Below, piece after piece: positions 1-64,000 of a stretch of DNA of 64,000 bases (position 1 is its first letter; the number at the start of each line of letters is the position of its first letter). The DNA comes from Azoarcus sp. L1K30 (GTDB lineage: Bacteria > Pseudomonadota > Gammaproteobacteria > Burkholderiales > Rhodocyclaceae). Where the stretch lies: assembly GCF_018122735.1 (NCBI RefSeq), contig NZ_JAGRRD010000001.1, positions 4,388,615 through 4,452,614 on the forward strand. Direction: 5' to 3'. The notes under the pieces were generated by a model. That model did no database searches, was not told where the DNA came from, and saw only the letters and a list, made by a program, of their open reading frames with translations. A program made the position numbers and the translations under genes.

Positions 1-1168
1 GGCCGTAGTTCAGGCAGAAACCGAGCAGTTCGTTGAGCGGCGCGAAGTTCTGGCGATCGAGAATGATCTTCAACGCGGCCATGATCGCGATCACCATGCC
101 GCCGAGGGCCGCCGATCGCAGAAGTTCGAAGTGTTCGCCTCGACTCGCCGCGATGTAGCGCTCGCCGGTCTTGCTCGCACTTGTCGTCATGCGCAGCGAC
201 AGCAGCTCGACATTCTTGCCCCAGTAGTCCGACAGCCGGTTCTTGCGGCATTGCGCGCGCACGAGTTCCTTGAACAGGGTCACCACGCGGGGCAGCAAGG
301 GGGCGAGCTGACGCGATGGCTGCAGATCGATCAACAGCCCCAGGAGGTCGGTGATGCGATCGAGATGCTGGCGCAGGCGTTCGAGCTTGAATGTCAGCGT
401 CAGACTCGTGCCCAGACGCATTGCACGACGGCGTATCCGGACCAGTACTTCCGCGCATTGATCGAGCATTACCGTGAGGTGGTCAGGGTTCTCGAGCATG
501 CTATCGGGCGTGGTCCACCATGCCCGATAGTGGGCGAGGTAGCGCACGATCTCCGCATTCTGGGCCAGGAAAGGGGATTCGAGCTCCTCCAGTTTGGGAT
601 CCACCCGGACCAGTTCGGGATCCAGGCCGATGGCCGAAACATGGTAGGACAGCATGCGTACCGCCTCGAGTATCTCGGTCACCGCCGTCGGCGTCGTGTT
701 GTCCGCCGCCAACGGGCCGGGCGCAGCATCGGGTGCCAGCAGGGCCTCAATGAAATCGATCCATACGCCGTCGCTGACCGCATTGACCCATACTTCGTCG
801 TCGGGTCGATGAAAGACGACCGACAACAGGTCCTTCATGTAGCTCGTATCGATGACGTCGGGCAACAGCTTGTCCGAAATGCGCCGGGCGGTTTCGGAAA
901 AGAACCCCGTTGAGGGCAGGAGACCAGACGAAACATACATCGACACCTGCTTGCGTTCCATGAACAAACGCAGGAGCGCGTCGCGCAAGGGCAGGCGCAG
1001 GTCGGGGCGGCGAGCAAGGATATGCGTCAGCGAACGTATCGATTCGCTTGTCGTCTCGTGGCGACCGGCATGGGGCGGGCGAATGCTATCGACCAGTTCG
1101 ATCCAGACCTGAGTTTGATCCGGCGCATGCGCAGCGCGTTCGGCGAGTCGTGAGAGCAGGACGTCCAA
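1..1168 (-). CDS. Site-specific recombinase, Gcr family (C-terminal part outside window)
   Basis: Read on the minus strand this is one open frame of 389 codons running off the left edge, so only the N-terminal part is present. The protein begins LDVLLSRLAERAAHAPDQ and contains ESIRSLTHILARRPDLRLPL and YRAWWTTPDSMLENPDH, features I associate with the 'site-specific recombinase' (Gcr-type, Pfam SpecificRecomb) proteins of betaproteobacteria, which are usually about 650-700 residues with membrane segments in the C-terminal half. A first hydrophobic stretch (AALGGMVIAIMAALKIIL, near residue 355) is visible before the cut. An in-frame TAA lies about 19 codons upstream and no ATG is available, so TTG at 1168 (or another TTG 12 codons earlier) is the likely start. 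The gene diverges from uup. Recombinase activity is an old label for the family and I see nothing that proves it. Confidence 0.75.
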   Translation of the reverse strand, partial: MDVLLSRLAERAAHAPDQTQVWIELVDSIRPPHAGRHETTSESIRSLTHILARRPDLRLPLRDALLRLFMERKQVSMYVSSGLLPSTGFFSETARRISDKLLPDVIDTSYMKDLLSVVFHRPDDEVWVNAVSDGVWIDFIEALLAPDAAPGPLAADNTTPTAVTEILEAVRMLSYHVSAIGLDPELVRVDPKLEELESPFLAQNAEIVRYLAHYRAWWTTPDSMLENPDHLTVMLDQCAEVLVRIRRRAMRLGTSLTLTFKLERLRQHLDRITDLLGLLIDLQPSRQLAPLLPRVVTLFKELVRAQCRKNRLSDYWGKNVELLSLRMTTSASKTGERYIAASRGEHFELLRSAALGGMVIAIMAALKIILDRQNFAPLNELLGFCLNYG

Positions 1169-1258
1169 GCTGTGTCTATCCCGGGGTTTCGTTGCGAAGA
1201 ACAAGCGGAATGTTGCGCTGCATTATGCGGGTTTGTGCCTGTAAGGTGTGCGGGCCGT

Positions 1259-1264
1259 TAGAAT
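1259..1264 (+). promoter_or_regulatory. Possible -10 element for uup
   Basis: TAGAAT matches five of six bases of a sigma-70 -10 box and lies 38 bases before the uup ATG. No good -35 hexamer is seen at the expected distance, so this is only a candidate. Confidence 0.3.
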
Positions 1265-1302
1265 CCCTCTTCTTTCCAGCTTTCGCCACAATCGAGCACG
1301 CC

Positions 1303-3213
1303 ATGCCTCTTCTCTCTGTCGACAATGCCTGCCTGGCTTTCGGTCACGTCGACCTGCTCGCGCACGCAGAGTTTCAACTTGACGCCGGTGAACGCGTCGC
1401 GCTCATTGGACGTAACGGTTCCGGGAAGTCCAGCCTGTTGCGTGCGCTGGCCGGCCAATCCTCGCTCGATGACGGCACGGTCTGGCGCCAGTCCGGCCTC
1501 ACCGTGGCCTACGTGCCGCAGGAGGCGGACTTCGACCTTGAACGCGATGTCTACGCAACCGTAGCCGACGGCGTGGGTGACGCCGCGCAGTTACTGGTCG
1601 ACTATCATGCCGCGATGCTCGCCGTTTCCGAAGACGGAGGGGCCGATGCGATGTCGAGGCTCGATGCATTGCAGCATGCTGTCGAGGCTGCAGATGGATG
1701 GCGCCTTGGCCAGCGGGTGGAGCAAATGCTCGGGCTGCTCAGCTTGCCGGGGGAGGTGAGGGTGTCCAGCCTGTCGGGGGGCGGCATCAAGCGCGTTGCG
1801 CTTGCGCGTGCCCTGGTCGCCGAGCCTGACCTGCTGTTGCTTGATGAGCCGACCAACCATCTCGACCTGGACGGTATCCTGTGGCTCGAGGGCCTGATCC
1901 GGGACTTTCGCGGTGCGGTGATGCTGATTACCCACGACCGGGTGTTTCTCGACAATGTAGCCACCCGGATCGTCGAACTCGACAGGGGCCGGCTGGCGAG
2001 CTACCCGGGTCGATTCCAGGACTATCTGCGGCGCAAGGCCGAGGAACTGGAGGCCGAGGCCAAGGCCAACGCACGCTTCGACAAGATGCTGGCGCAGGAA
2101 GAGGTGTGGATCCGCAAGGGTGTCGAAGCCCGTCGTACGCGTAACGAGGGGCGGGTGCGTCGGCTGGAGGCCTTGCGCAATGAGCGTGCGGCCCGACGCG
2201 ATCGGCTCGGGAACGTCAACCTTGCGGTCGATCGTGGCGAGAAGAGCGGCCAGATGGTGGCCGAACTGACGCATGTGAGCAAGCGTTACGGCGACCGGGT
2301 GGTGATTCGCGACTTCTCGACACGGATCATGCGTGGTGACCGCATTGGCTTCATCGGCCCGAACGGTGCGGGCAAGACCACCTTGCTCAAGCTCATTCTC
2401 GGTGACATCGAGGCGGATGAGGGCAGTGTCAGGCAGGGAACCCGCGTCACCGTCGCGTATTTTGATCAGTTACGCGCGCAGCTCGATCCCGAGTTGCCCC
2501 TGACCGAAGTGATCAGTCCGGGCTCCGACTTCGTGGAGATCGGCGGTGAGCGCAAGCATGTGATCGGTTATCTCGGCGATTTTCTGTTTGCGCCCCAACG
2601 CGCGCGCTCACCGGTCAAGTCATTGTCGGGTGGTGAGCGCAACCGCCTGCTGCTGGCGCGGCTCTTTGCCCGCCCGGCAAACGTGATGGTGCTCGACGAG
2701 CCGACCAACGATCTCGACATCGAAACGCTCGACCTTCTCGAGGAACTGCTGGCCGGTTACGACGGCACCCTGTTTCTGGTCAGCCATGACCGGGCGTTTC
2801 TGGACAACGTCGTTACCCAGGTCATTGCATACGAAGGGGATGGCCACTGGGGCGAGTACGCTGGTGGCTACGCCGAGTGGCAGCGCGTCCAGGCCGAGCG
2901 CGAGGCACAGCGTCTGGCCGCCCAGCGTGCGCAGGCGAGCACGCCGAAGGTGGCTGTCGCGGACAGGTCTGCGGTCAAGCGTGGCGACAAGTTGTCGTTC
3001 AATGAAAAACGCGAGCTGGAGGCCTTGCCGGACCGGATTTCAGCGCTCGAGGCAGAGCAGGCTGTCGTCCAGGGGCGGCTTGCCGATCCGGCGCTGTACC
3101 AGCAGGCACCTCAGGAGGTGGCCCTGCTTAGCGCACGCCTGGATGCCATCGAAGCCGAGATCGAGGCTGCGATGCTGCGCTGGGAGGCGCTCGAGAGCCG
3201 GGTGTCCGTCTGA
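1303..3213 (+). CDS. uup: ABC-F family ATPase Uup
   Basis: A 636-residue soluble protein with two ATP-binding cassettes and no membrane segments, which defines ABC-F proteins. Cassette 1 has Walker A GRNGSGKS at 36-43, signature LSGGGIKR near 156 and Walker B LLLLDEPTNHLD near 177. Cassette 2 has GPNGAGKTT near 351, SGGERNRLLLARL near 441 and VMVLDEPTNDLD near 461. The last 75 residues (LSFNEKRELEALPDRISALE) form the charged coiled coil typical of Uup, which binds DNA or ribosomes; that tail separates it from EttA. Uup influences precise excision of transposons and ribosome-related translation. The reading frame is open upstream, but homologous sequence starts at MPLLSVDNACLAFG, so ATG 1303 is chosen. 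The first signature has LSGGG rather than LSGGE. Confidence 0.93.
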   Translation: MPLLSVDNACLAFGHVDLLAHAEFQLDAGERVALIGRNGSGKSSLLRALAGQSSLDDGTVWRQSGLTVAYVPQEADFDLERDVYATVADGVGDAAQLLVDYHAAMLAVSEDGGADAMSRLDALQHAVEAADGWRLGQRVEQMLGLLSLPGEVRVSSLSGGGIKRVALARALVAEPDLLLLDEPTNHLDLDGILWLEGLIRDFRGAVMLITHDRVFLDNVATRIVELDRGRLASYPGRFQDYLRRKAEELEAEAKANARFDKMLAQEEVWIRKGVEARRTRNEGRVRRLEALRNERAARRDRLGNVNLAVDRGEKSGQMVAELTHVSKRYGDRVVIRDFSTRIMRGDRIGFIGPNGAGKTTLLKLILGDIEADEGSVRQGTRVTVAYFDQLRAQLDPELPLTEVISPGSDFVEIGGERKHVIGYLGDFLFAPQRARSPVKSLSGGERNRLLLARLFARPANVMVLDEPTNDLDIETLDLLEELLAGYDGTLFLVSHDRAFLDNVVTQVIAYEGDGHWGEYAGGYAEWQRVQAEREAQRLAAQRAQASTPKVAVADRSAVKRGDKLSFNEKRELEALPDRISALEAEQAVVQGRLADPALYQQAPQEVALLSARLDAIEAEIEAAMLRWEALESRVSV

Positions 3214-3259
3214 GTGTCGTGGTGAGCGCGGTCGTGGCCCGGAGGTTGGCGGGGTGCGC

Positions 3260-4159
3260 TCAGACTACGCCCGTCTGATGTAGCCAGGCGCTCGCACCGG
3301 CGGTGCCGAGGAAGACTGCCAGGTGAAAGAGTGCCCACAGGTGATAGCGGCGGGCGATGACTTGCGGGTCGAGGTCCGAAATCAGGTACAGGCGATCGCG
3401 GGGCTTGCGCACGACATGGGCTTCTGGCGCGGATAGCACCTCGTCGCGCTGGCGCAGCACCTCACGTCTTGCCTGGGCGCGCGCCAGCTCCCATTCCTGC
3501 ATGTCGATATTGCCATTGCCGTCGAGATCGAAGCGGCGGAGTAGTTCGGCGGGGTCGGACTTCCATTGCGCGAGCAGTTCGCGCACCTGGGTGGCAACGT
3601 CGAAATCCGGCGAGATACTGCCGAGCGTGAAAAAGTCGCCCAGCACGTAGATCGGATCGTGCTTCAGCAAGGACCATTGGATCTGGCGCAGGTCGCCGCG
3701 CTCATGGACGTCCCTGCGCCGCACCAGCATTTCGGCGCCCTCGGGATCGACCGCACATACGCCGGAATCGTCCTGCAGCAGGAAGGATGCGTCGCTTTCG
3801 ATGGTATCGGTGTGCTGCCACTTTCCGTCATTGTCCTTGCGATAGGACGACAGCCGGTACCACAGCAGGGGCAGGCCGGTCAGCGGAGATAGAACCGGCG
3901 TACCGTCCAGCGGCTGGCCGCGGCCCCTGAGCTCCACGTAGCCTTGGGCGGCGGACGCGATGCGTGAGGTCGGGGTGTCGACAATCAGGCGCGCATGTCT
4001 GAGTGAACGCCACCAGCCACCCAAGCCGCTCGCGAGCAGCAGGGCAAGCGCGAGGATGGTCGTCCAGCGGCTCTCTGCGCCGAGTGCAAACGCAACCAGG
4101 CTGAGCTGGGCAAGCGGGAGCGCGGCATTGAAGCCGTCGCGGCGCAGTCTGACCAGCAT
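3260..4159 (-). CDS. GIDE-domain membrane protein with an EF-hand
   Basis: A 299-residue protein with two hydrophobic segments near the N-terminus (about 16-52) and one near the C-terminus (about 272-290). The middle region (GYVELRGRGQPL, SPLTGLPLLWYRLSSYR) matches the GIDE domain, which was first seen in the mitochondrial E3 ligase MUL1 and is often annotated 'E3 ubiquitin ligase' in bacteria; no RING finger is present, so ligase activity is not supported. At about 210-221 there is a canonical EF-hand loop, DLDGNGNIDMQE, with acidic or amide ligands at positions 1, 3, 5, 7, 9 and 12, so calcium binding is likely. It follows lemA by 37 bases on the same strand; LemA and GIDE proteins are frequent partners. 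The cellular role is unknown. Confidence 0.8.
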   Translation of the reverse strand: MLVRLRRDGFNAALPLAQLSLVAFALGAESRWTTILALALLLASGLGGWWRSLRHARLIVDTPTSRIASAAQGYVELRGRGQPLDGTPVLSPLTGLPLLWYRLSSYRKDNDGKWQHTDTIESDASFLLQDDSGVCAVDPEGAEMLVRRRDVHERGDLRQIQWSLLKHDPIYVLGDFFTLGSISPDFDVATQVRELLAQWKSDPAELLRRFDLDGNGNIDMQEWELARAQARREVLRQRDEVLSAPEAHVVRKPRDRLYLISDLDPQVIARRYHLWALFHLAVFLGTAGASAWLHQTGVV

Positions 4160-4196
4160 GCTGCCTCAGCGCGAAATGTCTTCTTGTCTCAAGCGT

Positions 4197-4772
4197 TCAG
4201 GCACTGAACAGTGCCTTCATGTCGAGATCCGCTTTTTCCGCGCTGGAAAACTCGAGCAAAGGCTGGGCGATGAACTGGAACAGGCGAGCAATCAAGAGGT
4301 CTGGAAACTGCTCGATACGCACGTTATGCACATTGACTGATTCGTTGTACAGCTCACGCCGGTCGGCGATGGCGTTTTCCAGCGCGGTGATGCGCGTCTG
4401 CAATTGCATGAAATGCTCATTGGCCTTGAGTTCAGGATAGGCTTCGGCAACGGCAAAAATCTGACCGAGTCCCATGCGCAGCATGCCTTCGGCCGCGCCG
4501 AGTGCGGCAATGTCGTGCTTTTCGCGCGCGCTCGATACCCGTGCCCGGGCTTCGGTGACGCGGGCGAGCGTTTCCTGCTCGAACTGCTTGTACTGGCGAC
4601 AGACTTCGACCAGTTTGGGCAGTTCATCATGGCGTTGCTTGAGCAGAACGTCGATGTTGGCCCATGCCTTTGCCACATTGTGCTTGAGTTGCACCAGTCC
4701 GTTATAGACAACGACGCCATAGAGGAGCGCGATGACGATGAAGCCGAAGAAAACTGCGGTAGTAACACTCAT
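4197..4772 (-). CDS. lemA: LemA family protein
   Basis: A 191-residue protein with an N-terminal membrane anchor (VFFGFIVIALLYGVVVYNGLV, about 7-27) followed by a helical cytoplasmic or periplasmic domain. The conserved family features are visible: NVAKAWANIDVLLKQRHDELPKLVE, FAVAEAYPELKANEHFMQLQ and the ELYNESVNVHNVRIEQFPD stretch near 150. A clear ribosome site, GGAGG, lies seven bases before ATG 4772, which rules out the much longer open frame. It is followed by the GIDE/EF-hand gene, forming a two-gene unit. The molecular function of LemA proteins is not established; they have been linked to membrane or envelope processes. Confidence 0.9.
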   Translation of the reverse strand: MSVTTAVFFGFIVIALLYGVVVYNGLVQLKHNVAKAWANIDVLLKQRHDELPKLVEVCRQYKQFEQETLARVTEARARVSSAREKHDIAALGAAEGMLRMGLGQIFAVAEAYPELKANEHFMQLQTRITALENAIADRRELYNESVNVHNVRIEQFPDLLIARLFQFIAQPLLEFSSAEKADLDMKALFSA

Positions 4773-4896
4773 GCACGGACCTCCACTGACTTGCAGGCGA
4801 TTGCTTCGATATCCGTCTATCGTACAACAGAGGGGGCGGCTGGACGCAAACGGCGCGTTCGACCTTGCATGAGTGACCGGCCGGGCGTATCGGGGC

Positions 4897-5754
4897 TCAG
4901 TCGGTCGCGGGCAGGAAACGGGCCAGGGCTTCGTCCGGCGCTCCCAGTCTGCGCAGCAGGGCTTCCGGCGACATGTGCAACAAATCGCTGATGGCTTCGA
5001 TGTCGTCGGGCAGCGCGGCATCTTCCCAGCCGTGTGCCACATGGCGAGTGAAGTCTGCGGCGAGCTTGATGGTGCGCACGCGCGGGTGGTCGCTGCGGCT
5101 TTCATCGAACAGGTGAACCAGCAGATCGGGCAGCTTCCAGGCCTGGATCAGCGCATACTGGATTTCACTCGCGGTGACGCCGAAGACCTGCCGTTGCGCG
5201 TCCGCGCTGCGCAAGGTGCGGTCCTGCTGCTGCAGGGCAAATACCTGCTGTGTGAGGTCGGGCGCGAATATCCAGCAGATGATGTCGGTCGCTTGTCGCA
5301 GCAGGGCGGCAACGGTGATTTCATCGACATCGAGGTCATGGCGAATGACGGCCCATTCGCGCGCATATTTCGCCGCCCTGCGCGCACGACCGATGACTTT
5401 GAGCACGCCGACGAGCGCTTTCGGATGTGCCGCAAGCGTTTCCTCTACGGTCGTCAGTTCTTTAAACGTCTCGAAAAACGGCGACAGGCCCATCATGATG
5501 ATCGCGCGATCAATGGTCGTGATGTCGTGGTTCTGTGACACGGGGCGATGGGTTTCGAGATAGGACAGCAATTTCATCGTCATCAGCGGGTCGCTTAGTA
5601 CGATGCTGGCGACGTGCTTGCTGCTGACCCTGTCGATCTCCTCGCGCATCGTCTCGAACTCCCGCATCGTGTGCCTTAGCACCGGGAGTTTCTGGCGCGA
5701 AAAGTAGTCGACATAGTCGGCGACTGTTGCGAGTGGGTGTGTTAGCAAGGCCAT
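4897..5754 (-). CDS. HDOD domain protein
   Basis: A 285-residue protein with an HDOD-type domain over most of its length: FETMREEIDRVSS, ASIVLSDPLMTMKLLSYLE, ITTIDRAIIMMGLSPFFETF and later AALLRQATDIICWIFAP. HDOD domains resemble HD phosphohydrolases but lack the metal ligands and usually work as signalling or scaffold modules. No second domain is attached. It is a single gene on its strand with its own candidate promoter and diverges from acuI. Specific role unknown. Confidence 0.8.
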   Translation of the reverse strand: MALLTHPLATVADYVDYFSRQKLPVLRHTMREFETMREEIDRVSSKHVASIVLSDPLMTMKLLSYLETHRPVSQNHDITTIDRAIIMMGLSPFFETFKELTTVEETLAAHPKALVGVLKVIGRARRAAKYAREWAVIRHDLDVDEITVAALLRQATDIICWIFAPDLTQQVFALQQQDRTLRSADAQRQVFGVTASEIQYALIQAWKLPDLLVHLFDESRSDHPRVRTIKLAADFTRHVAHGWEDAALPDDIEAISDLLHMSPEALLRRLGAPDEALARFLPATD

Positions 5755-5784
5755 GTCCTGATCCGCTCCGCATGCGTGAAAGTC

Positions 5785-5813
5785 ATTATCGGCTTCGGCG
5801 GGGCCTAATTGAA
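5785..5813 (-). promoter_or_regulatory. Candidate sigma-70 promoter for the HDOD gene
   Basis: On the minus strand TTCAAT and GATAAT are separated by exactly 17 bases; GATAAT matches five of six -10 positions, while the -35 is weaker. It ends about 30 bases before the HDOD start codon. Confidence 0.4.
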
Positions 5814-5860
5814 GCCATTCACCATGTTGCCCGCGGAACGGCCTGTCCGCTGCTTTTCGT

Positions 5861-5866
5861 TATAAT
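5861..5866 (+). promoter_or_regulatory. Candidate -10 box for acuI
   Basis: A perfect TATAAT stands 68 bases before the acuI ATG in the divergent intergenic region. No strong -35 is seen 16-18 bases upstream. Confidence 0.45.
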
Positions 5867-5934
5867 CTCCCAGATTCCGGGGCGAAAGTGCATTTTTCCG
5901 CGCCCGACCCTTGCCTACTGAGGAGACCTCCTGA

Positions 5935-6930
5935 ATGCGCGCGTTCAAGGCCTATTTGATCGATCAGGATGAAAGCCGGAAAACCGGCGGAATGTTGACA
6001 TCGGTGACGCAGGATAGACTCGACGAAGGCGAGGTATTGATTCGCGTGCATTATTCCAGCATCAACTACAAGGATGCGCTGGCGGCGACCGGCGTGGGCA
6101 AGATCATTCGCCGCTTTCCCTGTATCGGCGGGATCGACCTGTCGGGTGAAGTGGTAGAAAGCGCCGATCCGCGTTTCGCGGCTGGCGACAAGGTGATCGC
6201 CACCAGCTTTGATATCGGTGTTGCACATCACGGTGGCTATGCTGAATATGCGAGGGTGCCAGCGGGATGGGTGGTGCCGCTCCCCACGGGGCTGGACCTG
6301 CTCGAGGCCATGGCGCTCGGAACCGCCGGATTCACTGCTGCACTGGGCGTGGTGCGGATGGAAGACAATGGATTGGCGCCCGCCAATGGACCGGTGGTCG
6401 TGACCGGCGCAACGGGCGGCGTCGGTGGGCTGGCTGTCGACATGCTGTCGAGGCTCGGCTATCACGTCGTGGCGCTGACCGGCAAGGCCAGCGAAACAGA
6501 CTATCTCATCGGGCTTGGGGCAAAAGAGGTCCTGCTGCGTGGCGATATCGATTTCACCAAGGTCCGGCCGCTCGAGGGCGCCCGGTGGGCAGGGGCGGTC
6601 GACAACGTGGGTGGGCAGATTCTGCACTGGGTGCTGGCGACGATGAAGCAGGCGGGTACGGTGGCCAGTATCGGCAACGCCGCGAGCTTCAACATCAATA
6701 CCACCGTGTTCCCGTTCATCCTGCGCGGCGTCAGCCTGCTCGGTATCGATTCCGGCTACATGGGCTTCCCCACGCGACAACGGGTGTGGGACAGGCTTGC
6801 CTCCGATCTCAAGCCGCGGCATCTGGCAGCGGTGACACGCGTCATCGATTTCGATGCTTTGCCGGGCGCCTTCTCCGCGTTCATCGAGGGTAATGTGAAG
6901 GGGCGGACCGTCGTTCGCATCGGCGCCTGA
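5935..6930 (+). CDS. acuI: Acryloyl-CoA reductase / YhdH-type quinone oxidoreductase AcuI
   Basis: A 331-residue zinc-free medium-chain dehydrogenase/reductase. The YhdH/AcuI subgroup is indicated by MRAFKAYLID at the start, SSINYKDALAATGVGKI near 40, GIDLSGEVVES, the nucleotide-binding TGATGGVGGLA at about 157 and GIDSGYMGFPTRQRVW near 267. AcuI reduces acryloyl-CoA to propionyl-CoA with NADPH. ATG 5935 follows GAGGAGACC. The near neighbour prpE could supply acryloyl-CoA by ligating acrylate, as described for DMSP/acrylate-using bacteria, so a joint role in acrylate handling is plausible but inferred; the two genes are separated by a signalling gene and prpE has its own promoter. Confidence 0.85.
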   Translation: MRAFKAYLIDQDESRKTGGMLTSVTQDRLDEGEVLIRVHYSSINYKDALAATGVGKIIRRFPCIGGIDLSGEVVESADPRFAAGDKVIATSFDIGVAHHGGYAEYARVPAGWVVPLPTGLDLLEAMALGTAGFTAALGVVRMEDNGLAPANGPVVVTGATGGVGGLAVDMLSRLGYHVVALTGKASETDYLIGLGAKEVLLRGDIDFTKVRPLEGARWAGAVDNVGGQILHWVLATMKQAGTVASIGNAASFNINTTVFPFILRGVSLLGIDSGYMGFPTRQRVWDRLASDLKPRHLAAVTRVIDFDALPGAFSAFIEGNVKGRTVVRIGA

Positions 6931-6964
6931 CCTTGCACTTCACCTCATCATACTCGAGCCGATC

Positions 6965-8158
6965 ATGAGCACCGACGAAACCATTCCGATGACCAAGGTG
7001 CTGGTGGTGGATGATTCACGCATGGTGCGGGCCACGATCATCAAGCACATCCGAAACCGTTTCGATGTGCGAGACGAGGCCGATGGCGAGGCCGGCTGGG
7101 AAGCCCTGCTGGTCGATCCCGCGATCCAGCTCGTGCTGACCGACATCGGCATGCCGCGCCTTGACGGTTTCGGACTGCTGGCACGTATTCGCGGGTCGCG
7201 CGTACAGCGTATTCAGGACCTTCCGGTCGTCATCATCTCCGGTGACGAGGATGACGAGGCTCGGGAGCGCGCACTCAAGCTCGGCGCGAGTGATTTCGTG
7301 GCCAAGGGGGCGGGCAGCGCAGAGTTGCTGGCGCGGCTGGAGTCACTCATCCGGCTGGCGAATACGCGACGGGAGCTGAACGAGAGCCGTGCCGCGCTGG
7401 CGGTGCAGAGCCCGGTGGATCCAGTCTCGGGACTCGCGACGCCATCCTACCTGAACCACCATGCCGAACAGGAAATGGCGCTTGCGCGGCGCAATCAGGG
7501 TGCCATTTCGGTGATGGTGATCGACATCGATCACTATGAACAGTTGACCGAGTGGCATGGCACCCATGTGGCCGAGCTGATTACGCGCAAGCTGTCGAAA
7601 ATCCTCTCGACCAAGGTGCGGCGAGAGGACACGGTCTCGCAGTTGTCGTCGTCCCGATTTGCCGTCCTGTCACCGAGCACCGATCTGATTGGATGCTGCG
7701 CCTTTGCGTTGCGACTGCAGCACGCAATGGAAAAGCTGGTGATGACCTACCGCGACGAGCGGATCCGGATCAGTGTGACCATCGGCGTTGCAAGTGCTTC
7801 GGTAGATGGCATGCAGACGGTCGGAAATCTGATCGAAACGGCCGCCAAACGTGTTCAGGAAGGCGTCAACGCCGGTGGCAATCGGGTTATCGGTGACAAG
7901 GGCGAAGTCGACCAGGCGATGGTCGACAGTCAATTGAAGCAGGTCATGAGTATCGATCATGCCCTGCTGCAGATCCGGATCGGAGCGGCCGATGAGGTGG
8001 CCGAGCGATTGCCGGAGGTCGTTGCCACACTGCTGCCCCTTTTGGAGTTGGTAGAATCGCGGCTGCATTGCGGGCTACCACTCGAGCATCTCAAACAATA
8101 TGGAAAGGGGCCAGCGGTCGGCAGTGATGGCGCGGAGGGTGGTCAATCCTCTGCGTGA
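6965..8158 (+). CDS. Response regulator with degenerate GGDEF domain
   Basis: A 397-residue protein. Residues 10-130 are a receiver domain with the acidic pocket D16-D17, phospho-acceptor D60 (VLTDIGMP) and K114. Residues about 150-320 have a GGDEF fold (PVSGLATPSYLNHHAEQE, MVIDIDHYEQLTEWHG, TIGVASASVDG), but the active-site motif is SSSRF at 228-232 instead of GGDEF, so both the glycines and the catalytic D/E are gone. The domain should therefore not make cyclic di-GMP and may bind GTP, act as a sensor or only dimerise. About 80 further residues follow. It lies 34 bases after acuI and may be cotranscribed. No histidine kinase is adjacent. Confidence 0.85.
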   Translation: MSTDETIPMTKVLVVDDSRMVRATIIKHIRNRFDVRDEADGEAGWEALLVDPAIQLVLTDIGMPRLDGFGLLARIRGSRVQRIQDLPVVIISGDEDDEARERALKLGASDFVAKGAGSAELLARLESLIRLANTRRELNESRAALAVQSPVDPVSGLATPSYLNHHAEQEMALARRNQGAISVMVIDIDHYEQLTEWHGTHVAELITRKLSKILSTKVRREDTVSQLSSSRFAVLSPSTDLIGCCAFALRLQHAMEKLVMTYRDERIRISVTIGVASASVDGMQTVGNLIETAAKRVQEGVNAGGNRVIGDKGEVDQAMVDSQLKQVMSIDHALLQIRIGAADEVAERLPEVVATLLPLLELVESRLHCGLPLEHLKQYGKGPAVGSDGAEGGQSSA

Positions 8159-8200
8159 TGTGTGTTCGTGCCTCGGCTGCAGCTGTCGCCAGTTGCGGCT

Positions 8201-8216
8201 TGGCATGTCATTTGCA
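8201..8216 (+). promoter_or_regulatory. Sigma-54 (-24/-12) promoter of prpE
   Basis: TGGCATG-TCAT-TTGCA matches the sigma-54 consensus TGGCACG-N4-TTGCW, with the invariant GG and GC separated by exactly ten bases. It predicts a start near 8227 and a leader of about 22 bases before ATG 8249. Propionate operons in enterobacteria are sigma-54 dependent through PrpR, which supports the call. Confidence 0.8.
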
Positions 8217-8248
8217 ATTAAAGGGAAGATTCAAGGGAGAGGATGCTG

Positions 8249-10141
8249 ATGACGACGTACAAGGAATTTCACCGCAGATCGATTGAGGATCGTGACGGAT
8301 TCTGGGGTGAGCAGGCGCAGCTTGTGCACTGGAACAAGCCGGTCGAGCAGGTCTGCGACTTCTCCAGGCCACCATTCGTGAAGTGGTTCAAGGGAGGTGA
8401 GACCAACCTGTGTTACAACGCGGTTGATCGCCACGCGGCCAAGCGCCCGAACGATCGGGCGCTGGTCTACATTTCTACCGAGACCAATGAAGAGAAGGTC
8501 TACTCCTTCGCTGAACTTCAGCGTGAAGTCGAGCGCATGGCGGCGATCTATCTCGAGTTGGGGGTCAAGCGCGGCGACCGCGTGCTGATCTACATGCCGA
8601 TGATTGCCGAAGCGGCATTCGCGATGCTTGCCTGCGTCCGCATCGGTGCCATCCACTCGGTGGTGTTCGGCGGTTTTGCCGCGGGCTCGCTGGCCACGCG
8701 CATCGACGATGCCAAGCCGGTGCTGATGGTCAGCTCCGATGCCGGCATGCGCAATGGCAAGCCGGTGCCGTACAAGCATCTGGTCGACGAGGCCTGCAAA
8801 CTGGCCGAGTTTCCGCCGGCCAAGGTGCTGATCATCGATCGTGGACTGGACAAGGGCTTTCCCAAGGTCGCCGGGCGCGACGTCGATTACGCCGAACTGC
8901 GCGCCAGGCATATGGATGCGCAGGTGCCGGTGACCTGGCTGGAATCGTCCGAGCCGAGCTACATCCTGTACACCTCGGGGACCACCGGCAAACCCAAGGG
9001 CGTGCAGCGCGACACGGGCGGCTACACGGTGGCGCTGGCCGCGTCGATGAAGCATATCTTCACCGGGGGTGAGGGCGAGACCATGTTCTCGACCTCCGAC
9101 ATCGGTTGGGTGGTCGGCCACAGCTACATCGTCTATGGTCCGCTGATCGGCGGCATGGCAACCATCATGTACGAGGGCACGCCGCTGCGCCCGGATGCCG
9201 GCATCTGGTGGCAGATCGTCGAGAAGTACAAGGTCAGCGTAATGTTCTCCGCACCGACCGCCGTGCGCGTGCTGAAGAAGCAGGATCCGGCCTTCCTCAA
9301 GAAGTACGATCTGTCCTCGCTCAAGCACCTATTCCTGGCCGGTGAGCCGTTGGACGAGACTTCGCACCAGTGGATCATGGAAGAATTGGGCATCCCGGTC
9401 ATCGACAACTATTGGCAGACCGAGACCGGCTGGCCGATGCTGGCGGTGTGTCGTGGCGTCGAGGACAGCCCGATCAAGCTGGGGTCTCCGGCGTTCCCGG
9501 TGTACGGCTACGATCTGCGCATCTATCGCGAGGATGGTACCGAGTGCGGTGCCAACGAAAAGGGTATCGTCGGCATCGTGCCGCCATTGCCGCCGGGCTG
9601 CCTGTCCACAGTCTGGGGGCAGGACGAGCGCTTCGTGTCGACCTATTTCACGCTGTTCACCGATCCGGTGGTGTACTCGTCATCGGACTGGGGCATCAAG
9701 GATGAGAACGGCTACCACACCATTCTCGGACGCATGGACGATGTCATCAACGTCGCCGGCCACCGCCTTGGAACGCGCGAGATCGAGGAAGCCGTGCAAA
9801 CGCACCCGGCAATTGCCGAAGTGGCCGTGGTCGGGGTGCACGACGAGCTCAAGGGGCAGATGCCGATGGCGTTTGCAGTGGTGAAGGACGCGAGCACGGT
9901 CGATACTGCAGAGAAGCGTGCGGCGCTGGAGAAGGAGGTCATGAAGAAGGTGGACGAAAGTCTCGGGGCAATCGCGCGTCCGGGCCGTGTCCACTTCATC
10001 AATGGGTTGCCCAAGACCCGCTCGGGCAAGATGCTGAGGCGCTCGATCCAGGCGTTGGCCGAGGGGCGCGATGCGGGCGACCTGACCACGATCGACGATC
10101 CGAGCACACTCGACCAGATCAAGCAGGCACTGGGGCGCTGA
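8249..10141 (+). CDS. prpE: Propionate-CoA ligase (propionyl-CoA synthetase)
   Basis: A 630-residue acyl-CoA synthetase that converts propionate (and often acrylate) plus CoA and ATP into the acyl-CoA via an acyl-adenylate. Visible motifs are the ATP loop YTSGTTGKPKG near 241, DNYWQTETGWP near 385, GRMDDVINVAGHRLGTREIE near 495 and the catalytic lysine loop PKTRSGKMLRR close to the C-terminus. The N-terminus TTYKEFHRRSIEDRDGFW is the usual PrpE start. Two ATGs occur six bases apart; the second (8249) has better spacing to the AGGGAGAGG ribosome site. The other prp genes (prpB, prpC, prpD/acnD) are not here, so prpE stands alone under its own sigma-54 promoter and terminator. Confidence 0.93.
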   Translation: MTTYKEFHRRSIEDRDGFWGEQAQLVHWNKPVEQVCDFSRPPFVKWFKGGETNLCYNAVDRHAAKRPNDRALVYISTETNEEKVYSFAELQREVERMAAIYLELGVKRGDRVLIYMPMIAEAAFAMLACVRIGAIHSVVFGGFAAGSLATRIDDAKPVLMVSSDAGMRNGKPVPYKHLVDEACKLAEFPPAKVLIIDRGLDKGFPKVAGRDVDYAELRARHMDAQVPVTWLESSEPSYILYTSGTTGKPKGVQRDTGGYTVALAASMKHIFTGGEGETMFSTSDIGWVVGHSYIVYGPLIGGMATIMYEGTPLRPDAGIWWQIVEKYKVSVMFSAPTAVRVLKKQDPAFLKKYDLSSLKHLFLAGEPLDETSHQWIMEELGIPVIDNYWQTETGWPMLAVCRGVEDSPIKLGSPAFPVYGYDLRIYREDGTECGANEKGIVGIVPPLPPGCLSTVWGQDERFVSTYFTLFTDPVVYSSSDWGIKDENGYHTILGRMDDVINVAGHRLGTREIEEAVQTHPAIAEVAVVGVHDELKGQMPMAFAVVKDASTVDTAEKRAALEKEVMKKVDESLGAIARPGRVHFINGLPKTRSGKMLRRSIQALAEGRDAGDLTTIDDPSTLDQIKQALGR

Positions 10142-10169
10142 TACCGCGTCCGGAAGTCTGAGCAGGATT

Positions 10170-10198
10170 GCAAAGGCCCGCCGAGCGCGGGCCTTTGC
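10170..10198. terminator. Bidirectional hairpin terminator between prpE and the acyltransferase
   Basis: GCAAAGGCCCGC and GCGGGCCTTTGC form a perfect 12-bp stem around a five-base loop between two convergent genes. The A-rich and T-rich stem feet allow termination in both directions, although the T-run is short. Confidence 0.75.
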
Positions 10199-10240
10199 AT
10201 TGTTGACGATCCGCCCGCGTGTGGCAGGCGTAGCGAACGC

Positions 10241-11014
10241 TCACTTACCGGAGAGTTTGCCTCCGCCGGCCTCTTTCTCGAAGCCACGCTCGATCTCTTC
10301 CTGGATAACGCGCCAAATCGGCTTCACGATGAAACGCATCCCCTTGATGATGCTCGGTACATGCATCATCGACGGCACGCGGATGCCGCGGTGCTCCACC
10401 GGTCCGCCGATTTGCCGGATATCGACGCCGAGTTTGCCGAAGTGGGAGGCAAGGCGCGGTTCGGTCAGCACGAACAGGGTGTCGATGCCGCTGCGCGCAG
10501 CCAACGCAACGGCGCCCAAGTAGAGGCCGATCGGGATGTATGGAAAGCGAGGCCGGTCACCGGTGCCGAAGTCCTCTTCGCTGATGGCAACAGGCGCCCG
10601 CTCGTCACCCTTGCGTCGGCGATAGGCGGCACGAACGGCGAGTCTGGAAACCTCTGCGATGCTCTCCCGCGGAAGTTTGAGTGGATCGACGATCGAACGG
10701 TCGAGTGTATGGCCGCATGTTTGCTCGAATGGCAGGGGGGCGAGGGGATCGTCCGGATTGGCAAGGACCAGGCGCGTACAACCCACCAGATGGTTGGGTT
10801 CGTTCGCGGTGCGAATCAGGCAGTGCAGGCTGTGCGGGTCGTAGACATCGGTCTCGAGGCGGTCGGGACGCTCGGGTTCGAACTTGAGCTCTTCGCAGTA
10901 AACCTCGTGACGGATGCGGAAGACGTCATTGCGCAAGGCCGTATTCGTTGCTGGCGCAATCTCGAAATATTTGCGAAAGCCGTGACCGAGGTTGAAGCGT
11001 TCGAAGATCTGCAT
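10241..11014 (-). CDS. PEP-CTERM/exosortase system-associated acyltransferase
   Basis: A 257-residue LuxI/FeeM-like acyltransferase. Diagnostic stretches are FRIRHEVYCEELKFEP near 33 (the region equivalent to the autoinducer-synthase RHEVF motif), GCTRLVLANPDDP, the SIAEVSRLAVRAAYRRRKGD strand near 119 and YIPIGLYLGAVALAARSGID. This matches the family named for its co-occurrence with exosortase/PEP-CTERM genomes. Members are thought to transfer an acyl chain from acyl-ACP to an unknown amine acceptor. It lies 20 bases after two FtsX-type permeases on the same strand, and a PEP-CTERM protein is 4.7 kb away. No exosortase gene is in the window. Substrate and product are unknown. Confidence 0.85.
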   Translation of the reverse strand: MQIFERFNLGHGFRKYFEIAPATNTALRNDVFRIRHEVYCEELKFEPERPDRLETDVYDPHSLHCLIRTANEPNHLVGCTRLVLANPDDPLAPLPFEQTCGHTLDRSIVDPLKLPRESIAEVSRLAVRAAYRRRKGDERAPVAISEEDFGTGDRPRFPYIPIGLYLGAVALAARSGIDTLFVLTEPRLASHFGKLGVDIRQIGGPVEHRGIRVPSMMHVPSIIKGMRFIVKPIWRVIQEEIERGFEKEAGGGKLSGK

Positions 11015-11034
11015 GGTCCATTGGCCCGAAGAAA

Positions 11035-12255
11035 TTAATTGTTCTGCCTGAGCGCATCGACAACCGGCGTCGAGGACACCCTGCTTGCCGGGAAAATTGC
11101 GGCCAGGGCAGTTGCAGCCTGCCCGATCAGAAAGGCAAAGACAATAGTTGGTCCATCGATCCGGATGAATGCGGTGTAGCCCACGTTCGCATTCGGTGGT
11201 GGCGGCATCGGTATCCCGACCGCAGAAATTGCCAGCGCGAGTGCGACACCGATCAAAACGCCAGCGCTTGCGCCGATCAAGCCCAGAGAGGCGTTCTCGA
11301 TCAGCACCAGACCGAATACCTGTCTGCGCGTATTGCCCAGCGCCTGAAGTGTGCCGAATTCACCCAGACGTTCAAAGGCGCTCATGTTGACGGTATTCGC
11401 AACGGACAGCAGGACCATGAACAGGATGATCAATTGAAGGACGCCGAACTGCCGGTCGTAGAGTTGCAGCGTCTTGTCGTAGAAGTCGGATAGCTGGCGC
11501 CAGTTACGCGAGTCGAGGCCGGTTGGCAGGATACCGCTGATGGCGGCCTGGGCCGTCTCGGTATCCTCCGTGCGCTTCAGCGTCACGACCAGCAGATTTG
11601 CGCCGGGGGTCGACATCAATTCGCGCGCGGCGCCGAGAGGAATGCGCACGGCCCTGGCGTCAAAATCCTTGGAAAAGCTCTGGAACACCCCGACGATCTC
11701 GAAATCAAGCGTATTCAGCGCTCCGTCGGCCGTGTTCATGACCAGAATGACCGAGTCGCCGGGTTTGAGTCCCAGCGAATGCGCCACGCCTTGCCCGACG
11801 GTCATGCCGAAGGTATCGCTGTCGGTGATCTGACGTCCTTCGGTGATATTGAGATAGGTGCCGAGGCGCGCTTCCTTGTCTGGCTCCACTCCTTCGCCGA
11901 TGATCGCCAGGTCGCGCTTGCCATTGTTGAGCAAACCGGCAAAGTTCAAGCGCGAGGCGACTTCGGCAACGCCCGGTTGTTGGGCGATCCGCTGTGCGAC
12001 CGATTCCGGATTGTCGATCAGATAGCGGTCCGGTTGACGGGTGCCTTTTTCGAGGAAGTCTTTGCGGAATACCTGGATGTGGCCCGTTTGCGAGTGGATG
12101 ATGGCCTCACCCAGCTGGACAAAGATATCCTGAACGAAGCCGCCTGAAAGAATCAGGCCGGAAACGCCGAAGATGATTGCTGCGAGCGTCATCGCGGTCC
12201 GGATTTTCTGCCGGAAGATATTGCGCAGGGCGAGTTTGATCAGCATCGTGCTCAC
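11035..12255 (-). CDS. FtsX/MacB-type ABC transporter permease (second of pair)
   Basis: A 406-residue permease with an N-terminal membrane segment (about 16-42), a large periplasmic MacB-like domain (about 45-270) and three C-terminal membrane segments including QLIILFMVLLSVANTVNMS and the conserved IPMPPPPNANVGY loop. This is the architecture of lipoprotein-releasing or macrolide-export permeases (LolC/E, MacB type). The GTG start at 12255 overlaps the upstream permease stop (GTGA), so the two are translationally coupled. They probably form a heterodimer. No ATPase subunit is encoded nearby, so it must be supplied from elsewhere. The acyltransferase follows directly, hinting that the exported substrate may be an acylated molecule or lipoprotein. 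Confidence 0.85.
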   Translation of the reverse strand: MSTMLIKLALRNIFRQKIRTAMTLAAIIFGVSGLILSGGFVQDIFVQLGEAIIHSQTGHIQVFRKDFLEKGTRQPDRYLIDNPESVAQRIAQQPGVAEVASRLNFAGLLNNGKRDLAIIGEGVEPDKEARLGTYLNITEGRQITDSDTFGMTVGQGVAHSLGLKPGDSVILVMNTADGALNTLDFEIVGVFQSFSKDFDARAVRIPLGAARELMSTPGANLLVVTLKRTEDTETAQAAISGILPTGLDSRNWRQLSDFYDKTLQLYDRQFGVLQLIILFMVLLSVANTVNMSAFERLGEFGTLQALGNTRRQVFGLVLIENASLGLIGASAGVLIGVALALAISAVGIPMPPPPNANVGYTAFIRIDGPTIVFAFLIGQAATALAAIFPASRVSSTPVVDALRQNN

Positions 12256-13493
12256 CGCTGGTGACGCAGCGCGTCAACGATAATCATGCGTGAGGCCTTC
12301 CACGCGGGGAACAGGCTGGCAACCAGCGTGGTGACGAAGGCAAGCAGAAAGGCATCGAGCATGAGGGCTGGAGAAATGTTGATGCCAGCGATGTAGCCAC
12401 GCATCATCCCGGGAGGTGGCGGCATGGGAATGCCAAGCGCGGAGATGACTGCGCCGAGCAGATAGCCGAGTGCAACGCCGATGATGCCCCCGACTATCCC
12501 GAGAAGCCCGCCTTCCACGATGAACAGTCCAAGAATACCGCGCCTGCGAACGCCAATCGCCATTGAGGTTCCGATTTCGCCGGTCCGCTCGATCACCGAC
12601 ATCGACAGGGTGTTGGAAATGCTCAGGATGACAATGAGCGCAATCAGCAGGCGTACGACACCGATCTGTTTCGAGAAGAGTTCGACAGTCTTGTTATAGA
12701 AATCGGCGAGCGCAGACCACGGAATCACCTCGAATTCGTCTGCGGACAATTTCCGGCGCAATTCGGACACGACTGCGTCGGTGGATTCGGTCCTGTCGAG
12801 CAGCACGACCCAGCTTGTTGCGCCCTCAACCTTCATCAGCTTGCGGGCGATGTCGATTGGCGCCCGAAGCACCGAGTCGTCGTATGCCTTGGTGATCGTT
12901 GCAAAGATCCCGGCGACGGTCAGTTCGACTGCGTTGACACCGCCCGACGCCGTCGTGGCCAGCAGCACGACCCTGTCCCCGGGTACGGCCCCGAGACTTG
13001 CGGCCAATCCTTCGCCGAGCATGACAGAGTCGGGGGCCGCGCCGACCAGATCGCGGCCGGCAATGACCGTAATTGCACGTGCGATCGACGCTTCCTTGCC
13101 GGGATCGATGCCTTCACCAAGAAACGATACGGTTGCGTCCCCCTTGCTGAGCAGGCCGCTGAACGTGAGCCGTGGGCTCACCGTGCGGATGCTTGTCCCG
13201 ACCGCCTCCTGAACGGCCGAGGTGTCACCGGGCAGCAAGTATGCGTAGGGGTCACCGAGACCCTTTTCGAAAAAGCCTGGCCGGGTGATCTGGATGTGCC
13301 CCAACTGCGAGTGAATCGTTGATTCCCGCATGTCCTGGAAGATCCAGTGAATGAAGCCGCCCGCCAGCAAGAAGGCAATTACGCCCCCACAGATCGTTGC
13401 CAGCGCCAGCAGTGCCCTGCGACGCTGACGCAGCAGATTGCGTGCGGCGAGCGTGACGGTGTAAGCAGCGGCGCGGAGGATGGCTTGCCTCAT
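12252..13493 (-). CDS. FtsX/MacB-type ABC transporter permease (first of pair)
   Basis: A 413-residue permease paralogous to its downstream neighbour: an N-terminal membrane segment (ALLALATICGGVIAFLLAGGF, near 30), a periplasmic domain with FLGEGIDPGKEASIARA, and C-terminal membrane segments beginning VVRLLIALIVILSISNTLS, with the same GIPMPPPPGMMRGYIAGIN loop. It is the first gene of a three-gene unit (permease, permease, acyltransferase). It diverges from the thiF gene across 69 bases, where ATGATA can be read as TATGAT on one strand and TATCAT on the other (13522-13528), possible overlapping -10 boxes. No ABC ATPase is visible nearby. Confidence 0.85.
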   Translation of the reverse strand: MRQAILRAAAYTVTLAARNLLRQRRRALLALATICGGVIAFLLAGGFIHWIFQDMRESTIHSQLGHIQITRPGFFEKGLGDPYAYLLPGDTSAVQEAVGTSIRTVSPRLTFSGLLSKGDATVSFLGEGIDPGKEASIARAITVIAGRDLVGAAPDSVMLGEGLAASLGAVPGDRVVLLATTASGGVNAVELTVAGIFATITKAYDDSVLRAPIDIARKLMKVEGATSWVVLLDRTESTDAVVSELRRKLSADEFEVIPWSALADFYNKTVELFSKQIGVVRLLIALIVILSISNTLSMSVIERTGEIGTSMAIGVRRRGILGLFIVEGGLLGIVGGIIGVALGYLLGAVISALGIPMPPPPGMMRGYIAGINISPALMLDAFLLAFVTTLVASLFPAWKASRMIIVDALRHQR

Positions 13494-13562
13494 CGGGTTT
13501 CGTGTATTTGACGGTGTTCTCTATGATAGCGTCTGAGTGACCGTTAATCGAAGGAGTCGGGA

Positions 13563-14441
13563 ATGAAAGCAGGGTTTGATTATGATTCTGCGTTCTCGCG
13601 CAACATTGGATGGGTCACTTCGGAAGAACAGTGCTCACTGCGGGGCAAGCGGGTCGCGATTGCAGGACTGGGTGGTGTGGGAGGGGTTCATATGCTCACA
13701 CTGGCGCGCCTGGGCATCGGGGCTTTCAATGTTTCCGATTTCGATTCGTTCGATTGGGTGAATTTCAATCGCCAGGCAGGCGCCGTCGTATCCACGCTTG
13801 GCAGGCCGAAGGTGGACGTGCTGGCCGAAATGGCGTTTGAGGTCAATCCGGAACTGGATGTCCGGAAATTTCCGGAAGGCATTTCCGCTGTCAATGTCGA
13901 CGACTTCCTAAAAAATGTCGATGTCTATGTTGACGGGCTTGACTTCTTCGCGTTCGAGGCCAGGCGGGTTGTGTTCGCGGCCTGTCATCGCCTGGGGATC
14001 CCCGCCGTGACTGCTGCGCCGCTGGGGATGGGCACGGCAGTGCTGGTCTTTCTCCCCGGGCAGATGTCTTTTGAAGAGTATTTCTGCCTCGAGGGGTGCG
14101 ATGAAGAGGAAATGGCGATCCGGTTCCTGCTCGGGCTATCGCCGGCCATGCTTCAGCGCAGCTATGTCGCCGACCCCTCACGGGTGAATCTTGCCGAACA
14201 TCGCGGCCCTTCGACCATTGCCGCATGTCAATTGTGTGCGGGCGTGACCGCTACCGAGGTGCTGAAAATTTTACTGGGGCGCGGTGCCGTGCGCGCTGCG
14301 CCGCGTGGATATCATTTCGATGCCTACCGATCTCGTTTCGTGCATACATGGCGACCCGGCGGAAACCGGAACCCGCTGCAGCGTATCGGGTTATGGATCG
14401 CGCGGCGCCAGCTCGGGAAGATGAAGCGAGGTGAGGGATGA
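13563..14441 (+). CDS. ThiF/MoeB-type E1-like adenylyltransferase
   Basis: A 292-residue E1-like enzyme. The nucleotide fold has GLGGVGG at 35-41 and SDFDSFDWVNFNRQ at about 58-71, where the aspartates, N and RQ match the ATP-binding signature of ThiF, MoeB and ubiquitin E1. Four cysteines, C175/C179 and C222/C225, are placed like the zinc-binding cysteines of MoeB, though the first pair is spaced CxxxC. Such enzymes adenylate the C-terminus of a small protein or peptide. No ThiS/MoaD-like carrier is adjacent. A strong AAGGAG ribosome site precedes ATG 13563. Its stop overlaps the nitroreductase start (ATGA), so the two act as a unit; ThiF plus nitroreductase pairs are familiar from azole-type peptide biosynthesis, but no YcaO gene is here. 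Confidence 0.85.
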   Translation: MKAGFDYDSAFSRNIGWVTSEEQCSLRGKRVAIAGLGGVGGVHMLTLARLGIGAFNVSDFDSFDWVNFNRQAGAVVSTLGRPKVDVLAEMAFEVNPELDVRKFPEGISAVNVDDFLKNVDVYVDGLDFFAFEARRVVFAACHRLGIPAVTAAPLGMGTAVLVFLPGQMSFEEYFCLEGCDEEEMAIRFLLGLSPAMLQRSYVADPSRVNLAEHRGPSTIAACQLCAGVTATEVLKILLGRGAVRAAPRGYHFDAYRSRFVHTWRPGGNRNPLQRIGLWIARRQLGKMKRGEG

Positions 14442-15514
14442 TCGACGATGCCTGCTTCATGCGACTGGCGCATGCCGCGATGTGGGCTCCGACCGCGGAG
14501 AACCGTCATTTCGTGAGATTGCGACTGGATCGCGACGGTGTTGACAGCAGGATCCTGGTCATGCCGACATCCGCGCTGTTGTCGGAAGACGCCGGGCGCA
14601 TGCCTTTGCACAGTCTGGGCGTCGGGGCGCTGGTCGAGAATGTCGTGCTCCGGGCACGTGCGGAAGGTTGGCGATCACGGGTCGGGTGGTGTGACGCTGT
14701 GACGCCTGGCGAACCGTTGGCTCGCATCGAGCTGGTGGCGGCAAGTGAAGAGGTGCCGTCGCAGGTGTCGGTTCTGCATCCTTGCATCGAACGGCGCGTG
14801 ACCAACCGTGCCGTAGTCATGGCGGGTCCGGCGCTTGATCCGGCGCAGCGCACGCGTTTCGACGCGCTTTCGCATGATCTGGATGGTGTAAGCCTGGGGT
14901 GGATACCTGGCGGTGGTGCGGCGCGCCGGTCATTCCTACGCATGGCCTATGCGGCCGAGAGCGCTCGATTCGCTAATCGGGGTTTGCACCATGAGATGTT
15001 CTCCGGCATTCGTTGGAATCTCGGCTGGTCGATGTCTTCAGAAGAGGGGCTGCCGCCGGGAGCCCTTGGCATCGAGTGGATCGCCAGGCCGGGATTCAGC
15101 TTGTTGCGCCATTGGCCGTTGGCGAAGGCGCTGTCACTTGTCGGAGGGCATCGATTGGTCGGACTTCGCGCTGCGTTGATCCCGTTGCTTTTGAGCGCAG
15201 ACGTGATGGTGATTTCAAGCGAGCGCAATGGAATCCCGGCCTGGTTGGACGCGGGGCGGGCGATGCAGAGGGCGTGGCTGTTGGCGACGTCGATGCAGCG
15301 TGCGGTGCAGCCGGTGGCCGCCGTCGCGCTGTATGCGAATCCGGCGTTTCCGAATGTCGGCCCGCGTTTGCGCGACCAATTGCAGTCCGGGTGGCGGGGG
15401 CTTATCGGGGATGCCTTGCCGATGATGTGCTTGCGTATGGGGATCGCGCCCGCCCCCTCGGTACGTGCGGGGAGAGGGCTCCCGCGGGACCTCGTCGTAC
15501 AAGAGTTGACTTGA
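14438..15514 (+). CDS. Nitroreductase-like FMN oxidoreductase (Acg-type)
   Basis: A 358-residue protein. Its start, RLAHAAMWAPTAENRHFVRLRL (about 9-30), is the nitroreductase signature in which the AP-x-x-x-N region binds FMN; a second half (TNRAVVMAGPALDP, then SADVMVISSER and QRAWLLATSMQRAVQPVAAV near 275-305) supplies the other FMN-contacting part. The length and spread of the motifs resemble the larger Acg-like nitroreductase homologues more than NfsA/NfsB. It is translationally coupled to the E1-like gene. Likely role: redox step on the product or substrate of that enzyme. Substrate unknown; assignment to an exact subfamily is uncertain. Confidence 0.65.
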   Translation: MIDDACFMRLAHAAMWAPTAENRHFVRLRLDRDGVDSRILVMPTSALLSEDAGRMPLHSLGVGALVENVVLRARAEGWRSRVGWCDAVTPGEPLARIELVAASEEVPSQVSVLHPCIERRVTNRAVVMAGPALDPAQRTRFDALSHDLDGVSLGWIPGGGAARRSFLRMAYAAESARFANRGLHHEMFSGIRWNLGWSMSSEEGLPPGALGIEWIARPGFSLLRHWPLAKALSLVGGHRLVGLRAALIPLLLSADVMVISSERNGIPAWLDAGRAMQRAWLLATSMQRAVQPVAAVALYANPAFPNVGPRLRDQLQSGWRGLIGDALPMMCLRMGIAPAPSVRAGRGLPRDLVVQELT

Positions 15515-15688
15515 GCCGTCGCTGATGTGGTCGGCCCGCTCGTGCCATCGCCGGATGGGCGCTGACGAGTGGCCAGTCCTGTTGCGCGATTTGATTCAGA
15601 TCCGGGAGTGTCGATTTTCTTTACAGTTGCACCGGATCGCCATGGGTTGTTTTGTGTATAGCCTTGATTTTGAATGATAAAAAATATC

Positions 15689-15704
15689 TGGCCCGGCTAT
15701 TGCT
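15689..15704 (+). promoter_or_regulatory. Sigma-54 (-24/-12) promoter of the PEP-CTERM gene
   Basis: TGGCCCG-GCTA-TTGCT has the invariant GG and GC ten bases apart and matches the sigma-54 consensus well. The predicted start is near 15714, giving a leader of about 60 bases. PepA-type genes in Zoogloea are known to depend on RpoN and the PrsK/PrsR system. The 174 bases upstream (15515-15688) could carry enhancer sites, but I recognise no clear inverted repeat there. Confidence 0.82.
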
Positions 15705-15776
15705 TATATGCTGGCAAGTCGCAACCAACCGCAATGCAACTTCAACCGCGCGACCAATTGATAAGGGGTAACACTC

Positions 15777-16634
15777 ATGAAAACTCTCAAGGCACGCACT
15801 CTTGCCGTTGCACTGGCCTCCGCACTTTCGATGGGCGTGGCCTCGCAGGCAGCGGCCGCTCCGGCTTTCACCATCGACCTGTCCGCGGTCATCGGCGGCG
15901 CTCCCCAACTCTTCTCGGGTGATTTCTTCTCGGGTACGTCGACCGAGCTGCTCACCTCTGTTGGCAATACGCACACCGGTTCGGGCTGGATGCAGCTGTC
16001 CGGTCTGTCGTCCGGTGCGGTGACTCAGGTTCCGTTCGGCACGAATGCCTTCAGCCCGTTTAACATGTATGTCACGTTCGACTTGGAGGACGTGCTGACC
16101 TCCGGTGCGATGAATGCGCCCGGTAGCACCTACAGCCTGACCAAGCTCGACTTCGTGCTGTGGGCCGATGCTGACAAGGCCACGACCTTCACCAACGCCA
16201 ATGCCGCGACCAATACCGCTGCAACGGTGGCCAATAATGGCAATGATGTCGTTCTTGGCTTCGGTTCGCTGATCGCAGGTACGGCTGGCCTGAGCGGACT
16301 TGGTGGTGCTTTCCTGAACTCCATCAACGTCTTCGGCGTGTGTACCGGTGCCGGTACTGCAGCAATCGGTGGCACGGCAGTGGCCAGCCCGCTGTGTGCC
16401 AGCGACATGGGCAAGAAGTTCTTCGTGCAGCCGGACCCGTTCTACGATCTGGCCTTCACCGAGTTCAACAACACCGCGCAGGGCTACACCGTCAATGGCA
16501 ACCTGTTGTCGATCAACTCGGCTTCGGGTGGTGTGGATTTCAACAAGGTGCCTGAGCCCGGCCTGCTGTCGCTGATGGGTATCGGCCTGCTGGCTGGCTT
16601 CATGGCCAAGCGCAAGGCTTCGAAAGCTGCTTGA
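15777..16634 (+). CDS. pepA: Flocculation-associated PEP-CTERM protein PepA
   Basis: A 285-residue exported protein. A Sec signal peptide covers about residues 1-28 (MKTLKARTLAVALASALSMG, then AAA before PAFTIDLS). The C-terminus is a complete PEP-CTERM sorting signal: V-PEP at 259-261, a hydrophobic helix LLSLMGIGLLAGFMA and a basic end KRKASK. The body is Ser/Thr/Asn/Ala-rich and cysteine-poor, consistent with a surface or matrix protein cleaved by an exosortase. THTGSGWMQLSGLS near 63 and the N-terminus match the PepA group needed for floc formation in Zoogloea and Thauera. ATG 15777 follows AAGGGG. It is monocistronic, with a sigma-54 promoter and a strong terminator. The exosortase must lie elsewhere. 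Confidence 0.88.
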   Translation: MKTLKARTLAVALASALSMGVASQAAAAPAFTIDLSAVIGGAPQLFSGDFFSGTSTELLTSVGNTHTGSGWMQLSGLSSGAVTQVPFGTNAFSPFNMYVTFDLEDVLTSGAMNAPGSTYSLTKLDFVLWADADKATTFTNANAATNTAATVANNGNDVVLGFGSLIAGTAGLSGLGGAFLNSINVFGVCTGAGTAAIGGTAVASPLCASDMGKKFFVQPDPFYDLAFTEFNNTAQGYTVNGNLLSINSASGGVDFNKVPEPGLLSLMGIGLLAGFMAKRKASKAA

Positions 16635-16643
16635 TTGCACTGA

Positions 16644-16668
16644 CAGGCACTCGTGATTCGAGTGCCTG
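16644..16668 (+). terminator. First hairpin after pepA
   Basis: CAGGCACTCG and CGAGTGCCTG form a perfect 10-bp stem with a five-base loop, ten bases after the pepA stop. It has no T-run and may protect the 3' end or assist the terminator that follows. Confidence 0.55.
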
Positions 16669-16675
16669 GTGTTTG

Positions 16676-16710
16676 AAAAGGCCGGGGTAATTCCCGGCCT
16701 TTTCGTTTTT
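16676..16710 (+). terminator. Rho-independent terminator of pepA
   Basis: AAAAGGCCGGG and CCCGGCCTTTT form an 11-bp stem around a six-base loop, followed by CGTTTTT. The A-rich left foot would let it also stop transcripts of the convergent reductase gene. Confidence 0.85.
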
Positions 16711-16804
16711 CGTGGCGCCGATGTAGAGCGTCTGCGATGGCCGGTACTTTTGATGGGGGGCGTGTCATGGCGAAAGGAGCCTGCGCAGCGCGCGGGTGTG
16801 TCCC

Positions 16805-17935
16805 TCAGTCCGAAGCATGCGGGTAGCGCATTGTCAGATAGTGCCGAATCGCGGCAGTGACGTGTTCTACGACCGTTTGATTCGTATCTCTGCGTACGTT
16901 CGGTTCGTGCTGCGTCGCCGCGAAGCCCTGGCTTCCTGCGAGGTAATCCAGGTAGATCGGTAGCGTCATCACCGCTTTTCGATGGCGCGGCGAGATGAAA
17001 GGGGCGGCGACCCGAGGCAGCATGGAGAAGATCTTCCGCGGCAGGGTGATTGCGCGCGGAATGGTCAGGCCGTGGCGACGGTAGGTGGTTCGAACAAGCG
17101 CTTTCAACTCATTCAGTCGCGGCGAGTGTTCGGGGCCTGTGCATAGGTGCATGACCGTACCGGTGGTGGACGGGTCCCGGCTTGCAGCGATGATGGTATT
17201 CGCTACCCGATCGACCGGTATCACGTCCAGCCGGGTGTCGCCGAAATCCGGATAGAGCCCGAGCGTCCTGCGGCCGGATAGAAACTCGCAGATGAAGTAG
17301 AAGATCTGGAAATGGATGATGCGTCCGTCGATTGAATTGCCGATGACCATGCTTGGGCGATGAACGGTGATGGGCAGCAACTCGGTTTCGATTGCCTTGC
17401 GCACCATGATTTCGGCTTCTGCCTTCGATTGTTCGTAAGTGTTGTGAAACTCACGTGGTTCGTCAATCCAGGTTTCGGGCAGGATGCCGGGCCGTTTTCC
17501 GCCCACGCCGACTGTGCTGATGAATTCGACCTTGCGCAGCGCACCGGCCCTGTTGAGTGCGCGGGCAAGTGAAAGAATGGCGGCGGTCGAGTCGAGAGCG
17601 GACCTGCGTGCTTCATCAAGTGGCTTGTTCATGTGCACGCTGGCCGCACAGTGAATGACATGCTGTGTCGTGGCGCTCAGTTGTGCATAAGCGGCCTCGG
17701 AGAGCCCGAACTGTGGAGCGCTTGCATCGCCGCGCATGGCTTCGATGCGCAGGCGTGCCGGCGAATCCGGTCGCAGACGCCAGAATTGGTGGAGTTCGGC
17801 CATCCTTTGCGCGAGATGGTCGTCCGAGTCGGCACGCAGCAACAGACGCAGACGGACCGCTGGATCGGTCAATAACGCGGGGACGATGGCGCTGCCCACG
17901 GCGCCGGAGGCGCCGGTAATAAAGTAGACGCTCAT
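16805..17935 (-). CDS. Fatty-acyl / thioester reductase-like SDR
   Basis: A 376-residue extended short-chain dehydrogenase of the NAD-binding-4 (male-sterility / thioester reductase) type. The dinucleotide fold is TGASGAVGSAIVPALL at 7-22, the catalytic pair is in YEQSKAEAE near 167 and substrate-binding landmarks are VIHCAASVHMNKPL near 93 and VHRPSMVIGNSIDGRI near 187. Such enzymes reduce acyl-CoA, acyl-ACP or carrier-bound thioesters to aldehydes or alcohols with NADPH. It lies nine bases after an acyl-activating ligase on the same strand, so ligase then reductase would turn a free fatty acid into an aldehyde or alcohol. No carrier-protein domain is fused. Exact substrate unknown. Confidence 0.75.
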   Translation of the reverse strand: MSVYFITGASGAVGSAIVPALLTDPAVRLRLLLRADSDDHLAQRMAELHQFWRLRPDSPARLRIEAMRGDASAPQFGLSEAAYAQLSATTQHVIHCAASVHMNKPLDEARRSALDSTAAILSLARALNRAGALRKVEFISTVGVGGKRPGILPETWIDEPREFHNTYEQSKAEAEIMVRKAIETELLPITVHRPSMVIGNSIDGRIIHFQIFYFICEFLSGRRTLGLYPDFGDTRLDVIPVDRVANTIIAASRDPSTTGTVMHLCTGPEHSPRLNELKALVRTTYRRHGLTIPRAITLPRKIFSMLPRVAAPFISPRHRKAVMTLPIYLDYLAGSQGFAATQHEPNVRRDTNQTVVEHVTAAIRHYLTMRYPHASD

Positions 17936-17944
17936 GGTGCTCGT

Positions 17945-19711
17945 TCAAGGGTCGACAACGATGGTGGGCCGATTTGATTGCCTGCTGTGACAGGCGATCC
18001 GGTAAGCGGACTCGATCTGGGCGGCGAAGCGGGCTTCGATGGCCGGTCGCCGCAGCTTCAGGTTTGCGGTCAACTCGCCGCTGGCGACGCTGAACGGGTG
18101 CGTGGTGACCAATAACACCCCTGGCCGCTGAAAATCCGGAAAGCGTGCGCTGTTCGCGACGGCGTCCTGTCGAATCTGACTCATCGCGTCAGCGGTGCCG
18201 AGTCGACCGGCAATCGGGTGCTGCGGAGAAATTACGAGCAGTGCCAAGGGGAAGGGGCGGCCCTGCCCGACGACAATCGCGTGTTCGACATAGGAGAGCT
18301 TTTTCAGTTCGGCCTCGATTGGAGACGGCGCCACGCGACGGCCGGTGGATGTCTTGAAGACCTCGCTCTTCCGGCCTTCAAGCCAGACAAATCCGTCCTC
18401 GTCAATGCGTGCGTAGTCGCCTGTATGCAGGTGGCCGCATTCGTCGTGGCCGCTATCTGTCGGCGAAGCTTTTGCATACTGCAGGGATACGCCGGGTCCC
18501 CGGACCAGAAGCTCATGGTCCTCCGCGATCACGAGTTCATTTCCTGGCAGCGGCCGCCCGACGCTGCCGAAGCGGTACGCGTCGGGGGTGTTGATCGCAA
18601 TGGGAATGACGTTCTCGCTTACGCCATATGCCTCCAGTACCAGCCAGCCGAGCCCGTGGAATCGCTCCATCAACCAGAGCGGGAGCGGGGCCGAGCCGCT
18701 TGCCATGAACTGCAGGTCGGGCCCCATCAGCGCGCGCAGTGGCGAGAGTATGCGCCTGGCAACGGGCGCCAGCAGTCTGTCGGGAAGGCTAGCACCGTGG
18801 CCGGCGCGTTGCGCCGAGGCGATGCGTTGTCCGACATTCCAGGCCGCATTGGCGACTGCCCTGACGGGAAGGGGCTTGCGATCGAGTTCGGCCATGATGC
18901 CGGCATGTAGCTTTTCGAAGAACCGTGGCACACCGACGAACAAGGTTGGCCTGATTTCGGGCAGCAGGCGCATGAGCTGCTCCGGTCTATCAACGAAGAA
19001 CGTGGATGCGCCGCAACTCAGGGCAAACACGTTGAGAATGCGCTGGAAGAGGTTGGAGAGCGGGAGCCAGCAAACGAATCGTGCTTCATGCCGAATGCTC
19101 GTGAAGTGGGTTGCAAGGGCGTCGCAGGCGAGCAGGATCTGGCGGTGGGAATACGCAATGCCCTTGGGTTTGCCCGTGCTGCCGGAGGTGAATACGATCG
19201 TCGCGGTATCGTCGGGACTGGGAAGCGGAGGCGCGGGGCGCGGGGGCGATCCGCTGCGGAGCAATGACGAAAGGGTCAGAACGCCCGGTTTTGGTTCGCC
19301 TTCGGCAACAATCCGGATCTCGGGTGGCTGACAGTGTGCGGACAGTGCGTCGAGTGTCCCAATGTCGGCCGCGATCACCGCTCGAGGGGTGGTGGTCGCC
19401 AGAACATGGTGCAGGTTTCCGGGGGCGTCGTGGACGTCGAGTCCGACCGCAATGGCTCCGCACGCCAGGGCGGCCAGATGGCAATAGTCCCAGTTGGGCG
19501 ACGTTGGTAGCATAATGGCAACCCGGTCGCCTGTCTTCAGCCCCAGCTCGCCGAATGCCGCCGCGAGCGTAGCCACGGTCTTCGCGACATCCTTCCAGCG
19601 AGTTTCCTGCCACGATCCGCTTGTGTCCCGAAACAGGTAGCCGACTGCCTCAGGGGTGTCCTGAGCGCGAGCGGACAGTCTTTCCGGCAAGGTCTGAGGG
19701 GCAATGGTCAT
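17945..19711 (-). CDS. Long-chain acyl-CoA (or acyl-ACP) ligase, AMP-forming
   Basis: A 588-residue adenylate-forming enzyme of the long-chain fatty acid ligase type: DDTATIVFTSGSTGKPKGIAY ATP loop near 177, FMASGSAPLPLWLMERFHGLG near 340, EAYGVSENVIPIAINTP near 363, and HTGDYARIDEDGFVWLEGRK near 448. The GYLF-x-D...SW start resembles ligases of the AMP-binding LC_FACS bacterial group. Its partner nine bases downstream is an acyl reductase. The open frame extends ten codons upstream from a TTG, but MTIAPQTLPERLSARAQ is the natural start. On the minus strand TATACT stands exactly six bases before this ATG and no ribosome site is visible, so the mRNA may be leaderless. Confidence 0.82.
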   Translation of the reverse strand: MTIAPQTLPERLSARAQDTPEAVGYLFRDTSGSWQETRWKDVAKTVATLAAAFGELGLKTGDRVAIMLPTSPNWDYCHLAALACGAIAVGLDVHDAPGNLHHVLATTTPRAVIAADIGTLDALSAHCQPPEIRIVAEGEPKPGVLTLSSLLRSGSPPRPAPPLPSPDDTATIVFTSGSTGKPKGIAYSHRQILLACDALATHFTSIRHEARFVCWLPLSNLFQRILNVFALSCGASTFFVDRPEQLMRLLPEIRPTLFVGVPRFFEKLHAGIMAELDRKPLPVRAVANAAWNVGQRIASAQRAGHGASLPDRLLAPVARRILSPLRALMGPDLQFMASGSAPLPLWLMERFHGLGWLVLEAYGVSENVIPIAINTPDAYRFGSVGRPLPGNELVIAEDHELLVRGPGVSLQYAKASPTDSGHDECGHLHTGDYARIDEDGFVWLEGRKSEVFKTSTGRRVAPSPIEAELKKLSYVEHAIVVGQGRPFPLALLVISPQHPIAGRLGTADAMSQIRQDAVANSARFPDFQRPGVLLVTTHPFSVASGELTANLKLRRPAIEARFAAQIESAYRIACHSRQSNRPTIVVDP

Positions 19712-19717
19712 CGCATA

Positions 19718-19723
19718 AGTATA
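19718..19723 (-). promoter_or_regulatory. Candidate -10 box placing +1 at the ligase ATG
   Basis: TATACT on the minus strand (five of six matches) is separated from the ATG by six bases, which would start the transcript at or within one base of the ATG. No convincing -35 is seen. Confidence 0.35.
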
Positions 19724-19745
19724 TGGGCATGACCGCCTCAACGGA

Positions 19746-20894
19746 TCAGGTGCGCGGTGGGACCTTCACGGGCGACGTAGTGCGGCCGACCATGTTATTG
19801 CGATGAATCAATTCGGGCTCGTCGATATAGCCGAGCAAATGTTCGATCTCGGAAGTCGGTTTGCGCGCAATTCGCCTGCATTCCGCCGCACTGTAATTCA
19901 CCAGTCCGCGCGCAACCTCCTCGCCGGTCACACTGCGGCAGGCCACGGCTGCACCGCGCTTGAAGTCACCTCTGACCTCGATCAGTCCTACTGGCAGCAA
20001 ACTGCGTCCGCTGCGTAGCGCAGTGACGGCGCCGTCGTCGATCACCAGGTCGCCGGCCAGCTGCAGGTGGTCGGCCAGCCATTGCTTGCGCGCCTGCAGC
20101 GGTGTGCTGCTGGCGTAGAGCAGGGTGCCGACCGGCTCGCCGGCGGCAATTCTCAACAGTGGGTCGGTCTCTCTGCCACTGGCAATGCAGGTGTGGGCGC
20201 CGCTGCGTGCGGCGCGCTGGGCTGCGCGGATCTTGGTGATCATTCCCCCCTTGCTGATGCCGGTGCCGGCACCTCCGGCCATGGCCTCGTACGCCAAATC
20301 CTCCGCCTGTCCTTCGGCAATCAGGGTCGCGGCGGGATCCTTGCGCGGGTCGGCGGTGAACAGGCCGCTTTGGTCGGTCAGGATGATCAGGGCCTCCGAT
20401 TCGATGAGGTTGGCCACCAGTGCGCCGAGCGTGTCGTTGTCACCGAACTTGATCTCTTCCGTCACGACGGTGTCGTTCTCGTTGATGATCGGAATGACGC
20501 CGAGTTCGAGCAGCGTGACGAGTGTCGAGCGCGCATTCAGGTAGCGGGTGCGATCGGCAAGGTCGGCGTGGGTCAGCAGAATCTGTGCCGTGTGCAGGCC
20601 ATGACGGGAGAAGGCCTTCTCGTAGGCTTCGACCAGCCCCATCTGACCCACCGCGGCGGCGGCCTGCAGTTTGTGCATTTCATGTGGACGTCTGGTCCAG
20701 CCCAGGCGCTGCATGCCCGCGGCAATCGCGCCGGACGAGACGAGGGCGACTTCACGCCCCTGGCGGCGCAATGCCGCGATCTGACGCGCCCAGTCATCGA
20801 GTGCGGCGTGGTCTAGGCCGCTGCCGTTATTGGTCACGAGGGCGCTGCCGACCTTGACGACAAGTCGACGCGCAGTCCGGATCTTTTCTCTCAT
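19746..20894 (-). CDS. proB: Glutamate 5-kinase
   Basis: A 382-residue enzyme for the first step of proline synthesis, ATP-dependent phosphorylation of glutamate. The amino-acid kinase domain (about 1-260) shows [13 protein letters not shown] at 12-24, [11 protein letters not shown] near 52, [10 protein letters not shown] near 134 and [14 protein letters not shown] near 149, and the [10 protein letters not shown] lysine region near 215. A PUA domain follows (about 280-370). It lies 24 bases after obgE on the same strand, a common betaproteobacterial order. Confidence 0.95.
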
Positions 20895-20918
20895 GTGTTC
20901 GACTGCCTGGATGCAGTG

Positions 20919-22190
<1,272 letters not shown>

Positions 22191-22227
22191 TTATGAATCG
22201 GGCAAGACAGTGAGGCATTACAAACAA

Positions 22228-22256
22228 AAAAGCCCTACCGCAAGGATAGGGCTTTT
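22228..22256 (-). terminator. Terminator after rpmA
   Basis: On the minus strand AAAAGCCCTA and TAGGGCTTTT form a 10-bp stem with a nine-base loop followed by TTGTTTG. It separates the ribosomal-protein pair from obgE, so obgE depends on readthrough or on its own promoter. Confidence 0.8.
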
Positions 22257-22274
22257 CCGGTCGCGAGGCGAAAA

Positions 22275-22544
22275 TCAGGCCTCGGCTGCCTCGGGCAGAA
22301 TCGTCACGGTACGGCGACGGGAGGGGCCCTTCACCATGAACTTGACGGTGCCGTTGGTCAGCGCGAACAGGGTGTGATCCTTGCCGATGCCGACGTTGTC
22401 GCCCGGATGGTACTCGGTGCCGCGCTGGCGCACGATGATGTTGCCTGCCAGCACGAACTGACCGCCGTAGCGCTTGACGCCCAGGCGTTTTGATTCTGAG
22501 TCGCGGCCGTTACGGGAACTACCGCCAGCTTTTTTATGTGCCAT
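22275..22544 (-). CDS. rpmA: 50S ribosomal protein L27
   Basis: An 89-residue protein starting [20 protein letters not shown], the invariant L27 N-terminus that reaches the peptidyl transferase centre, and containing [19 protein letters not shown]. It follows rplU by 18 bases and is expected to be cotranscribed with it. No N-terminal extension needing protease processing is present. Confidence 0.97.
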
Positions 22545-22562
22545 GTCGACTTACCTCCTGGC

Positions 22563-22874
22563 TCAGGCCGAAATCGCGTCGATGCGGATTTCGGTGTAGT
22601 TCTGACGATGCCCCTGGTGCTTCTGGAAGTGCTTGCGGCGGCGCATCTTGAAAATCTTGATCTTGTCGTGACGACCGTGGGACACCACGGAAGCCGTGAC
22701 GGAAGCTCCGGAAACCACCGGCGTGCCGATCTTGACGGCTTCGCCTTCGCCGACCATGAGAATCTGGTCGATGGTGATTTGGGAACCCACGTCGGCCGGT
22801 ATCTGTTCTACCTTGATCTTTTCGCCGGCGACGACGCGATACTGCTTGCCACCGGTTTTTATCACCGCGTACAT
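22563..22874 (-). CDS. rplU: 50S ribosomal protein L21
   Basis: A 103-residue protein, the usual length, starting [19 protein letters not shown] and ending with the basic [20 protein letters not shown] region of L21, which binds 23S rRNA. First gene of the rplU-rpmA unit, with a sigma-70 promoter just upstream. Confidence 0.97.
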
Positions 22875-22914
22875 GGAGTTACTCCGATTGATGGTTCATT
22901 GCAAAGAGTCGGGC

Positions 22915-22943
22915 ACTCTAGTGCGTCTAAGCGGAAAAGTCAA
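22915..22943 (-). promoter_or_regulatory. Sigma-70 promoter of rplU-rpmA
   Basis: On the minus strand TTGACT and TAGAGT are separated by exactly 17 bases, about 40 bases before the rplU start. The -35 matches five of six positions and the -10 four of six. Confidence 0.7.
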
Positions 22944-22945
22944 TA

Positions 22946-24655
22946 TTAATCAGTGTGTAATCCGGCCGGCGGTGAGAACAGCAGCCGCTCCAGCGCCTGT
23001 TGTTCCGTGCGATAGCTCGCGTTGGCGGCAATTCGTGACCACAGGCCGTCGCGCTGCATGGCGTCGATGACCTGTTTCTTGAGGCCACAGAACGCCAGTC
23101 GCTGGCCTTGCAGTGCAAAACGCTCGACCAGGCCGCTCAGCACATGCAGGCCGGTGGCGTCGACGGCGTTGATGCCGGCGCCGGAGATCAGCACCGTGCG
23201 GATGTTGGCCTGGGTGCGGGCGGCCTGCAGTGTTGCGTCCTCGAAGGTGGCGGCGGTGACGAAGGTGAGCGGGCTGTCGAAGCGCAGGATGACCAGGTGC
23301 GGGTCGGGGTGCGACAGGCCGAAGCGCTCGAGGTCGCGATAGGTGCCGTCCGGGTGCAGGCCCAGCAGTGCGACACGCGGCGTCATGCTGCGATACACCA
23401 TCAGGGCGAGTGACAGCAGCAGGCCGGTCAGGATGCCGTTCTGAATATTCGGTGCGAAAGCCAGTGTCGCGCCGAAAGTGATGGCGGCGGCAAAGCCGTC
23501 GTCGCGGTTGGCCTGCCAGGCACGTTTCAGTGCGTTGAAATCGAGCAGGTTGAATACCGCCTGCAGGATGACTGCGGCCAAGACCGGTTTGGGCAGATGC
23601 CATAACAGCGGGGTAAAGAAAAGCAGCGTCGCGATCACCACGGCGACCGTCACCAGCGCCGACATGCCGGTGCGCGCGCCGTTGTTGAAATTGAGTGCGG
23701 AGCGCGAGAACGAGGAGCTTGTGGGCAGGCTGCCGGTGAAGGCCGATGCGAGCTTGGCAAGACCCTGGCCGACAAGTTCCTGGTTCTGGTCCCAGGGTTC
23801 GCGCAACTTGCCGGAGATGACCTTCGCGCTCGAGGCGGCTTCCATGAAGCTGACGAGTGCAATGACGAATGCCGTGGGCAGCAGCGCGATGACGGTATCC
23901 GTGCGAACGACCGGGATCGACAGCGCCGGCAGGCCCGCAGGAATGCTGCCGACCACCGCGCCCCCGAGTGCGGCGAAGTCCAGCCATGCAGAGAGCGCGG
24001 TGCCAATACCCACGACGATCAGCACGCCTGGCAGACGTGGCGTCAGGCGACGCAGCAGCGCGAGTGCAGTCAGCGTGCCGATGCCGAATGCTGCGGACGA
24101 TGGGTGGAGGTGATCCAGGTTGGCGAGCGCGTGGACGAAATCGGCAAGAAATTGAGTGCCGTTGTGCAGCTTGATGCCGACCAGGGGCGGCAGTTGCGAC
24201 ATGCAGATCACCAGTGCTGCGGCATTGATGAACCCCATCAGGACAGGGTGCGAAAGCAGATTGAGCAGCCAGCCCAGGCGAAGCAGGCCGAGCGCGAGCT
24301 GGATGAGGCCGGACATCAGCGCCAGTGCAATGGCCAGCGCGAGAAATTCGGGGCTGTCCGGGCGTGCCAGGGGCAGCAGGCTCGCGCCCGTGAGCAAGGA
24401 TGTCAGCGCGACCGGCCCGGTCGAAAGCTGGCCGCAGGAGCCGAAAAGTGCCCCCACGATTGCCGGCAGCAGTGCCGCATACAGACCGATGTGGGGGGGG
24501 AGCGAACCGAGTTGGGCGTAGGCAAGGGATTGCGGCACCATCACCAGCGCCACGGTGAGTCCTGCGATCAGGTCGCCGCGAATGCCGTGTTTTGCCCACT
24601 GGCGCGGCCAGCTCATGAATGGCAGCAGCTTCGCTGCAGTGACGCGATGTGTCAT
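22946..24655 (-). CDS. SulP family anion (sulfate-type) permease with STAS domain
   Basis: A 569-residue membrane protein with about 12 hydrophobic segments followed by a STAS domain. The SulP signature is visible as GDLIAGLTVALVMVPQSLAYAQLG near 27 and LLPAIVGALFGSCGQLSTGPVA near 62; GSLPTSSSFSRSALNFNNGARTG near 310 is the conserved transport-core loop. The STAS domain (about 450-555) includes ILRFDSPLTFVTAATFED and ISGAGINAVDATGLHVL. These carriers move sulfate, bicarbonate or other anions; substrate cannot be told from sequence. It is a single gene whose stop lies just before the rplU promoter. Confidence 0.88.
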   Translation of the reverse strand: MTHRVTAAKLLPFMSWPRQWAKHGIRGDLIAGLTVALVMVPQSLAYAQLGSLPPHIGLYAALLPAIVGALFGSCGQLSTGPVALTSLLTGASLLPLARPDSPEFLALAIALALMSGLIQLALGLLRLGWLLNLLSHPVLMGFINAAALVICMSQLPPLVGIKLHNGTQFLADFVHALANLDHLHPSSAAFGIGTLTALALLRRLTPRLPGVLIVVGIGTALSAWLDFAALGGAVVGSIPAGLPALSIPVVRTDTVIALLPTAFVIALVSFMEAASSAKVISGKLREPWDQNQELVGQGLAKLASAFTGSLPTSSSFSRSALNFNNGARTGMSALVTVAVVIATLLFFTPLLWHLPKPVLAAVILQAVFNLLDFNALKRAWQANRDDGFAAAITFGATLAFAPNIQNGILTGLLLSLALMVYRSMTPRVALLGLHPDGTYRDLERFGLSHPDPHLVILRFDSPLTFVTAATFEDATLQAARTQANIRTVLISGAGINAVDATGLHVLSGLVERFALQGQRLAFCGLKKQVIDAMQRDGLWSRIAANASYRTEQQALERLLFSPPAGLHTD

Positions 24656-24827
24656 GAGGGCCGGATGTGGACGATGGGTCGAACGTGAATATTAGCAAAC
24701 GCCGGCGATTGTTTTGAGCTGGCGTCCGGGCTGCCGACCGGGGGATGGTGCTGCGGCTGGCGGAGACTGCCTTGACGCCCCGCCGCACGAGGGGGAAAAC
24801 CCCAATCGCGGAATCTGCAGCCTGCGT

Positions 24828-24833
24828 TATCAT
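24828..24833 (+). promoter_or_regulatory. Candidate -10 box placing +1 at the glcC ATG
   Basis: TATCAT (five of six matches) lies six bases before ATG 24840, and no ribosome site is present, suggesting a leaderless transcript. The -35 region is weak. Confidence 0.4.
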
Positions 24834-24839
24834 TCGGAC

Positions 24840-25625
24840 ATGTCAGACAAGCTGATAACCCCCTTCGCTACGCCGCTGGACCGCGCGCCGCGCCTGAGTG
24901 ACCGCGTTGCGCGCGAGATTGAGGGCTGGATTGCCGATCGTGATCTGGCGCCCGGCACGCAACTGCCCACGGAGAAAATCCTGTGCGAACGCTTTGGCGT
25001 CAGCCGTGCCGTGGTGCGCGAGGCCATTTCCCGTCTCAAGGCCGAGGGGTGCGTGGAGACGCGCCAGGGCCTTGGCGCATTTGTTGCGGCGGCTCCCGGG
25101 GCGAGCAGCTTCCGCCTGCTCGGCGGCAGTGGCGTGGCCGCTAGCGACGTGGCTGATATCTTCGAACTGCGGGCCATGGTCGAGCGTGGTGCAGCTGAGT
25201 TGGCTGCGCTGCGGCGTAGTGCCGCTGACCTGGCGCGGATTGCCGCTGCGCTCGAAGAGATGGAGCAGGCAGTGCGTCAAGGCGGTAGTGGGGCCGCGGC
25301 CGACGACGCCTTTCATGTTGCCATCGCGGCCGCTTCGGGCAACCGTCAGCTCGAACGCTTCCTGACCTATGTGGGACTGCAGTTTTCTGCGTCGCGTCAG
25401 CCCACCTGGGATGTCGACGGTCACAGAACCGGGCGCGCGGCCGAGTCGCAGGCGGAACACAGGAAGATCTTTTCCGCCATCGAACGGGGTGATGCGAAGG
25501 CTGCCGGCGAGGCGGCGCGCGCGCATCTTGATGCGGCGGCTGCCCGACTGGGCGTTGTCGCGCACCAGAATGGCATCCATGACACATTGCAACAGCAGCA
25601 CGGAACGCAAGGAGAAGCAGCATGA
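24840..25625 (+). CDS. glcC: GntR/FadR-family regulator of glycolate genes
   Basis: A 261-residue regulator. The winged helix (about 18-88) carries GTQLPTEKILCERFGVSRAVVREAI and ends ETRQGLGAFVA; an all-helical FCD ligand-binding domain follows (about 100-235, with IFELRAMVERGAAELAA and FHVAIAAASGNRQLERF). It is immediately upstream of and overlaps glcD by four bases (ATGA), so it is cotranscribed with its presumed targets rather than divergent as in E. coli, implying autoregulation. The name glcC rests on this context; LldR-like lactate control is an alternative. Confidence 0.8.
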   Translation: MSDKLITPFATPLDRAPRLSDRVAREIEGWIADRDLAPGTQLPTEKILCERFGVSRAVVREAISRLKAEGCVETRQGLGAFVAAAPGASSFRLLGGSGVAASDVADIFELRAMVERGAAELAALRRSAADLARIAAALEEMEQAVRQGGSGAAADDAFHVAIAAASGNRQLERFLTYVGLQFSASRQPTWDVDGHRTGRAAESQAEHRKIFSAIERGDAKAAGEAARAHLDAAAARLGVVAHQNGIHDTLQQQHGTQGEAA

Positions 25626-27130
25626 AAGTGGATGAGGAGACCACGCTCGGCGAGCGCGATGCGGACTTCTCCGCGGTCGACAAGGCCCGCGTGGTCGAGG
25701 CGCTGGCGCGGGTGCTGCCGGCAGGTGCCCTGATGTACGAAGCCGAGGATCTGCACCCCTATGAGTGTGACGGCCTTGCCGCTTACCGCGCCCTGCCGCT
25801 GGTGGTGGCGCTGCCGACCACCGAAGCGCAGGTGGTGGCGGTGCTGAAGGCCTGCTCGGCGTTGGGGGTGCCGGTCGTGGCGCGCGGCGCCGGCACCGGG
25901 TTGTCGGGCGGCGCGCTCCCGCACACGCAGGGGGTGCTGCTTTCGCTGGCCCGCTTCAATCGCATCCTCGATCTCGACCCTCACGCCCGCACGGCGGTCG
26001 TGCAGCCCGGCGTACGCAATCTCGCAATCTCGGAAGCCGCCGCCGCGCACGGCCTCTATTACGCACCCGATCCGTCGTCGCAGATCGCCTGCTCGATCGG
26101 GGGCAACGTGGCGGAGAACGCCGGTGGCGTGCATTGCCTGAAATACGGTCTTACCGTGCACAACCTGATGCGCGTGCGTGCGGTCACCATCGACGGCGAC
26201 GTGGTGGAGTTCGGCAACCATGCGCTCGATGCGCCCGGCTACGACCTGCTCGCGCTGATGACCGGGTCCGAGGGTATGCTGGCGGTGGTCACCGAGGTCA
26301 CGGTCAGGCTCACCCCCAAGCCCCAGCTAGCGCAATGCGTGCTCGCTGCATTCGATGATGTCATCCGGGCCGGCGATGCGGTGGCGGCGATCATTGCTGC
26401 CGGCATCATCCCTGCAGGGCTGGAAATGATGGACCAGGCGGCCACCGCCGCGGTCGAGCAGTTCGTGCATGCGGGCTACCCGCTGGATGCGAAAGCCATC
26501 CTGCTGTGCGAATCCGACGGTACGCCGGAAGAGGTGGCCGAAGAAATTGCTCGTGTTCGGGCCGTGCTGGAGCAAAGCGGCGCTACCGAGATTCGCGTGT
26601 CGCGCGACGAGGCAGAGCGCATGCGCTTCTGGGCGGGGCGCAAGGCGGCCTTCCCGGCCGCAGGGCGCATCTCGCCCGACTACTACTGCATGGACGGCAC
26701 GATTCCGCGCAAGCGTCTGGGGGAGATGCTGACCGCGATCCAGGATATGGAGACGCGCTACGCACTGCGCTGCATCAACGTCTTCCACGCGGGCGACGGC
26801 AACCTGCATCCGCTGATTCTGTTCGATGCCAACCAGGAAGGAGAGCTGCACCGCGCGGAAGCGTTCGGTGCCGAGATCCTCGAGTTGTCTGTCACCCTCG
26901 GCGGCACCATTACCGGCGAGCACGGGGTGGGCATCGAGAAGATCAACCAGATGTGCTCGCAGTTCACGCGCCCCGAGTTGCATCAGTTCTTCCGCGTCAA
27001 GGCGGCATTCGATGCGGCGGGGCTGCTCAATCCGGGCAAGGCAATTCCGACCCTGAACCGCTGTGCGGAATACGGTCGCATGCATGTCAAGGATGGGCAT
27101 CTGCCATATCCGGACCTGCCGCGATTCTGA
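25622..27130 (+). CDS. glcD: Glycolate oxidase FAD subunit GlcD
   Basis: A 502-residue FAD-linked oxidase. The FAD-binding region shows ALPTTEAQVVAVLKACS near 61, PVVARGAGTGLSGGALPHT near 82 and ASSQ-like PDPSSQIACSIGGNVAENAGG near 149; the C-terminal domain includes NVFHAGDGNLHPLILFD near 386 and GEHGVGIEKINQM near 434. GlcD is the catalytic subunit that oxidises glycolate to glyoxylate and passes electrons through GlcE/GlcF to the respiratory chain. ATG overlaps the glcC stop. Unlike most glc operons it is separated from glcE by 334 bases holding a repeat. Confidence 0.93.
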   Translation: MKVDEETTLGERDADFSAVDKARVVEALARVLPAGALMYEAEDLHPYECDGLAAYRALPLVVALPTTEAQVVAVLKACSALGVPVVARGAGTGLSGGALPHTQGVLLSLARFNRILDLDPHARTAVVQPGVRNLAISEAAAAHGLYYAPDPSSQIACSIGGNVAENAGGVHCLKYGLTVHNLMRVRAVTIDGDVVEFGNHALDAPGYDLLALMTGSEGMLAVVTEVTVRLTPKPQLAQCVLAAFDDVIRAGDAVAAIIAAGIIPAGLEMMDQAATAAVEQFVHAGYPLDAKAILLCESDGTPEEVAEEIARVRAVLEQSGATEIRVSRDEAERMRFWAGRKAAFPAAGRISPDYYCMDGTIPRKRLGEMLTAIQDMETRYALRCINVFHAGDGNLHPLILFDANQEGELHRAEAFGAEILELSVTLGGTITGEHGVGIEKINQMCSQFTRPELHQFFRVKAAFDAAGLLNPGKAIPTLNRCAEYGRMHVKDGHLPYPDLPRF

Positions 27131-27464
27131 CGGTCGTGGGCGATGGACCGGGAATGGGCGCAGTTTCTTTTTGTCGCGGTGCCGGTGTTGTCCCTGCTTG
27201 GGGCGTGGCTGGCCTTGCGCGGCCGTCGCGGACCGCACGTCGACGACACCACTATTAACCCGGCAATGAAACAGATGAAGTCATTGTCGGCACCTCGTTC
27301 CTCCCCCTTCAAGGGGGAGGTTAGGAGGGGGATGGGTCAATGCTGCGTCGGGGGAACCCATCCCCACCCCAGCCCTCCCCTTGAAGGGGAGGGAGCGACC
27401 GTGCTGAACTCCAGCATTCGTCATCTAATTGATTGCCGGGCTACTAACGACAGGGTGGATGAAC
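27131..27464 (+). other. glcD-glcE intergenic region
   Basis: These 334 bases contain an inverted repeat element (27300-27394) and little else. An open frame starting at 27143 encodes a hydrophobic start (MDREWAQFLFVAVPVLSLLG) resembling a one-helix membrane protein, but then runs through the repeat and overlaps glcE; I do not call it a gene with confidence. It could be the remnant of a small membrane protein interrupted by the repeat. Confidence 0.4.
27300..27394. repeat. Intergenic inverted repeat element (REP/MITE-like)
   Basis: Two arms, each itself a near-perfect palindrome, face each other. The left arm is CCTCCCCCTT-C-AAGGGGGAGG (27300-27320) followed by TTAGGAGGGGGATGGG; the right arm starts CCCATCCCC and ends with CCCTCCCCTT-G-AAGGGGAGGG (27373-27393). 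The arms are imperfect reverse complements around a 20-base centre. Similar G/C-run repeats are scattered through many proteobacterial genomes. It interrupts the glc operon and could fold in the transcript. Confidence 0.75.
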
Positions 27465-28535
27465 ATGAGTGAATTGGTTTCGGCCTGGGTCGAGAAGATT
27501 CGGCACGCGGCTGGCAGTGCCACGCCGCTGCGTATCGAAGGTGGCGGCAGCAAGCGATTCTTGGGACGTACCGTCGATGCCGACGTGCTTGATGTCGCGG
27601 GCAATACCGGTATCGTCAGCTACGAGCCGACCGAGCTGGTGGTGACCGTGCGTGGCGGTACGCCGCTCGCCGAGCTGGAGGGGGTGCTGGCCGGGCAGAA
27701 TCAGTTTCTTGCCTTCGAGCCGCCGCACTTCGGCCCTCGGGCGACGGTTGCGGGTTGCATTGCCGCCGGTCTTTCGGGGCCAAGGCGAGCGACCGTGGGC
27801 GCGGTGCGTGATTTCGTACTGGGGGTCAAGATCATCGATGGTCGTGGCGAGATCATGTCGTTCGGCGGCCAGGTCATGAAGAATGTCGCCGGCTACGACG
27901 TGTCGCGCCTGGTTGCAGGCAGTCTTGGTACGCTGGGCATCATTCTCGAGGTGTCGCTCAAGGTTCTGCCGCGACCCTTCGCGGAGCGGACGATCCGGTT
28001 CTCGTGCAGCGAGTCCGAAGCCATACGCCGCTTGAACGAGTGGGGCGGCCAGCCCCTGCCGCTGTCGGCTTCGGCGTGGGCCGATGACACCTTGACACTG
28101 CGTCTGTCGGGCGCTTGGGCTGCCGTCGACGCAGCTTGCGTGCGCCTTGGCGGAGAGGCGGTGGACGCCGACGTAGCCGCTGCGTTCTGGGTGGGTCTGC
28201 GCGAGCAGCAGTCCGGCTTTTTCAATGCGGATGACAGTCTGCCACTGTGCCGGCTCGCAGTGCCAAGTGTTGCGCCGCCGCTCGCGCTTGGCGGTGAGCA
28301 GCTCATCGAGTGGGGCGGGGCGCAACGCTGGCTGCGCACCGATGCGCCGCTCGAGCGCATCCGTACACGTGCTGCGGAACTCGGCGGGCATGCCACGCTG
28401 TTCCGCGGCGGTGACCGTTCAGGCGACGTGTTTACACCGCTCGACACGGCGGTGCTCGCCATTCACCGGCGGATGAAAGCAGCCTTCGATCCCGCCGGAA
28501 TCTTCAATCCCGGTCGGCTCTACCAAGGAATCTGA
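27465..28535 (+). CDS. glcE: Glycolate oxidase FAD-binding subunit GlcE
   Basis: A 356-residue protein homologous to the FAD-binding half of GlcD: RIEGGGSKRFLGR near 19, YEPTELVVTVRGGTPLAELE near 46, EPPHFGPRATVAGCIAAGLSGPRR near 85 and FGGQVMKNVAGYDVSRL near 135. It is part of the GlcDEF complex. Two ATGs lie six bases apart; the second (27465) has a seven-base gap to the CAGGGTGG ribosome site and is preferred. It ends two bases before glcF. Confidence 0.92.
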   Translation: MSELVSAWVEKIRHAAGSATPLRIEGGGSKRFLGRTVDADVLDVAGNTGIVSYEPTELVVTVRGGTPLAELEGVLAGQNQFLAFEPPHFGPRATVAGCIAAGLSGPRRATVGAVRDFVLGVKIIDGRGEIMSFGGQVMKNVAGYDVSRLVAGSLGTLGIILEVSLKVLPRPFAERTIRFSCSESEAIRRLNEWGGQPLPLSASAWADDTLTLRLSGAWAAVDAACVRLGGEAVDADVAAAFWVGLREQQSGFFNADDSLPLCRLAVPSVAPPLALGGEQLIEWGGAQRWLRTDAPLERIRTRAAELGGHATLFRGGDRSGDVFTPLDTAVLAIHRRMKAAFDPAGIFNPGRLYQGI

Positions 28536-28537
28536 GC

Positions 28538-29809
28538 ATGCAGACACAGCTTGCCGAGTTCATTCGCAATACGTCCGATGGCCGAGAGGCCGAGGAAATC
28601 CTGCGTGCCTGTGTGCACTGTGGTTTCTGTACGGCCACCTGTCCGACCTACCAGTTGCTGGGCGACGAACTGGACGGGCCGCGGGGCCGGATCTATCTGA
28701 TCAAACAGGTTCTCGAAGGTCAGCAGCCGACGGCGAAGACGCGCCTCCACCTCGACCGCTGCCTGACCTGCCGCGCGTGTGAATCGACCTGCCCATCCGG
28801 TGTTAGGTATGGCCGCCTGGTCGACATCGGCCGTCATGTGGTCGAGGCCAAGGTGCCGCGCCGGGGAGCAGACCGCGCGGTGCGATGGGCGCTGCGAACC
28901 TTTGTGCCGCGCGCGGGACTGTTCGGGGCGGCGATGAAGGCGGGGCGCGCAGTAAGGGGGGTGTTGCCGCAGGTGCTCAAGGACAAGGTTCCGCTCGCCC
29001 GCGCGGCCGGCCCGTGGCCGGGTGTGCGTCATTCGCGGCGCATGCTGACACTGGCGGGATGCGTGCAGCCTTCGATGGCGCCTTCGATCAATGCCGCTGC
29101 GGCGCGGGTGCTCGACGCCCTCGGTATCTCCCTGCTTGAAGCGCCTGGCGCCGGATGCTGCGGAGCGGTGCGTCACCATCTCAACGATCATGACGGAGGC
29201 AAGGCCGACATGAAGCGCAATATCGACGCGTGGTGGCCAATGATCGAAGCTGGCGAAATCGAGGCGATCGTGATGACCGCATCGGGCTGCGGTGCGCAGG
29301 TCAAGGACTACGCCTACCTCCTCAGAGAGGATCCGGCGTACGCCGAGAGGGCGCAGCGGGTGAGTGCGATGACGCAAGACATCGGCGAGACCATCGTTGC
29401 CGAAGCCCAGGCCCTGGAGCGCTTGCTGGCATCGAGGAAACTGAAATCCGAGCCGCTGGCATGGCATGCCCCCTGCTCGCTCCAGCACGGATTGAAATTG
29501 CGTGGCGGGGTCGAACGCATCCTCACCGCCGCGGGTTTCGAGCTCACCCCGGTGCGCGATTCGCATCTGTGCTGCGGGTCGGCCGGAACCTACTCCCTGC
29601 TGCAGCCCGAGTTGTCGCACACGCTGCGCGACAACAAGCTGGCCGCGCTGGGCGAGGGCGGCGCGGGCATGATCGCGTCGGCAAACATCGGCTGCATCAC
29701 CCATCTGCAGGCAGGGACGCGGACACCGGTGCGGCACTGGATCGAGTGGCTCGACATGCGCCTGAGTGACACGTCCGCGATCGCGGATATCGAGGCGGCG
29801 GGCAAGTAG
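28538..29809 (+). CDS. glcF: Glycolate oxidase iron-sulfur subunit GlcF
   Basis: A 423-residue protein with two 4Fe-4S sites at CVHCGFCTATCP (about 24-35) and CLTCRACESTCP (about 76-87), each a CxxCxxCxxxCP motif, followed by two cysteine-rich CCG domains: LAGCVQPSMAP...GAGCCGAVRHH (about 172-215) and WHAPCSLQHG...LCCGSAGTYSLLQ (about 308-355). It carries electrons from GlcD to the quinone pool. A good ribosome site (AAGGAA) and tight spacing show it is cotranslated with glcE. Last gene of the operon. Confidence 0.95.
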   Translation: MQTQLAEFIRNTSDGREAEEILRACVHCGFCTATCPTYQLLGDELDGPRGRIYLIKQVLEGQQPTAKTRLHLDRCLTCRACESTCPSGVRYGRLVDIGRHVVEAKVPRRGADRAVRWALRTFVPRAGLFGAAMKAGRAVRGVLPQVLKDKVPLARAAGPWPGVRHSRRMLTLAGCVQPSMAPSINAAAARVLDALGISLLEAPGAGCCGAVRHHLNDHDGGKADMKRNIDAWWPMIEAGEIEAIVMTASGCGAQVKDYAYLLREDPAYAERAQRVSAMTQDIGETIVAEAQALERLLASRKLKSEPLAWHAPCSLQHGLKLRGGVERILTAAGFELTPVRDSHLCCGSAGTYSLLQPELSHTLRDNKLAALGEGGAGMIASANIGCITHLQAGTRTPVRHWIEWLDMRLSDTSAIADIEAAGK

Positions 29810-29933
29810 GTCGTCATTCGGGCGTGATATTTGTCACGCTCATTTCCCGAAGCGTCGATGCGGGAAGGAAATGACGCCTCAGCGATGGGCGCGCGTTGAT
29901 ATCATTGCGCCCTTCACTGAGTTTTCCCTCGTC

Positions 29934-30710
29934 ATGCCCATTTCCGTTCAAACCTGTGTCGCACGCCATATCGGTGATCGCAAGGAGCAGCAGGACAGGG
30001 TCGCCCTGTTCGCTCATCCGACCGTCTCCGGCGTGATGCTGGCCGTGCTCGCCGACGGTATGGGGGGACATAGCGGGGGCGCCATGGCGGCAGAGCAGGT
30101 GCTGCTCAAGGCAAAACAGAACTTCGAAGCATTTTCGCCGATGCATGAAACCCCGGAACACCTGCTCGAAGGCATCATCACTGAAGCGCATACGGTCATC
30201 CGCCTGACGCGCTTTACCAGCGAGCAGGACCCGCACAGCACGGTCGTGGTGTTCCTGCTGGTGCAGGGCAAGTCCTACTGGGCGCATTGCGGCGATTCCC
30301 GCCTGTACCATTTCCGCCAGGGGAAAATGCTGTCACGCAGTTGCGACCATTCCTTGGTCGGCGAGCTGCAGCGCAAGGGCAGGCTGGACGAGGCCGCGGC
30401 GCTCAATCACCCGCAGCGCAACGTCTTGCTGTCATGCCTCGGCAGCGATCGTCCTCCGCAGATTAGTCACGGTGCGAGCGATGTCCTGGTGGGGGGAGAC
30501 AGTTTCCTGATCTGTTCCGACGGATTGTGGGGCTACTTCTCCAATGAGGAGTTGGCGAGCGCGCTGGACGCGCACCCTCCGCGCGAGGCGGCGCAATGGC
30601 TGATCGATCGGGCGCGTGAGCGTGCGGAAGGCTACGGCGACAACATCTCGCTGGCGCTGATCAAGTTCGTCGAAGTCGTGGCGCCGGTCGCACACGCGCG
30701 CGTCAATTAA
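29934..30710 (+). CDS. PP2C-family serine/threonine phosphatase
   Basis: A 258-residue soluble PP2C phosphatase. The metal-binding motifs are all visible: ARHIGDRKEQQDRV near 9, VLADGMGGHSGGAMAAE near 37, AHCGDSRLYHFRQGK near 116, LICSDGLWGYFSNEEL near 185 and GYGDNISLALIKF near 235. It should remove phosphate from serine/threonine residues, usually opposing an Hanks-type kinase, but no kinase is adjacent. ATG 29934 is chosen because the protein aligns with PP2C from MPISVQTCVARHIGD; the longer frame overlaps glcF. Confidence 0.9.
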   Translation: MPISVQTCVARHIGDRKEQQDRVALFAHPTVSGVMLAVLADGMGGHSGGAMAAEQVLLKAKQNFEAFSPMHETPEHLLEGIITEAHTVIRLTRFTSEQDPHSTVVVFLLVQGKSYWAHCGDSRLYHFRQGKMLSRSCDHSLVGELQRKGRLDEAAALNHPQRNVLLSCLGSDRPPQISHGASDVLVGGDSFLICSDGLWGYFSNEELASALDAHPPREAAQWLIDRARERAEGYGDNISLALIKFVEVVAPVAHARVN

Positions 30711-30833
30711 GTCCACCGCTGGCGGCGGGCAAGGGCGTTCCGTCATCCGCCGCCTTCGCTTGCCGTCATCCGTCAGGCATGCCGGCGTCCATTCCATCGT
30801 CGTCACGCGTTCCATTGTCCGGCCTCTCCGGTG

Positions 30834-30861
30834 TTGCAGCCGACACGATACGCGGTAAGAT
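30834..30861 (+). promoter_or_regulatory. Candidate sigma-70 promoter of the pnt operon
   Basis: TTGCAG and TAAGAT are 16 bases apart, about 110 bases before pntAA. Both hexamers are reasonable. The rest of the 261-base gap 30711-30971 shows no other feature except the GGGAGG ribosome site at its end. Confidence 0.5.
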
Positions 30862-30971
30862 CAAGGACGCGTCGGTCGCGCACCGTATTGGTGTGGGGCA
30901 GGGAGAAACAAATACAACAGCTGTGCCGACGCGATTTTCAGCCTTTTCAATCCCTAAGGGAGGAGTCGCCC

Positions 30972-32096
30972 ATGCCTCTGTTGATCGGAGTGCCAGCGGA
31001 GACCATTGAAGGAGAGCGCCGCATCGCGGTGGTCCCCGACATGGTCAAGAAGTATCAGGGCATTGGTGCCCAAGTGGTGGTGCAATCTGGTGCCGGTGTG
31101 CCGGCGCATTATCCGGATGGTGCATTCGCCGAGGTGAAATTTGCCGACGGCGCCGCCGCCGTGTTTGGCGAGGCCGACGTGGTGCTGTGCGTGCAGCCGC
31201 CGACGCCGGCGTCGATTGCGGCGATGAGGCCGGGCAGCGTGCTGCTCGGCATGCTGCAGCCGTGGGCAGATGCCGAGCGGGTGAAGCTGCTGCAGGAAAA
31301 GCAGATCACCGCGTTCGCGCTCGAATTGCTGCCGCGGATCTCGCGTTCGCAGAGCATGGACGCGCTGTCGAGCCAGGCCGCGGTGGCAGGCTACGAGTGT
31401 GCGCTGATTGCCGCGGACCACTCGCCCAAGTTCTTTCCCATGCTGACCTATGCCGCGGGTACCATCCGCCCGGCCAAGGTGCTGGTGATCGGTGCCGGCG
31501 TGGCCGGCCTGCAGGCGATTGCCACTGCGCGCCGCATCGGCGCCATGGTCGAAGCCTACGACGTGCGCCCCGAGACCCGGGAGCAGATCGAGTCGCTCGG
31601 CGCCAAGTTCGTCGACACCGGCGTGGCCGCGGCGGGCACGGGCGGCTATGCGCGAGAACTGACCGACGAAGAGAAGGCACGCCAGACCGAGCGTCTGGCC
31701 AAGGCCGTGGGCCAGTGCGATGCGCTGATCACCACCGCGGCCATTCCGGGCAAGCGGGCACCGCAGATCATCAGTGCGGAGATGATCTCGCGCATGAAGG
31801 CCGGCGCCGTGGTCGTGGACATGGCCGCCGAGAGCGGTGGCAACGTTGAAGGAACCGTGGCCGGGGAGAAGGTGTGGATCAACGACGTGCTCGTGATCGG
31901 CCCGACCCACATCGCCAGCCGCATGCCGGTGCATGCGTCGGAGATGTACGCCAAGAACCTGTTCAACTTCATTTCGCCCTTCATCAAGGACGGCGCGCTC
32001 GCGCTCGACTGGGAGGACGAAGTCATGGCCGGATGCTGTCTCACTCACGCGGGCGAAGTGCGCCATGCGGGCGTGAAGCAGATCCTCGGTCTGTAA
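30972..32096 (+). CDS. pntAA: NAD(P) transhydrogenase subunit alpha part 1 (PntAA)
   Basis: A 374-residue NAD(H)-binding subunit (domain I) of proton-translocating transhydrogenase. Features: GVPAETIEGERRIAVVPDMV at 6-25, ALELLPRISRSQSMDALSSQA near 116, VLVIGAGVAGLQAIATARRIG dinucleotide fold near 168 and RMKAGAVVVDMAAESGGNVE near 276. GGGAGG precedes ATG 30972. The alpha subunit is split into pntAA and pntAB as in Rhodospirillum, unlike E. coli. Works with the next two genes to reduce NADP+ with NADH using the proton gradient. Confidence 0.94.
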   Translation: MPLLIGVPAETIEGERRIAVVPDMVKKYQGIGAQVVVQSGAGVPAHYPDGAFAEVKFADGAAAVFGEADVVLCVQPPTPASIAAMRPGSVLLGMLQPWADAERVKLLQEKQITAFALELLPRISRSQSMDALSSQAAVAGYECALIAADHSPKFFPMLTYAAGTIRPAKVLVIGAGVAGLQAIATARRIGAMVEAYDVRPETREQIESLGAKFVDTGVAAAGTGGYARELTDEEKARQTERLAKAVGQCDALITTAAIPGKRAPQIISAEMISRMKAGAVVVDMAAESGGNVEGTVAGEKVWINDVLVIGPTHIASRMPVHASEMYAKNLFNFISPFIKDGALALDWEDEVMAGCCLTHAGEVRHAGVKQILGL

Positions 32097-32111
32097 GGGA
32101 GGAAAAGCATC

Positions 32112-32417
32112 ATGGAAGGCTTTGCCGCACTCTATATTTTCATGCTGGCCGCGTTTGCCGGCTATGAAGTCATTTCGCGCGTGCCGGTGATTCTGCACAC
32201 GCCGCTGATGTCGGGCTCGAACTTCGTCCATGGCGTGGTGCTGATCGGGGCCATGGTCGCACTCGGTCATGCCGACCCGGAAGATCCGATGCAGCTGGTG
32301 ATCGGTTTCTTTGCCGTGTTCCTTGGCGCAGCCAATGCCGCCGGCGGCTATATCGTCACCGAGCGCATGCTGGCCATGTTCAAGTCCGGCGGACGCAAGG
32401 AAGGGGACGCGAAATGA
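32112..32417 (+). CDS. pntAB: NAD(P) transhydrogenase subunit alpha part 2 (PntAB)
   Basis: A 101-residue membrane subunit with three hydrophobic segments: FAALYIFMLAAFAGYEVISR (4-23), FVHGVVLIGAMVALG (38-52) and MQLVIGFFAVFLGAANAAGG (60-79), followed by YIVTERMLAMFK. This corresponds to the membrane part of alpha in fused enzymes. It lies 15 bases after pntAA and overlaps pntB by four bases. Confidence 0.93.
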   Translation: MEGFAALYIFMLAAFAGYEVISRVPVILHTPLMSGSNFVHGVVLIGAMVALGHADPEDPMQLVIGFFAVFLGAANAAGGYIVTERMLAMFKSGGRKEGDAK

Positions 32418-33796
32418 GTTCGAACTGGTTTGTCAGCATGGCTTATTTCGTTGCCGCGGTGGTGTTCATCCTCGGCCTGAAGGCGATGAGTTCGCCGGTG
32501 ACCGCGAGGCGCGGCATCGTGTGGGCCGGCTTCGCGATGGTGGGCGCGACGGTGGTCACCTTCTTCATGCCCGGGCTGCACAACGTCGGCCTGATCGTGA
32601 CGGCGATCGTGCTCGGCGGTGGCGTGGCGTGGTGGAGCGGCAAGACGGTGAAGATGACCGACATGCCGCAGATGGTCGCCATCTACAACGGCATGGGCGG
32701 CGGCGCGGCGGCGGCGATCGCGGCGGTCGAGCTGGTGCGCGGTGCCCCGCATGACGGCATCACCGCGACATTGATGGCGCTGGGCGCGATCATCGGTGCG
32801 GTGGCGTTCTCGGGATCGTGCGTAGCGTTTGCCAAGTTGCAGGGCATCATGAAGAAGGCGATCCGGCTCAAGGCGCAGAACAATGTGAACTTCTTTCTTG
32901 CGCTCGCCACCTTCGGCGTGGGCCTGACGGTGAGCTATTCGAGCCAGGCCAGCGGCTTCGAGGTGTTTCTGTTCTTCGCGCTGGCGCTGGCGCTGGGCAC
33001 GGTGCTGGTGATGCCGATCGGTGGTGCCGACATGCCGGTGGTGATCTCGCTGCTCAATGCCTTCACCGGCCTTGCGGTGGGCTTCGAAGGCTTCGTGCTG
33101 GGCAATCCGGCGCTGATCGTGGCCGGTATCGTGGTTGGCGCGTCGGGTACCTTGCTCACGCAGCTGATGGCCAAGGCGATGAACCGCCCGATCAAGAACA
33201 TCATCTTCACCCCGCTGACCGGCGCGGCGGCAGAGGGCGAGGGCGGCGCCATCGAGGGCTCGATGAAGGAGTTCTCCGCGCTCGATGCCGCCTCGGTGAT
33301 GCGCTATGCAAGCAAGGTCATCATCGTGCCGGGTTACGGCATGGCGGTGGCCGGTGCGCAGCACAAGGTGTGGGAAATGGCCCAGCTGCTCGAAGAGGGC
33401 GGCGTCGAGGTGGTCTTCGCCATCCATCCGGTGGCGGGGCGAATGCCTGGCCACATGAACGTGCTGCTGGCCGAAGCGGGCGTGCCTTACGACAAGATCT
33501 TCGACCTCGAGGAGATCAACGCCGATTTCCCGCAGGCCGATGTGGCGCTGGTAATCGGTGCCAACGACGTCGTGAACCCGGTGGCGCGCACCGACAAGAC
33601 CAGCCCGATCTACGGCATGCCCATCCTCAATGTGGACATGGCGCAGAACGTCATCGTGGTCAAGCGTGGCAAGGGCGCAGGATACTCCGGTATCGAAAAT
33701 GCGCTGTTCTACAAGGACAACTGCCGCATGCTGTATGGCAGTGCGCAGCAGGCCATCGGTGAGGTGATCACGCATGTGAAGGCGCTCGAAGCCTGA
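32414..33796 (+). CDS. pntB: NAD(P) transhydrogenase subunit beta (PntB)
   Basis: A 460-residue protein with about eight to nine membrane segments (1-260) and a C-terminal NADP(H)-binding domain III (about 285-460) showing VIIVPGYGMAVAGAQHKVWEM near 300, FAIHPVAGRMPGHMNVLLAEA near 335, LVIGANDVVNPVARTDKTSPI near 380 and VVKRGKGAGYSGIENALFYK near 415. Completes the pnt operon. Confidence 0.95.
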   Translation: MSSNWFVSMAYFVAAVVFILGLKAMSSPVTARRGIVWAGFAMVGATVVTFFMPGLHNVGLIVTAIVLGGGVAWWSGKTVKMTDMPQMVAIYNGMGGGAAAAIAAVELVRGAPHDGITATLMALGAIIGAVAFSGSCVAFAKLQGIMKKAIRLKAQNNVNFFLALATFGVGLTVSYSSQASGFEVFLFFALALALGTVLVMPIGGADMPVVISLLNAFTGLAVGFEGFVLGNPALIVAGIVVGASGTLLTQLMAKAMNRPIKNIIFTPLTGAAAEGEGGAIEGSMKEFSALDAASVMRYASKVIIVPGYGMAVAGAQHKVWEMAQLLEEGGVEVVFAIHPVAGRMPGHMNVLLAEAGVPYDKIFDLEEINADFPQADVALVIGANDVVNPVARTDKTSPIYGMPILNVDMAQNVIVVKRGKGAGYSGIENALFYKDNCRMLYGSAQQAIGEVITHVKALEA

Positions 33797-33816
33797 TCGC
33801 TCAAGTCTGACCGCAG

Positions 33817-33860
33817 TCGGGCCGTAAACGGGTAAGCGTCCATACCTGTTTGCGGCCCGA
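33817..33860 (+). terminator. Long hairpin after pntB, overlapping the next start codon
   Basis: An 18-base left arm (TCGGGCCG plus TAAACGGGTA) pairs with a right arm ending CGGCCCGA, with two G-U-compatible mismatches and an eight-base loop. TGCGCTTTTT follows. It can terminate the pnt transcript, and its last base is the A of the ATG of the small secreted-protein gene. Confidence 0.65.
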
Positions 33861-34177
33861 TGCGCTTTTTGCCCTTTCTGCTCGTCTTCTGTCTGGTCTG
33901 TCCAGACGCCACCCACGCCCAGGGCGCGCCCGCTGGCGCCGCAACGCCTGCGCCCGGGAACGGCAAGGGTGACGACAACTGGCGCAATACCGATGGCTAC
34001 GTGTTTCCGCCGCTGGCGAAGACGGTTGCCGACATGCAGAACCTGGCCTATGCGATGCAGTTGCGGGATTACTGTGCCGACCGCAAGGTGCCTGACGCCT
34101 TCGTGCGCGAGCGCCTGGCACGATTCAGCGCGATCACCGGGCGCGAAGAGAGCTGCCGGTCACTGCTCGATTATTGA
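33860..34177 (+). CDS. Small secreted protein of unknown function
   Basis: A 105-residue protein with a clear Sec signal peptide (MRFLPFLLVFCLVCPDATHA, cleavage after about residue 20), a Gly/Ala/Pro linker and a helical domain containing YVFPPLAKTVADMQNLAYAM and two cysteines in YCADRK and ESCRSL that could form a disulfide. I do not recognise the family. It has no visible ribosome site, and its start codon is the foot of the hairpin after pntB, so expression may be low or structure-controlled. Convergent with the DUF486 gene. Confidence 0.65.
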   Translation: MRFLPFLLVFCLVCPDATHAQGAPAGAATPAPGNGKGDDNWRNTDGYVFPPLAKTVADMQNLAYAMQLRDYCADRKVPDAFVRERLARFSAITGREESCRSLLDY

Positions 34178-34184
34178 GGCGGGC

Positions 34185-34568
34185 TCAGTTCCGGAACACG
34201 AAATACACGGCGCCCATCATGCAGAGTGCAGCCCACAGGTAATCCAGCTTCAGCGGTTGCTTCATGTAGATCAGCACAAAGGGTACGAAGACCACGAGGG
34301 TAATAACCTCCTGCATGATCTTCAGCTGCGCCAGGTTCATGGCCCCCGCGCCGATCCGGTTTGCCGGTACCTGCAGGAGGTATTCGAACAGGGCAATTCC
34401 CCAGCTCACCAGCGCGGCGACGTACCAGGCACGATGCTGCATGTTCTTGAGATGACCATACCAGGCGAAGGTCATGAACATGTTCGATGCGGTCAGCAAT
34501 GCGGCGGTCTGCATCCAAACCGGGGCACCGCTCAGGCTGGCAGTCCAGGTGTTCAGCCAGGCGGGCAT
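34185..34568 (-). CDS. DUF486 / DMT-like small membrane protein
   Basis: A 127-residue protein with four hydrophobic segments. NMFMTFAWYGHLK near 29, VSWGIALFEYLLQVPANRIG near 54 and LKIMQEVITLVVFVPFVLIYMK near 81 match the DUF486 family, related to the drug/metabolite transporter fold. Function unknown. Its start overlaps the end of folK by 16 bases, so it is the last gene of a pcnB-folK-DUF486 unit. Confidence 0.8.
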   Translation of the reverse strand: MPAWLNTWTASLSGAPVWMQTAALLTASNMFMTFAWYGHLKNMQHRAWYVAALVSWGIALFEYLLQVPANRIGAGAMNLAQLKIMQEVITLVVFVPFVLIYMKQPLKLDYLWAALCMMGAVYFVFRN

Positions 34569-35068
34569 GATGGTTCCTGAATCCTGGAGATGGCCTGATT
34601 GGCGACGGTCGCGAGCAAGGGCGCGATCGGTCCGATACCGGGAATCGACAGATCGGGCGCAATCTCGCTCAGCGGATACAGTACGAATGCGCGCTCATGC
34701 ATGCGCGGATGAGGCAGGATCAGGCCCGGCTCGTCGATGACCGAAGTCCCGTGCAGCAGCAGGTCGAGGTCCATCGTGCGCGGTGCCTGATGGTAGTCGC
34801 GGGTGCGTCCGCCGATGGTTTCGATGTCGAGCAGGGCGTCGAGCAGGGGGCGTGGCGTAAGCGCGGTATCGAGTGCAATGACGGCATTGATGTAGTCGGG
34901 TTGCTCGCCATCCACGCCGACGGGGGCCGTGCGGTAGCAGGAAGAGCGGGCAACGACGCGCGTGTGCGACAGCTCGCCCAAGGCCTTCAGCGCCTGCTGG
35001 AGCGCACGTTGCGGCTCACCCAGATTGGCGCCGAACGCGACATAGGCACGCGCCAGCCCCAGCGTCAT
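34553..35068 (-). CDS. folK: HPPK, 6-hydroxymethyl-7,8-dihydropterin pyrophosphokinase
   Basis: A 171-residue folate-synthesis enzyme that transfers pyrophosphate from ATP to hydroxymethyldihydropterin. Motifs: AYVAFGANLGEPQRAL at 8-23, SSCYRTAPVG near 42, DYINAVIALDTALTPRPLLDAL near 57 and the metal/pterin-binding TMDLDLLLHG near 94, followed by LPHPRMHERAFVLYPL. ATG 35068 overlaps the pcnB stop (ATGA), the classical pcnB-folK coupling; the longer frame is discarded. Confidence 0.94.
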   Translation of the reverse strand: MTLGLARAYVAFGANLGEPQRALQQALKALGELSHTRVVARSSCYRTAPVGVDGEQPDYINAVIALDTALTPRPLLDALLDIETIGGRTRDYHQAPRTMDLDLLLHGTSVIDEPGLILPHPRMHERAFVLYPLSEIAPDLSIPGIGPIAPLLATVANQAISRIQEPSCPPG

Positions 35069-36426
35069 TCCGTACCGCTTTCCACGTTCAAGCCGGCGTC
35101 TTCGCCGCCAGTCGCGGGCTTGCGACGCCGGCGCCGGCGCTTCTTCGCGGGGGCATCGCCCCCTTGCGGGGCTGCTCGCAGCAGGTTTTCCCGCTGTTCG
35201 TGACCGGCATGAGCGAAGTCGTTCCACCAGTCGGGAATGTCCATCGAGATCTCGCCGGACTGCGCACGCAGGCGCAGGAAATCCCAGCCGGCGCGATAGC
35301 GCGGCTGTTCGATCAGACGATAGGGAGACTTGCCGGTGCGCTTGTCGAAACGCGGTTGCAGTGCCCAGATGTCCTTGATGTCGCCAACAATGCGACGTGT
35401 GATCGCCAGCTTGCGCGCCTGGGTGTCGAGTACTTCGTCCATCGCCTCGAACAGGGCTGGCTGGCTCGGTGCGCCGGCTTTTGTGCGTGTCTCCCATGCC
35501 TTGAGAACCTCGTGCCAGAGCAGCGTGGCGAAGAGGAAGCCGGGGGAAACGGATTTGTCCTGACGCACGCGTTCATCCGTGTTCTCCAGCGACAACCACA
35601 CGAAACGCTCGCCCATCGGCTGTTCGAGAATGACGTCGAGCAGCGGCAGCAGGCCATGATGCAGCCCTTCTTCACGCAATTGGGTCAGGCACTTGACTGC
35701 ATAGCCCGAGAACAGCAGCTTGAGCATTTCATCGAAAAGCCGTGCCGCAGGGACGTTCTCGAGCAGGATCGCCATCTCGCGGATCGGTGCGCGTGCGGCG
35801 GGGTCGATCGACAGGCCGAGTTTGGCGCCGAGGCGCACCGCACGTAGCATCCGTACTGGATCTTCACGATAGCGTGTGCGCGGGTCGCCGATGATGCGAA
35901 GGGTTTTTTGCCGGATGTCGGCGACGCCATGGTGGTAGTCGACGATGGTCTCGGTGCCGGGATCGTAATACAGCGCATTGACGGTGAAATCGCGCCGGGT
36001 GGCGTCCTCCTCCTGCGAACCGTACACGTTGTCGTGCAGCACCCGGCCATGCTCATCGGTTTCCGCATCCTGGCTGGCGCGGAAGGTCGATACCTCGATC
36101 GTTTCCGGTCCGCTCATCACATGCACGATCTTGAAGCGGCGGCCGATGATGCGCGAGCGGCGGAACAGGGCACGGACCTGTTCGGGGGTCGCGCTGGTGG
36201 CGACGTCGTAGTCCTTGGGCGGATGGCCGATTAGCAGGTCGCGTACGGCCCCGCCAACGACAAAGGCCTTGTGACCATTCTCCTGCAGTACCGCGCATGT
36301 CTTGCGCGCGGCGGGGGAGAGCTGTTCGCAACGGATGCCGTGCTGCTCCACGGGAATCAGTGCGGGGTCGGAGCGAACCGGGGTGGCGACGCGGGTAAAG
36401 ACCTTGCGCAGCAGTTTTCGAATCAT
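35065..36426 (-). CDS. pcnB: Poly(A) polymerase I
   Basis: A 453-residue nucleotidyltransferase that adds poly(A) tails to RNA. The catalytic region is VVGGAVRDLLIGHPPKDYDVAT (about 56-77) with the active-site aspartates in DYD, then RRFKIVHV and RRDFTVNALYYDP, and an RNA-binding YREDPVRMLRAVRLGAKLG segment near 184. The C-terminus is strongly basic (KKRRRRRRKP), typical of PcnB and absent from CCA-adding enzymes of similar fold. First gene of a pcnB-folK-DUF486 unit. Confidence 0.93.
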   Translation of the reverse strand: MIRKLLRKVFTRVATPVRSDPALIPVEQHGIRCEQLSPAARKTCAVLQENGHKAFVVGGAVRDLLIGHPPKDYDVATSATPEQVRALFRRSRIIGRRFKIVHVMSGPETIEVSTFRASQDAETDEHGRVLHDNVYGSQEEDATRRDFTVNALYYDPGTETIVDYHHGVADIRQKTLRIIGDPRTRYREDPVRMLRAVRLGAKLGLSIDPAARAPIREMAILLENVPAARLFDEMLKLLFSGYAVKCLTQLREEGLHHGLLPLLDVILEQPMGERFVWLSLENTDERVRQDKSVSPGFLFATLLWHEVLKAWETRTKAGAPSQPALFEAMDEVLDTQARKLAITRRIVGDIKDIWALQPRFDKRTGKSPYRLIEQPRYRAGWDFLRLRAQSGEISMDIPDWWNDFAHAGHEQRENLLRAAPQGGDAPAKKRRRRRRKPATGGEDAGLNVESGTE

Positions 36427-36502
36427 CGAGGCTTCAGTTATTCAGGCGAGTCAAGCGTGCAATCATACCCGATGACGCACCTGCTTCGCCGCAATGCCGC
36501 GC

Positions 36503-37213
36503 TCATCGCAGCGAGATGATCGGCCAGCCACAGCCTGCTGCATGCGCGCGCAGTGTGGCGTCCGGGTCAACGGCCACGGCGCGGGTGACACGCTGCATCA
36601 GCGGCAGGTCGTTATGGGAGTCACTGTAGAACCAGGTGTTGTCGAAGCTGCCGCCATGCAGGCCGAGAGACTCGAGCCACGCATCGACGCGCTCGATCTT
36701 GCCGTCGCGAAAAGCGGGGATCCCCCTGTTTCGGCCGCTGAAGCTGCCTCGGTCGTCCTGTTCAAGTACGGTGGCGACAAGGTGGTGAATGCCCAGCTCA
36801 CGCGCGATCGGACCGCTGATGAAACTGTTTGTGGCGGTGACGAGTGCGACCATGGCGCCATTGTCCAGGTGCTGCCGTACTGTTGCAGCGGCTTGGGGCT
36901 TGATCATGGGGCGCACCGTTTCTGCCAGAAATCGGTGGTTCAATGCATCCAGATGCGCTCTTGAATGATGACGCAGTGCCAGGACGGGCGCGAGATGGAA
37001 GTCCAGAAATCTCGATGTATCGAGTTCACCTCGAGCGTATGCGCGCGCGAAGGCCCTGTCGCGTGCAGCCTGGGTGTGAGCGTCCAGAAAACCGTTCGCG
37101 GCGAGGAAGCCAGTCCATGCAAGCTCCGAATCGCCTTCCAGCAAGGTGCCGTCGAGATCGAAGAGTACAAGGTCAAGGCCCTGAGCAACGGGCCATGGGA
37201 TGGGTTCAGTCAT
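36503..37213 (-). CDS. HAD-IB family phosphatase, copy 1
   Basis: A 236-residue HAD hydrolase: motif I LVLFDLDGTLLEGD at 15-28, motif II VTATNSF near 124 and motif III SDSHNDLPLMQ near 198, which belong to subclass IB (phosphoserine-phosphatase-like). It is a close paralogue of the gene at 43296-43958, sharing KIERVDAWLESLGLH and WFYSDSHNDLPLMQRV. ATG 37213 overlaps the glpR-like stop by eight bases, so it is the last gene of the transporter operon. Likely substrate a small phosphomonoester; a role in glycerol-phosphate metabolism is inferred from position. Confidence 0.85.
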   Translation of the reverse strand: MTEPIPWPVAQGLDLVLFDLDGTLLEGDSELAWTGFLAANGFLDAHTQAARDRAFARAYARGELDTSRFLDFHLAPVLALRHHSRAHLDALNHRFLAETVRPMIKPQAAATVRQHLDNGAMVALVTATNSFISGPIARELGIHHLVATVLEQDDRGSFSGRNRGIPAFRDGKIERVDAWLESLGLHGGSFDNTWFYSDSHNDLPLMQRVTRAVAVDPDATLRAHAAGCGWPIISLR

Positions 37214-37970
37214 GATCCACGCCAGCCACGATGACGCGAGTCCGCGGCGCAAATGCCTGCGCCAGAGTCTCAGGCGGCTGCGCATCGGTGACGAGGATGT
37301 CGATGGCGTCGAGGCCACAGGTGCGGACGAGGCCCGAACCCTCGAATTTGCCTGCATCTGCAAGCAGGACGACCTGCGCCGCGTGCGGGATCAGTGCGCG
37401 CTTGAACTCTGCTTCGTAGAGGTCGAAGTCCATGCAGCCGGCGGTCGTCACTGCGGCCACCGACAGCACGAGCAGTGCAGGTGAGAACTGGGCTGCGTAG
37501 CTGATTGCGGAGGCGCCCACCATGGTCATGTCGCTGGTGCGCAATTCGCCGCCGGGAATGATGATGCGGTTGCCGTTGCCCCTTTCCGCAAGCAGCCTGG
37601 CCACCTGAATCGAGGGCGTGACAATGGTGAGACCTTTGCGTCGAGCAAGCTGCCGCGCGAGAAAGCAGGCGGTGCTGCTGTTGTCGAGGAACATGGTGCA
37701 GTCCTCGGGGATCAGCTCGGCACAGGCACAGGCAATGGCGTGCTTGGCGGGCGCCCGGGTGCGCAGCCGCTGCTTGAACGGCGCCTCCGTGTTCTCTGCG
37801 CTCAGACGGGCTCCGCCGTGAAATCGCTCAATGAGGCCTTCATCGGCAAGACGCCTGAGATCGCGGCGAATGGTCTCGTCAGAAACATTGAGCGAGCGTG
37901 CCAGCTCCAGAATGCTCAGAGTAGACGTGCCGTGGAGGATTTCGACTATTTTTTCTTGTCTGATGTTCAT
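37206..37970 (-). CDS. DeoR-family regulator (GlpR-like)
   Basis: A 254-residue repressor. The DeoR helix-turn-helix is at 1-57 (RQEKIVEILHGTSTLSILEL, then LNVSDETIRRDLRRLADEGLIER) and the sugar-phosphate-sensing domain shows FLDNSSTACFLARQL near 94, GGELRTSDMTMVGASA near 139 and FDLYEAEFKRALI near 180. Such proteins sense phosphorylated sugars or glycerol 3-phosphate. It lies 16 bases after the ABC ATPase gene and probably controls this cluster; operator candidates are between ugpB and gpdQ. An upstream in-frame start ten codons earlier is possible. Confidence 0.85.
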   Translation of the reverse strand: MNIRQEKIVEILHGTSTLSILELARSLNVSDETIRRDLRRLADEGLIERFHGGARLSAENTEAPFKQRLRTRAPAKHAIACACAELIPEDCTMFLDNSSTACFLARQLARRKGLTIVTPSIQVARLLAERGNGNRIIIPGGELRTSDMTMVGASAISYAAQFSPALLVLSVAAVTTAGCMDFDLYEAEFKRALIPHAAQVVLLADAGKFEGSGLVRTCGLDAIDILVTDAQPPETLAQAFAPRTRVIVAGVDHD

Positions 37971-37986
37971 TGACTGGTGCGTTCGC

Positions 37987-39078
37987 TCAGGGGTGTGCAT
38001 ATCCGGAAACGGGGTCGAAAAGCCGTGCGCGACGGGTGTCGATGCCGAGCGCGACCTGCTGTCCGGGGTGAGGCAGTTGTTCGGCGCTAACCCGCGCAAC
38101 GAGGCGATGGTGTCCCAGATTGACCTCTGCCAATGCGTCAGCACCCAGCAACTCGACCCGGCCGACCGTAGCCCGTGCCATGAGCTGTCCGTCAGGCAGG
38201 GTATTCTCCGGCGCAAGGAACAGTTCTTCGGGGCGGATGCCGAGCAGGATTTCAATACCCGCTGGTGGTGGCGTGAAGCCATCGAGCGTGATCGTGAAGG
38301 ACGCACCGTCTATGACGACGCCTTCCGCCGCCCGACTGTGACGGCAGCGCAGAAGATTCATCTCCGGCGCGCCAATGAAGGACGCCACGAAGGTATTGGC
38401 AGGTCGGCGATACACCGTCATCGGCGTATCGAACTGCTGCAGTCGGCCCGCAGCCATGACGGCGATCCGGGTGCCGAGCGTCATGGCCTCCACCTGGTCG
38501 TGGGTGACATAGACCACCGTGAGACCCAGCTCCGCGTGCAGCCGCTTGAGTTCGGCGCGCATGTGATTGCGCAGCTTCGCGTCGAGGTTCGACAGGGGTT
38601 CGTCGAACAGGAAAACCTTGGGTTTGCGGACCAGGGCCCGCCCGATGGCCACGCGCTGGCGCTGCCCCCCCGAGAGTTCGTTGGGCTTGCGCAGCAGCAG
38701 ATCCTCAATGTGCAGGATGGACGCAGCCTCGCGCACCCGGACGTCTATTTCGCGCTTGTCCAGGCGCGTGGTTTTCATCAGGCCGAAGGCCATGTTCATG
38801 TAGGCGGTCATGTGTGGGTAGAGCGCATAGGACTGAAACACCATCGCGATGTCCCGCTCCTGCGGCGGAGCTTGTGTCACGTCCTTGCCGTCGATGAACA
38901 GGCGGCCCGACGAGATGTTCTCGAGACCCGCGATCATTCTCAGTGTGGTCGATTTTCCGCAGCCCGACGGGCCGACGAGAACGGTAAACTCGCGGTCGGC
39001 GATGTCCAGATCGAGCGCTTCGACGGCGGTCTGTGCCCCGTAGGTCTTCCCGATCTGCTGCAATGAGAGGCTTGCCAT
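37987..39078 (-). CDS. ugpC: ABC importer ATPase (UgpC/MsmK type)
   Basis: A 363-residue carbohydrate-type import ATPase: Walker A GPSGCGKST at 36-44, Q-loop FQSYALYPHMTAYMNMAF near 81, signature LSGGQRQRVAIGRALVRKP near 134, Walker B VFLFDEPLSNLDAKLR, and a C-terminal regulatory (TOBE) domain from about 240. It energises the two permeases encoded upstream. Gene order and relatedness favour glycerol 3-phosphate or its diesters; maltose-type sugars cannot be excluded from the ATPase alone. Confidence 0.85.
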   Translation of the reverse strand: MASLSLQQIGKTYGAQTAVEALDLDIADREFTVLVGPSGCGKSTTLRMIAGLENISSGRLFIDGKDVTQAPPQERDIAMVFQSYALYPHMTAYMNMAFGLMKTTRLDKREIDVRVREAASILHIEDLLLRKPNELSGGQRQRVAIGRALVRKPKVFLFDEPLSNLDAKLRNHMRAELKRLHAELGLTVVYVTHDQVEAMTLGTRIAVMAAGRLQQFDTPMTVYRRPANTFVASFIGAPEMNLLRCRHSRAAEGVVIDGASFTITLDGFTPPPAGIEILLGIRPEELFLAPENTLPDGQLMARATVGRVELLGADALAEVNLGHHRLVARVSAEQLPHPGQQVALGIDTRRARLFDPVSGYAHP

Positions 39079-39105
39079 CAGTGTGGTCCTTTCTGCGTAT
39101 TCGAT

Positions 39106-39927
39106 TTACTTGATGCCCGCATGCATGAAACTGTCGACGAAGCGGCGCTGGAAGATGACGAAGAACAGCAGCAGCGGCGAGACAACGACGATCGTGGCGG
39201 CCATCAGTCTTGTCCAGTCAGCGCCACTGTCGGCCTTGGCCAGCAGCCCGAGTCCGATCGGCAGCGTGCGTACTTCCTCGCTGTTGGTGACCAGTAGCGG
39301 CCACATGTAGTCGTTCCAGTGCGTCACCACCGAGATGATGGCGAATGCCACCAGGGTCGGTTTCACCAGCGGAAGGTATACATGCCACAGCGTCGACAGG
39401 TGCCCGCAGCCGTCCAGGCGGGCGGCATCGGCCAGTTCCGAGGGAACCTGCCGGAAGGCCTGGTGCAACATGAAGGTGCCGTAGCCGCTGGCGACGAAGG
39501 GGACGATCAGCGCCCACAGGCTGTTCATCAGGCCGAGTTCGCGGATGGTCACGAAGTTGGTCAGGAAAATCGCGTAGATCGGAAACATGATCTGCACCAG
39601 AAACAGCCCGAACAACAGGTTCTTGCCCGGGAAGCGCAGACGGGCGAAGGCATAGGCGGCCAGCGTGATGGTGACGAGCTGGGCGGCGATGATGCTGCCC
39701 GTAACCAGCACCGAGTTGATCAGGTAGCGGCCGAAAGGTGCTACCGACAGGGCCGCGGGGTAGTTGGACCATTGTGCGATATCTGGCAGCCAGCCTGCGG
39801 CGCTGTCGAAGACCTCGGACTTGGTCTTGAGCGAAGTGACGCCGATCCACAGCACGGGGCTGAGCCAGAGCAGTGCGACGGGCAGCAGAACAAAGTGTTG
39901 CCAGTACTTGCATAGCATGTGACGCAT
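39106..39927 (-). CDS. ugpE: ABC importer permease (UgpE type)
   Basis: A 273-residue inner-membrane permease with six hydrophobic segments. The EAA loop that docks the ATPase is SELADAARLDGCGHLSTLWHV near 180. IPI-like ends and the FVDSFMHAGIK terminus are typical of UgpE/MalG-type permeases. AAGGA lies nine bases before ATG 39927, which sets the start; the open frame extends 32 codons further. Confidence 0.85.
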   Translation of the reverse strand: MRHMLCKYWQHFVLLPVALLWLSPVLWIGVTSLKTKSEVFDSAAGWLPDIAQWSNYPAALSVAPFGRYLINSVLVTGSIIAAQLVTITLAAYAFARLRFPGKNLLFGLFLVQIMFPIYAIFLTNFVTIRELGLMNSLWALIVPFVASGYGTFMLHQAFRQVPSELADAARLDGCGHLSTLWHVYLPLVKPTLVAFAIISVVTHWNDYMWPLLVTNSEEVRTLPIGLGLLAKADSGADWTRLMAATIVVVSPLLLFFVIFQRRFVDSFMHAGIK

Positions 39928-39940
39928 GACGTGTCCTTCT

Positions 39941-40837
39941 CTAGTTGCCAAGGTAGTGCACCCGACGCCCGAGCGTGGCAGCAAGAATGGCGATGAGGGC
40001 AATGATGAACAGGAGCAAGGCATTGGCCACGGCCGATGCGTAGCCGATGTCCTGGAACTGGAAGGCGTTCTGGTAGATGTAGAAGGTCAGCACATTGGTG
40101 GCGTCTGCCGGCCCGCCCTGCGTCATCACGTAGACGTAATCGAAGATCTGATACGAGTGCAGTACGCCGATAATGATCACGAAGTAGAGCGTCGGCGAGA
40201 TGAGCGGGATCGTGATGTGCAGCAATTGGCGTGTGGCGGACACGCCGTCCAGCCTTGCAGCTTCGTAGAGGTCGCGCGGAACCAGTTGCAGAGCCGCCAG
40301 CAGAATCAGCATGAAATACCCGGCGTATTTCCAGATGCTCATCAGGATGATGGCCGGCATCGCCCAACTGCGGTCATAGAGCCATTCGAGACGGGGCAGT
40401 CCGAGCGCAGCCATGAGCCCGTTGATTGGGCCGTAACCCGGTGCATACAGAAATACCCAGACCATGCCGGCGGCGACCGACGGGATCATGACCGGGTAGA
40501 AAAAGGCCGAGCGGTAGAAGGCCATGCCACGCAGCCTGGTGTCGAGGCCGACGGCAAGCAGAAGTGCGCAGATGATGGAAAGCGGGATCGTGAGCAGCGT
40601 GTAAAGGGCGGTGTTGCCGAAGGATTTCCAGAACAGGCTGTCTGCGAGCAGACGGGCGTAGTTCTCGAGGCCGAGGAAGAAGATTTCCGGCGAGCCGAGC
40701 ATCACGTCGTGAAAGCTGAACCAGACCGAGCGCAGGATCGGCCAGTAGGTGAACAGCGCCAGGAACACGAGCGACGGCAGCAGCATCATTGCCGCAGCGG
40801 GGATGTCGCGCAGGTCTTCGTGGTCGAATCGTGGCAT
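39941..40837 (-). CDS. ugpA: ABC importer permease (UgpA type)
   Basis: A 298-residue permease with six membrane segments and an EAA loop at PRDLYEAARLDGVSATRQLLH near 205. TYWPILRSVWFSFHDVMLGSPEIFFLGLENY near 30 resembles UgpA. It pairs with the next permease (13 bases away) to form the channel. Confidence 0.85.
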   Translation of the reverse strand: MPRFDHEDLRDIPAAAMMLLPSLVFLALFTYWPILRSVWFSFHDVMLGSPEIFFLGLENYARLLADSLFWKSFGNTALYTLLTIPLSIICALLLAVGLDTRLRGMAFYRSAFFYPVMIPSVAAGMVWVFLYAPGYGPINGLMAALGLPRLEWLYDRSWAMPAIILMSIWKYAGYFMLILLAALQLVPRDLYEAARLDGVSATRQLLHITIPLISPTLYFVIIIGVLHSYQIFDYVYVMTQGGPADATNVLTFYIYQNAFQFQDIGYASAVANALLLFIIALIAILAATLGRRVHYLGN

Positions 40838-40906
40838 GTTACAGATCGTCCTTGCGGAATGGTCGGGGCACCGACACCTGAGGTATCGGCGCCCCGGGGC
40901 GCCGAC

Positions 40907-42208
40907 TTAGCCGCGACGGCGCAACATGCGCTGAATCTCGCGATTCGAGCTGGCAGTCGCCTCACGCAAAGCCGCGTCGGGGCGGATTTCGCCGATCAGG
41001 GTACGGTCGATCGCGCTCTTCAGGTACTCGCGCACCTTGTGATAGCCCGGCACCTGCAGGAAGGCGCCGGCGAAAGCCGCCTGGTCGAGAGCAATCCTTG
41101 CCTCCGGTACCTCGGCAACGAAACGCTTCATCTCGGCACTTTCCCACGACGACTTGCGTGCGGCGAGGTAGCCGGTCTCCTTGCACCACATGGACTGATT
41201 GGCGGTATTGGTCATCCAGCGCGCAAAGGTCCAACATGCGCGCTTGTGTGCGTCGGGCTGATTCTTCGCAATCAGGATCGGCCCGCCACCCATGCTCGCA
41301 CCGAAGGTCTTGTTCTTAGGCATCGGCGCGACGCCAACCTCGAACGGTGAAGACTTGCGCAGGTTGGTCATCGAGCCGGTGGAGTGGTAGAGCATGGCGG
41401 TGCGCCCGGCCATGAAGTCGTTGGCCGAGCCCTGCCAGGTGGATGCGGTCGGCATGACGCCGGCCTGCGCCATGCGCAGCCAGAATTCGAGCGCATCCAC
41501 CGATTCGGCGGCGTCGAACATCACCTTGTCCTTGGTCCAGGGCACCAGTCCGTTCTGGCGCACGTAGCTCTCGAACATCCAGTCGTGCCAGCCGCCGCCG
41601 ATGGTGAGGCCCCACTGGGTGACGTCCTGCCCCTGGCGCAGCGTCAGCGCCTTGGCCGTGGCGAACAATTCGTCCCAGGTGTTGGGCGCAGACTTGATGC
41701 CGGCTTTGGCCAGCGCGGCCTTGTTGAAATAGAGGACAGGCGTGCTGCACTGGAAGGGCAGGCCGTAGAGCTTGTCGTCCGAAATGCAGGTTCCAAGGAA
41801 GCCGGGCAGAAAGTCCTGATAGACGTCATCGGCCTTTGCCAATGCGGTAACGTCCTCGAGCGCATCCATGCTGAGAAAGGTCTGCAGCGCGGAGTTGATC
41901 GGCAGCCACGTGCCCGGAGGGTCGCCAACACCGAGTGAAGTCATGACCTTCTGTTCGGTATTGTCGTAGCTGCCTGCGTAGATGGCCTCGACAAGGATGT
42001 CCGGGTGAGCGGCGTTGAAGGCGCCGATCATGCCGGAGACGATGCGGTTGATGTCGCCGGACACGCCGACTGGATACATGAAGCTGAGCTTGACCTGTTC
42101 CTTTCCGGATGCCATCAGGGGCATGCCGCCAAGCATGCCGGCGACAGACAGGGCAGCAGTATTGCCAAGGAAAGTGCGCCTCGAGATACCGTTGTTGCTG
42201 GAATTCAT
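40907..42208 (-). CDS. ugpB: Periplasmic solute-binding protein (UgpB-like) with Tat-type signal
   Basis: A 433-residue family-1 binding protein. The N-terminus carries the twin-arginine motif SRRTFLG followed by a hydrophobic stretch (TAALSVAGMLGGMPLMASG), so export by Tat is likely. UgpB-like features are LPFQCSTPVLYFNKAALAKAG near 150, MLYHSTGSMTNLRK near 262 and KETGYLAARKSSWES near 333. AAGAAGGATC before ATG 42208 sets the start. Substrate is inferred to be glycerol 3-phosphate or a glycerophosphodiester from the ATPase, permeases and the divergent phosphodiesterase; the sequence is diverged enough that another phosphorylated or sugar ligand is possible. Confidence 0.72.
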   Translation of the reverse strand: MNSSNNGISRRTFLGNTAALSVAGMLGGMPLMASGKEQVKLSFMYPVGVSGDINRIVSGMIGAFNAAHPDILVEAIYAGSYDNTEQKVMTSLGVGDPPGTWLPINSALQTFLSMDALEDVTALAKADDVYQDFLPGFLGTCISDDKLYGLPFQCSTPVLYFNKAALAKAGIKSAPNTWDELFATAKALTLRQGQDVTQWGLTIGGGWHDWMFESYVRQNGLVPWTKDKVMFDAAESVDALEFWLRMAQAGVMPTASTWQGSANDFMAGRTAMLYHSTGSMTNLRKSSPFEVGVAPMPKNKTFGASMGGGPILIAKNQPDAHKRACWTFARWMTNTANQSMWCKETGYLAARKSSWESAEMKRFVAEVPEARIALDQAAFAGAFLQVPGYHKVREYLKSAIDRTLIGEIRPDAALREATASSNREIQRMLRRRG

Positions 42209-42336
42209 GATCGTTGATCCTTCTTCGCGATGGGAGGGTAGATCGCACGACATTTGCGGCGGGAGCGTCTCGCGAGCATGGGAGACCGCCGAAAACCGGG
42301 CCCACGTACTTTCAGTCCGCCGGGTTACGCGAGCGT

Positions 42337-42385
42337 GACGATTTGTTGATAGTTGTTGATTGATGTGGATTTGATGTTGAAATTT
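42337..42385 (-). promoter_or_regulatory. AT-rich region with repeated TTGAT motifs upstream of ugpB
   Basis: Within an otherwise GC-rich sequence this stretch holds TTGTTGAT twice (ten-base period), then TTGATG and related GATGTGGAT words. The repeated words suggest binding sites for a DeoR-type repressor or another regulator of the ugp cluster. The rest of the 42209-42336 leader shows nothing clear beyond the ribosome site. Confidence 0.45.
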
Positions 42386-42403
42386 GTCGGGTGGCCGTAT
42401 TCT
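42377..42403 (+). promoter_or_regulatory. Possible promoter of the phosphodiesterase gene
   Basis: TTGAAA and TATTCT are 15 bases apart, a little short, and abut the palindrome at 42403. Confidence 0.3.
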
Positions 42404-42424
42404 TCATGGTGATGTCACCGTGAA
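42403..42424 (+). promoter_or_regulatory. 22-bp palindromic operator candidate
   Basis: TTCATGGTGA and TCACCGTGAA flank a central TG; the arms are reverse complements except for one position. It lies directly after the candidate -10 and 72 bases before the phosphodiesterase start, an ideal place for a repressor dimer. Confidence 0.55.
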
Positions 42425-42496
42425 GTGTTCCGATATCGTTTCGTCGAGCGCCGACTGGCCTGCCCGGCGATGACAAGCGATCGAAAGGAGGCGCGC

Positions 42497-43291
42497 ATGC
42501 TGGTTGCACAGATTTCGGACCTGCACATCAGCCGGGATTCCGGTTTTCTGGCGGGAAGGGTCGACCCCCTGCTCTGCCTTGAACGGGCGGTTGCACATCT
42601 GAACCGACTCGTGCCGCGTCCCGATGTGTTGCTGATCAGCGGTGACTTGACCGAGCATGGTGGGGCGGACGAGTACGCCCGTATCCTCGAATTACTTTCT
42701 GCGCTGCAGATGCCGGCGTATGCCGTTCCCGGTAACCATGATTCGGCGGCGATGATGCGCGACTGCCTGCCGCTACAAGTGCCCGCGCGTGAGCCGGGGC
42801 ATGCGTCCTTCGTGATCGAAGGGGCGGGGCTGCGGATCGTCGGGCTGGATACGTCCGTGGAAGGCAAGGCCTATGGCGCGCTGTGTGCGGATCGGCTCGA
42901 ATGGCTCGAGCATGCCTTGGCCGGGCGCAGCGGGGGGCCGGCGCTGGTCTTCATGCATCATCCGCCGTTCGACACCGGCATCGAGGCAATGGACCGTTGC
43001 GGGCTGCTGCATGGACGGGAACGTTTTGGAGAAATCATCCAAAGCCACGGTGCGGTGGCGGGCGTCGTGTGCGGACATGTGCACCGCCCGATTCAAACAA
43101 CTTTGGGCGGAGTGCCCGTGCATGTCGCAAGTTCGGTGGCACATCAGATAGCGCTCGATCTGAACCGCGATGCACGGCTGGCCTACTGTCTGGAGCCTGG
43201 GCGTGTGTCTCTCCATCGGTGCCTGCCCGGCGTTCCGATGGTCAGTCACTCGAGCTATATCAGGGATTTCCCCGGGCCGTTTGAATTCTGA
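42497..43291 (+). CDS. gpdQ: GpdQ-like metallophosphodiesterase
   Basis: A 264-residue class III phosphodiesterase. The dinuclear metal ligands are all present: D8 and H10 (SDLH), D50 (GD), N80 and H81 (GNHD), H154/H155 (MHHPP), H194 and H196 (GHVH), nearly the same numbering as glycerophosphodiesterase GpdQ. CpdA-type cAMP phosphodiesterases share this fold, but the context with a ugp-type importer favours glycerophosphodiester hydrolysis. AAAGGAGG before ATG 42497 sets the start. It diverges from the transporter operon and converges with HAD copy 2 four bases away. Confidence 0.8.
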   Translation: MLVAQISDLHISRDSGFLAGRVDPLLCLERAVAHLNRLVPRPDVLLISGDLTEHGGADEYARILELLSALQMPAYAVPGNHDSAAMMRDCLPLQVPAREPGHASFVIEGAGLRIVGLDTSVEGKAYGALCADRLEWLEHALAGRSGGPALVFMHHPPFDTGIEAMDRCGLLHGRERFGEIIQSHGAVAGVVCGHVHRPIQTTLGGVPVHVASSVAHQIALDLNRDARLAYCLEPGRVSLHRCLPGVPMVSHSSYIRDFPGPFEF

Positions 43292-43295
43292 GCGT

Positions 43296-43958
43296 TCAGC
43301 GCAGCGAGATGACCGGCCATCCCTGGCTTTCCGCGTGCGCACGCAGGGTGTCGTCGGGGTCGACGGCAACCGGTTGCCGCACCCGCTGCATCAGTGGCAG
43401 GTCGTTGTGCGAGTCGCTGTAGAACCATGAGCTGTCAAAGCTGCCGTAATGCAGACCGAGGGATTCGAGCCAGGCATCGACGCGCTCGATCTTGCCCGCC
43501 TTGAAGGACGGCGTGCCGCGTGGCTTGCCGGTGAACTGGCCATTCTCCTGCGCGGGGATGGTGGCGATCAGGTGCGGGATACCGAATTCGCGCACGATCG
43601 GTCCGGTGACGAAACTGTTCGTGGCGGTCACGACCGCGACCAGTGCGCCACGCGCCAGGTGTTCATCGACCAGAGCACGCGATTTCGTCGAAATCATCGG
43701 CATGATGCTCGTCGTCATGAACTCGCGGTGCCAGGCGTCGAGCTCTGCGCGCGGATGGCGGGCCAGCGGCGCCAGCTGAAAATCGAGAAACTCGAAGATG
43801 TCCAGCGTGCCGTCCTTGTACTGTTCGTAGAACGCGACGTTCCTCGCCGCCTGCACTTCACGGTCCAGCACGCCCTTGCCGATCAGGAATTGCGCCCAGG
43901 CAAAGTCCGAATCGCCTGCAAGCAGAGTATTGTCGAGGTCGAAGAGTACGAGATCCAT
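43296..43958 (-). CDS. HAD-IB family phosphatase, copy 2
   Basis: A 220-residue HAD hydrolase starting directly with motif I, MDLVLFDLDNTLLAGDSDFA, and ending SDSHNDLPLMQRVRQPVAVDPD. It is a close paralogue of the gene at 36503-37213, which has a 13-residue longer N-terminus. The two copies are in the same orientation and bracket the ugp/gpdQ cluster. Copy 2 lies 44 bases after hda and may be cotranscribed with perM-hda; this hda-HAD order is common in betaproteobacteria, so this is probably the ancestral copy. Confidence 0.87.
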   Translation of the reverse strand: MDLVLFDLDNTLLAGDSDFAWAQFLIGKGVLDREVQAARNVAFYEQYKDGTLDIFEFLDFQLAPLARHPRAELDAWHREFMTTSIMPMISTKSRALVDEHLARGALVAVVTATNSFVTGPIVREFGIPHLIATIPAQENGQFTGKPRGTPSFKAGKIERVDAWLESLGLHYGSFDSSWFYSDSHNDLPLMQRVRQPVAVDPDDTLRAHAESQGWPVISLR

Positions 43959-44002
43959 GTGAGGTTCCGGGTGTGCGTCGTATTGCGGCTCTAGAGCCGG
44001 TT

Positions 44003-44689
44003 TCAGATGGCAAGCCCCTGCTGCATCAGTTCCCGCAGCAGGGGGAGTGTGATCGGGCGCTTTTGTTCGAGTGACGCGGCGTCGAGTGCGTTGAAGGCGG
44101 CGAGCAGGCTGGGCAGGTCGCGGCGACCGTGGCGCAGCAGGAAGTCGACCACCTCGTCCGCTAGCCGCAAGCCTCGGCGTTCTGCCAGCATGGCGAGGAT
44201 GGCGGCGCGTGAATCGTCGTCCAGTGGCTGAACTTCGAAGATCAGGCTTTGCCCGATGCGGGTGCGCAGGTCTTCGCGCAGGGCGAGCCCAAGCGGCGCC
44301 TGCGGGCCCGACAGCAGCAGCGACTGGGCATTGAGGCGGGCGCGGTTGAATGCGTTGAACAGGGCGATCTGGGCTTCGGGGCGCAAGCGGTCGATGTCGT
44401 CCACCGCGACCAGGGCACCTTCGGTTTCGGGCAGCGTATCGCGGATGTCGCCGGCGTTGACAAAGTGAGCGGCGCGGCCGTGCTCGGTCGCGAGCTGAAC
44501 GCTGGCCTGCAGCAGATGCGAGCGCCCCTTGCCGCTACTGCCCCAAAGGTAGAGATGCGGCGCCGGTAGGGCGTCGCGCGCGCAGGCGAGCAGCGACAGA
44601 CTGGCGATGAGCTCCTGGTTGGCGCCGACGACGAAATTGTCCAGCGTCGGGGGCGTGTCGGTGCGGATGTCGAGAAGCAGTTGCTTCAT
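44003..44689 (-). CDS. hda: DnaA regulatory inactivator Hda
   Basis: A 228-residue AAA+ protein homologous to DnaA domain III. The N-terminal clamp-binding motif QLLLDI is at 3-8, where Hda contacts the DNA polymerase beta clamp to trigger DnaA-ATP hydrolysis. The Walker A region reads GSSGKGRSHLL, degenerate compared with DnaA as in other Hda proteins; Walker B is ALVAVDDIDRL near 92. Its start overlaps the perM stop (ATGA). Confidence 0.92.
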   Translation of the reverse strand: MKQLLLDIRTDTPPTLDNFVVGANQELIASLSLLACARDALPAPHLYLWGSSGKGRSHLLQASVQLATEHGRAAHFVNAGDIRDTLPETEGALVAVDDIDRLRPEAQIALFNAFNRARLNAQSLLLSGPQAPLGLALREDLRTRIGQSLIFEVQPLDDDSRAAILAMLAERRGLRLADEVVDFLLRHGRRDLPSLLAAFNALDAASLEQKRPITLPLLRELMQQGLAI

Positions 44690-45765
44690 GTGTCGTCACG
44701 CTCGCCGAGATAGAGCCGGCTGGAAAACCAGGCTGCGCTGAGTTCGCGCAGGCCGACGAGCAGGGCGGCGCTGACCGGAAGGGCCACCAGGATGCCGACG
44801 AAGCCGAACAGCTGGCCGAACGCCATCAGGGCGAAGATCACCGCCAGTGGATGCAGGCCGATGCGCTCGCCGACCAGGTACGGTGTGAGCAGGAAGCTCT
44901 CCAGCAATTGCCCCAGTCCATAGACCACGGCGACGCCGATCAGCGGCGACCAGCCCCCACCCTGAAGCAGCGCTGCCACAATCGCCAGGATCAGGCCACC
45001 GCCGAAGCCGACATAGGGAATGAAGACCAGCAGCCCGGTGATGACGCCGACCGGGAGTGCAAACTTGAGGCCGGCGAGCCACAGACCGAGGCTGTAATAC
45101 ACCGCGAGCAGCAACATCACCGAGAGCTGGCCGCGCAGGAATTCCGACAGTACCGAATCGACATCGCCGATGACGTGCATGGTGCGGGCGATCCACGGTC
45201 GCGGCACGACATGCTGCAGGCCATTGACGATCCGCGGCCACTCCTGCAGCAGGTAGAACATCACCACCGGCACCAGAAAGAGATTGGCAAGCACGCCGAC
45301 CACGGCCATGCCGCCGGTCTTGAGGTGTCCAAGGACGATGGGCACGAGGTCCTGCGCGCTCTCCCAGTGCTGGGTCATCCATTCCCGCAGTTGTGCCGAG
45401 TCGAGCTGCAAGTCGACACCGAGACGCGCCTGCAGCAAGGGGCTGATCCTGAGATTGAACAGCTCGATGAGGTCGGGCAGGCGCCGCAGCAGCGTCACCG
45501 CCTCGCGGTACAGCATGGGCATCAGGATCAGGGTCAGGGTAACGAGGATCAGGCCGAGCCCGACGATGACCAGCAGGACCGCTGCGGCGCGCGGCATCCT
45601 GCGGCCCACCAGCCAATTGACCGCCGGATCGCAGATATACGCGAACACCGCGGCGACGACGAAGGGCGCCAGAATCGGGGAAAGCACCCAGAACAGCCCG
45701 ATCAGGGCAAGCGCGCCGCCAGCCCAGGCGGCAGTTTGCAGACGGTCGGCGCGGGGCGTGTTCAT
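44686..45765 (-). CDS. perM: AI-2E family transporter / PerM-type permease
   Basis: A 359-residue membrane protein with about eight hydrophobic segments; [20 protein letters not shown] near 33, [13 protein letters not shown] near 167, [21 protein letters not shown] near 250 and [25 protein letters not shown] near 292 are the UPF0118/AI-2E signature regions. Substrates differ among members and cannot be assigned here. Diverges from purM and is coupled to hda, a conserved arrangement. Confidence 0.9.
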
Positions 45766-45904
45766 TTCAAGTAAAATTGTCGGCCAGTTGCGGGCCGGGT
45801 TGGCCTGCGAAACACGTAAATGTAGCCACTTGGCGTGCTTGCCTCAAGTTCGGGGTGTCGCCACAGCGGCTGAATTCTGCATCCGCACTGCCAGAGGAAC
45901 GATC

Positions 45905-46951
45905 TTGAGCGCGCAAAAAACCTCCCTTTCCTATCGTGATGCCGGCGTCGACATCGAGGCCGGTGACGCCCTGGTCGACCGGATCAAGCCTTTCGCCAAG
46001 CGCACCATGCGCCCCGAAGTGCTCGGCGGTATCGGCGGGTTCGGCGCGCTGTTCGAGCTGTCGAAAAAATATCGCGAGCCGGTTCTGGTGTCGGGCACCG
46101 ATGGCGTCGGAACCAAACTCAAGCTGGCTTTTCACTGGAACAAGCATGACACCGTCGGCCAGGACCTGGTGGCCATGAGTGTGAACGATATTCTGGTGCA
46201 GGGGGCTGAACCACTGTTCTTTCTCGACTACTTCGCCTGCGGCAAGCTCGACGTCGATACCGCTGCCGATGTGGTCAAGGGCATCGCCCGGGGCTGTGAA
46301 TTGTCGGGTTGCGCGCTGATAGGCGGCGAGACGGCCGAAATGCCCAGCATGTATCCCGACGGCGAATACGATCTGGCCGGTTTTGCCGTCGGCGCGGTCG
46401 AGAAGGCAGACATCATCGACGGCTCGAAGATCATGCCCGGCGACGTGGTGCTCGGTCTGGCATCGAGCGGGGCGCATTCCAACGGTTACTCGCTAATCCG
46501 CAAGATTATCGAGGTCGCCAAGCCCGACCTCGATGCCGACTTTCACGGTCGTCCCTTCCGCGATGTGGTGATGGAGCCCACGCGCCTGTACGTCAAGCCG
46601 CTGCTGGCGTTGATGCAGTCCATGCCGGGCGTGGTCAAGGGTATGGCCCATATTACCGGGGGCGGCATCACCGAGAACGTGCCGCGCATTCTGCGCGACG
46701 AACTGGTGGCCCGCATCGATGCCGGGAGCTGGACGCTGCCGCCGCTGTTCCAGTGGCTGCAGGCCGCGGGCAATGTCGACATGCAGGAGATGTATCGCGT
46801 GTTCAACTGCGGTATCGGCATGGCCGTGGTGGTCGCCGCCGACCGCGCGGAAGCGGTGACGGCGCAACTGCTTGCAGCCGGCGAGACGGTGCATCGTATT
46901 GGTCGTATCGATGCCCGCAAGGCGGGTGAGGCGCAGACCATCGTCGGCTGA
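45905..46951 (+). CDS. purM: Phosphoribosylformylglycinamidine cyclo-ligase (AIR synthetase)
   Basis: A 348-residue purine-synthesis enzyme that closes the imidazole ring using ATP. The match to E. coli PurM is clear throughout: [20 protein letters not shown] near 7, [15 protein letters not shown] near 62, [21 protein letters not shown] near 138, [12 protein letters not shown] near 247 and [11 protein letters not shown] near 295. The start is a TTG at 45905 preceded by GAGGAACGATC; the in-frame region further upstream belongs to the divergent perM gene. Confidence 0.95.
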
Positions 46952-46979
46952 TCGCCTGACCCGGTCGCGCCCGACAACA

Positions 46980-47006
46980 GGCCGGAATAGTCTTCCGGCC
47001 TTTTTT
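46980..47006 (+). terminator. Rho-independent terminator of purM
   Basis: GGCCGGAA and TTCCGGCC form an 8-bp stem around TAGTC, followed by six T residues. The remaining 170 bases before the efflux operon hold no clear feature. Confidence 0.9.
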
Positions 47007-47175
47007 GTGCCCGCACCGACATCCCCGGAGTTATTTGGCGCTGAGGAACTCGGCCGTGCCGGGAGGTTCTGAGTTCGGGGCGGATCATTCCGGTCCAGGC
47101 GATGCGGACGCAATGCAGGTGTGCCGGTCGTTCCCATCTGACAGAATCGCGTTTTCCACTTCGGCTGTCGTCGCC

Positions 47176-48276
47176 ATGTCCATTCGCCGCCCGTTCGTCC
47201 TTGTCCTGATCAGCGTCGGCCTGGTGGCGGCGGTTGCGGTCGGCTGGCATCTGGCGCGCGGAGGCAGGGCCGGCGAGGCGGTGGTGGCCGCGGCGGTGCC
47301 GGCGCGAACTGCCCCGGTGGTGGTCGAGGCGCAGGTCGTTGCCGTTCAGCCGATGGCGGAAGATGTCACCGCGGTGGGATCACTGGTGTCGAACGAGTCG
47401 GTGGTGCTCCGGCCGGAGATTGCGGGACGCATCGCGCGGATCGGTTTTCGTGACGGCGTGGCCGTGCGCGAGGGGGCGGTGCTGATCGAACTCGACGCAG
47501 CCGTTCAGCGCGCCGAACTGCAGCAGGCGCAGGCTGCGCTCGACCTTTCCGTGGCCAATCATCGCCGCGCCGAAGACCTGTTTGCGCGCAAGTTCGTCAG
47601 CAGGAGCAGTCTCGATACCGCGCAATCCCAGCTCGAGGCTGCGCGTGCCGCGGTTGCTCTGGCCCGGGCGCGTTTCGAACGCACCCGGATTCGTGCGCCA
47701 TTCGACGGCATTGCCGGGATTCGCAAGGTCAGTGTTGGCGACTACATCAAGGATGGCGAGGCGCTGGTCAATATCGAGGATATCGCCACGCTCAAGGTCG
47801 ACTTCCGTCTGCCAGAGCTCTATCTGGATCGATTGCGGCCGGGGCAGGTGCTCGAGGTGAGCAGCGATGTACTGCCCGGCAAGCGTTTCGAGGCGACGCT
47901 GGATGCGATCGATCCGCTGGTGGACAGCCAGGCACGGGCGGTGCAGCTGCGCGCCCGTTTGCCCAATACCGGCGGCAGTTTGCGTCCGGGCGGCTTCGTC
48001 CGTGTGCGCTTGATCCTGCAGGACCGCCCGCAGGTGCTGGTTGTGCCGGAAGAGGCGCTGGTCATGGCGCCGGGTAATGTGCAGTTCGTGTATCGGATCG
48101 AGGCCGGCAAGGCCAGACGGGTGGATGTGCAGACCGGCGCGCGTCGTGCCGGCATGGTGGAGCTTGTCGCCGGGCTCTCGGCGGGTGATCGCATCGTCAC
48201 CGCGGGTCAGCTCAAGTTGCGCGATGGCGCCGCGGTGACGGTGGCCGGCGCTGCGACCGCAAAGTCAGGCAGCTGA
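47176..48276 (+). CDS. RND efflux periplasmic adaptor subunit
   Basis: A 366-residue membrane-fusion protein with an N-terminal anchor (FVLVLISVGLVAAVAVGWHLA, 7-27) and no lipobox. The lipoyl half-motifs (SLVSNESVVLRPEIAGRIARIGF near 69 and FERTRIRAPFDGIAGIRKVSVGDYI near 174) flank an alpha-helical hairpin, followed by beta-barrel and membrane-proximal domains. It links the inner-membrane pump encoded 11 bases downstream to an outer-membrane channel, which is not encoded here. Confidence 0.9.
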   Translation: MSIRRPFVLVLISVGLVAAVAVGWHLARGGRAGEAVVAAAVPARTAPVVVEAQVVAVQPMAEDVTAVGSLVSNESVVLRPEIAGRIARIGFRDGVAVREGAVLIELDAAVQRAELQQAQAALDLSVANHRRAEDLFARKFVSRSSLDTAQSQLEAARAAVALARARFERTRIRAPFDGIAGIRKVSVGDYIKDGEALVNIEDIATLKVDFRLPELYLDRLRPGQVLEVSSDVLPGKRFEATLDAIDPLVDSQARAVQLRARLPNTGGSLRPGGFVRVRLILQDRPQVLVVPEEALVMAPGNVQFVYRIEAGKARRVDVQTGARRAGMVELVAGLSAGDRIVTAGQLKLRDGAAVTVAGAATAKSGS

Positions 48277-48287
48277 GCGGTCGCGCC

Positions 48288-51200
48288 ATGGTGATCTCCG
48301 AGATCTGCATCCGCCGCCCGGTGTTTGCCACCGTGCTGTCACTGTTGTTGCTGTTGGTCGGGCTGATGTCGTGGACGCAACTGAGCGTGCGTGAATATCC
48401 GAACATCGACGAGCCGGTGGTCACGGTCGATACGACCTATGCCGGGGCGAGTGCCGAGATCGTCGAGTCGCAGGTCACCAAGCCGCTGGAGGATTCGCTG
48501 GCCGGCATCGAGGGCGTGGACGTGCTGTCGTCCATCAGCCGCCAGGAGCGCAGCCAGATTACCGTGCGTTTTCGCATCGAACGCAATGCCGACAGCGCGG
48601 CCGCGGATGTGCGTGACCGGGTGTCGCGGGTTCGCCGCCGCCTCCCCGACGATGTGGACGAACCCGTGATTTCCAAGGTCGAAGCCGATGCCAGTCCGAT
48701 CATCTGGGTGGCATTTTCGTCCGATCGCCACTCGGCGCTGGAAATGAGCGACTTTGCCACCCGCATCATCAAGCCCCGGCTGCAGACCCTTCCCGGCGCG
48801 GCCGACGCACGCGTATTTGGTGAGCGACGCTACTCGATGCGAATCTGGCTCGACCGCGACCGCCTGGCTGCTCATGGTCTCACCGCACAGGATGTCGAAG
48901 ATGCCATCCGGCGCCAGAACGTCGAGCTTCCCGCCGGTCGCATCGAGGGCGAGGCGCGCGAATTCGCCGTGGTGGCGCGTACCGACCTCGTCGATCCGCA
49001 GCAGTTTGCCGCGATCGTGGTACGCAAGGCGGAGACGGCCGACGCTTACGCGGTACGGATACGCGATATCGGCCGGGTCGAGGTGGCGCCTGCCAACGAG
49101 CGTACCCTGGTGCGCTTCATGGGTAAGCCGGCGATATCGCTGGGGCTGATCAAACAGTCAACGGCGAATCCGCTCGACCTGAAGAAAGGGCTGGTGGAGA
49201 TGCTGCCGCGCCTGCTCGCGGAGTTGCCAGAAGGCATGTCGATGACCATCGCCAATGACACCACGGTGTTCATCGAGCGTTCGATCGCGTCGGTTTTTTC
49301 GACGATTCTTGAGGCTGTACTGCTGGTCGCCGTGGTGTGCCTGTTCTTCCTGCGCAACTGGCGGGCGATGCTGATCCCGCTGGTGACTATTCCGGTGTCG
49401 CTGGTCGGCGCGTTTGCGTTGATGTACATGCTCGGATTCTCGATCAATACCTTGACCCTGCTCGCACTGGTGCTCGCCATCGGCCTGGTGGTCGACGATG
49501 CCATCGTGGTGCTGGAGAATATCTATCGCCATATCGAGGAAGGCATGGCGCCGCTGGCGGCCGCCTTCAAGGGCGCAAAGGAGATCGGTTTCGCGGTGGT
49601 GGCAATGACCATCACTCTGGCCGCGGTCTATGCGCCGGTGGCCTTCATGACCGGTCGTACCGGCAAGCTGTTCGGCGAGTTCGCACTGACGCTGGCGGGG
49701 GCTGTGCTGGTATCTGGTTTCGTCGCGCTGACGCTGTCGCCGATGATGTGTTCGAAGCTGCTGCGCCATGAACGCAGGCATGGCGCCTTGTACCTGTGGA
49801 TTGAACGCTTTCTCGAGGCGCTGGGCGCTGCCTACAGGCGCGGGCTGATACGCATGCTGGGCCTGCGCTGGGTGGTCATGCTCGCGTTTGCGCTGGTGGC
49901 TGGGCTGGCGGTGTGGCTGCTGGGACAGCTCAAGTCGGAACTGGCGCCGGTGGAGGACCGTGGCCGCGTGGTGAGCATCTTCAACGGACCGGAAGGCGCA
50001 ACCATGGACTACATGGCGCGCTACGCCTCGCAGGTGGAGGACATCTTTGCCCGTACCGCCGACGTCGATCGCTATCTGGTGATCTCTGGCAGTCCGACGA
50101 TTTCGCAGGGCATCGCGTTTGCCGGCTTCACCGGCTGGAACGAACGCACGCGCTCCGCCCAGGCAATCGCCAGTGAGCTGGGACCGAAGCTCAAGGCCAT
50201 TCCGGGCATCAATGCCTTTCCGGTGCTGCCCGCGGCCTTTGGGCAAAGTTCGCGCTCGCGCCCGATCAACGTCGTGGTGGTGAGTTCCGCGTCGTACGAG
50301 GAGCTGGGCCGATACACCGACCGCATCGTCGATGAGATGCAGGGCAATCCCGGCTTCGTTTCCCCCGACACCGACCTCAAGCTCACCAAGCCGGAGCTCG
50401 GCGTGGAGGTCGATCGCGAACGGGCTGCCGACCTTGGGGTGTCGATCGATGTTGTCGGGCGAACGCTCGAGACCATGCTCGGCGGCCGCCAGGTCACGCG
50501 CTACAAGCGCGAAGCAGAGCAATACGACGTCGTGGTGCAGATGGACGCAGGCAGCCGCAGCGATCCGCGCGACATCCGCGATATCTTCGTGCGTGGCAAG
50601 GCTGGTGCCATGGTGCCGCTGTCCGGTCTGGTGAGCGTGAGCGCAGGCCTGAGCCCGCGCGAGCTCAACCATTTTGGCCAGCGCCGCGCCGTCGCCATCA
50701 CTGCGAACCTGGCGCCGGGGTATTCGATGGGCGAGGCGCTGGCCTTCGTCGAGGCGGCGAGCGCCCGTGTGCTCCCGCCCGGCTATGCCATCGACTACGA
50801 CGGACAGTCGCGCGAGTTCAAAAGCAGTTCGGCCACCCTGGCGGTCACCTTCGTCCTGGCGCTGGCCTTCATTTACCTGGTGCTGGCGGCACAGTTCGAG
50901 AGTTTCCGCGATCCGCTGATCATCATGCTGACGGTGCCGCTGTCGATGGCCGGGGCACTGGGCGCGTTGCGGATGACCGGGGGCTCGCTCAATGTCTATA
51001 GCCAGATCGGGTTGGTGACCCTGGTCGGCCTGATCACCAAGCATGGCATTCTGATCGTGGAGTTCGCCAATCAGTTGCGCGAACGCGGCGAGCCGCTCGG
51101 CGTCGCCATCATCGATGCGTCGGTGCTGCGTCTGCGCCCGATCCTGATGACCACCGGGGCGATGGTGCTCGGCGCCATCCCGCTGGCGCTGGCCACGGGC

Positions 51201-51365
51201 GCCGGTGCGGAGAGCCGTCAGCAGATCGGCTGGGTGATCGTGGGCGGACTGGTGCTCGGGACCTTGTTCACACTGTTCGTGGTTCCGACGGTCTATACTC
51301 TGCTTGCCCGTCGCGAACGTGAGCCGGAAACTTTGTCTTCGCCTTCGGGTCGCATGGTGTCATGA
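48288..51365 (+). CDS. RND multidrug efflux permease (AcrB/MdtB-like)
   Basis: A 1025-residue inner-membrane pump of the HAE-1 type with 12 membrane segments and two large periplasmic loops. It starts ISEICIRRPVFATVLSLLLL; the proton-relay aspartates are in AIGLVVDDAIVVLENI near 398-412; GSPTISQGIAFAGF and FILVLAAQFES-like FIYLVLAAQFESFRDP near 866 are also typical. Exports drugs or other hydrophobic compounds using the proton gradient. Substrate range cannot be predicted. It overlaps the next small reading frame. Confidence 0.93.
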   Translation: MVISEICIRRPVFATVLSLLLLLVGLMSWTQLSVREYPNIDEPVVTVDTTYAGASAEIVESQVTKPLEDSLAGIEGVDVLSSISRQERSQITVRFRIERNADSAAADVRDRVSRVRRRLPDDVDEPVISKVEADASPIIWVAFSSDRHSALEMSDFATRIIKPRLQTLPGAADARVFGERRYSMRIWLDRDRLAAHGLTAQDVEDAIRRQNVELPAGRIEGEAREFAVVARTDLVDPQQFAAIVVRKAETADAYAVRIRDIGRVEVAPANERTLVRFMGKPAISLGLIKQSTANPLDLKKGLVEMLPRLLAELPEGMSMTIANDTTVFIERSIASVFSTILEAVLLVAVVCLFFLRNWRAMLIPLVTIPVSLVGAFALMYMLGFSINTLTLLALVLAIGLVVDDAIVVLENIYRHIEEGMAPLAAAFKGAKEIGFAVVAMTITLAAVYAPVAFMTGRTGKLFGEFALTLAGAVLVSGFVALTLSPMMCSKLLRHERRHGALYLWIERFLEALGAAYRRGLIRMLGLRWVVMLAFALVAGLAVWLLGQLKSELAPVEDRGRVVSIFNGPEGATMDYMARYASQVEDIFARTADVDRYLVISGSPTISQGIAFAGFTGWNERTRSAQAIASELGPKLKAIPGINAFPVLPAAFGQSSRSRPINVVVVSSASYEELGRYTDRIVDEMQGNPGFVSPDTDLKLTKPELGVEVDRERAADLGVSIDVVGRTLETMLGGRQVTRYKREAEQYDVVVQMDAGSRSDPRDIRDIFVRGKAGAMVPLSGLVSVSAGLSPRELNHFGQRRAVAITANLAPGYSMGEALAFVEAASARVLPPGYAIDYDGQSREFKSSSATLAVTFVLALAFIYLVLAAQFESFRDPLIIMLTVPLSMAGALGALRMTGGSLNVYSQIGLVTLVGLITKHGILIVEFANQLRERGEPLGVAIIDASVLRLRPILMTTGAMVLGAIPLALATGAGAESRQQIGWVIVGGLVLGTLFTLFVVPTVYTLLARREREPETLSSPSGRMVS

Positions 51366-51388
51366 GACGCCTGATTTTGGAGAGCATC

Positions 51389-51877
51389 ATGGATTCCGCG
51401 TTAAGGATTTCCGCCGTCGATACGTCAGCCGTGCAGTCTGCGCGACAGGCGGCGCTTCCGGGCGAGGCCCGGACCGTTTCCGATCCGCGTGCAGCGGGTG
51501 AGCAGGCGTCGGCGCAAGTGAGCATCAGTGCGGAAGGGCGTGCTGCGGAGCAGGCGGCGATTGCGGCAGCGCAGTCACCCGATGCGGCTGTTGCCGCGGC
51601 GCAGGTCGAGGTGGTGGCGCCGCCGGCCAATGCCGAGTCTTCGCGCTCGCTCGAGTCAGCCGTGGCGACGCCCGGGCCGGCGACTGGCGCGTCCCGGTCC
51701 GAGCGTGGTGAGGTCGAAGCGACAGAAGGGCGGGCCGAGACCACTGCCGAGGCGAGGTCGCGCAGCGAACCCGATGCGGCGTCTTCTGCCAACCGTCCGG
51801 CGGTTGAGTTGTATCTCGACAACGCCTCGCGCTCGAACGCGCAGCCGGCGCCATCTACGGTGCGCGTGTCGGCCTGA
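51389..51877 (+). CDS. Alanine-rich hypothetical protein
   Basis: A 162-residue protein of low complexity, rich in Ala, Ser, Glu and Arg, without signal peptide or membrane segment; it should be largely disordered. VSISAEGRAAEQAA near 39 resembles short motifs in small uncharacterised or flagella-related proteins, but I recognise no family. Start choice: TTGGAGAG stands before ATG 51389, whereas the frame also opens at 51362 overlapping the pump stop. The coding reading is supported by the ribosome site and by a clean 160-codon frame, but the opposite strand is also open. Confidence 0.55.
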   Translation: MDSALRISAVDTSAVQSARQAALPGEARTVSDPRAAGEQASAQVSISAEGRAAEQAAIAAAQSPDAAVAAAQVEVVAPPANAESSRSLESAVATPGPATGASRSERGEVEATEGRAETTAEARSRSEPDAASSANRPAVELYLDNASRSNAQPAPSTVRVSA

Positions 51878-52034
51878 CGGCTTCCTTCCCGGTCGCAGGA
51901 TTGAAGCTGCAGCGTTCGTGGTTGCGGTCTTCCGACGCGGCATTTGTGGCGTATTGAGCACGGCGCACCGTGGGGCAAACCTGGTGTTGGCGGTTCTTGC
52001 CCGGCGATGGGCGCATGGATGACGTTGCGCTTGA

Positions 52035-53660
52035 TCAGGCACTTCTCAGTCCGAGCCGTCTGACGATCCAGATTGCCAGTAGTGGCAGGCCGAACCCCAA
52101 CGCCGTCACGCTCAGCAGCAGCATGCCCAGTTCGCTGTAGTCGGCAGCTACCTTGACCGCCCCGCTGGCTGCGTCCCTGACCTCGCGCGTGATGATGAAG
52201 ATCTCGTTCATGTATTTCGTGCCGAGTTGGGACGCCGACAGCGCGAGATTGGTGAAGGAGGCCATCACGGCAAAGAAGGTCGCCTTGAGGTGTTGCGGCG
52301 CCGAGTTCGCGATCCAGGCCAGCATCGGCACCATGGCCACCTGTCCCAGGGGCGATTCCAGAGCGGTATTGGCAATGGCGATGAAGCGGGCATCGATCAG
52401 GCCGCCGGTCATGCGGGCGGTCCATTCATGAAGTCCGTGGTACATGCCGATGATCGGCAGCGTAAGGACGGTTCCGGCCAGCGTGAGGAACACCACGATC
52501 TGGGCGATCGATTTCTCGGCCATGAAGCGGCGGAATAGAAACAGGCCGGCCAGCGTCAGTGCGCTGGTGATCAGATCGAGCCGCGACAGAAAGGACTGGT
52601 CGAAGCCGAGTTCGTCGATCATCCACCAACCGGCGCCGGCACCGGTGCCGGGCATGGCACGGAAGACGAAAATGATGACGGCGGTGCCGAGCAGGGTCCG
52701 CGCCGCTTCCGGGGGCAGTTCGCGCAGCAGTCGCGCCATCATCATGGCGATGACCGCGAAAGATCCGACAAAGATGATCTCCTGGCCGAACTCGATGCCG
52801 GATAGCCCGACCGCGAGCGTCAGCGCAACGAAGGCCGCGCTTCCACCCAGGATCCACCAGTTGGCGCGGGTCTTTTCCTCCGGGTCGTGGACCAGGCGGT
52901 CGATGTCTGCCTGACTGTGGCCCAGGCCCGATAGCCGGCGCGCTTCGGCGCGCTTGAGGAAGCCGGCCAGAATCACGCCACTGACCGACAGCAGGGGGAT
53001 GATCAGGGCCATCTCGTAGATACGCAGGTAGATTGCCACCTTCTCGGCTTCGGGCAGGGATTCCGCGCCCTGGAACATCACCACGTTGGCGAGCGACACC
53101 AGCACGCTGCCACCGATGATTGCGACCCGGCCGAGCATCTGCATCGTCGTGTGCATGAGGCGGATCGTGCCAACGGCGATGGGCTTGCCCACGGCGTCGA
53201 TGCGCGGCACGGCCTCGACCGTCATCGCATCGGCCACCGCATCCTGCATGACGTAGCCGACCGGCGACAGCAGTACGGAGAGAACGAACCAGGCTTCCAC
53301 CGGCATGATCGCGCGCATCGCATCCGGCTGGCCGATCAGGCCGCACATGATTAGCAGCCCGGCCGCGATCAGGCTGGCACCGAGATAGACCAGCCCGCTC
53401 TTGTAGCGCCACAGTAGATCGACCAGGTGGCCGATCGGCATCTTCAGCGCCCATGGGATGCCTGCCCAGAAGCCCAGAGCGGCGAGAAAGGCCGCCGAAA
53501 GGTCGAGGTAATCCTTGATGAAGAAGGTGCCGACGATGCCGGTGAGTCCGGAGACGCCGGCGGCGCAGTACACCATCAGCGGCGGCAGGTAGGACAGCCG
53601 CATTTCGCGACCGAGTTCGAGGATGTTGCGATCGATCCAGCGATATACGGCACTCAGCAT
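52035..53660 (-). CDS. Folate/biopterin-type (BT1) major facilitator family transporter
   Basis: A 541-residue membrane protein with about 12-14 hydrophobic segments. GVSGLTGIVGTFFIKDYLDLSAAFLA near 36, GIPWALKMPIGHLVDLLWRYK near 66, SPVGYVMQDAVADAMTVEAVP near 132 and SPLGQVAMVPMLAWIANSAPQHLKAT near 430 match the folate-biopterin transporter (BT1) family found in plants, protists, cyanobacteria and some proteobacteria. A role in pterin or folate uptake is a family inference; nothing nearby confirms it. Confidence 0.75.
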   Translation of the reverse strand: MLSAVYRWIDRNILELGREMRLSYLPPLMVYCAAGVSGLTGIVGTFFIKDYLDLSAAFLAALGFWAGIPWALKMPIGHLVDLLWRYKSGLVYLGASLIAAGLLIMCGLIGQPDAMRAIMPVEAWFVLSVLLSPVGYVMQDAVADAMTVEAVPRIDAVGKPIAVGTIRLMHTTMQMLGRVAIIGGSVLVSLANVVMFQGAESLPEAEKVAIYLRIYEMALIIPLLSVSGVILAGFLKRAEARRLSGLGHSQADIDRLVHDPEEKTRANWWILGGSAAFVALTLAVGLSGIEFGQEIIFVGSFAVIAMMMARLLRELPPEAARTLLGTAVIIFVFRAMPGTGAGAGWWMIDELGFDQSFLSRLDLITSALTLAGLFLFRRFMAEKSIAQIVVFLTLAGTVLTLPIIGMYHGLHEWTARMTGGLIDARFIAIANTALESPLGQVAMVPMLAWIANSAPQHLKATFFAVMASFTNLALSASQLGTKYMNEIFIITREVRDAASGAVKVAADYSELGMLLLSVTALGFGLPLLAIWIVRRLGLRSA

Positions 53661-53689
53661 TCAGGCAGCCTTTCCGGTTTGGGTGGTGT

Positions 53690-54424
53690 TCAGCGCGCGA
53701 ACATGCGTTCGATCAGGGGCAGAATCCAAGGCAGGGACACCGCCGTCAGCAGTCCGTTCAGTCCCATTGCGAGCGCGGCAAACGCCCCTGCCTGCTCGCT
53801 GACCTGGAACGCGCGCGCGGTACCGATGCCATGCGAGGCGATCCCGATGGCAAAGCCGCGCACCGCATGATCGTCGATTCGCAGCAGGCGATAGACATAG
53901 CGCGCACCGACCGCACCGAGGATGCCGGTCATGATCACCAGCACCGCAGTCAGCGACGGCAGGCCACCCAGACGTTCGGCCACCGCCATGGCGATCGGTG
54001 TCGTGACGCTCTTGGGGGCGAGCGACATCAGCGATTCGCGACTCGCGCCCAGCACTGCGCCGATGGCGTAGGCCGACAGCGCGGCGGTGAGAGAACCGGC
54101 TGCGAGGCTGATCAGCAGTGGTCCCGCCATGGTCTTGAGGCGCGGCCACTGCGCATGGAGCGGAATGGCGAGCGCAACGGTTGCCGGTCCGAGAAGGAAA
54201 TGGACGAACTGGGCCCCATCGAAATAGGTCGAGTAGGGCGTGCCGGTCAACAACAGCACCCCTGCCAGCATGGCGACGGCAAGCAGTACGGGGTTGGCAA
54301 GCGGGTGGAAGCCCACGCGCTTGTATATCTGGAAGGCTGCCTGATAGGCGATGAGGGTGAGGGTGAGTCCGAGCAGCGGGGTGGTCGAGAGGTAGACCCA
54401 GATCTCGTTCAGGTTGCTGCCCAT
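53690..54424 (-). CDS. lrgB: LrgB/CidB family membrane protein
   Basis: A 244-residue protein with about seven membrane segments; HPLANPVLLAVAMLAGVLLL near 39, LGPATVALAIPLHAQWPRLK near 77, LAPKSVTTPIAMAVAERLGG near 133 and GIASHGIGTARAFQVSEQAGAFA near 193 are LrgB signatures. The LrgAB/CidAB system modulates murein hydrolase activity and, in some bacteria and plants, organic-acid transport such as glycolate or pyruvate. ATG 54424 is two bases after the lrgA stop. Confidence 0.92.
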   Translation of the reverse strand: MGSNLNEIWVYLSTTPLLGLTLTLIAYQAAFQIYKRVGFHPLANPVLLAVAMLAGVLLLTGTPYSTYFDGAQFVHFLLGPATVALAIPLHAQWPRLKTMAGPLLISLAAGSLTAALSAYAIGAVLGASRESLMSLAPKSVTTPIAMAVAERLGGLPSLTAVLVIMTGILGAVGARYVYRLLRIDDHAVRGFAIGIASHGIGTARAFQVSEQAGAFAALAMGLNGLLTAVSLPWILPLIERMFAR

Positions 54425-54426
54425 CA

Positions 54427-54780
54427 CTAGTGCTCCGCCTGATGGACGCGTTTGCTCAAGGCGCGCAGCACCACGGCAGTGACGGCGATGGTCAGCAAGG
54501 TGCTGCCCACCAGGGCAGCCGTCAGCGGCAGCCACTCGTCGGCGAGGCGCGCGCCGTAGAGAATGACCCCGGTACCCGCGGGCACGAAAAGCAGAGACAG
54601 ATGCTGCAGCAGGGTGCCGGCGGTGCTGCGCAATGGCTCGTCGGGACCGCCGCGCAGCATCAGTGCAACAAACAACAGGGCCATGCCAATCACCGGACCC
54701 GGCACGGGTAAGGCAAAGGCGCGGGCGATGACTTCGCCAAGCAGTTGGAAAACCAGCAGGATGGTGAGGGACTGGAGCAT
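54427..54780 (-). CDS. lrgA: LrgA/CidA family holin-like protein
   Basis: A 117-residue membrane protein with four hydrophobic segments; LPVPGPVIGMALLFVALML near 24 and LLQHLSLLFVPAGTGVILY near 57 are the CidA/LrgA signature. Holin-like partner of LrgB, in the usual lrgA-lrgB order. Confidence 0.92.
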   Translation of the reverse strand: MLQSLTILLVFQLLGEVIARAFALPVPGPVIGMALLFVALMLRGGPDEPLRSTAGTLLQHLSLLFVPAGTGVILYGARLADEWLPLTAALVGSTLLTIAVTAVVLRALSKRVHQAEH

Positions 54781-54840
54781 GTGGGGTCTCCGTTCGGACA
54801 GGGAGCCAGCTTAACCGCAACTGCATTGATGCCGCATGGT

Positions 54841-54864
54841 ATCGAGTGCGGCATCGAGTGCGGC
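54841..54864. repeat. Tandem 12-base repeat
   Basis: ATCGAGTGCGGC occurs twice in tandem and a third, diverged copy (ATCGGGCGCG) follows. It lies between lrgA and the end of the nucleoside-recognition gene and has no obvious function. Confidence 0.6.
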
Positions 54865-54878
54865 ATCGGGCGCGCAGC

Positions 54879-55814
54879 CTACAGCAAGGCGTGTCCCAGG
54901 GTGCGCACGGCGATACCCACCGCGGCACCGAATACAGCCGGCTTCCATACGCTGCTCACGCGCCGGCCGGCCGAGATCAGCACCGCTACGCCGGGCACGT
55001 CCAGCGGGCTGATCAGGAAACCGGCGCTGCCGTTGAGGGTGGCGATACTGGCGGTGCCATTCTTGAGCATTTCGTCCATCACCCCCATCATCGCCGTGCC
55101 ACCGGCAATGAACTTTGTCAGCGTGGGCAGGATCAGTGCCGGATCGATGCCGATCAGCGTGAGACCAGGGGCCAGCAGACGGGTGAGCAGGTCTATCGAA
55201 CCGGTCAGACGCAGGACCATGACCGCGACCAGTGCCAGGACGAGCATGGGAATGGCGCCGATCGCGATCTTGAAGGCCTCGGCCCCGGCGCGGTTGATGA
55301 CGTCCAGCACGCCCTTGGTGTCCTCGGCGACGCGATGGTGCAAGGTCTCATCAACCGGTGCTTCGAGGGCCGACAGGCCGCGGCCGAAGCCGTGATAGGT
55401 GAAGACGGCAGCGGTCAGACCGCCGAGTATCGACAGCAGAAGGGTCTGGCCGAAGGCCAGGCCCATCGCCGCCATCGGAAAGGTGACGTTGGCCTGTGCC
55501 ATGGCCATGACCATGGCAAGGGTGGCGGCAAGGTGGCGATCGGACGAACCGCGACTTTCCATCATGGTGAGTGTGGCGACCGGCGCGGCGAAGCTGACGA
55601 AGTTGATCTGCAGTGCCGCGAACACGCCCAGCCCGGTCAAGCCCGCCGGGCGCAACAGCGGTGTGACGTAGGCGACCACGCGGTCGATCAGACCTTTAGC
55701 CTCGAGCAGCCGCATCAGCGACAGCATGACGACCATGATCGGCAGCAGTACGAACAAGGCGAGTTCCACCGCCGAGCGGCCGGCGCGCAGAATGATGTCG
55801 GTGAGCAGGTCCAT
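54879..55814 (-). CDS. Nucleoside-recognition domain membrane protein (SpmA/YjiH-like)
   Basis: A 311-residue membrane protein with about eight hydrophobic segments. ALFVLLPIMVVMLSLMRLLEAKGLID near 19 and IAGGTAMMGVMDEMLKNG near 237 fit the nucleoside-recognition (Gate) domain also found in spore maturation proteins and nucleoside transporters. Function in Gram-negative bacteria is not known. The natural start is MDLLTDIILRAGRSAV at 55814; the open frame extends 76 codons upstream. Confidence 0.78.
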   Translation of the reverse strand: MDLLTDIILRAGRSAVELALFVLLPIMVVMLSLMRLLEAKGLIDRVVAYVTPLLRPAGLTGLGVFAALQINFVSFAAPVATLTMMESRGSSDRHLAATLAMVMAMAQANVTFPMAAMGLAFGQTLLLSILGGLTAAVFTYHGFGRGLSALEAPVDETLHHRVAEDTKGVLDVINRAGAEAFKIAIGAIPMLVLALVAVMVLRLTGSIDLLTRLLAPGLTLIGIDPALILPTLTKFIAGGTAMMGVMDEMLKNGTASIATLNGSAGFLISPLDVPGVAVLISAGRRVSSVWKPAVFGAAVGIAVRTLGHALL

Positions 55815-55917
55815 TGCGCGTGAAGGGTTTGTGCAGTGCGGCGATCGTAGCGTGAAACGGGTGCGATGGGGGACAGCAATGCGGCAAACGCCTGCTGCCG
55901 GGTGATGCTGGCGGGCG

Positions 55918-55923
55918 TAGAAT
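55918..55923 (+). promoter_or_regulatory. Candidate -10 box placing +1 at the mltB ATG
   Basis: TAGAAT (five of six matches) lies six bases before ATG 55930 and no ribosome site is present, so the first ATG would be leaderless, or ATG 55957 would be used. Confidence 0.4.
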
Positions 55924-55929
55924 TCGCCC

Positions 55930-57150
55930 ATGAGACCGATCTTCTGCCCCAGCTCAATGCGTCGCCTCGCATGGTTGGCGCTCGTTGCCGCGAGTGCACC
56001 GGCATGCGCGGACGCCACTTTTTCCGATTGTCTTGCGCGCATGCGCGCCGAATCCGTTCAGCGCGGGGTGTCACTGGCGAGTTTTGACGCCTATGCCGCG
56101 CCGATCGAGCCCGACATGAGTGTGCTGGGCTTTCTGGATGCCCAGCCCGAGTTCGTGACGCCGATCTGGGACTATCTCGCCGCGTTGGTGGACGACGAAC
56201 GGGTTGCCGATGGTCGCGCCATGCTCGTGCAATGGGATGAGGTGCTGCGCAAGGTCGAGGCCGAATATGGCGTCGACCCGGCGACGGTCGTTGCCGTGTG
56301 GGGCGTCGAGAGCAATTTCGGGCGCAATTTCGGCACCCGGCCGCTGCTCACTTCGCTGGCCACGCTGTCCTGCTTTGGCCGTCGGCAAGGTTTTTTCAGC
56401 GGGGAGTTCTTCACCGCGCTGAAGATTGTCCAGGAAGGCAGCATTGCGCCCGAACGGCTGAACGGGTCGTGGGCGGGGGCGTTCGGACATACCCAGTTCA
56501 TGCCCTCGACCTTCATGCGTCTCGCCGTGGATTTCGATGGTGATGGACGCCGTGATTTAGTCGACAGCGTGCCCGATGCCTTGGCGTCGACTGCCAATTT
56601 TCTTCGCCGCAGCGGGTGGCGCAGTCAAGAGCGCTGGGGCGTCGAGGTGAGACTGCCAGCCGGCTTCGATGCCGCCCTCGCAGGCAGGCGCAACCGGCAT
56701 GCCGTCGCGTTCTGGGCCGGGCGCGGGGTGAGTCTGGCTGCGGGCGGTGCGCTGCCGGCAGACATGCCCGACAGCGGCCTGTTGCTGCCGACGGGCAGCG
56801 CCGGCCCTGCATTTCTTGTCGGGCGCAATTTCGATGCGCTGTATGCGTATAACGCGGCTGAAAGCTACGCCTTGGCCATTGCCCACCTGTCCGACCGCAT
56901 GCGGGGCAAGGGCGCCTTCGTGCAGCCATGGCCAACCGACGATCCGGGGCTCTCGCGTCGCGAGCGACGTGAGCTTCAGACGCTCCTGTTGGCGCGCGGA
57001 CACGATATCGGCGAGGCCGATGGCATGATCGGCAGCAAGACCCGCGAGGCGCTCAAGCGCGAACAGGCAGCGCTGGGCATGGCAGCCGACGGCCGCGCCG
57101 GGCAGCGTGTGCTGAAGGCCCTGCGCGAGGCGACGGGTGGCAAACCCTGA
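55930..57150 (+). CDS. mltB: MltB-type lytic murein transglycosylase
   Basis: A 406-residue exported enzyme that cleaves peptidoglycan glycan strands. A signal peptide (RRLAWLALVAASAPACA) precedes the catalytic domain (about 30-320), whose active-site glutamate is in WGVESNFGRNFGTRP near 123; GAFGHTQFMPSTFMRLAVDFDGDG near 178 is the conserved MltB substrate region. A peptidoglycan-binding domain closes the protein (about 338-400, RRELQTLLLARGHDIGEADGMIG). It has no lipobox, so it is probably soluble in the periplasm. ATG 55957 is an alternative start giving an 18-residue signal peptide. Confidence 0.9.
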   Translation: MRPIFCPSSMRRLAWLALVAASAPACADATFSDCLARMRAESVQRGVSLASFDAYAAPIEPDMSVLGFLDAQPEFVTPIWDYLAALVDDERVADGRAMLVQWDEVLRKVEAEYGVDPATVVAVWGVESNFGRNFGTRPLLTSLATLSCFGRRQGFFSGEFFTALKIVQEGSIAPERLNGSWAGAFGHTQFMPSTFMRLAVDFDGDGRRDLVDSVPDALASTANFLRRSGWRSQERWGVEVRLPAGFDAALAGRRNRHAVAFWAGRGVSLAAGGALPADMPDSGLLLPTGSAGPAFLVGRNFDALYAYNAAESYALAIAHLSDRMRGKGAFVQPWPTDDPGLSRRERRELQTLLLARGHDIGEADGMIGSKTREALKREQAALGMAADGRAGQRVLKALREATGGKP

Positions 57151-57159
57151 GTATCCGCG

Positions 57160-59835
57160 TCAGCCGCGCCGAAGGTCGCGCAAGGTCTGCGCATTGTCCT
57201 GCATCCAGCGCTCGAATTCGTCCGCCGGCATCGGCCGGCCCAGCAGATAGCCCTGGTATTCGGTACACCCTGCCGCGACCAGATGTCGCAGTTGCCCTTC
57301 GTTCTCGACGCCTTCGGCGATGACGCCGAGATCGAGGTTGCTGGCCATGGACAGGATGGTGGCGACGATGGCGACGTCGTCACCATCCTGTGGAATTCCC
57401 TCGACAAAACTGCGGTCGATCTTGAGGCGGTCGATCGGAAGGCGTTTCAGGTAACTGAGCGAGGAGTAGCCGGTACCGAAGTCGTCGATCGCGAGGGTGA
57501 CGCCGAGTGTCTTGATCTGTTCCAGTTCGGCAATGCATTCCTCCACCCGCGCCAGAACGTGGCCTTCGGTGATCTCCAGTTCGAGCTGGGCCGGAGACAG
57601 GCCGGAGCGCGCAAGCGCGGCACCGACGATGTCATGCAGTTTGCCCCGCGAAACCTGTTGGCCCGACAGATTCACCGCGATACGAAGCGGAAAGCCGGCC
57701 CGGGTCCATATCTGGGCTTGTGCGCATGCCGTGTTGAGCACCCATTCGCCGATCTGCGCGATCAGGCCGATCTCTTCCGCGAGCGGAATGAAACGGTCAG
57801 GTCCCACCAGCCCGCGCTCGGGATGTTGCCAGCGGACCAGAGCCTCCGCCCCGCACAGGCGCCCGTCGGCACAGGATGCCTGGGGTTGATAGTGCAGGCG
57901 CAGTTCCCCGCGCTCGATCGCCCGTCGCAGCCCCCCTTCGAGTTCGAAGCGCTCACGACTGATGCGAGTCTGTTCTGCAGTGTAGAAGCGATAAGTGCTT
58001 CGTCCCTGGGCTTTGGCCTCGTACATGGCGGAGTCCGCGCAGCGCAGGAGCGCATCGCTGCTGTCCCCGTCGTTGGGGAAGAGGCTGATGCCGATACTCC
58101 CGCCGACGTAGATCTCGTGGCCGTCCAGGGCGATCGGGACTTCGAGTGCGCCGAGCAGCTTGACCGCTACGCGAGCTGCATCCTCCGCTTCGGCGACATC
58201 CTCGATGACGACCACGAACTCATCGCCCCCCTGTCGTGCCAGTGTGTCCTGATCCCGCACTGTTGCTTCGAGGCGGCGTGCCACCTCCTGCAGCAGGCGG
58301 TCGCCCACGGGATGGCCGAGGCTGTCGTTTACATGCTTGAATCGATCCAGATCGATGAACAGCAGTGCAAGCTTCCGCTCCCCGCGGCGCGCGCGATCGA
58401 GCGCGTGTTCGAGCCGGTCGGCGAGCAGGCTGCGGTTGGGCAGTCCGGTCAGGGCGTCATGGTGGGCAAGGTGGCGGATTCTGTCCTCGGCTTGCCGCTT
58501 GTCGCTGATATCGGTGAACATGGTGATGTAGTGGCGTGGCGCACCTGCCGCATCGCGTACGGCACTGACGCTATGCCATGCAGGAAAAGTGCCGCCGTCC
58601 TTGCGCGTCAGGATGGTCTCGCCATGCCAGGTGCCCGTATCCGCGACCTGCCGCCACAATACGTCGCAATGGTTGCCGTCGAGGTCACTCAGGCAGAGCG
58701 CTTCGCACAGTGTCTTGCCGCGTAGCTCGATGAGGCCGAACCCGGTGATCGCGTAACACGCTTCATTGACCTCCAGAATCCGACGCTGGCCATCGAGGAT
58801 GAGCACCGCCTGCGGGCTGCCCTCGAACACTGAGGCGGCCAGCGCCAGGCTCGCACTGAGTTCGCTCAGCTGTTTTGACTGCTCGAGCACCTTGGCGGCG
58901 ATGGGACGGATGGCGCGTGATGTCAGCAATGCGCCGACGAGCACGAGCAGCGTGATCATCAGCAACGGACTCGCAATCCGTGACAGGATGGGACTGTCGA
59001 AGGTCGAGGCCGGGGTGACGAGTGCAAAGCTCCAGCCCGGCACCTCGGGCAGTGGCGAGAAAGCGATGAGGCTCTTGGTGCCGCCCTCGTGCTCGAGTGG
59101 CTCGATGCCGGTCCTTCCGCCGGTGGTGCGGGCGAGAAAGTCCTGTTCGGGGCGTTGCGAGACCCGGGTGACGCCATCCCGGGCGTCGTGACCGATCTCC
59201 ATCAGCGCGCCCGAAACGCTGTTGTACAGTAGCTGCAGCGTGTCAGGTCGGGCACGCCCGGCGTCCTTCAATACCTGTTCCAGCGCGATCAGCTCGAACG
59301 CAAGGATGTCGGTGCCCACGCGCTGCCCATCCCGTGAAAGGATGGGCGCGCTGACGAGCAGCACGCTCGCATCACCAATGATCAGCGGGCCGACGATTGC
59401 AGGGGTGGTCGCGGCGGAAACCAGCGGCAGCGAGGAGGGAATGGGCAGACCCAGTTCGAGGATGCGGTGGCCATTGCGGTCGAGGCAGGTCAGCGCGACG
59501 ATATGGTCGCTTTGCTTGAGCGCATCAAGCAGGCGAGGCGTGAGGTAGTTGACGACCGCTGCGAGGTCGATCTTTCCCCGGTTGTAGGCATCGATCTCGT
59601 CGCGTATGCCGCTTCTGCTCGCGATCTGTCCGGCAATGTCGGTAGCTTTGCCAATGTACTGGCTGGCCGAACGTGCCTGCGCGCGGGCATCGTCGATGAA
59701 GGCCGAGGTCGCGAGTTCGCGCGCATCGCGATAGATGGGAAAAGCGGTGGCAATGGCAACGAGCAGGCCCGTGATCAGAATGCCCGCCATCGAGAAGGTC
59801 TGGATCCGGCGCTGGAGTTGCGCACTGTTTGCCAT
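57160..59835 (-). CDS. Membrane sensor with PAS, GGDEF and EAL domains
   Basis: An 891-residue cyclic di-GMP enzyme. Two membrane segments (about 15-36 and 288-310) enclose an extracytoplasmic sensor of roughly 250 residues, probably Cache type. PAS at about 335-450 (SVFEGSPQAVLILDGQRRIL) is followed by GGDEF at about 460-620 with intact GGDEF at 535-539, and EAL at about 635-885 with intact EAL at 664-666 (AEALVRWQHPERG) and DDFGTGYSSLSYL and EGVENEGQL. Both synthase and phosphodiesterase motifs are intact, so net activity is unclear. A GTG two codons upstream is possible, but ATG 59835 is preferred. Convergent with mltB. Confidence 0.92.
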   Translation of the reverse strand: MANSAQLQRRIQTFSMAGILITGLLVAIATAFPIYRDARELATSAFIDDARAQARSASQYIGKATDIAGQIASRSGIRDEIDAYNRGKIDLAAVVNYLTPRLLDALKQSDHIVALTCLDRNGHRILELGLPIPSSLPLVSAATTPAIVGPLIIGDASVLLVSAPILSRDGQRVGTDILAFELIALEQVLKDAGRARPDTLQLLYNSVSGALMEIGHDARDGVTRVSQRPEQDFLARTTGGRTGIEPLEHEGGTKSLIAFSPLPEVPGWSFALVTPASTFDSPILSRIASPLLMITLLVLVGALLTSRAIRPIAAKVLEQSKQLSELSASLALAASVFEGSPQAVLILDGQRRILEVNEACYAITGFGLIELRGKTLCEALCLSDLDGNHCDVLWRQVADTGTWHGETILTRKDGGTFPAWHSVSAVRDAAGAPRHYITMFTDISDKRQAEDRIRHLAHHDALTGLPNRSLLADRLEHALDRARRGERKLALLFIDLDRFKHVNDSLGHPVGDRLLQEVARRLEATVRDQDTLARQGGDEFVVVIEDVAEAEDAARVAVKLLGALEVPIALDGHEIYVGGSIGISLFPNDGDSSDALLRCADSAMYEAKAQGRSTYRFYTAEQTRISRERFELEGGLRRAIERGELRLHYQPQASCADGRLCGAEALVRWQHPERGLVGPDRFIPLAEEIGLIAQIGEWVLNTACAQAQIWTRAGFPLRIAVNLSGQQVSRGKLHDIVGAALARSGLSPAQLELEITEGHVLARVEECIAELEQIKTLGVTLAIDDFGTGYSSLSYLKRLPIDRLKIDRSFVEGIPQDGDDVAIVATILSMASNLDLGVIAEGVENEGQLRHLVAAGCTEYQGYLLGRPMPADEFERWMQDNAQTLRDLRRG

Positions 59836-59844
59836 GGTCACGGC

Positions 59845-59868
59845 GTGTCTTGGTGTCTTCGTGTCTGC
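59845..59868. repeat. Octamer repeat upstream of the GGDEF-EAL gene
   Basis: GTGTCTTG, GTGTCTTC and GTGTCTGC follow each other as three eight-base units (GACACNAA on the minus strand), nine bases before the sensor gene start. No ribosome site is visible there. The rest of the 150-base gap to pmbA shows no clear promoter. Confidence 0.55.
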
Positions 59869-59985
59869 GTGATAGAGGCTGCCATTCTGCGGTCAGCGTC
59901 CTCACTACGTGTTGACGCGGGACAAACCCGCCGCCCCTGCAGTCAGGTGCCGGACCGGACGCCAGCCCGGTGGCCGGCAGCGGCG

Positions 59986-61326
59986 TCAGCGTCCTGCCAC
60001 TTTCATCTGCTCGATCAGAATCGAGCCGCAATGTTTGGCGCCGCGCGGCAGGGCATCGTTGCCGATCGCCACGATATTGCGGAACATGTCGCGAAGATTG
60101 CCGGCGATGGTGATTTCCTCGACGGCATGCTTGATCTTGCCCTTCTCGACCCAGAAGCCGGCAGCGCCACGCGAATAGTCGCCGGTGACGTAATTGACAC
60201 CGTGGCCGAGCAATTCGGTGACGAGGAGGCCCTTGTCCATTCGGCGGATCAGCGCGTCGAGGTCGTCCTGCCCCGCACTGACACGCAGGTTGTGCGAGCC
60301 GCCGGCGTTGCCCGTGGTCTGCATGCCCAGTTTGCGGGCAGAGTAGGTGGACAGGAAGTAGCCTTGCAGCATGCCGTCGGTCACGACATCGCGGTCATGC
60401 GTGGCCACACCGTCGTTGTCGAAGTAGCCCGATCCGAAAGCCTTCTTCAGATGAGGACGCTCGGCGATGCTGACCACCGGAGAGAACACCTGCTGGCCCA
60501 GACTGTCGAGGAGGAAGCTCGACTTACGGTACAGTGCGCCGCCGCTGACCGCCTGGACGAAATTGCCGATCAGCGCCACGGCAAGTTGCGACTCGAAAAT
60601 CACCGGCACCTTACAAGTGCGGATCTTCTTTGCGCCGAGGCGTGCCAGGGCCCTTTCGCCGGCCGTGCGGCCGACATCGGCTGCCGACATCAGATCTGCC
60701 GCATCGCGCCGCGAGTCGTACCAGAATTCGCGCTGCATGTGCTCGCCTTCGCCGGCAATCACCGAGCATGACAGGCCATGGCGGCTGCTGGCATACCCTC
60801 CGATGAAGCCGAGGCTGTTGGCAGAGACGAAGTGCGACTGCTGAATGGAGACGTTGGCGCCTTCTGAATTGCTGATCTTCGGGCTGACCGCAAAGGCGGC
60901 CGCCTCGCATTCGCGGGCGAGCTCGAGTGCGCCGTCGACCGTGATGCCCCACGGATGGAAGAGATCGAGATCGGGACAGTCTTTTGCCATCAAGGCCTTG
61001 TCGGCGAGGCCGGCGCAGGGGTCGGGCGCGGTGAAGCGGGCGATGGACAGTGCCGCATCCACCGTGGCCTTGAGCGCCGCTTTGGAAAAGTCGGACGTGC
61101 TGGCGTGACCGCGCTGTTGCCCAAGGTAGACGGTGATGCCGATGCCCTTGTCGCGGTTGTACTCGATCGTATCCACCTCTCCCTTGCGCACCGCGACGGA
61201 TTGCCCGAAGCCTTCGGAGACATCGGTCTCGCAGGCCGAGGCACCGCGTTTCTTTGCGTACTTGAGGATATCTGTTGCGATTTCGCGCAGATGGGCTGGG
61301 GAGAAAGAGAAGCCGGAAGCGGACAT
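59986..61326 (-). CDS. pmbA: Metalloprotease-related protein PmbA/TldE
   Basis: A 446-residue TldE-type subunit. ACETDVSEGFGQSVAVRKGEVDTIEYNRDK near 33, GYASTSDF-like GQQRGHASTSDFSKAALKATV, EGEHMQREFWYDSRR near 196 and GMLQGYFLSTYSARKLGMQTTGNAGG near 319 are typical. PmbA forms a heterodimeric zinc protease with TldD, processing small peptides such as microcin B17; only TldD carries the metal site. Diverges from darP, as in E. coli. No tldD in the window. ATG 61326 is preferred over a frame seven codons longer. Confidence 0.93.
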   Translation of the reverse strand: MSASGFSFSPAHLREIATDILKYAKKRGASACETDVSEGFGQSVAVRKGEVDTIEYNRDKGIGITVYLGQQRGHASTSDFSKAALKATVDAALSIARFTAPDPCAGLADKALMAKDCPDLDLFHPWGITVDGALELARECEAAAFAVSPKISNSEGANVSIQQSHFVSANSLGFIGGYASSRHGLSCSVIAGEGEHMQREFWYDSRRDAADLMSAADVGRTAGERALARLGAKKIRTCKVPVIFESQLAVALIGNFVQAVSGGALYRKSSFLLDSLGQQVFSPVVSIAERPHLKKAFGSGYFDNDGVATHDRDVVTDGMLQGYFLSTYSARKLGMQTTGNAGGSHNLRVSAGQDDLDALIRRMDKGLLVTELLGHGVNYVTGDYSRGAAGFWVEKGKIKHAVEEITIAGNLRDMFRNIVAIGNDALPRGAKHCGSILIEQMKVAGR

Positions 61327-61351
61327 GGGCTGAAGACCGGTAAGCAAAGGC

Positions 61352-61357
61352 TATAAT
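61352..61357 (+). promoter_or_regulatory. Candidate -10 box of darP-mog
   Basis: A perfect TATAAT lies 33 bases before the darP ATG within the divergent pmbA/darP region. No strong -35 accompanies it. Confidence 0.45.
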
Positions 61358-61390
61358 CTTAACCCGATCCCGCCCGATGCTTGCCTTACG

Positions 61391-61987
61391 ATGGTTTCTC
61401 ACGCTGATTCACCCCGTTCCAACGGCCCGCACGATGACGACTTCGAGCTTGAGCCGCCAAGCAAGAGCAGCCGCAAGCGCGCGATGCAGGCGCTGCAGGA
61501 CCTGGGCGCCGAACTCGTTGCCCTGCCGCCGACACGTTTGCGCAAGGTGCCGCTGCCCGAATCCCTGTTCATCGCCATCCGCGACGCGCAGCGCCTGACG
61601 CGCAGGGACGAAGCCCTGCGCCGGCAGATGCAGTACATCGGCAAGCTGATGCGCAGTGTCGATCCCGCGCCGATTCAGGCGCAGCTGGAGCTTTTTCGCG
61701 GCCTGTCTTCAGCGGAAGTGGCACGTCAGCATCGGCTGGAAAAGCTGCGCAGCGACCTGATCGAGGACGAAAAGGTCATCGAGTACATCGTCGAGACCTG
61801 GCCCGAGGTCGATCTGCAGCACTTGCGCACCTTGCGTCGCAATGCGCTCAAGGAGCGCGAACAGAACAAGCCACCAAAGGCCTTTCGCGAGATCTTCAAG
61901 GTCTTGCGCGATCTCGATCGTGCCGGCGTGGCAGCGGACGATGACGATGAACCCGACGATAGCGACGACGCGGAGCACCACGCATGA
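61391..61987 (+). CDS. darP: Ribosome biogenesis factor DarP (YjgA)
   Basis: A 198-residue highly charged protein. KSSRKRAMQALQDLGAELVALP near 25, LFIAIRDAQRLTRRDEALRRQMQYIGKLMR near 59 and LRRNALKEREQNKPPKAFREIFKVLRDL near 146 match DarP/YjgA, which associates with precursor 50S subunits. The tail is acidic (DDDDEPDDSDDAE). Its divergence from pmbA is the conserved order. Stop overlaps the mog start (ATGA). Confidence 0.93.
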   Translation: MVSHADSPRSNGPHDDDFELEPPSKSSRKRAMQALQDLGAELVALPPTRLRKVPLPESLFIAIRDAQRLTRRDEALRRQMQYIGKLMRSVDPAPIQAQLELFRGLSSAEVARQHRLEKLRSDLIEDEKVIEYIVETWPEVDLQHLRTLRRNALKEREQNKPPKAFREIFKVLRDLDRAGVAADDDDEPDDSDDAEHHA

Positions 61988-62571
61988 GTGAACACATCAA
62001 GATTGGCCTGGTCTCGATCAGCGACCGGGCGTCCGACGGCCGTTACGAGGATCAGGGCATTCCTGCGCTGAAGGACTGGTTGGGCAAGGCGCTGACGTCG
62101 CCGTGGTCGGCCGAGACGCGATTGATTCCGGATGAACGTCCGATCATCGAGAGAACCCTGATCGAGCTGGCCGATCGGGCGGGGTGTTCGTTGATCCTCA
62201 CCACCGGTGGTACCGGCCCTTCCCCGCGCGACGTGACCCCCGAGGCCACGCTGGCCGTGGGCGACAAGGAAATGCCCGGTTACGGCGAGGAAATGCGTCG
62301 CATCAGCCTGAATTTCGTACCCACGGCCATTCTGTCGCGGCAGGTTGCCGTGATCCGGGGCAAGACCCTGATCATCAACCTGCCCGGACAGCCGAAGTCG
62401 ATCAAGGAAACCCTGGAAGGCGTGCGTGCCGCCGATGGCAGCGTGGTGCATGTCGGCATCTTTGCGGCCACGCCCTATTGCATCGATCTCATGGGGGGGC
62501 CCTACATTGAAACCGATGCAGCGGTCATCAAGGCCTGGCGGCCGAAACACGCCGTCCGCCCGCAAGCCTGA
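61984..62571 (+). CDS. mog: Molybdopterin adenylyltransferase
   Basis: A 195-residue enzyme that adenylates molybdopterin before molybdenum insertion. SISDRASDGRYEDQGIPALKDWL at 11-33 and LTTGGTGPSPRDVTPEATLAV near 74 are the Mog/MogA motifs, and NLPGQPKSIKETLEGV near 133 is also conserved. Length equals E. coli Mog. The nearby msrP is a molybdopterin enzyme, a fitting though not necessarily functional neighbourhood. Confidence 0.93.
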   Translation: MSEHIKIGLVSISDRASDGRYEDQGIPALKDWLGKALTSPWSAETRLIPDERPIIERTLIELADRAGCSLILTTGGTGPSPRDVTPEATLAVGDKEMPGYGEEMRRISLNFVPTAILSRQVAVIRGKTLIINLPGQPKSIKETLEGVRAADGSVVHVGIFAATPYCIDLMGGPYIETDAAVIKAWRPKHAVRPQA

Positions 62572-62599
62572 CCACCGCACGCGCACCGATTGAAAATCG

Positions 62600-62636
62600 C
62601 GGCCCCGGCAGCACGATTCATCTGCTGCCGGGGCCG
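62600..62636. terminator. Hairpin between convergent mog and msrQ
   Basis: CGGCCCCGGCAGCA and TGCTGCCGGGGCCG form a perfect 14-bp stem around a nine-base loop. There is no T-run on the plus side and only ATTTTC on the minus side, so termination may be partial. Confidence 0.6.
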
Positions 62637-62640
62637 GCGT

Positions 62641-63324
62641 TCATTTGGGTACGATGCGAATCACGCTGCCCTTGAGCGATGCCGCTCGCGGCGGCGGCGC
62701 GGAAAGTTGCCGGCGCCGCTCCTGTTCGCGCCACCAGGCGCGCACGCCAAGCAGCGCGGCGAGAATCACGCCGTAGATCACCGGTTGCAAGATGTCTGCC
62801 TTGACCAGCCACCAGTAGTGCAGCACACCGAAGATCGCGATCGCGTACACCGAGCGATGCAGCGCCTGCCAGCGTCGGCCGCCGAGACGCTTGATGGCGG
62901 CATTGGTGGAGGTCGCCGCGAGCGGCACCATCAGCACCAGTGCAGTGAAGCCGACTGTGATGTACGGGCGTTTCAGGATGTCCTTGGCAATCGCGGCCCA
63001 GTCGAAGAACTGATCGAGCCACAGATAGATGGCGAAGTGCGCCACACCGTAGGCGAAGGCGAACAGGCCGAGCATGCGGCGCAGTCGCACCAGCCAGTGC
63101 AGGCCGGTGAGGCGCCGCAGCGGGGTGACGGCCAGCGTGATGAGCAGGAAGCGCAGGGTCCAGCTGCCGGTGGCGTGAGTGATGGTTTCGATCGGGTTGG
63201 CGCCGAGCTGATCGGCGCGCCAGCCCAGGACGAGCTGTGCGGCGGGAATCAGGCACAGCAGGAACAGGAAGGCCTTGATTGCGCCGATCTGGTCGGCGCT
63301 GACGGTTCGCATGGCAGTGGTCAT
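62641..63324 (-). CDS. msrQ: Heme-binding membrane subunit MsrQ
   Basis: A 227-residue protein with six membrane segments of the ferric-reductase-like type. Heme-ligating histidines are in FAYGVAHFAIYLWLDQFF near 90 and WQALHRSVYAIAIFGVLHYWW near 151-171. MsrQ passes quinone or flavin electrons to MsrP, which repairs oxidised methionines in periplasmic proteins. It lies 13 bases after msrP. The start MTTAMRTVSADQIG at 63324 is chosen over a frame overlapping msrP. Confidence 0.92.
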   Translation of the reverse strand: MTTAMRTVSADQIGAIKAFLFLLCLIPAAQLVLGWRADQLGANPIETITHATGSWTLRFLLITLAVTPLRRLTGLHWLVRLRRMLGLFAFAYGVAHFAIYLWLDQFFDWAAIAKDILKRPYITVGFTALVLMVPLAATSTNAAIKRLGGRRWQALHRSVYAIAIFGVLHYWWLVKADILQPVIYGVILAALLGVRAWWREQERRRQLSAPPPRAASLKGSVIRIVPK

Positions 63325-63337
63325 GTGGCGAGGATAC

Positions 63338-64000
63338 TCAGAACTGCTTGCGCAGGTCCATGCCCTGATAGAGGCTGGCGACCTGGTCTGCATAGCCGTT
63401 GAACATCAGCGTCGGACGCTTGCGGAATTCACCGATGCGACGTTCGCTGGACTGGCTCCAGCGCGGATGATCGACTTCCGGGTTCACGTTCGAATAGAAC
63501 CCGTATTCGTGCGGAGCGGACTTGTTCCAGGCCGTGGCCGGCTGGGTTTCATGCAGGCGGATCGCGACGATGGACTTTGCGCTCTTGAAGCCGTACTTCC
63601 AGGGCACCACGATGCGAACTGGCGCGCCATTCTGGTTCGGCAGTACCTCACCATACAGGCCGACCGTCAGCAGGGTCAGCGGATGCATGGCCTCGTCCAG
63701 GCGCAGCCCCTCGGTGTAGGGCCAGTCGAGAATCCGGCGTCGGGTCATGATCTCGGGGTCGTAGTGGGTGACGAACTCGACGAACTTCGCGCTGCCGAGC
63801 GGATCGACCTGCTTGAGCAGGGTGGCCAGCGGAAATCCCACCCAGGGCACCACCATGGACCACGCTTCGACGCAGCGCAGGCGATAGATGCGTTCCTCGA
63901 GGGGGGCGAGCTTGAGCAAGGCGTCGATGTCGAAGGTGCGCGGCTTGCCGACGAGGCCCTCGACCCGGACCGTCCATGGCTGCACCTTCATGATGCCGGC
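63338..64000 (-). CDS. msrP: Protein-methionine-sulfoxide reductase catalytic subunit MsrP (N-terminus outside window)
   Basis: The C-terminal about 220 residues of a molybdopterin-dependent reductase. The molybdenum-ligating cysteine is in [15 protein letters not shown], and [41 protein letters not shown] and [25 protein letters not shown] are MsrP signatures. The frame continues past the right edge (codons for AGI precede the internal Met), so the Tat signal peptide is not seen. Operon with msrQ. Confidence 0.93.

Follow-up and report, generated by a model that had tools for sequence, protein, structure and literature searches.

An island of eight genes in a 64,000-nucleotide stretch of DNA from Azoarcus sp. 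L1K30 (the window) appears, on balance, to encode the synthesis and export of an N-acyl amino acid lipid, together with a PEP-CTERM surface protein. The favoured product is an N-acyl (dehydro)amino acid or an oxazolone lipid that would be exported and coupled to the surface protein. The features seen directly are the gene families, the predicted fold of the oxidase, a conserved neighbourhood, and an exosortase and the other transporter parts in the same genome.

Gene content and organization

All eight genes that the original prediction had named within 9.5 kb are present and open over the positions in Table 1, as indicated by open reading frames and an HMM scan, and the end of the ligase at 19711 fits an in-frame ATG there, in a frame that extends to 19741. 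The acyltransferase (AT) and the two permease genes form one row, with a 20-bp gap followed by a 4-bp overlap, and the ThiF and oxidase genes overlap by 4 bp; these two units are divergent, with 69 bp between them. The pepA gene is set apart with its own terminator-like stem downstream, and the ligase-reductase pair lies on the minus strand directly after proB, in agreement with the several divergent operons that had been described. No RNA family above the gathering score and no tRNA is found in the window, and no sigma-70-like promoter is found between 10100 and 20900, where 2.8 are expected.

Table 1. Features of the island, with positions in the window
Feature	Position	Strand	Basis or remark
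N-acyl amino acid synthase-like acyltransferase (AT), LuxI/FeeM-related	10241..11014	-	TIGR03694, exosortase-associated
Lol-like FtsX/MacB permease 1	11035..12255	-	MacB_PCD and FtsX domains
Lol-like FtsX/MacB permease 2	12252..13493	-	FtsX and MacB_PCD domains
ThiF/E1-like protein, predicted oxazolone-forming cyclase	13563..14441	+	PRK08223
Acg-type FMN oxidase, nitroreductase superfamily, predicted desaturase	14438..15514	+	Rv3131/Rv1355c-type models (below cut-offs), fold
Sigma-54 (-24/-12)-like element	15689..15704	+	About 70 bp upstream of pepA
PepA-type PEP-CTERM protein	15777..16634	+	NF033554, PEP-CTERM tail
Terminator-like hairpin 3' of pepA	16674..16705	+	14-pair stem, then T-run
Thioester/fatty acyl reductase, accessory	16805..17935	-	NAD_binding_4
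AMP-forming fatty acyl ligase, accessory	17945..19741	-	AMP-binding; likely ATG start 19711

The core enzymes

The AT scores 268.9 bits against TIGR03694 (cut-off 111.95) and passes the FeeM model (30.4 bits, cut-off 27), with a score of 20.2 against Autoind_synth that is under the cut-off; its PDB profile matches are acyl-homoserine-lactone synthases. The ThiF-like protein scores 475 against PRK08223 (cut-off 266, E 7.1e-143), and the glycines of its ATP loop (G35-G41) and D127 are invariant across 17 sequences. In the PDB profile search, its best match is TcdA, in which an Asp occupies the position aligned with D127; this residue of the window protein may also be equivalent to D217 of TrzS. 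For the oxidase, the score against the Pfam nitroreductase model (22.6) is narrowly under the cut-off of 23.5, and the matches to the Acg-type (E 9e-25) and Rv1355c-type (E 2e-24) models are both under their cut-offs. Its predicted structure (pLDDT 87.9) has 2ymv (Acg) as the best PDB fold, with an E value of 2.1e-14 and TM scores of 0.69/0.74, and the profile match agrees.

A single NCBIfam model, PRK14852, covers the FeeM, ThiF and oxidase regions, and a FeeM protein aligns with it at 79-212, the window ThiF at 312-588 and the window oxidase at 619-795. No triple fusion above the PRK14852 cut-off is present in 398 sampled genomes of the phylum, and none of the 15 matches in these genomes extends to the FeeM region, so the fusion argument derives from the model itself.

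A FeeM/LuxI-related N-acyltransferase is encoded nearby, the ThiF-like protein has an ATP-binding motif and a conserved Asp, and an Acg-type flavin oxidase adjoins it. The same three enzyme types are described side by side for the Tyz/Oxz/Trz and NasY sets in the available sections of PMC10404671, PMC12856293 and PMC12479983. In place of the peptide-type adenylation and generic redox of the original prediction, the best interpretation of the E1-like enzyme is a cyclase that activates a carboxylate, and that of the nitroreductase a flavin oxidase with desaturating activity. Peptide-type adenylation is not favoured because the ThiF relatives are encoded beside a synthase and an oxidase, and because the ten proteins scanned contain no carrier or NRPS domain.

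Permeases and the split exporter

Both permeases are nearest to LolC/E, yet their scores against TIGR02212 (lolCE), 90.5 for permease 1 (E 1.1e-25) and 101.5 for permease 2 (E 4.7e-29), are far under the cut-off of 362.45, by which a canonical LolCDE is rejected and at most a Lol-like mode is retained. LolCDE/LolA is the lipoprotein-sorting machine. The block in the window encodes no ATPase beside the permeases, and the ATPase of this genome with the best LolD-like match is approximately 95 kb away, in a locus (L105) that groups LolA-like, LolD-like and DUF1302 proteins with another synthase (FeeM) and EPS genes; this ATPase is 67% identical to a clustered one, and the next best is 47% identical. 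From their sequences, the permeases appear to belong to a Lol-like exporter, the remainder of which is encoded at this distance, and the parts of the two loci presumably work together. That the cargo is the N-acyl amino acid lipid is a guess.

LolCE-like genes are present in 49 of 124 loci. Another five contain MMPL, which DUF1302 accompanies in every case and a LolA-like protein in four; LolCE-like and MMPL genes never occur together in these loci. Five AT loci contain the Lol-like permeases, and ThiF is absent from them.

Conservation of the neighbourhood

The 150 genomes of the order contain 29 ThiF genes, of which 26 have a synthase gene no more than 10 kb away (0.31 expected) and 16 have, among the matches listed, a full-length PepA match no more than 5 kb away (0.07 expected). 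With random placement and rounded genome sizes assumed for the expected numbers, co-location is approximately 60- to 230-fold above expectation in the pairs compared for ThiF, PepA and the reductase. Of the 29 genomes with ThiF, 27 have FeeM (>90 bits), versus 5 of the 121 without ThiF (P 1.7e-22, a value that, like the others, is too small because the genomes share kinship), and the two ThiF genomes without FeeM, G103 and G049, have TIGR03694 within 5 kb of ThiF. An exosortase above the cut-off is found in 28/29 ThiF-bearing genomes (one, G135, has a weak partial match), in 22/22 AT-bearing genomes and in 57/150 overall. Genome G013 possesses FeeM, ThiF and the oxidase, with no exosortase in the genome and no PepA or exporter match in its 20-kb locus, which indicates that the core can exist without these partners.

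The named loci are the best 80 of at least 550 for the ThiF query and are biased to close relatives; repeated loci share long exact DNA (L056/L179, L065/L152 and L142/L143), and the HMMs of the locus scan were built partly from the same loci. In the 41 named loci with full flanks, 35 PEP-CTERM genes lie within 4.5 kb of ThiF versus 3 at 4.5-9.5 kb, and 32 loci have at least one such gene within 4.5 kb. Many of these PEP-CTERM neighbours are not PepA-like, and 9 of 44 loci contain a match to the PepA profile at 100 bits. Full-length PepA matches number at least 28, of which at least 14 are above the cut-off and at least 7 of these lie within 5 kb of ThiF. Of the 44 named loci in which ThiF is flanked by 8 kb or more on each side, 14 yielded neither AT nor FeeM, and 12 of these are from Oxalobacteraceae; a lenient synthase search in these 14 loci and L186 finds none, and its controls matched. 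Conserved co-location in relatives, which had been put forward as the test of the island, is borne out by the ThiF-synthase, ThiF-PepA and PEP-CTERM counts.

PepA and its sigma-54-like element

PepA scores 141.3 bits against NF033554 (curated cut-off 80), and PF07589 recognizes its PEP-CTERM domain at 22.8 bits (cut-off 20.7), with the tail VPEP...KRK; the confidence of its predicted structure is low (pLDDT 39.6). The exosortase of the same genome (G000:C1:4510817-4511566) scores 230.8 bits against PF09721.

The element upstream of pepA is the sole site in the 64 kb, on both strands, with at most one mismatch to TGGCACGNNNNTTGCT. With the shorter consensus TGGCACNNNNNTTGC, it is one of several one-mismatch sites, and two perfect sites lie elsewhere in the window, at 7491 and 50596; at two or three mismatches, the frequency of the motif in the window is close to that in shuffles. 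Of 19 PepA genes, 16 have a similar element close to their start, and it is mostly lacking from the ThiF, oxidase and AT genes, so a single regulon is not supported. FeeM genes also have such an element in 10 of 47 cases. Terminator-like hairpins number nine in total against a shuffle mean of 8.6, and the shorter ones are no commoner than in shuffles.

According to the available sections of PMC9850573, the PepA of Aquincola is a PEP-CTERM protein of flocs that is needed for floc formation and has a sigma-54 promoter. A link of the island's product to flocs is conjectural. Four Zoogloea loci have complete flanks: in L127 a PEP-CTERM gene lies no more than 4.5 kb from ThiF, and in L112, L128 and L130 none lies within this distance.

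Ligase and reductase

The reductase matches NAD_binding_4 of Pfam (163.6 bits, E 6.5e-48) and falls under the cut-off of the thioester reductase model TIGR01746 (140.1 against 213.35). The ligase scores 199.8 bits against AMP-binding (E 8.2e-59), 231 bits against a FadD11 model with a cut-off of 950, and 94.1 against the exosortase A-system acyl ligase TIGR03098, under its cut-off of 592.35. Reductase orthologues (E <1e-80) are found in 5 of 150 genomes, in all five near AT/synthase or PepA. The pair is a rare addition that joins the set in a minority of genomes, and it probably supplies or reduces an acyl chain. Unannotated open reading frames of proB- and obg-like length follow the ligase-reductase pair in L110.

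Proposed pathway and alternative explanations

In the proposed pathway, the TIGR03694 enzyme would acylate an amino acid at its amino group with a fatty acyl chain. The ThiF-like protein would then activate the carboxylate with ATP and close an oxazolone ring, and the Acg-type flavin oxidase would add an alpha-beta double bond, these two steps taking place in either order; the end product may be the oxazolone itself or the N-acyl dehydroamino acid that forms when its ring opens. The two permeases and the distant LolD-like ATPase may lift the lipid from the inner membrane, after which the LolA-like protein would carry it and the DUF1302 protein would deliver it to or through the outer membrane, where exosortase-processed PepA may meet it at the surface. 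The suggestion that the genes make one molecule stands in part: a single known pathway accommodates the synthase, the ThiF protein and the FMN enzyme, whereas the ligase and reductase are present in only a minority of genomes and follow proB.

The same genes could be explained by a closer tie to the surface protein, in which the product is a lipid joined to exosortase-cut PEP-CTERM proteins, or an activated oxazolone that acylates them, and the Lol-like machine then moves the lipidated protein to the outer membrane. To our knowledge, the attachment of PEP-CTERM proteins to the surface is unresolved in the field, and transport of a lipidated form by the exporter would provide them with a dedicated route to the cell surface. 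The proximity of PEP-CTERM genes to ThiF in 32 of 41 loci, with few in an outer flank of approximately equal size, is consistent with this explanation, as are the resemblance of the exporter to a lipoprotein-sorting machine and the presence of an exosortase frame >480 aa (a proxy for the exosortase A type) in 35 of 39 synthase-bearing genomes. However, 10 of 45 genomes with such a frame have neither AT above its cut-off nor FeeM (>90 bits), which indicates that the product is no general PEP-CTERM anchor, and general chemistry leaves N-acyl amino acids without a free amine for sortase-type transfer unless the amino acid brings one. The explanation is therefore considered improbable, and so is its specific form, in which a lipid made by its neighbours would anchor or acylate the protein once the exosortase has cut it, and the Lol-like exporter with the LolA-like and DUF1302 proteins would carry the lipidated protein to the outer membrane.

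Somewhat less remote, if still unlikely, is a diffusible signal or surfactant with a role of its own, next to which PEP-CTERM and exosortase genes lie through a shared biofilm/EPS life and without physical interaction. The AT resembles LuxI-type synthases, pepA has a separate sigma-54-like element, and stieleriacines are reported in the available part of PMC7293339 to change the species composition of biofilms. The tight and recurrent ThiF-PEP-CTERM adjacency nevertheless exceeds what a common lifestyle needs, and no receptor gene is recognized among the eight genes. An accidental meeting of independent units (synthase-transporter, ThiF-oxidase, PepA and the proB-linked ligase-reductase) would account for the several units on both strands, for subsets that occur alone, as in L060, L083 and L087, and for the position of the ligase-reductase pair after proB here and before the proB-/obg-like-length frames in L110. 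It is nonetheless hard to credit, since co-location far above random recurs in varied arrangements and in several families, and the counts oppose chance for the synthase, ThiF, oxidase and PEP-CTERM genes.

Synthesis and export of an N-acyl amino acid lipid alongside a PEP-CTERM protein would tie together three subjects that are mostly treated separately: the recently described acyl-oxazolone/N-acyl dehydroamino acid lipids, the PEP-CTERM/exosortase system and floc formation in wastewater bacteria. With the genes linked, culturable Thauera or Denitromonas offer a direct way to address the question.

Comparison with known systems

The chemistry of the pathway, a PEP-CTERM gene in one Stieleria cluster and the general link of synthases with exosortases are already in print; a broad association of ThiF/oxidase with PEP-CTERM genes and the Lol-like/MMPL exporter were not found in the open-access literature, outside which most subscription journals lie. 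In TyzA/TyzB/TyzC and TrzA/TrzS of Mycobacterium and OxzA/OxzB of Pseudoalteromonas, an N-acyltransferase, a ThiF cyclase and an Acg-type flavin oxidase are likewise encoded together, and the fold of the window oxidase matches 2ymv, the nearest homologue used by the authors of the acyl-oxazolone work. The window differs from these systems in that its acyltransferase is of the TIGR03694 family and its block also includes a PEP-CTERM gene as well as permeases of the Lol-like kind.

The stieleriacine, thalassotalic acid and kyonggic acid clusters combine the three enzyme types as well (NasY, ThiF and nitroreductase). In the accessible portion of PMC7293339, a PEP-CTERM gene is noted inside the Stieleria maiorica cluster; in that of the 2025 cluster paper (PMC12479983), 'pep-cterm' has a count of 0 and no Lol-like exporter is mentioned. 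According to the sections available of PMC12479983, no oxazolone has been observed for thalassotalic acids, kyonggic acids or stieleriacines, and the pathway may thus end in something other than the ring. N-acyl amino acid synthases linked to PEP-CTERM/exosortase are attributed to Craig, Cherry and Brady 2011, as cited in excerpts of PMC11072679 and PMC7293339.

With LolCDE/LolA, this genome shares two FtsX-type permeases, a LolD-like ATPase and a LolA-like protein; in contrast to LolCDE, the permeases are far under the lolCE cut-off and a DUF1302 protein accompanies them. The PepA proteins of Aquincola and the window are both PEP-CTERM proteins, and the sigma-54 promoter described there (PMC9850573, in part) has a similar element here, whereas pepA lies upstream of prsT in Aquincola and after the ThiF-oxidase pair in the window.

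Organization of the gene block

The window spans positions 4388615-4452614 of contig 1 in a genome of 4.98 Mb, and the features discussed here are collected in the table. The prpE gene and a GGDEF protein gene lie to the left of the block and are outside it as it is defined here.

Positions of the block genes and of related features in the source genome and elsewhere
Feature	Position	Strand	Remarks
Exosortase-associated acyltransferase (AT)	window 10241-11014	-	leftward from 69-bp divergent gap
Permease	window 11035-12255	-	leftward, same unit as AT
Permease	window 12252-13493	-	leftward, same unit as AT
ThiF	window 13563-14441	+	rightward from same gap, opposite AT and permeases
Oxidase	window 14438-15514	+	rightward with ThiF
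pepA (PEP-CTERM protein)	window 15777-16634	+	rightward
Reductase	window 16805-17935	-	leftward, behind proB and obg
Ligase	window 17945-19741	-	leftward, behind proB and obg
obg, proB, ligase and reductase	window 16805-22169	-	obg, proB, then ligase and reductase directly after
MamQ-like match	window 4197-5105	-	70.5 bits, below cut-off of 250; overlaps another reading frame
Second locus (L105, L106)	G000:C1:4496608-4511566		outside window
LolA-like match and LolD-like ATPase	contig 1, 4496608-4498183		within second locus
Exosortase	contig 1, 4510817		within second locus, further along
FeeM domains in long frames	G000:C1:3962528; G111:C19:546649; G111:C13:112210		open frames of 443-454 aa, exceeding most listed FeeM frames

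Judged from the spacing, it is possible that the ligase and reductase genes are co-transcribed with obg and proB. Of the 150 genomes sampled, 5 have a close relative of the reductase (E <1e-80; next best 1e-22), and the ligase and reductase are treated as accessory. In three loci (L087, L088, L107), their relatives are accompanied by a gene from one protein cluster, whose L087 member has a WbuX match below the cut-off.

Co-location in genomes of the order

A sample of 150 genomes of the order, from 92 genera, was searched for the block families. Matches over the cut-off are found in 22 genomes for AT, 29 for the PRK08223-type ThiF and 57 for exosortase, and FeeM, an N-acyl amino acid synthase type, exceeds 90 bits in 32. 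FeeM is present in 27/29 genomes with ThiF vs 5/121 without it, and AT or FeeM in 29/29 vs 10/121; exosortase accompanies ThiF in 28/29 genomes (one of them weak) and AT in 22/22. Compared with expectations from random placement, which use rounded genome sizes and genomes that are mutually related, ThiF has AT or FeeM at a distance of 10 kb or less in 26/29 cases (expected 0.31), 18 of them at 400 bp or less, and, among the PepA matches listed, a full-length PepA no more than 5 kb away in 16/29 (expected 0.07); AT is near ThiF in 6/25 (expected 0.08), and the reductase orthologues are near AT or PepA in 5/5 (expected 0.05). ThiF has no nearby synthase in three of the 29 genomes (G111, G092 and G128), and in G128 it sits on a contig of just 3.7 kb. 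The sole ThiF genome without exosortase (G013) carries adjacent genes for FeeM, ThiF and oxidase, and no PepA or exporter match is found in that 20-kb locus.

A scan with the ThiF query, from which the best 80 of 550 loci were taken, identifies Thauera, Pseudothauera (a member of Zoogloeaceae), Parazoarcus and Zoogloea as the closest named relatives. Among these 80, 44 loci have at least 8 kb on either side of ThiF; within that distance the oxidase is present in 40 loci and a synthase (AT or FeeM) in 30, Lol-like permeases number one or more in 21 and two in 19, and there are each of DUF1302, LolD-like, LolA-like and PepA-like genes in 9, and ligase plus reductase in 1. The window order, AT-permease-permease opposite ThiF-oxidase, recurs in Thauera (L108, L110, L122, L123), Pseudothauera (L109), Denitromonas (L125, L135), a bacterium of the Zoogloeaceae (L116) and the MAGs L115, L118, L124, L138 and L153, and Thauera sp. 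Sel9 (L110) has the entire set, reductase and ligase included. Transporter, synthase, ThiF, oxidase and a PepA-like gene form one stretch in a Rhodocyclales MAG (L119), Nitrosomonas sp. HPC101 (L133) and Accumulibacter sp. 66-26 (L136). In nine loci of Janthinobacterium, Rugamonas and Duganella (L149, L157, L164, L168, L169, L173, L177, L178, L182), ThiF-oxidase is accompanied by a PEP-CTERM gene, and no AT or FeeM was found there, even by a lenient search.

Variable neighbours include likely tailoring genes, labelled from one annotated member of each cluster: a UbiE-like methyltransferase next to another PEP-CTERM-like gene (c33/c34; L070, L062, L061, L140, L166) and an EryCIII-like glycosyltransferase (c17; L063, L058, L164 and others).

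Export machinery

The permeases are the only exporter parts in the window block; in other genomes, loci around AT or ThiF also encode LolA-like (PF17131), LolD-like ATPase and DUF1302 proteins. The second locus of the source genome complements the window permeases with LolA-like, LolD-like, DUF1302, FeeM and EPS export genes; its LolA-like match is the genome's best (175.9 bits), and its LolD-like ATPase is 67% identical to a clustered one. In a survey of 124 loci, some overlapping, Lol-like permeases are present in 49. Five other loci (L057, L064, L068, L074, L163) have MMPL and DUF1302 near ThiF in place of these permeases, four of them with a second LolA-like protein, and Lol-like permeases and MMPL occur together in 0/124. 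Export through a Lol-like machine is slightly favoured. The cargo is more likely to be the acyl product than anything made by ThiF only, because five AT loci have Lol-like permeases and no ThiF.

PEP-CTERM genes and control of pepA

The PEP-CTERM tail motif was scanned in the 41 loci, from the best 80 of 550, with 9.5 kb on both sides. There are 35 PEP-CTERM genes (32 loci) within 4.5 kb of ThiF vs 3 at 4.5-9.5 kb. The nine loci with none within 4.5 kb (L112, L117, L128-L130, L132, L144, L167, L183) include three of the four Zoogloea loci scored.

In the window, a single site comes within one mismatch of the 16-base consensus: a sigma-54-like element about 70 bp upstream of pepA. Under a shorter consensus it is no longer unique. 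When at least 10 of 12 positions were required to match from -300 to +90 of the frame's start, such a site is present at 16/19 PepA genes (two of the 19 being near duplicates) vs 105/3000 random stretches. The site is scarce at AT (3/66), permease (5/92), ThiF (1/106) and oxidase (1/93) genes, and Aquincola pepA depends on RpoN1 (PMC9850573); pepA is therefore probably controlled separately from the other block genes. FeeM genes (10/47) exceed the random stretches, and such sites may serve an adjacent gene as well.

Some functional link between the block product and the PEP-CTERM protein is reasonably probable, and a covalent one is improbable. A floc role in Azoarcus sp. L1K30 may be suggested by analogy only.

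Enzymes and pathway class

The window AT exceeds the cut-off of TIGR03694, a family that takes its name from an association with exosortase, and ThiF exceeds that of PRK08223; a profile built from 17 ThiF relatives matches TcdA, ThiF and MoeB in the PDB. The oxidase profile matches 2ymv (9.1e-18), which is also the best fold match (E 2.1e-14) of the predicted model (pLDDT 87.9), and these comparisons place the oxidase within the Acg group, as a divergent form. It is only ~18-26% identical to the oxidases that occupy this position in relatives, and 35-37% identical (BLAST) to those of the L075, Nitrotoga sp. BS, Thiobacillus and Sedimenticola loci (L075, L141, L155, L163), all a few kb or less from ThiF. 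Two oxidase types seem, from their sequences, to interchange at one position beside ThiF.

The NCBIfam model PRK14852 covers all three regions, synthase (FeeM), ThiF and oxidase, and no three-part fusion of this kind was found among 398 genomes of this phylum. It is likely that the pathway forms an N-acyl amino acid, which is then cyclised or desaturated. In PMC10404671, PMC12856293 and PMC12479983, pathways with these synthase, ThiF and oxidase types yield acyl-oxazolones or N-acyl dehydrotyrosines. According to PMC12856293, the labile oxazolones are best extracted with cold butanol-methanol. In PMC12856293, 2ymv is taken as the closest homologue of the flavin oxidase.
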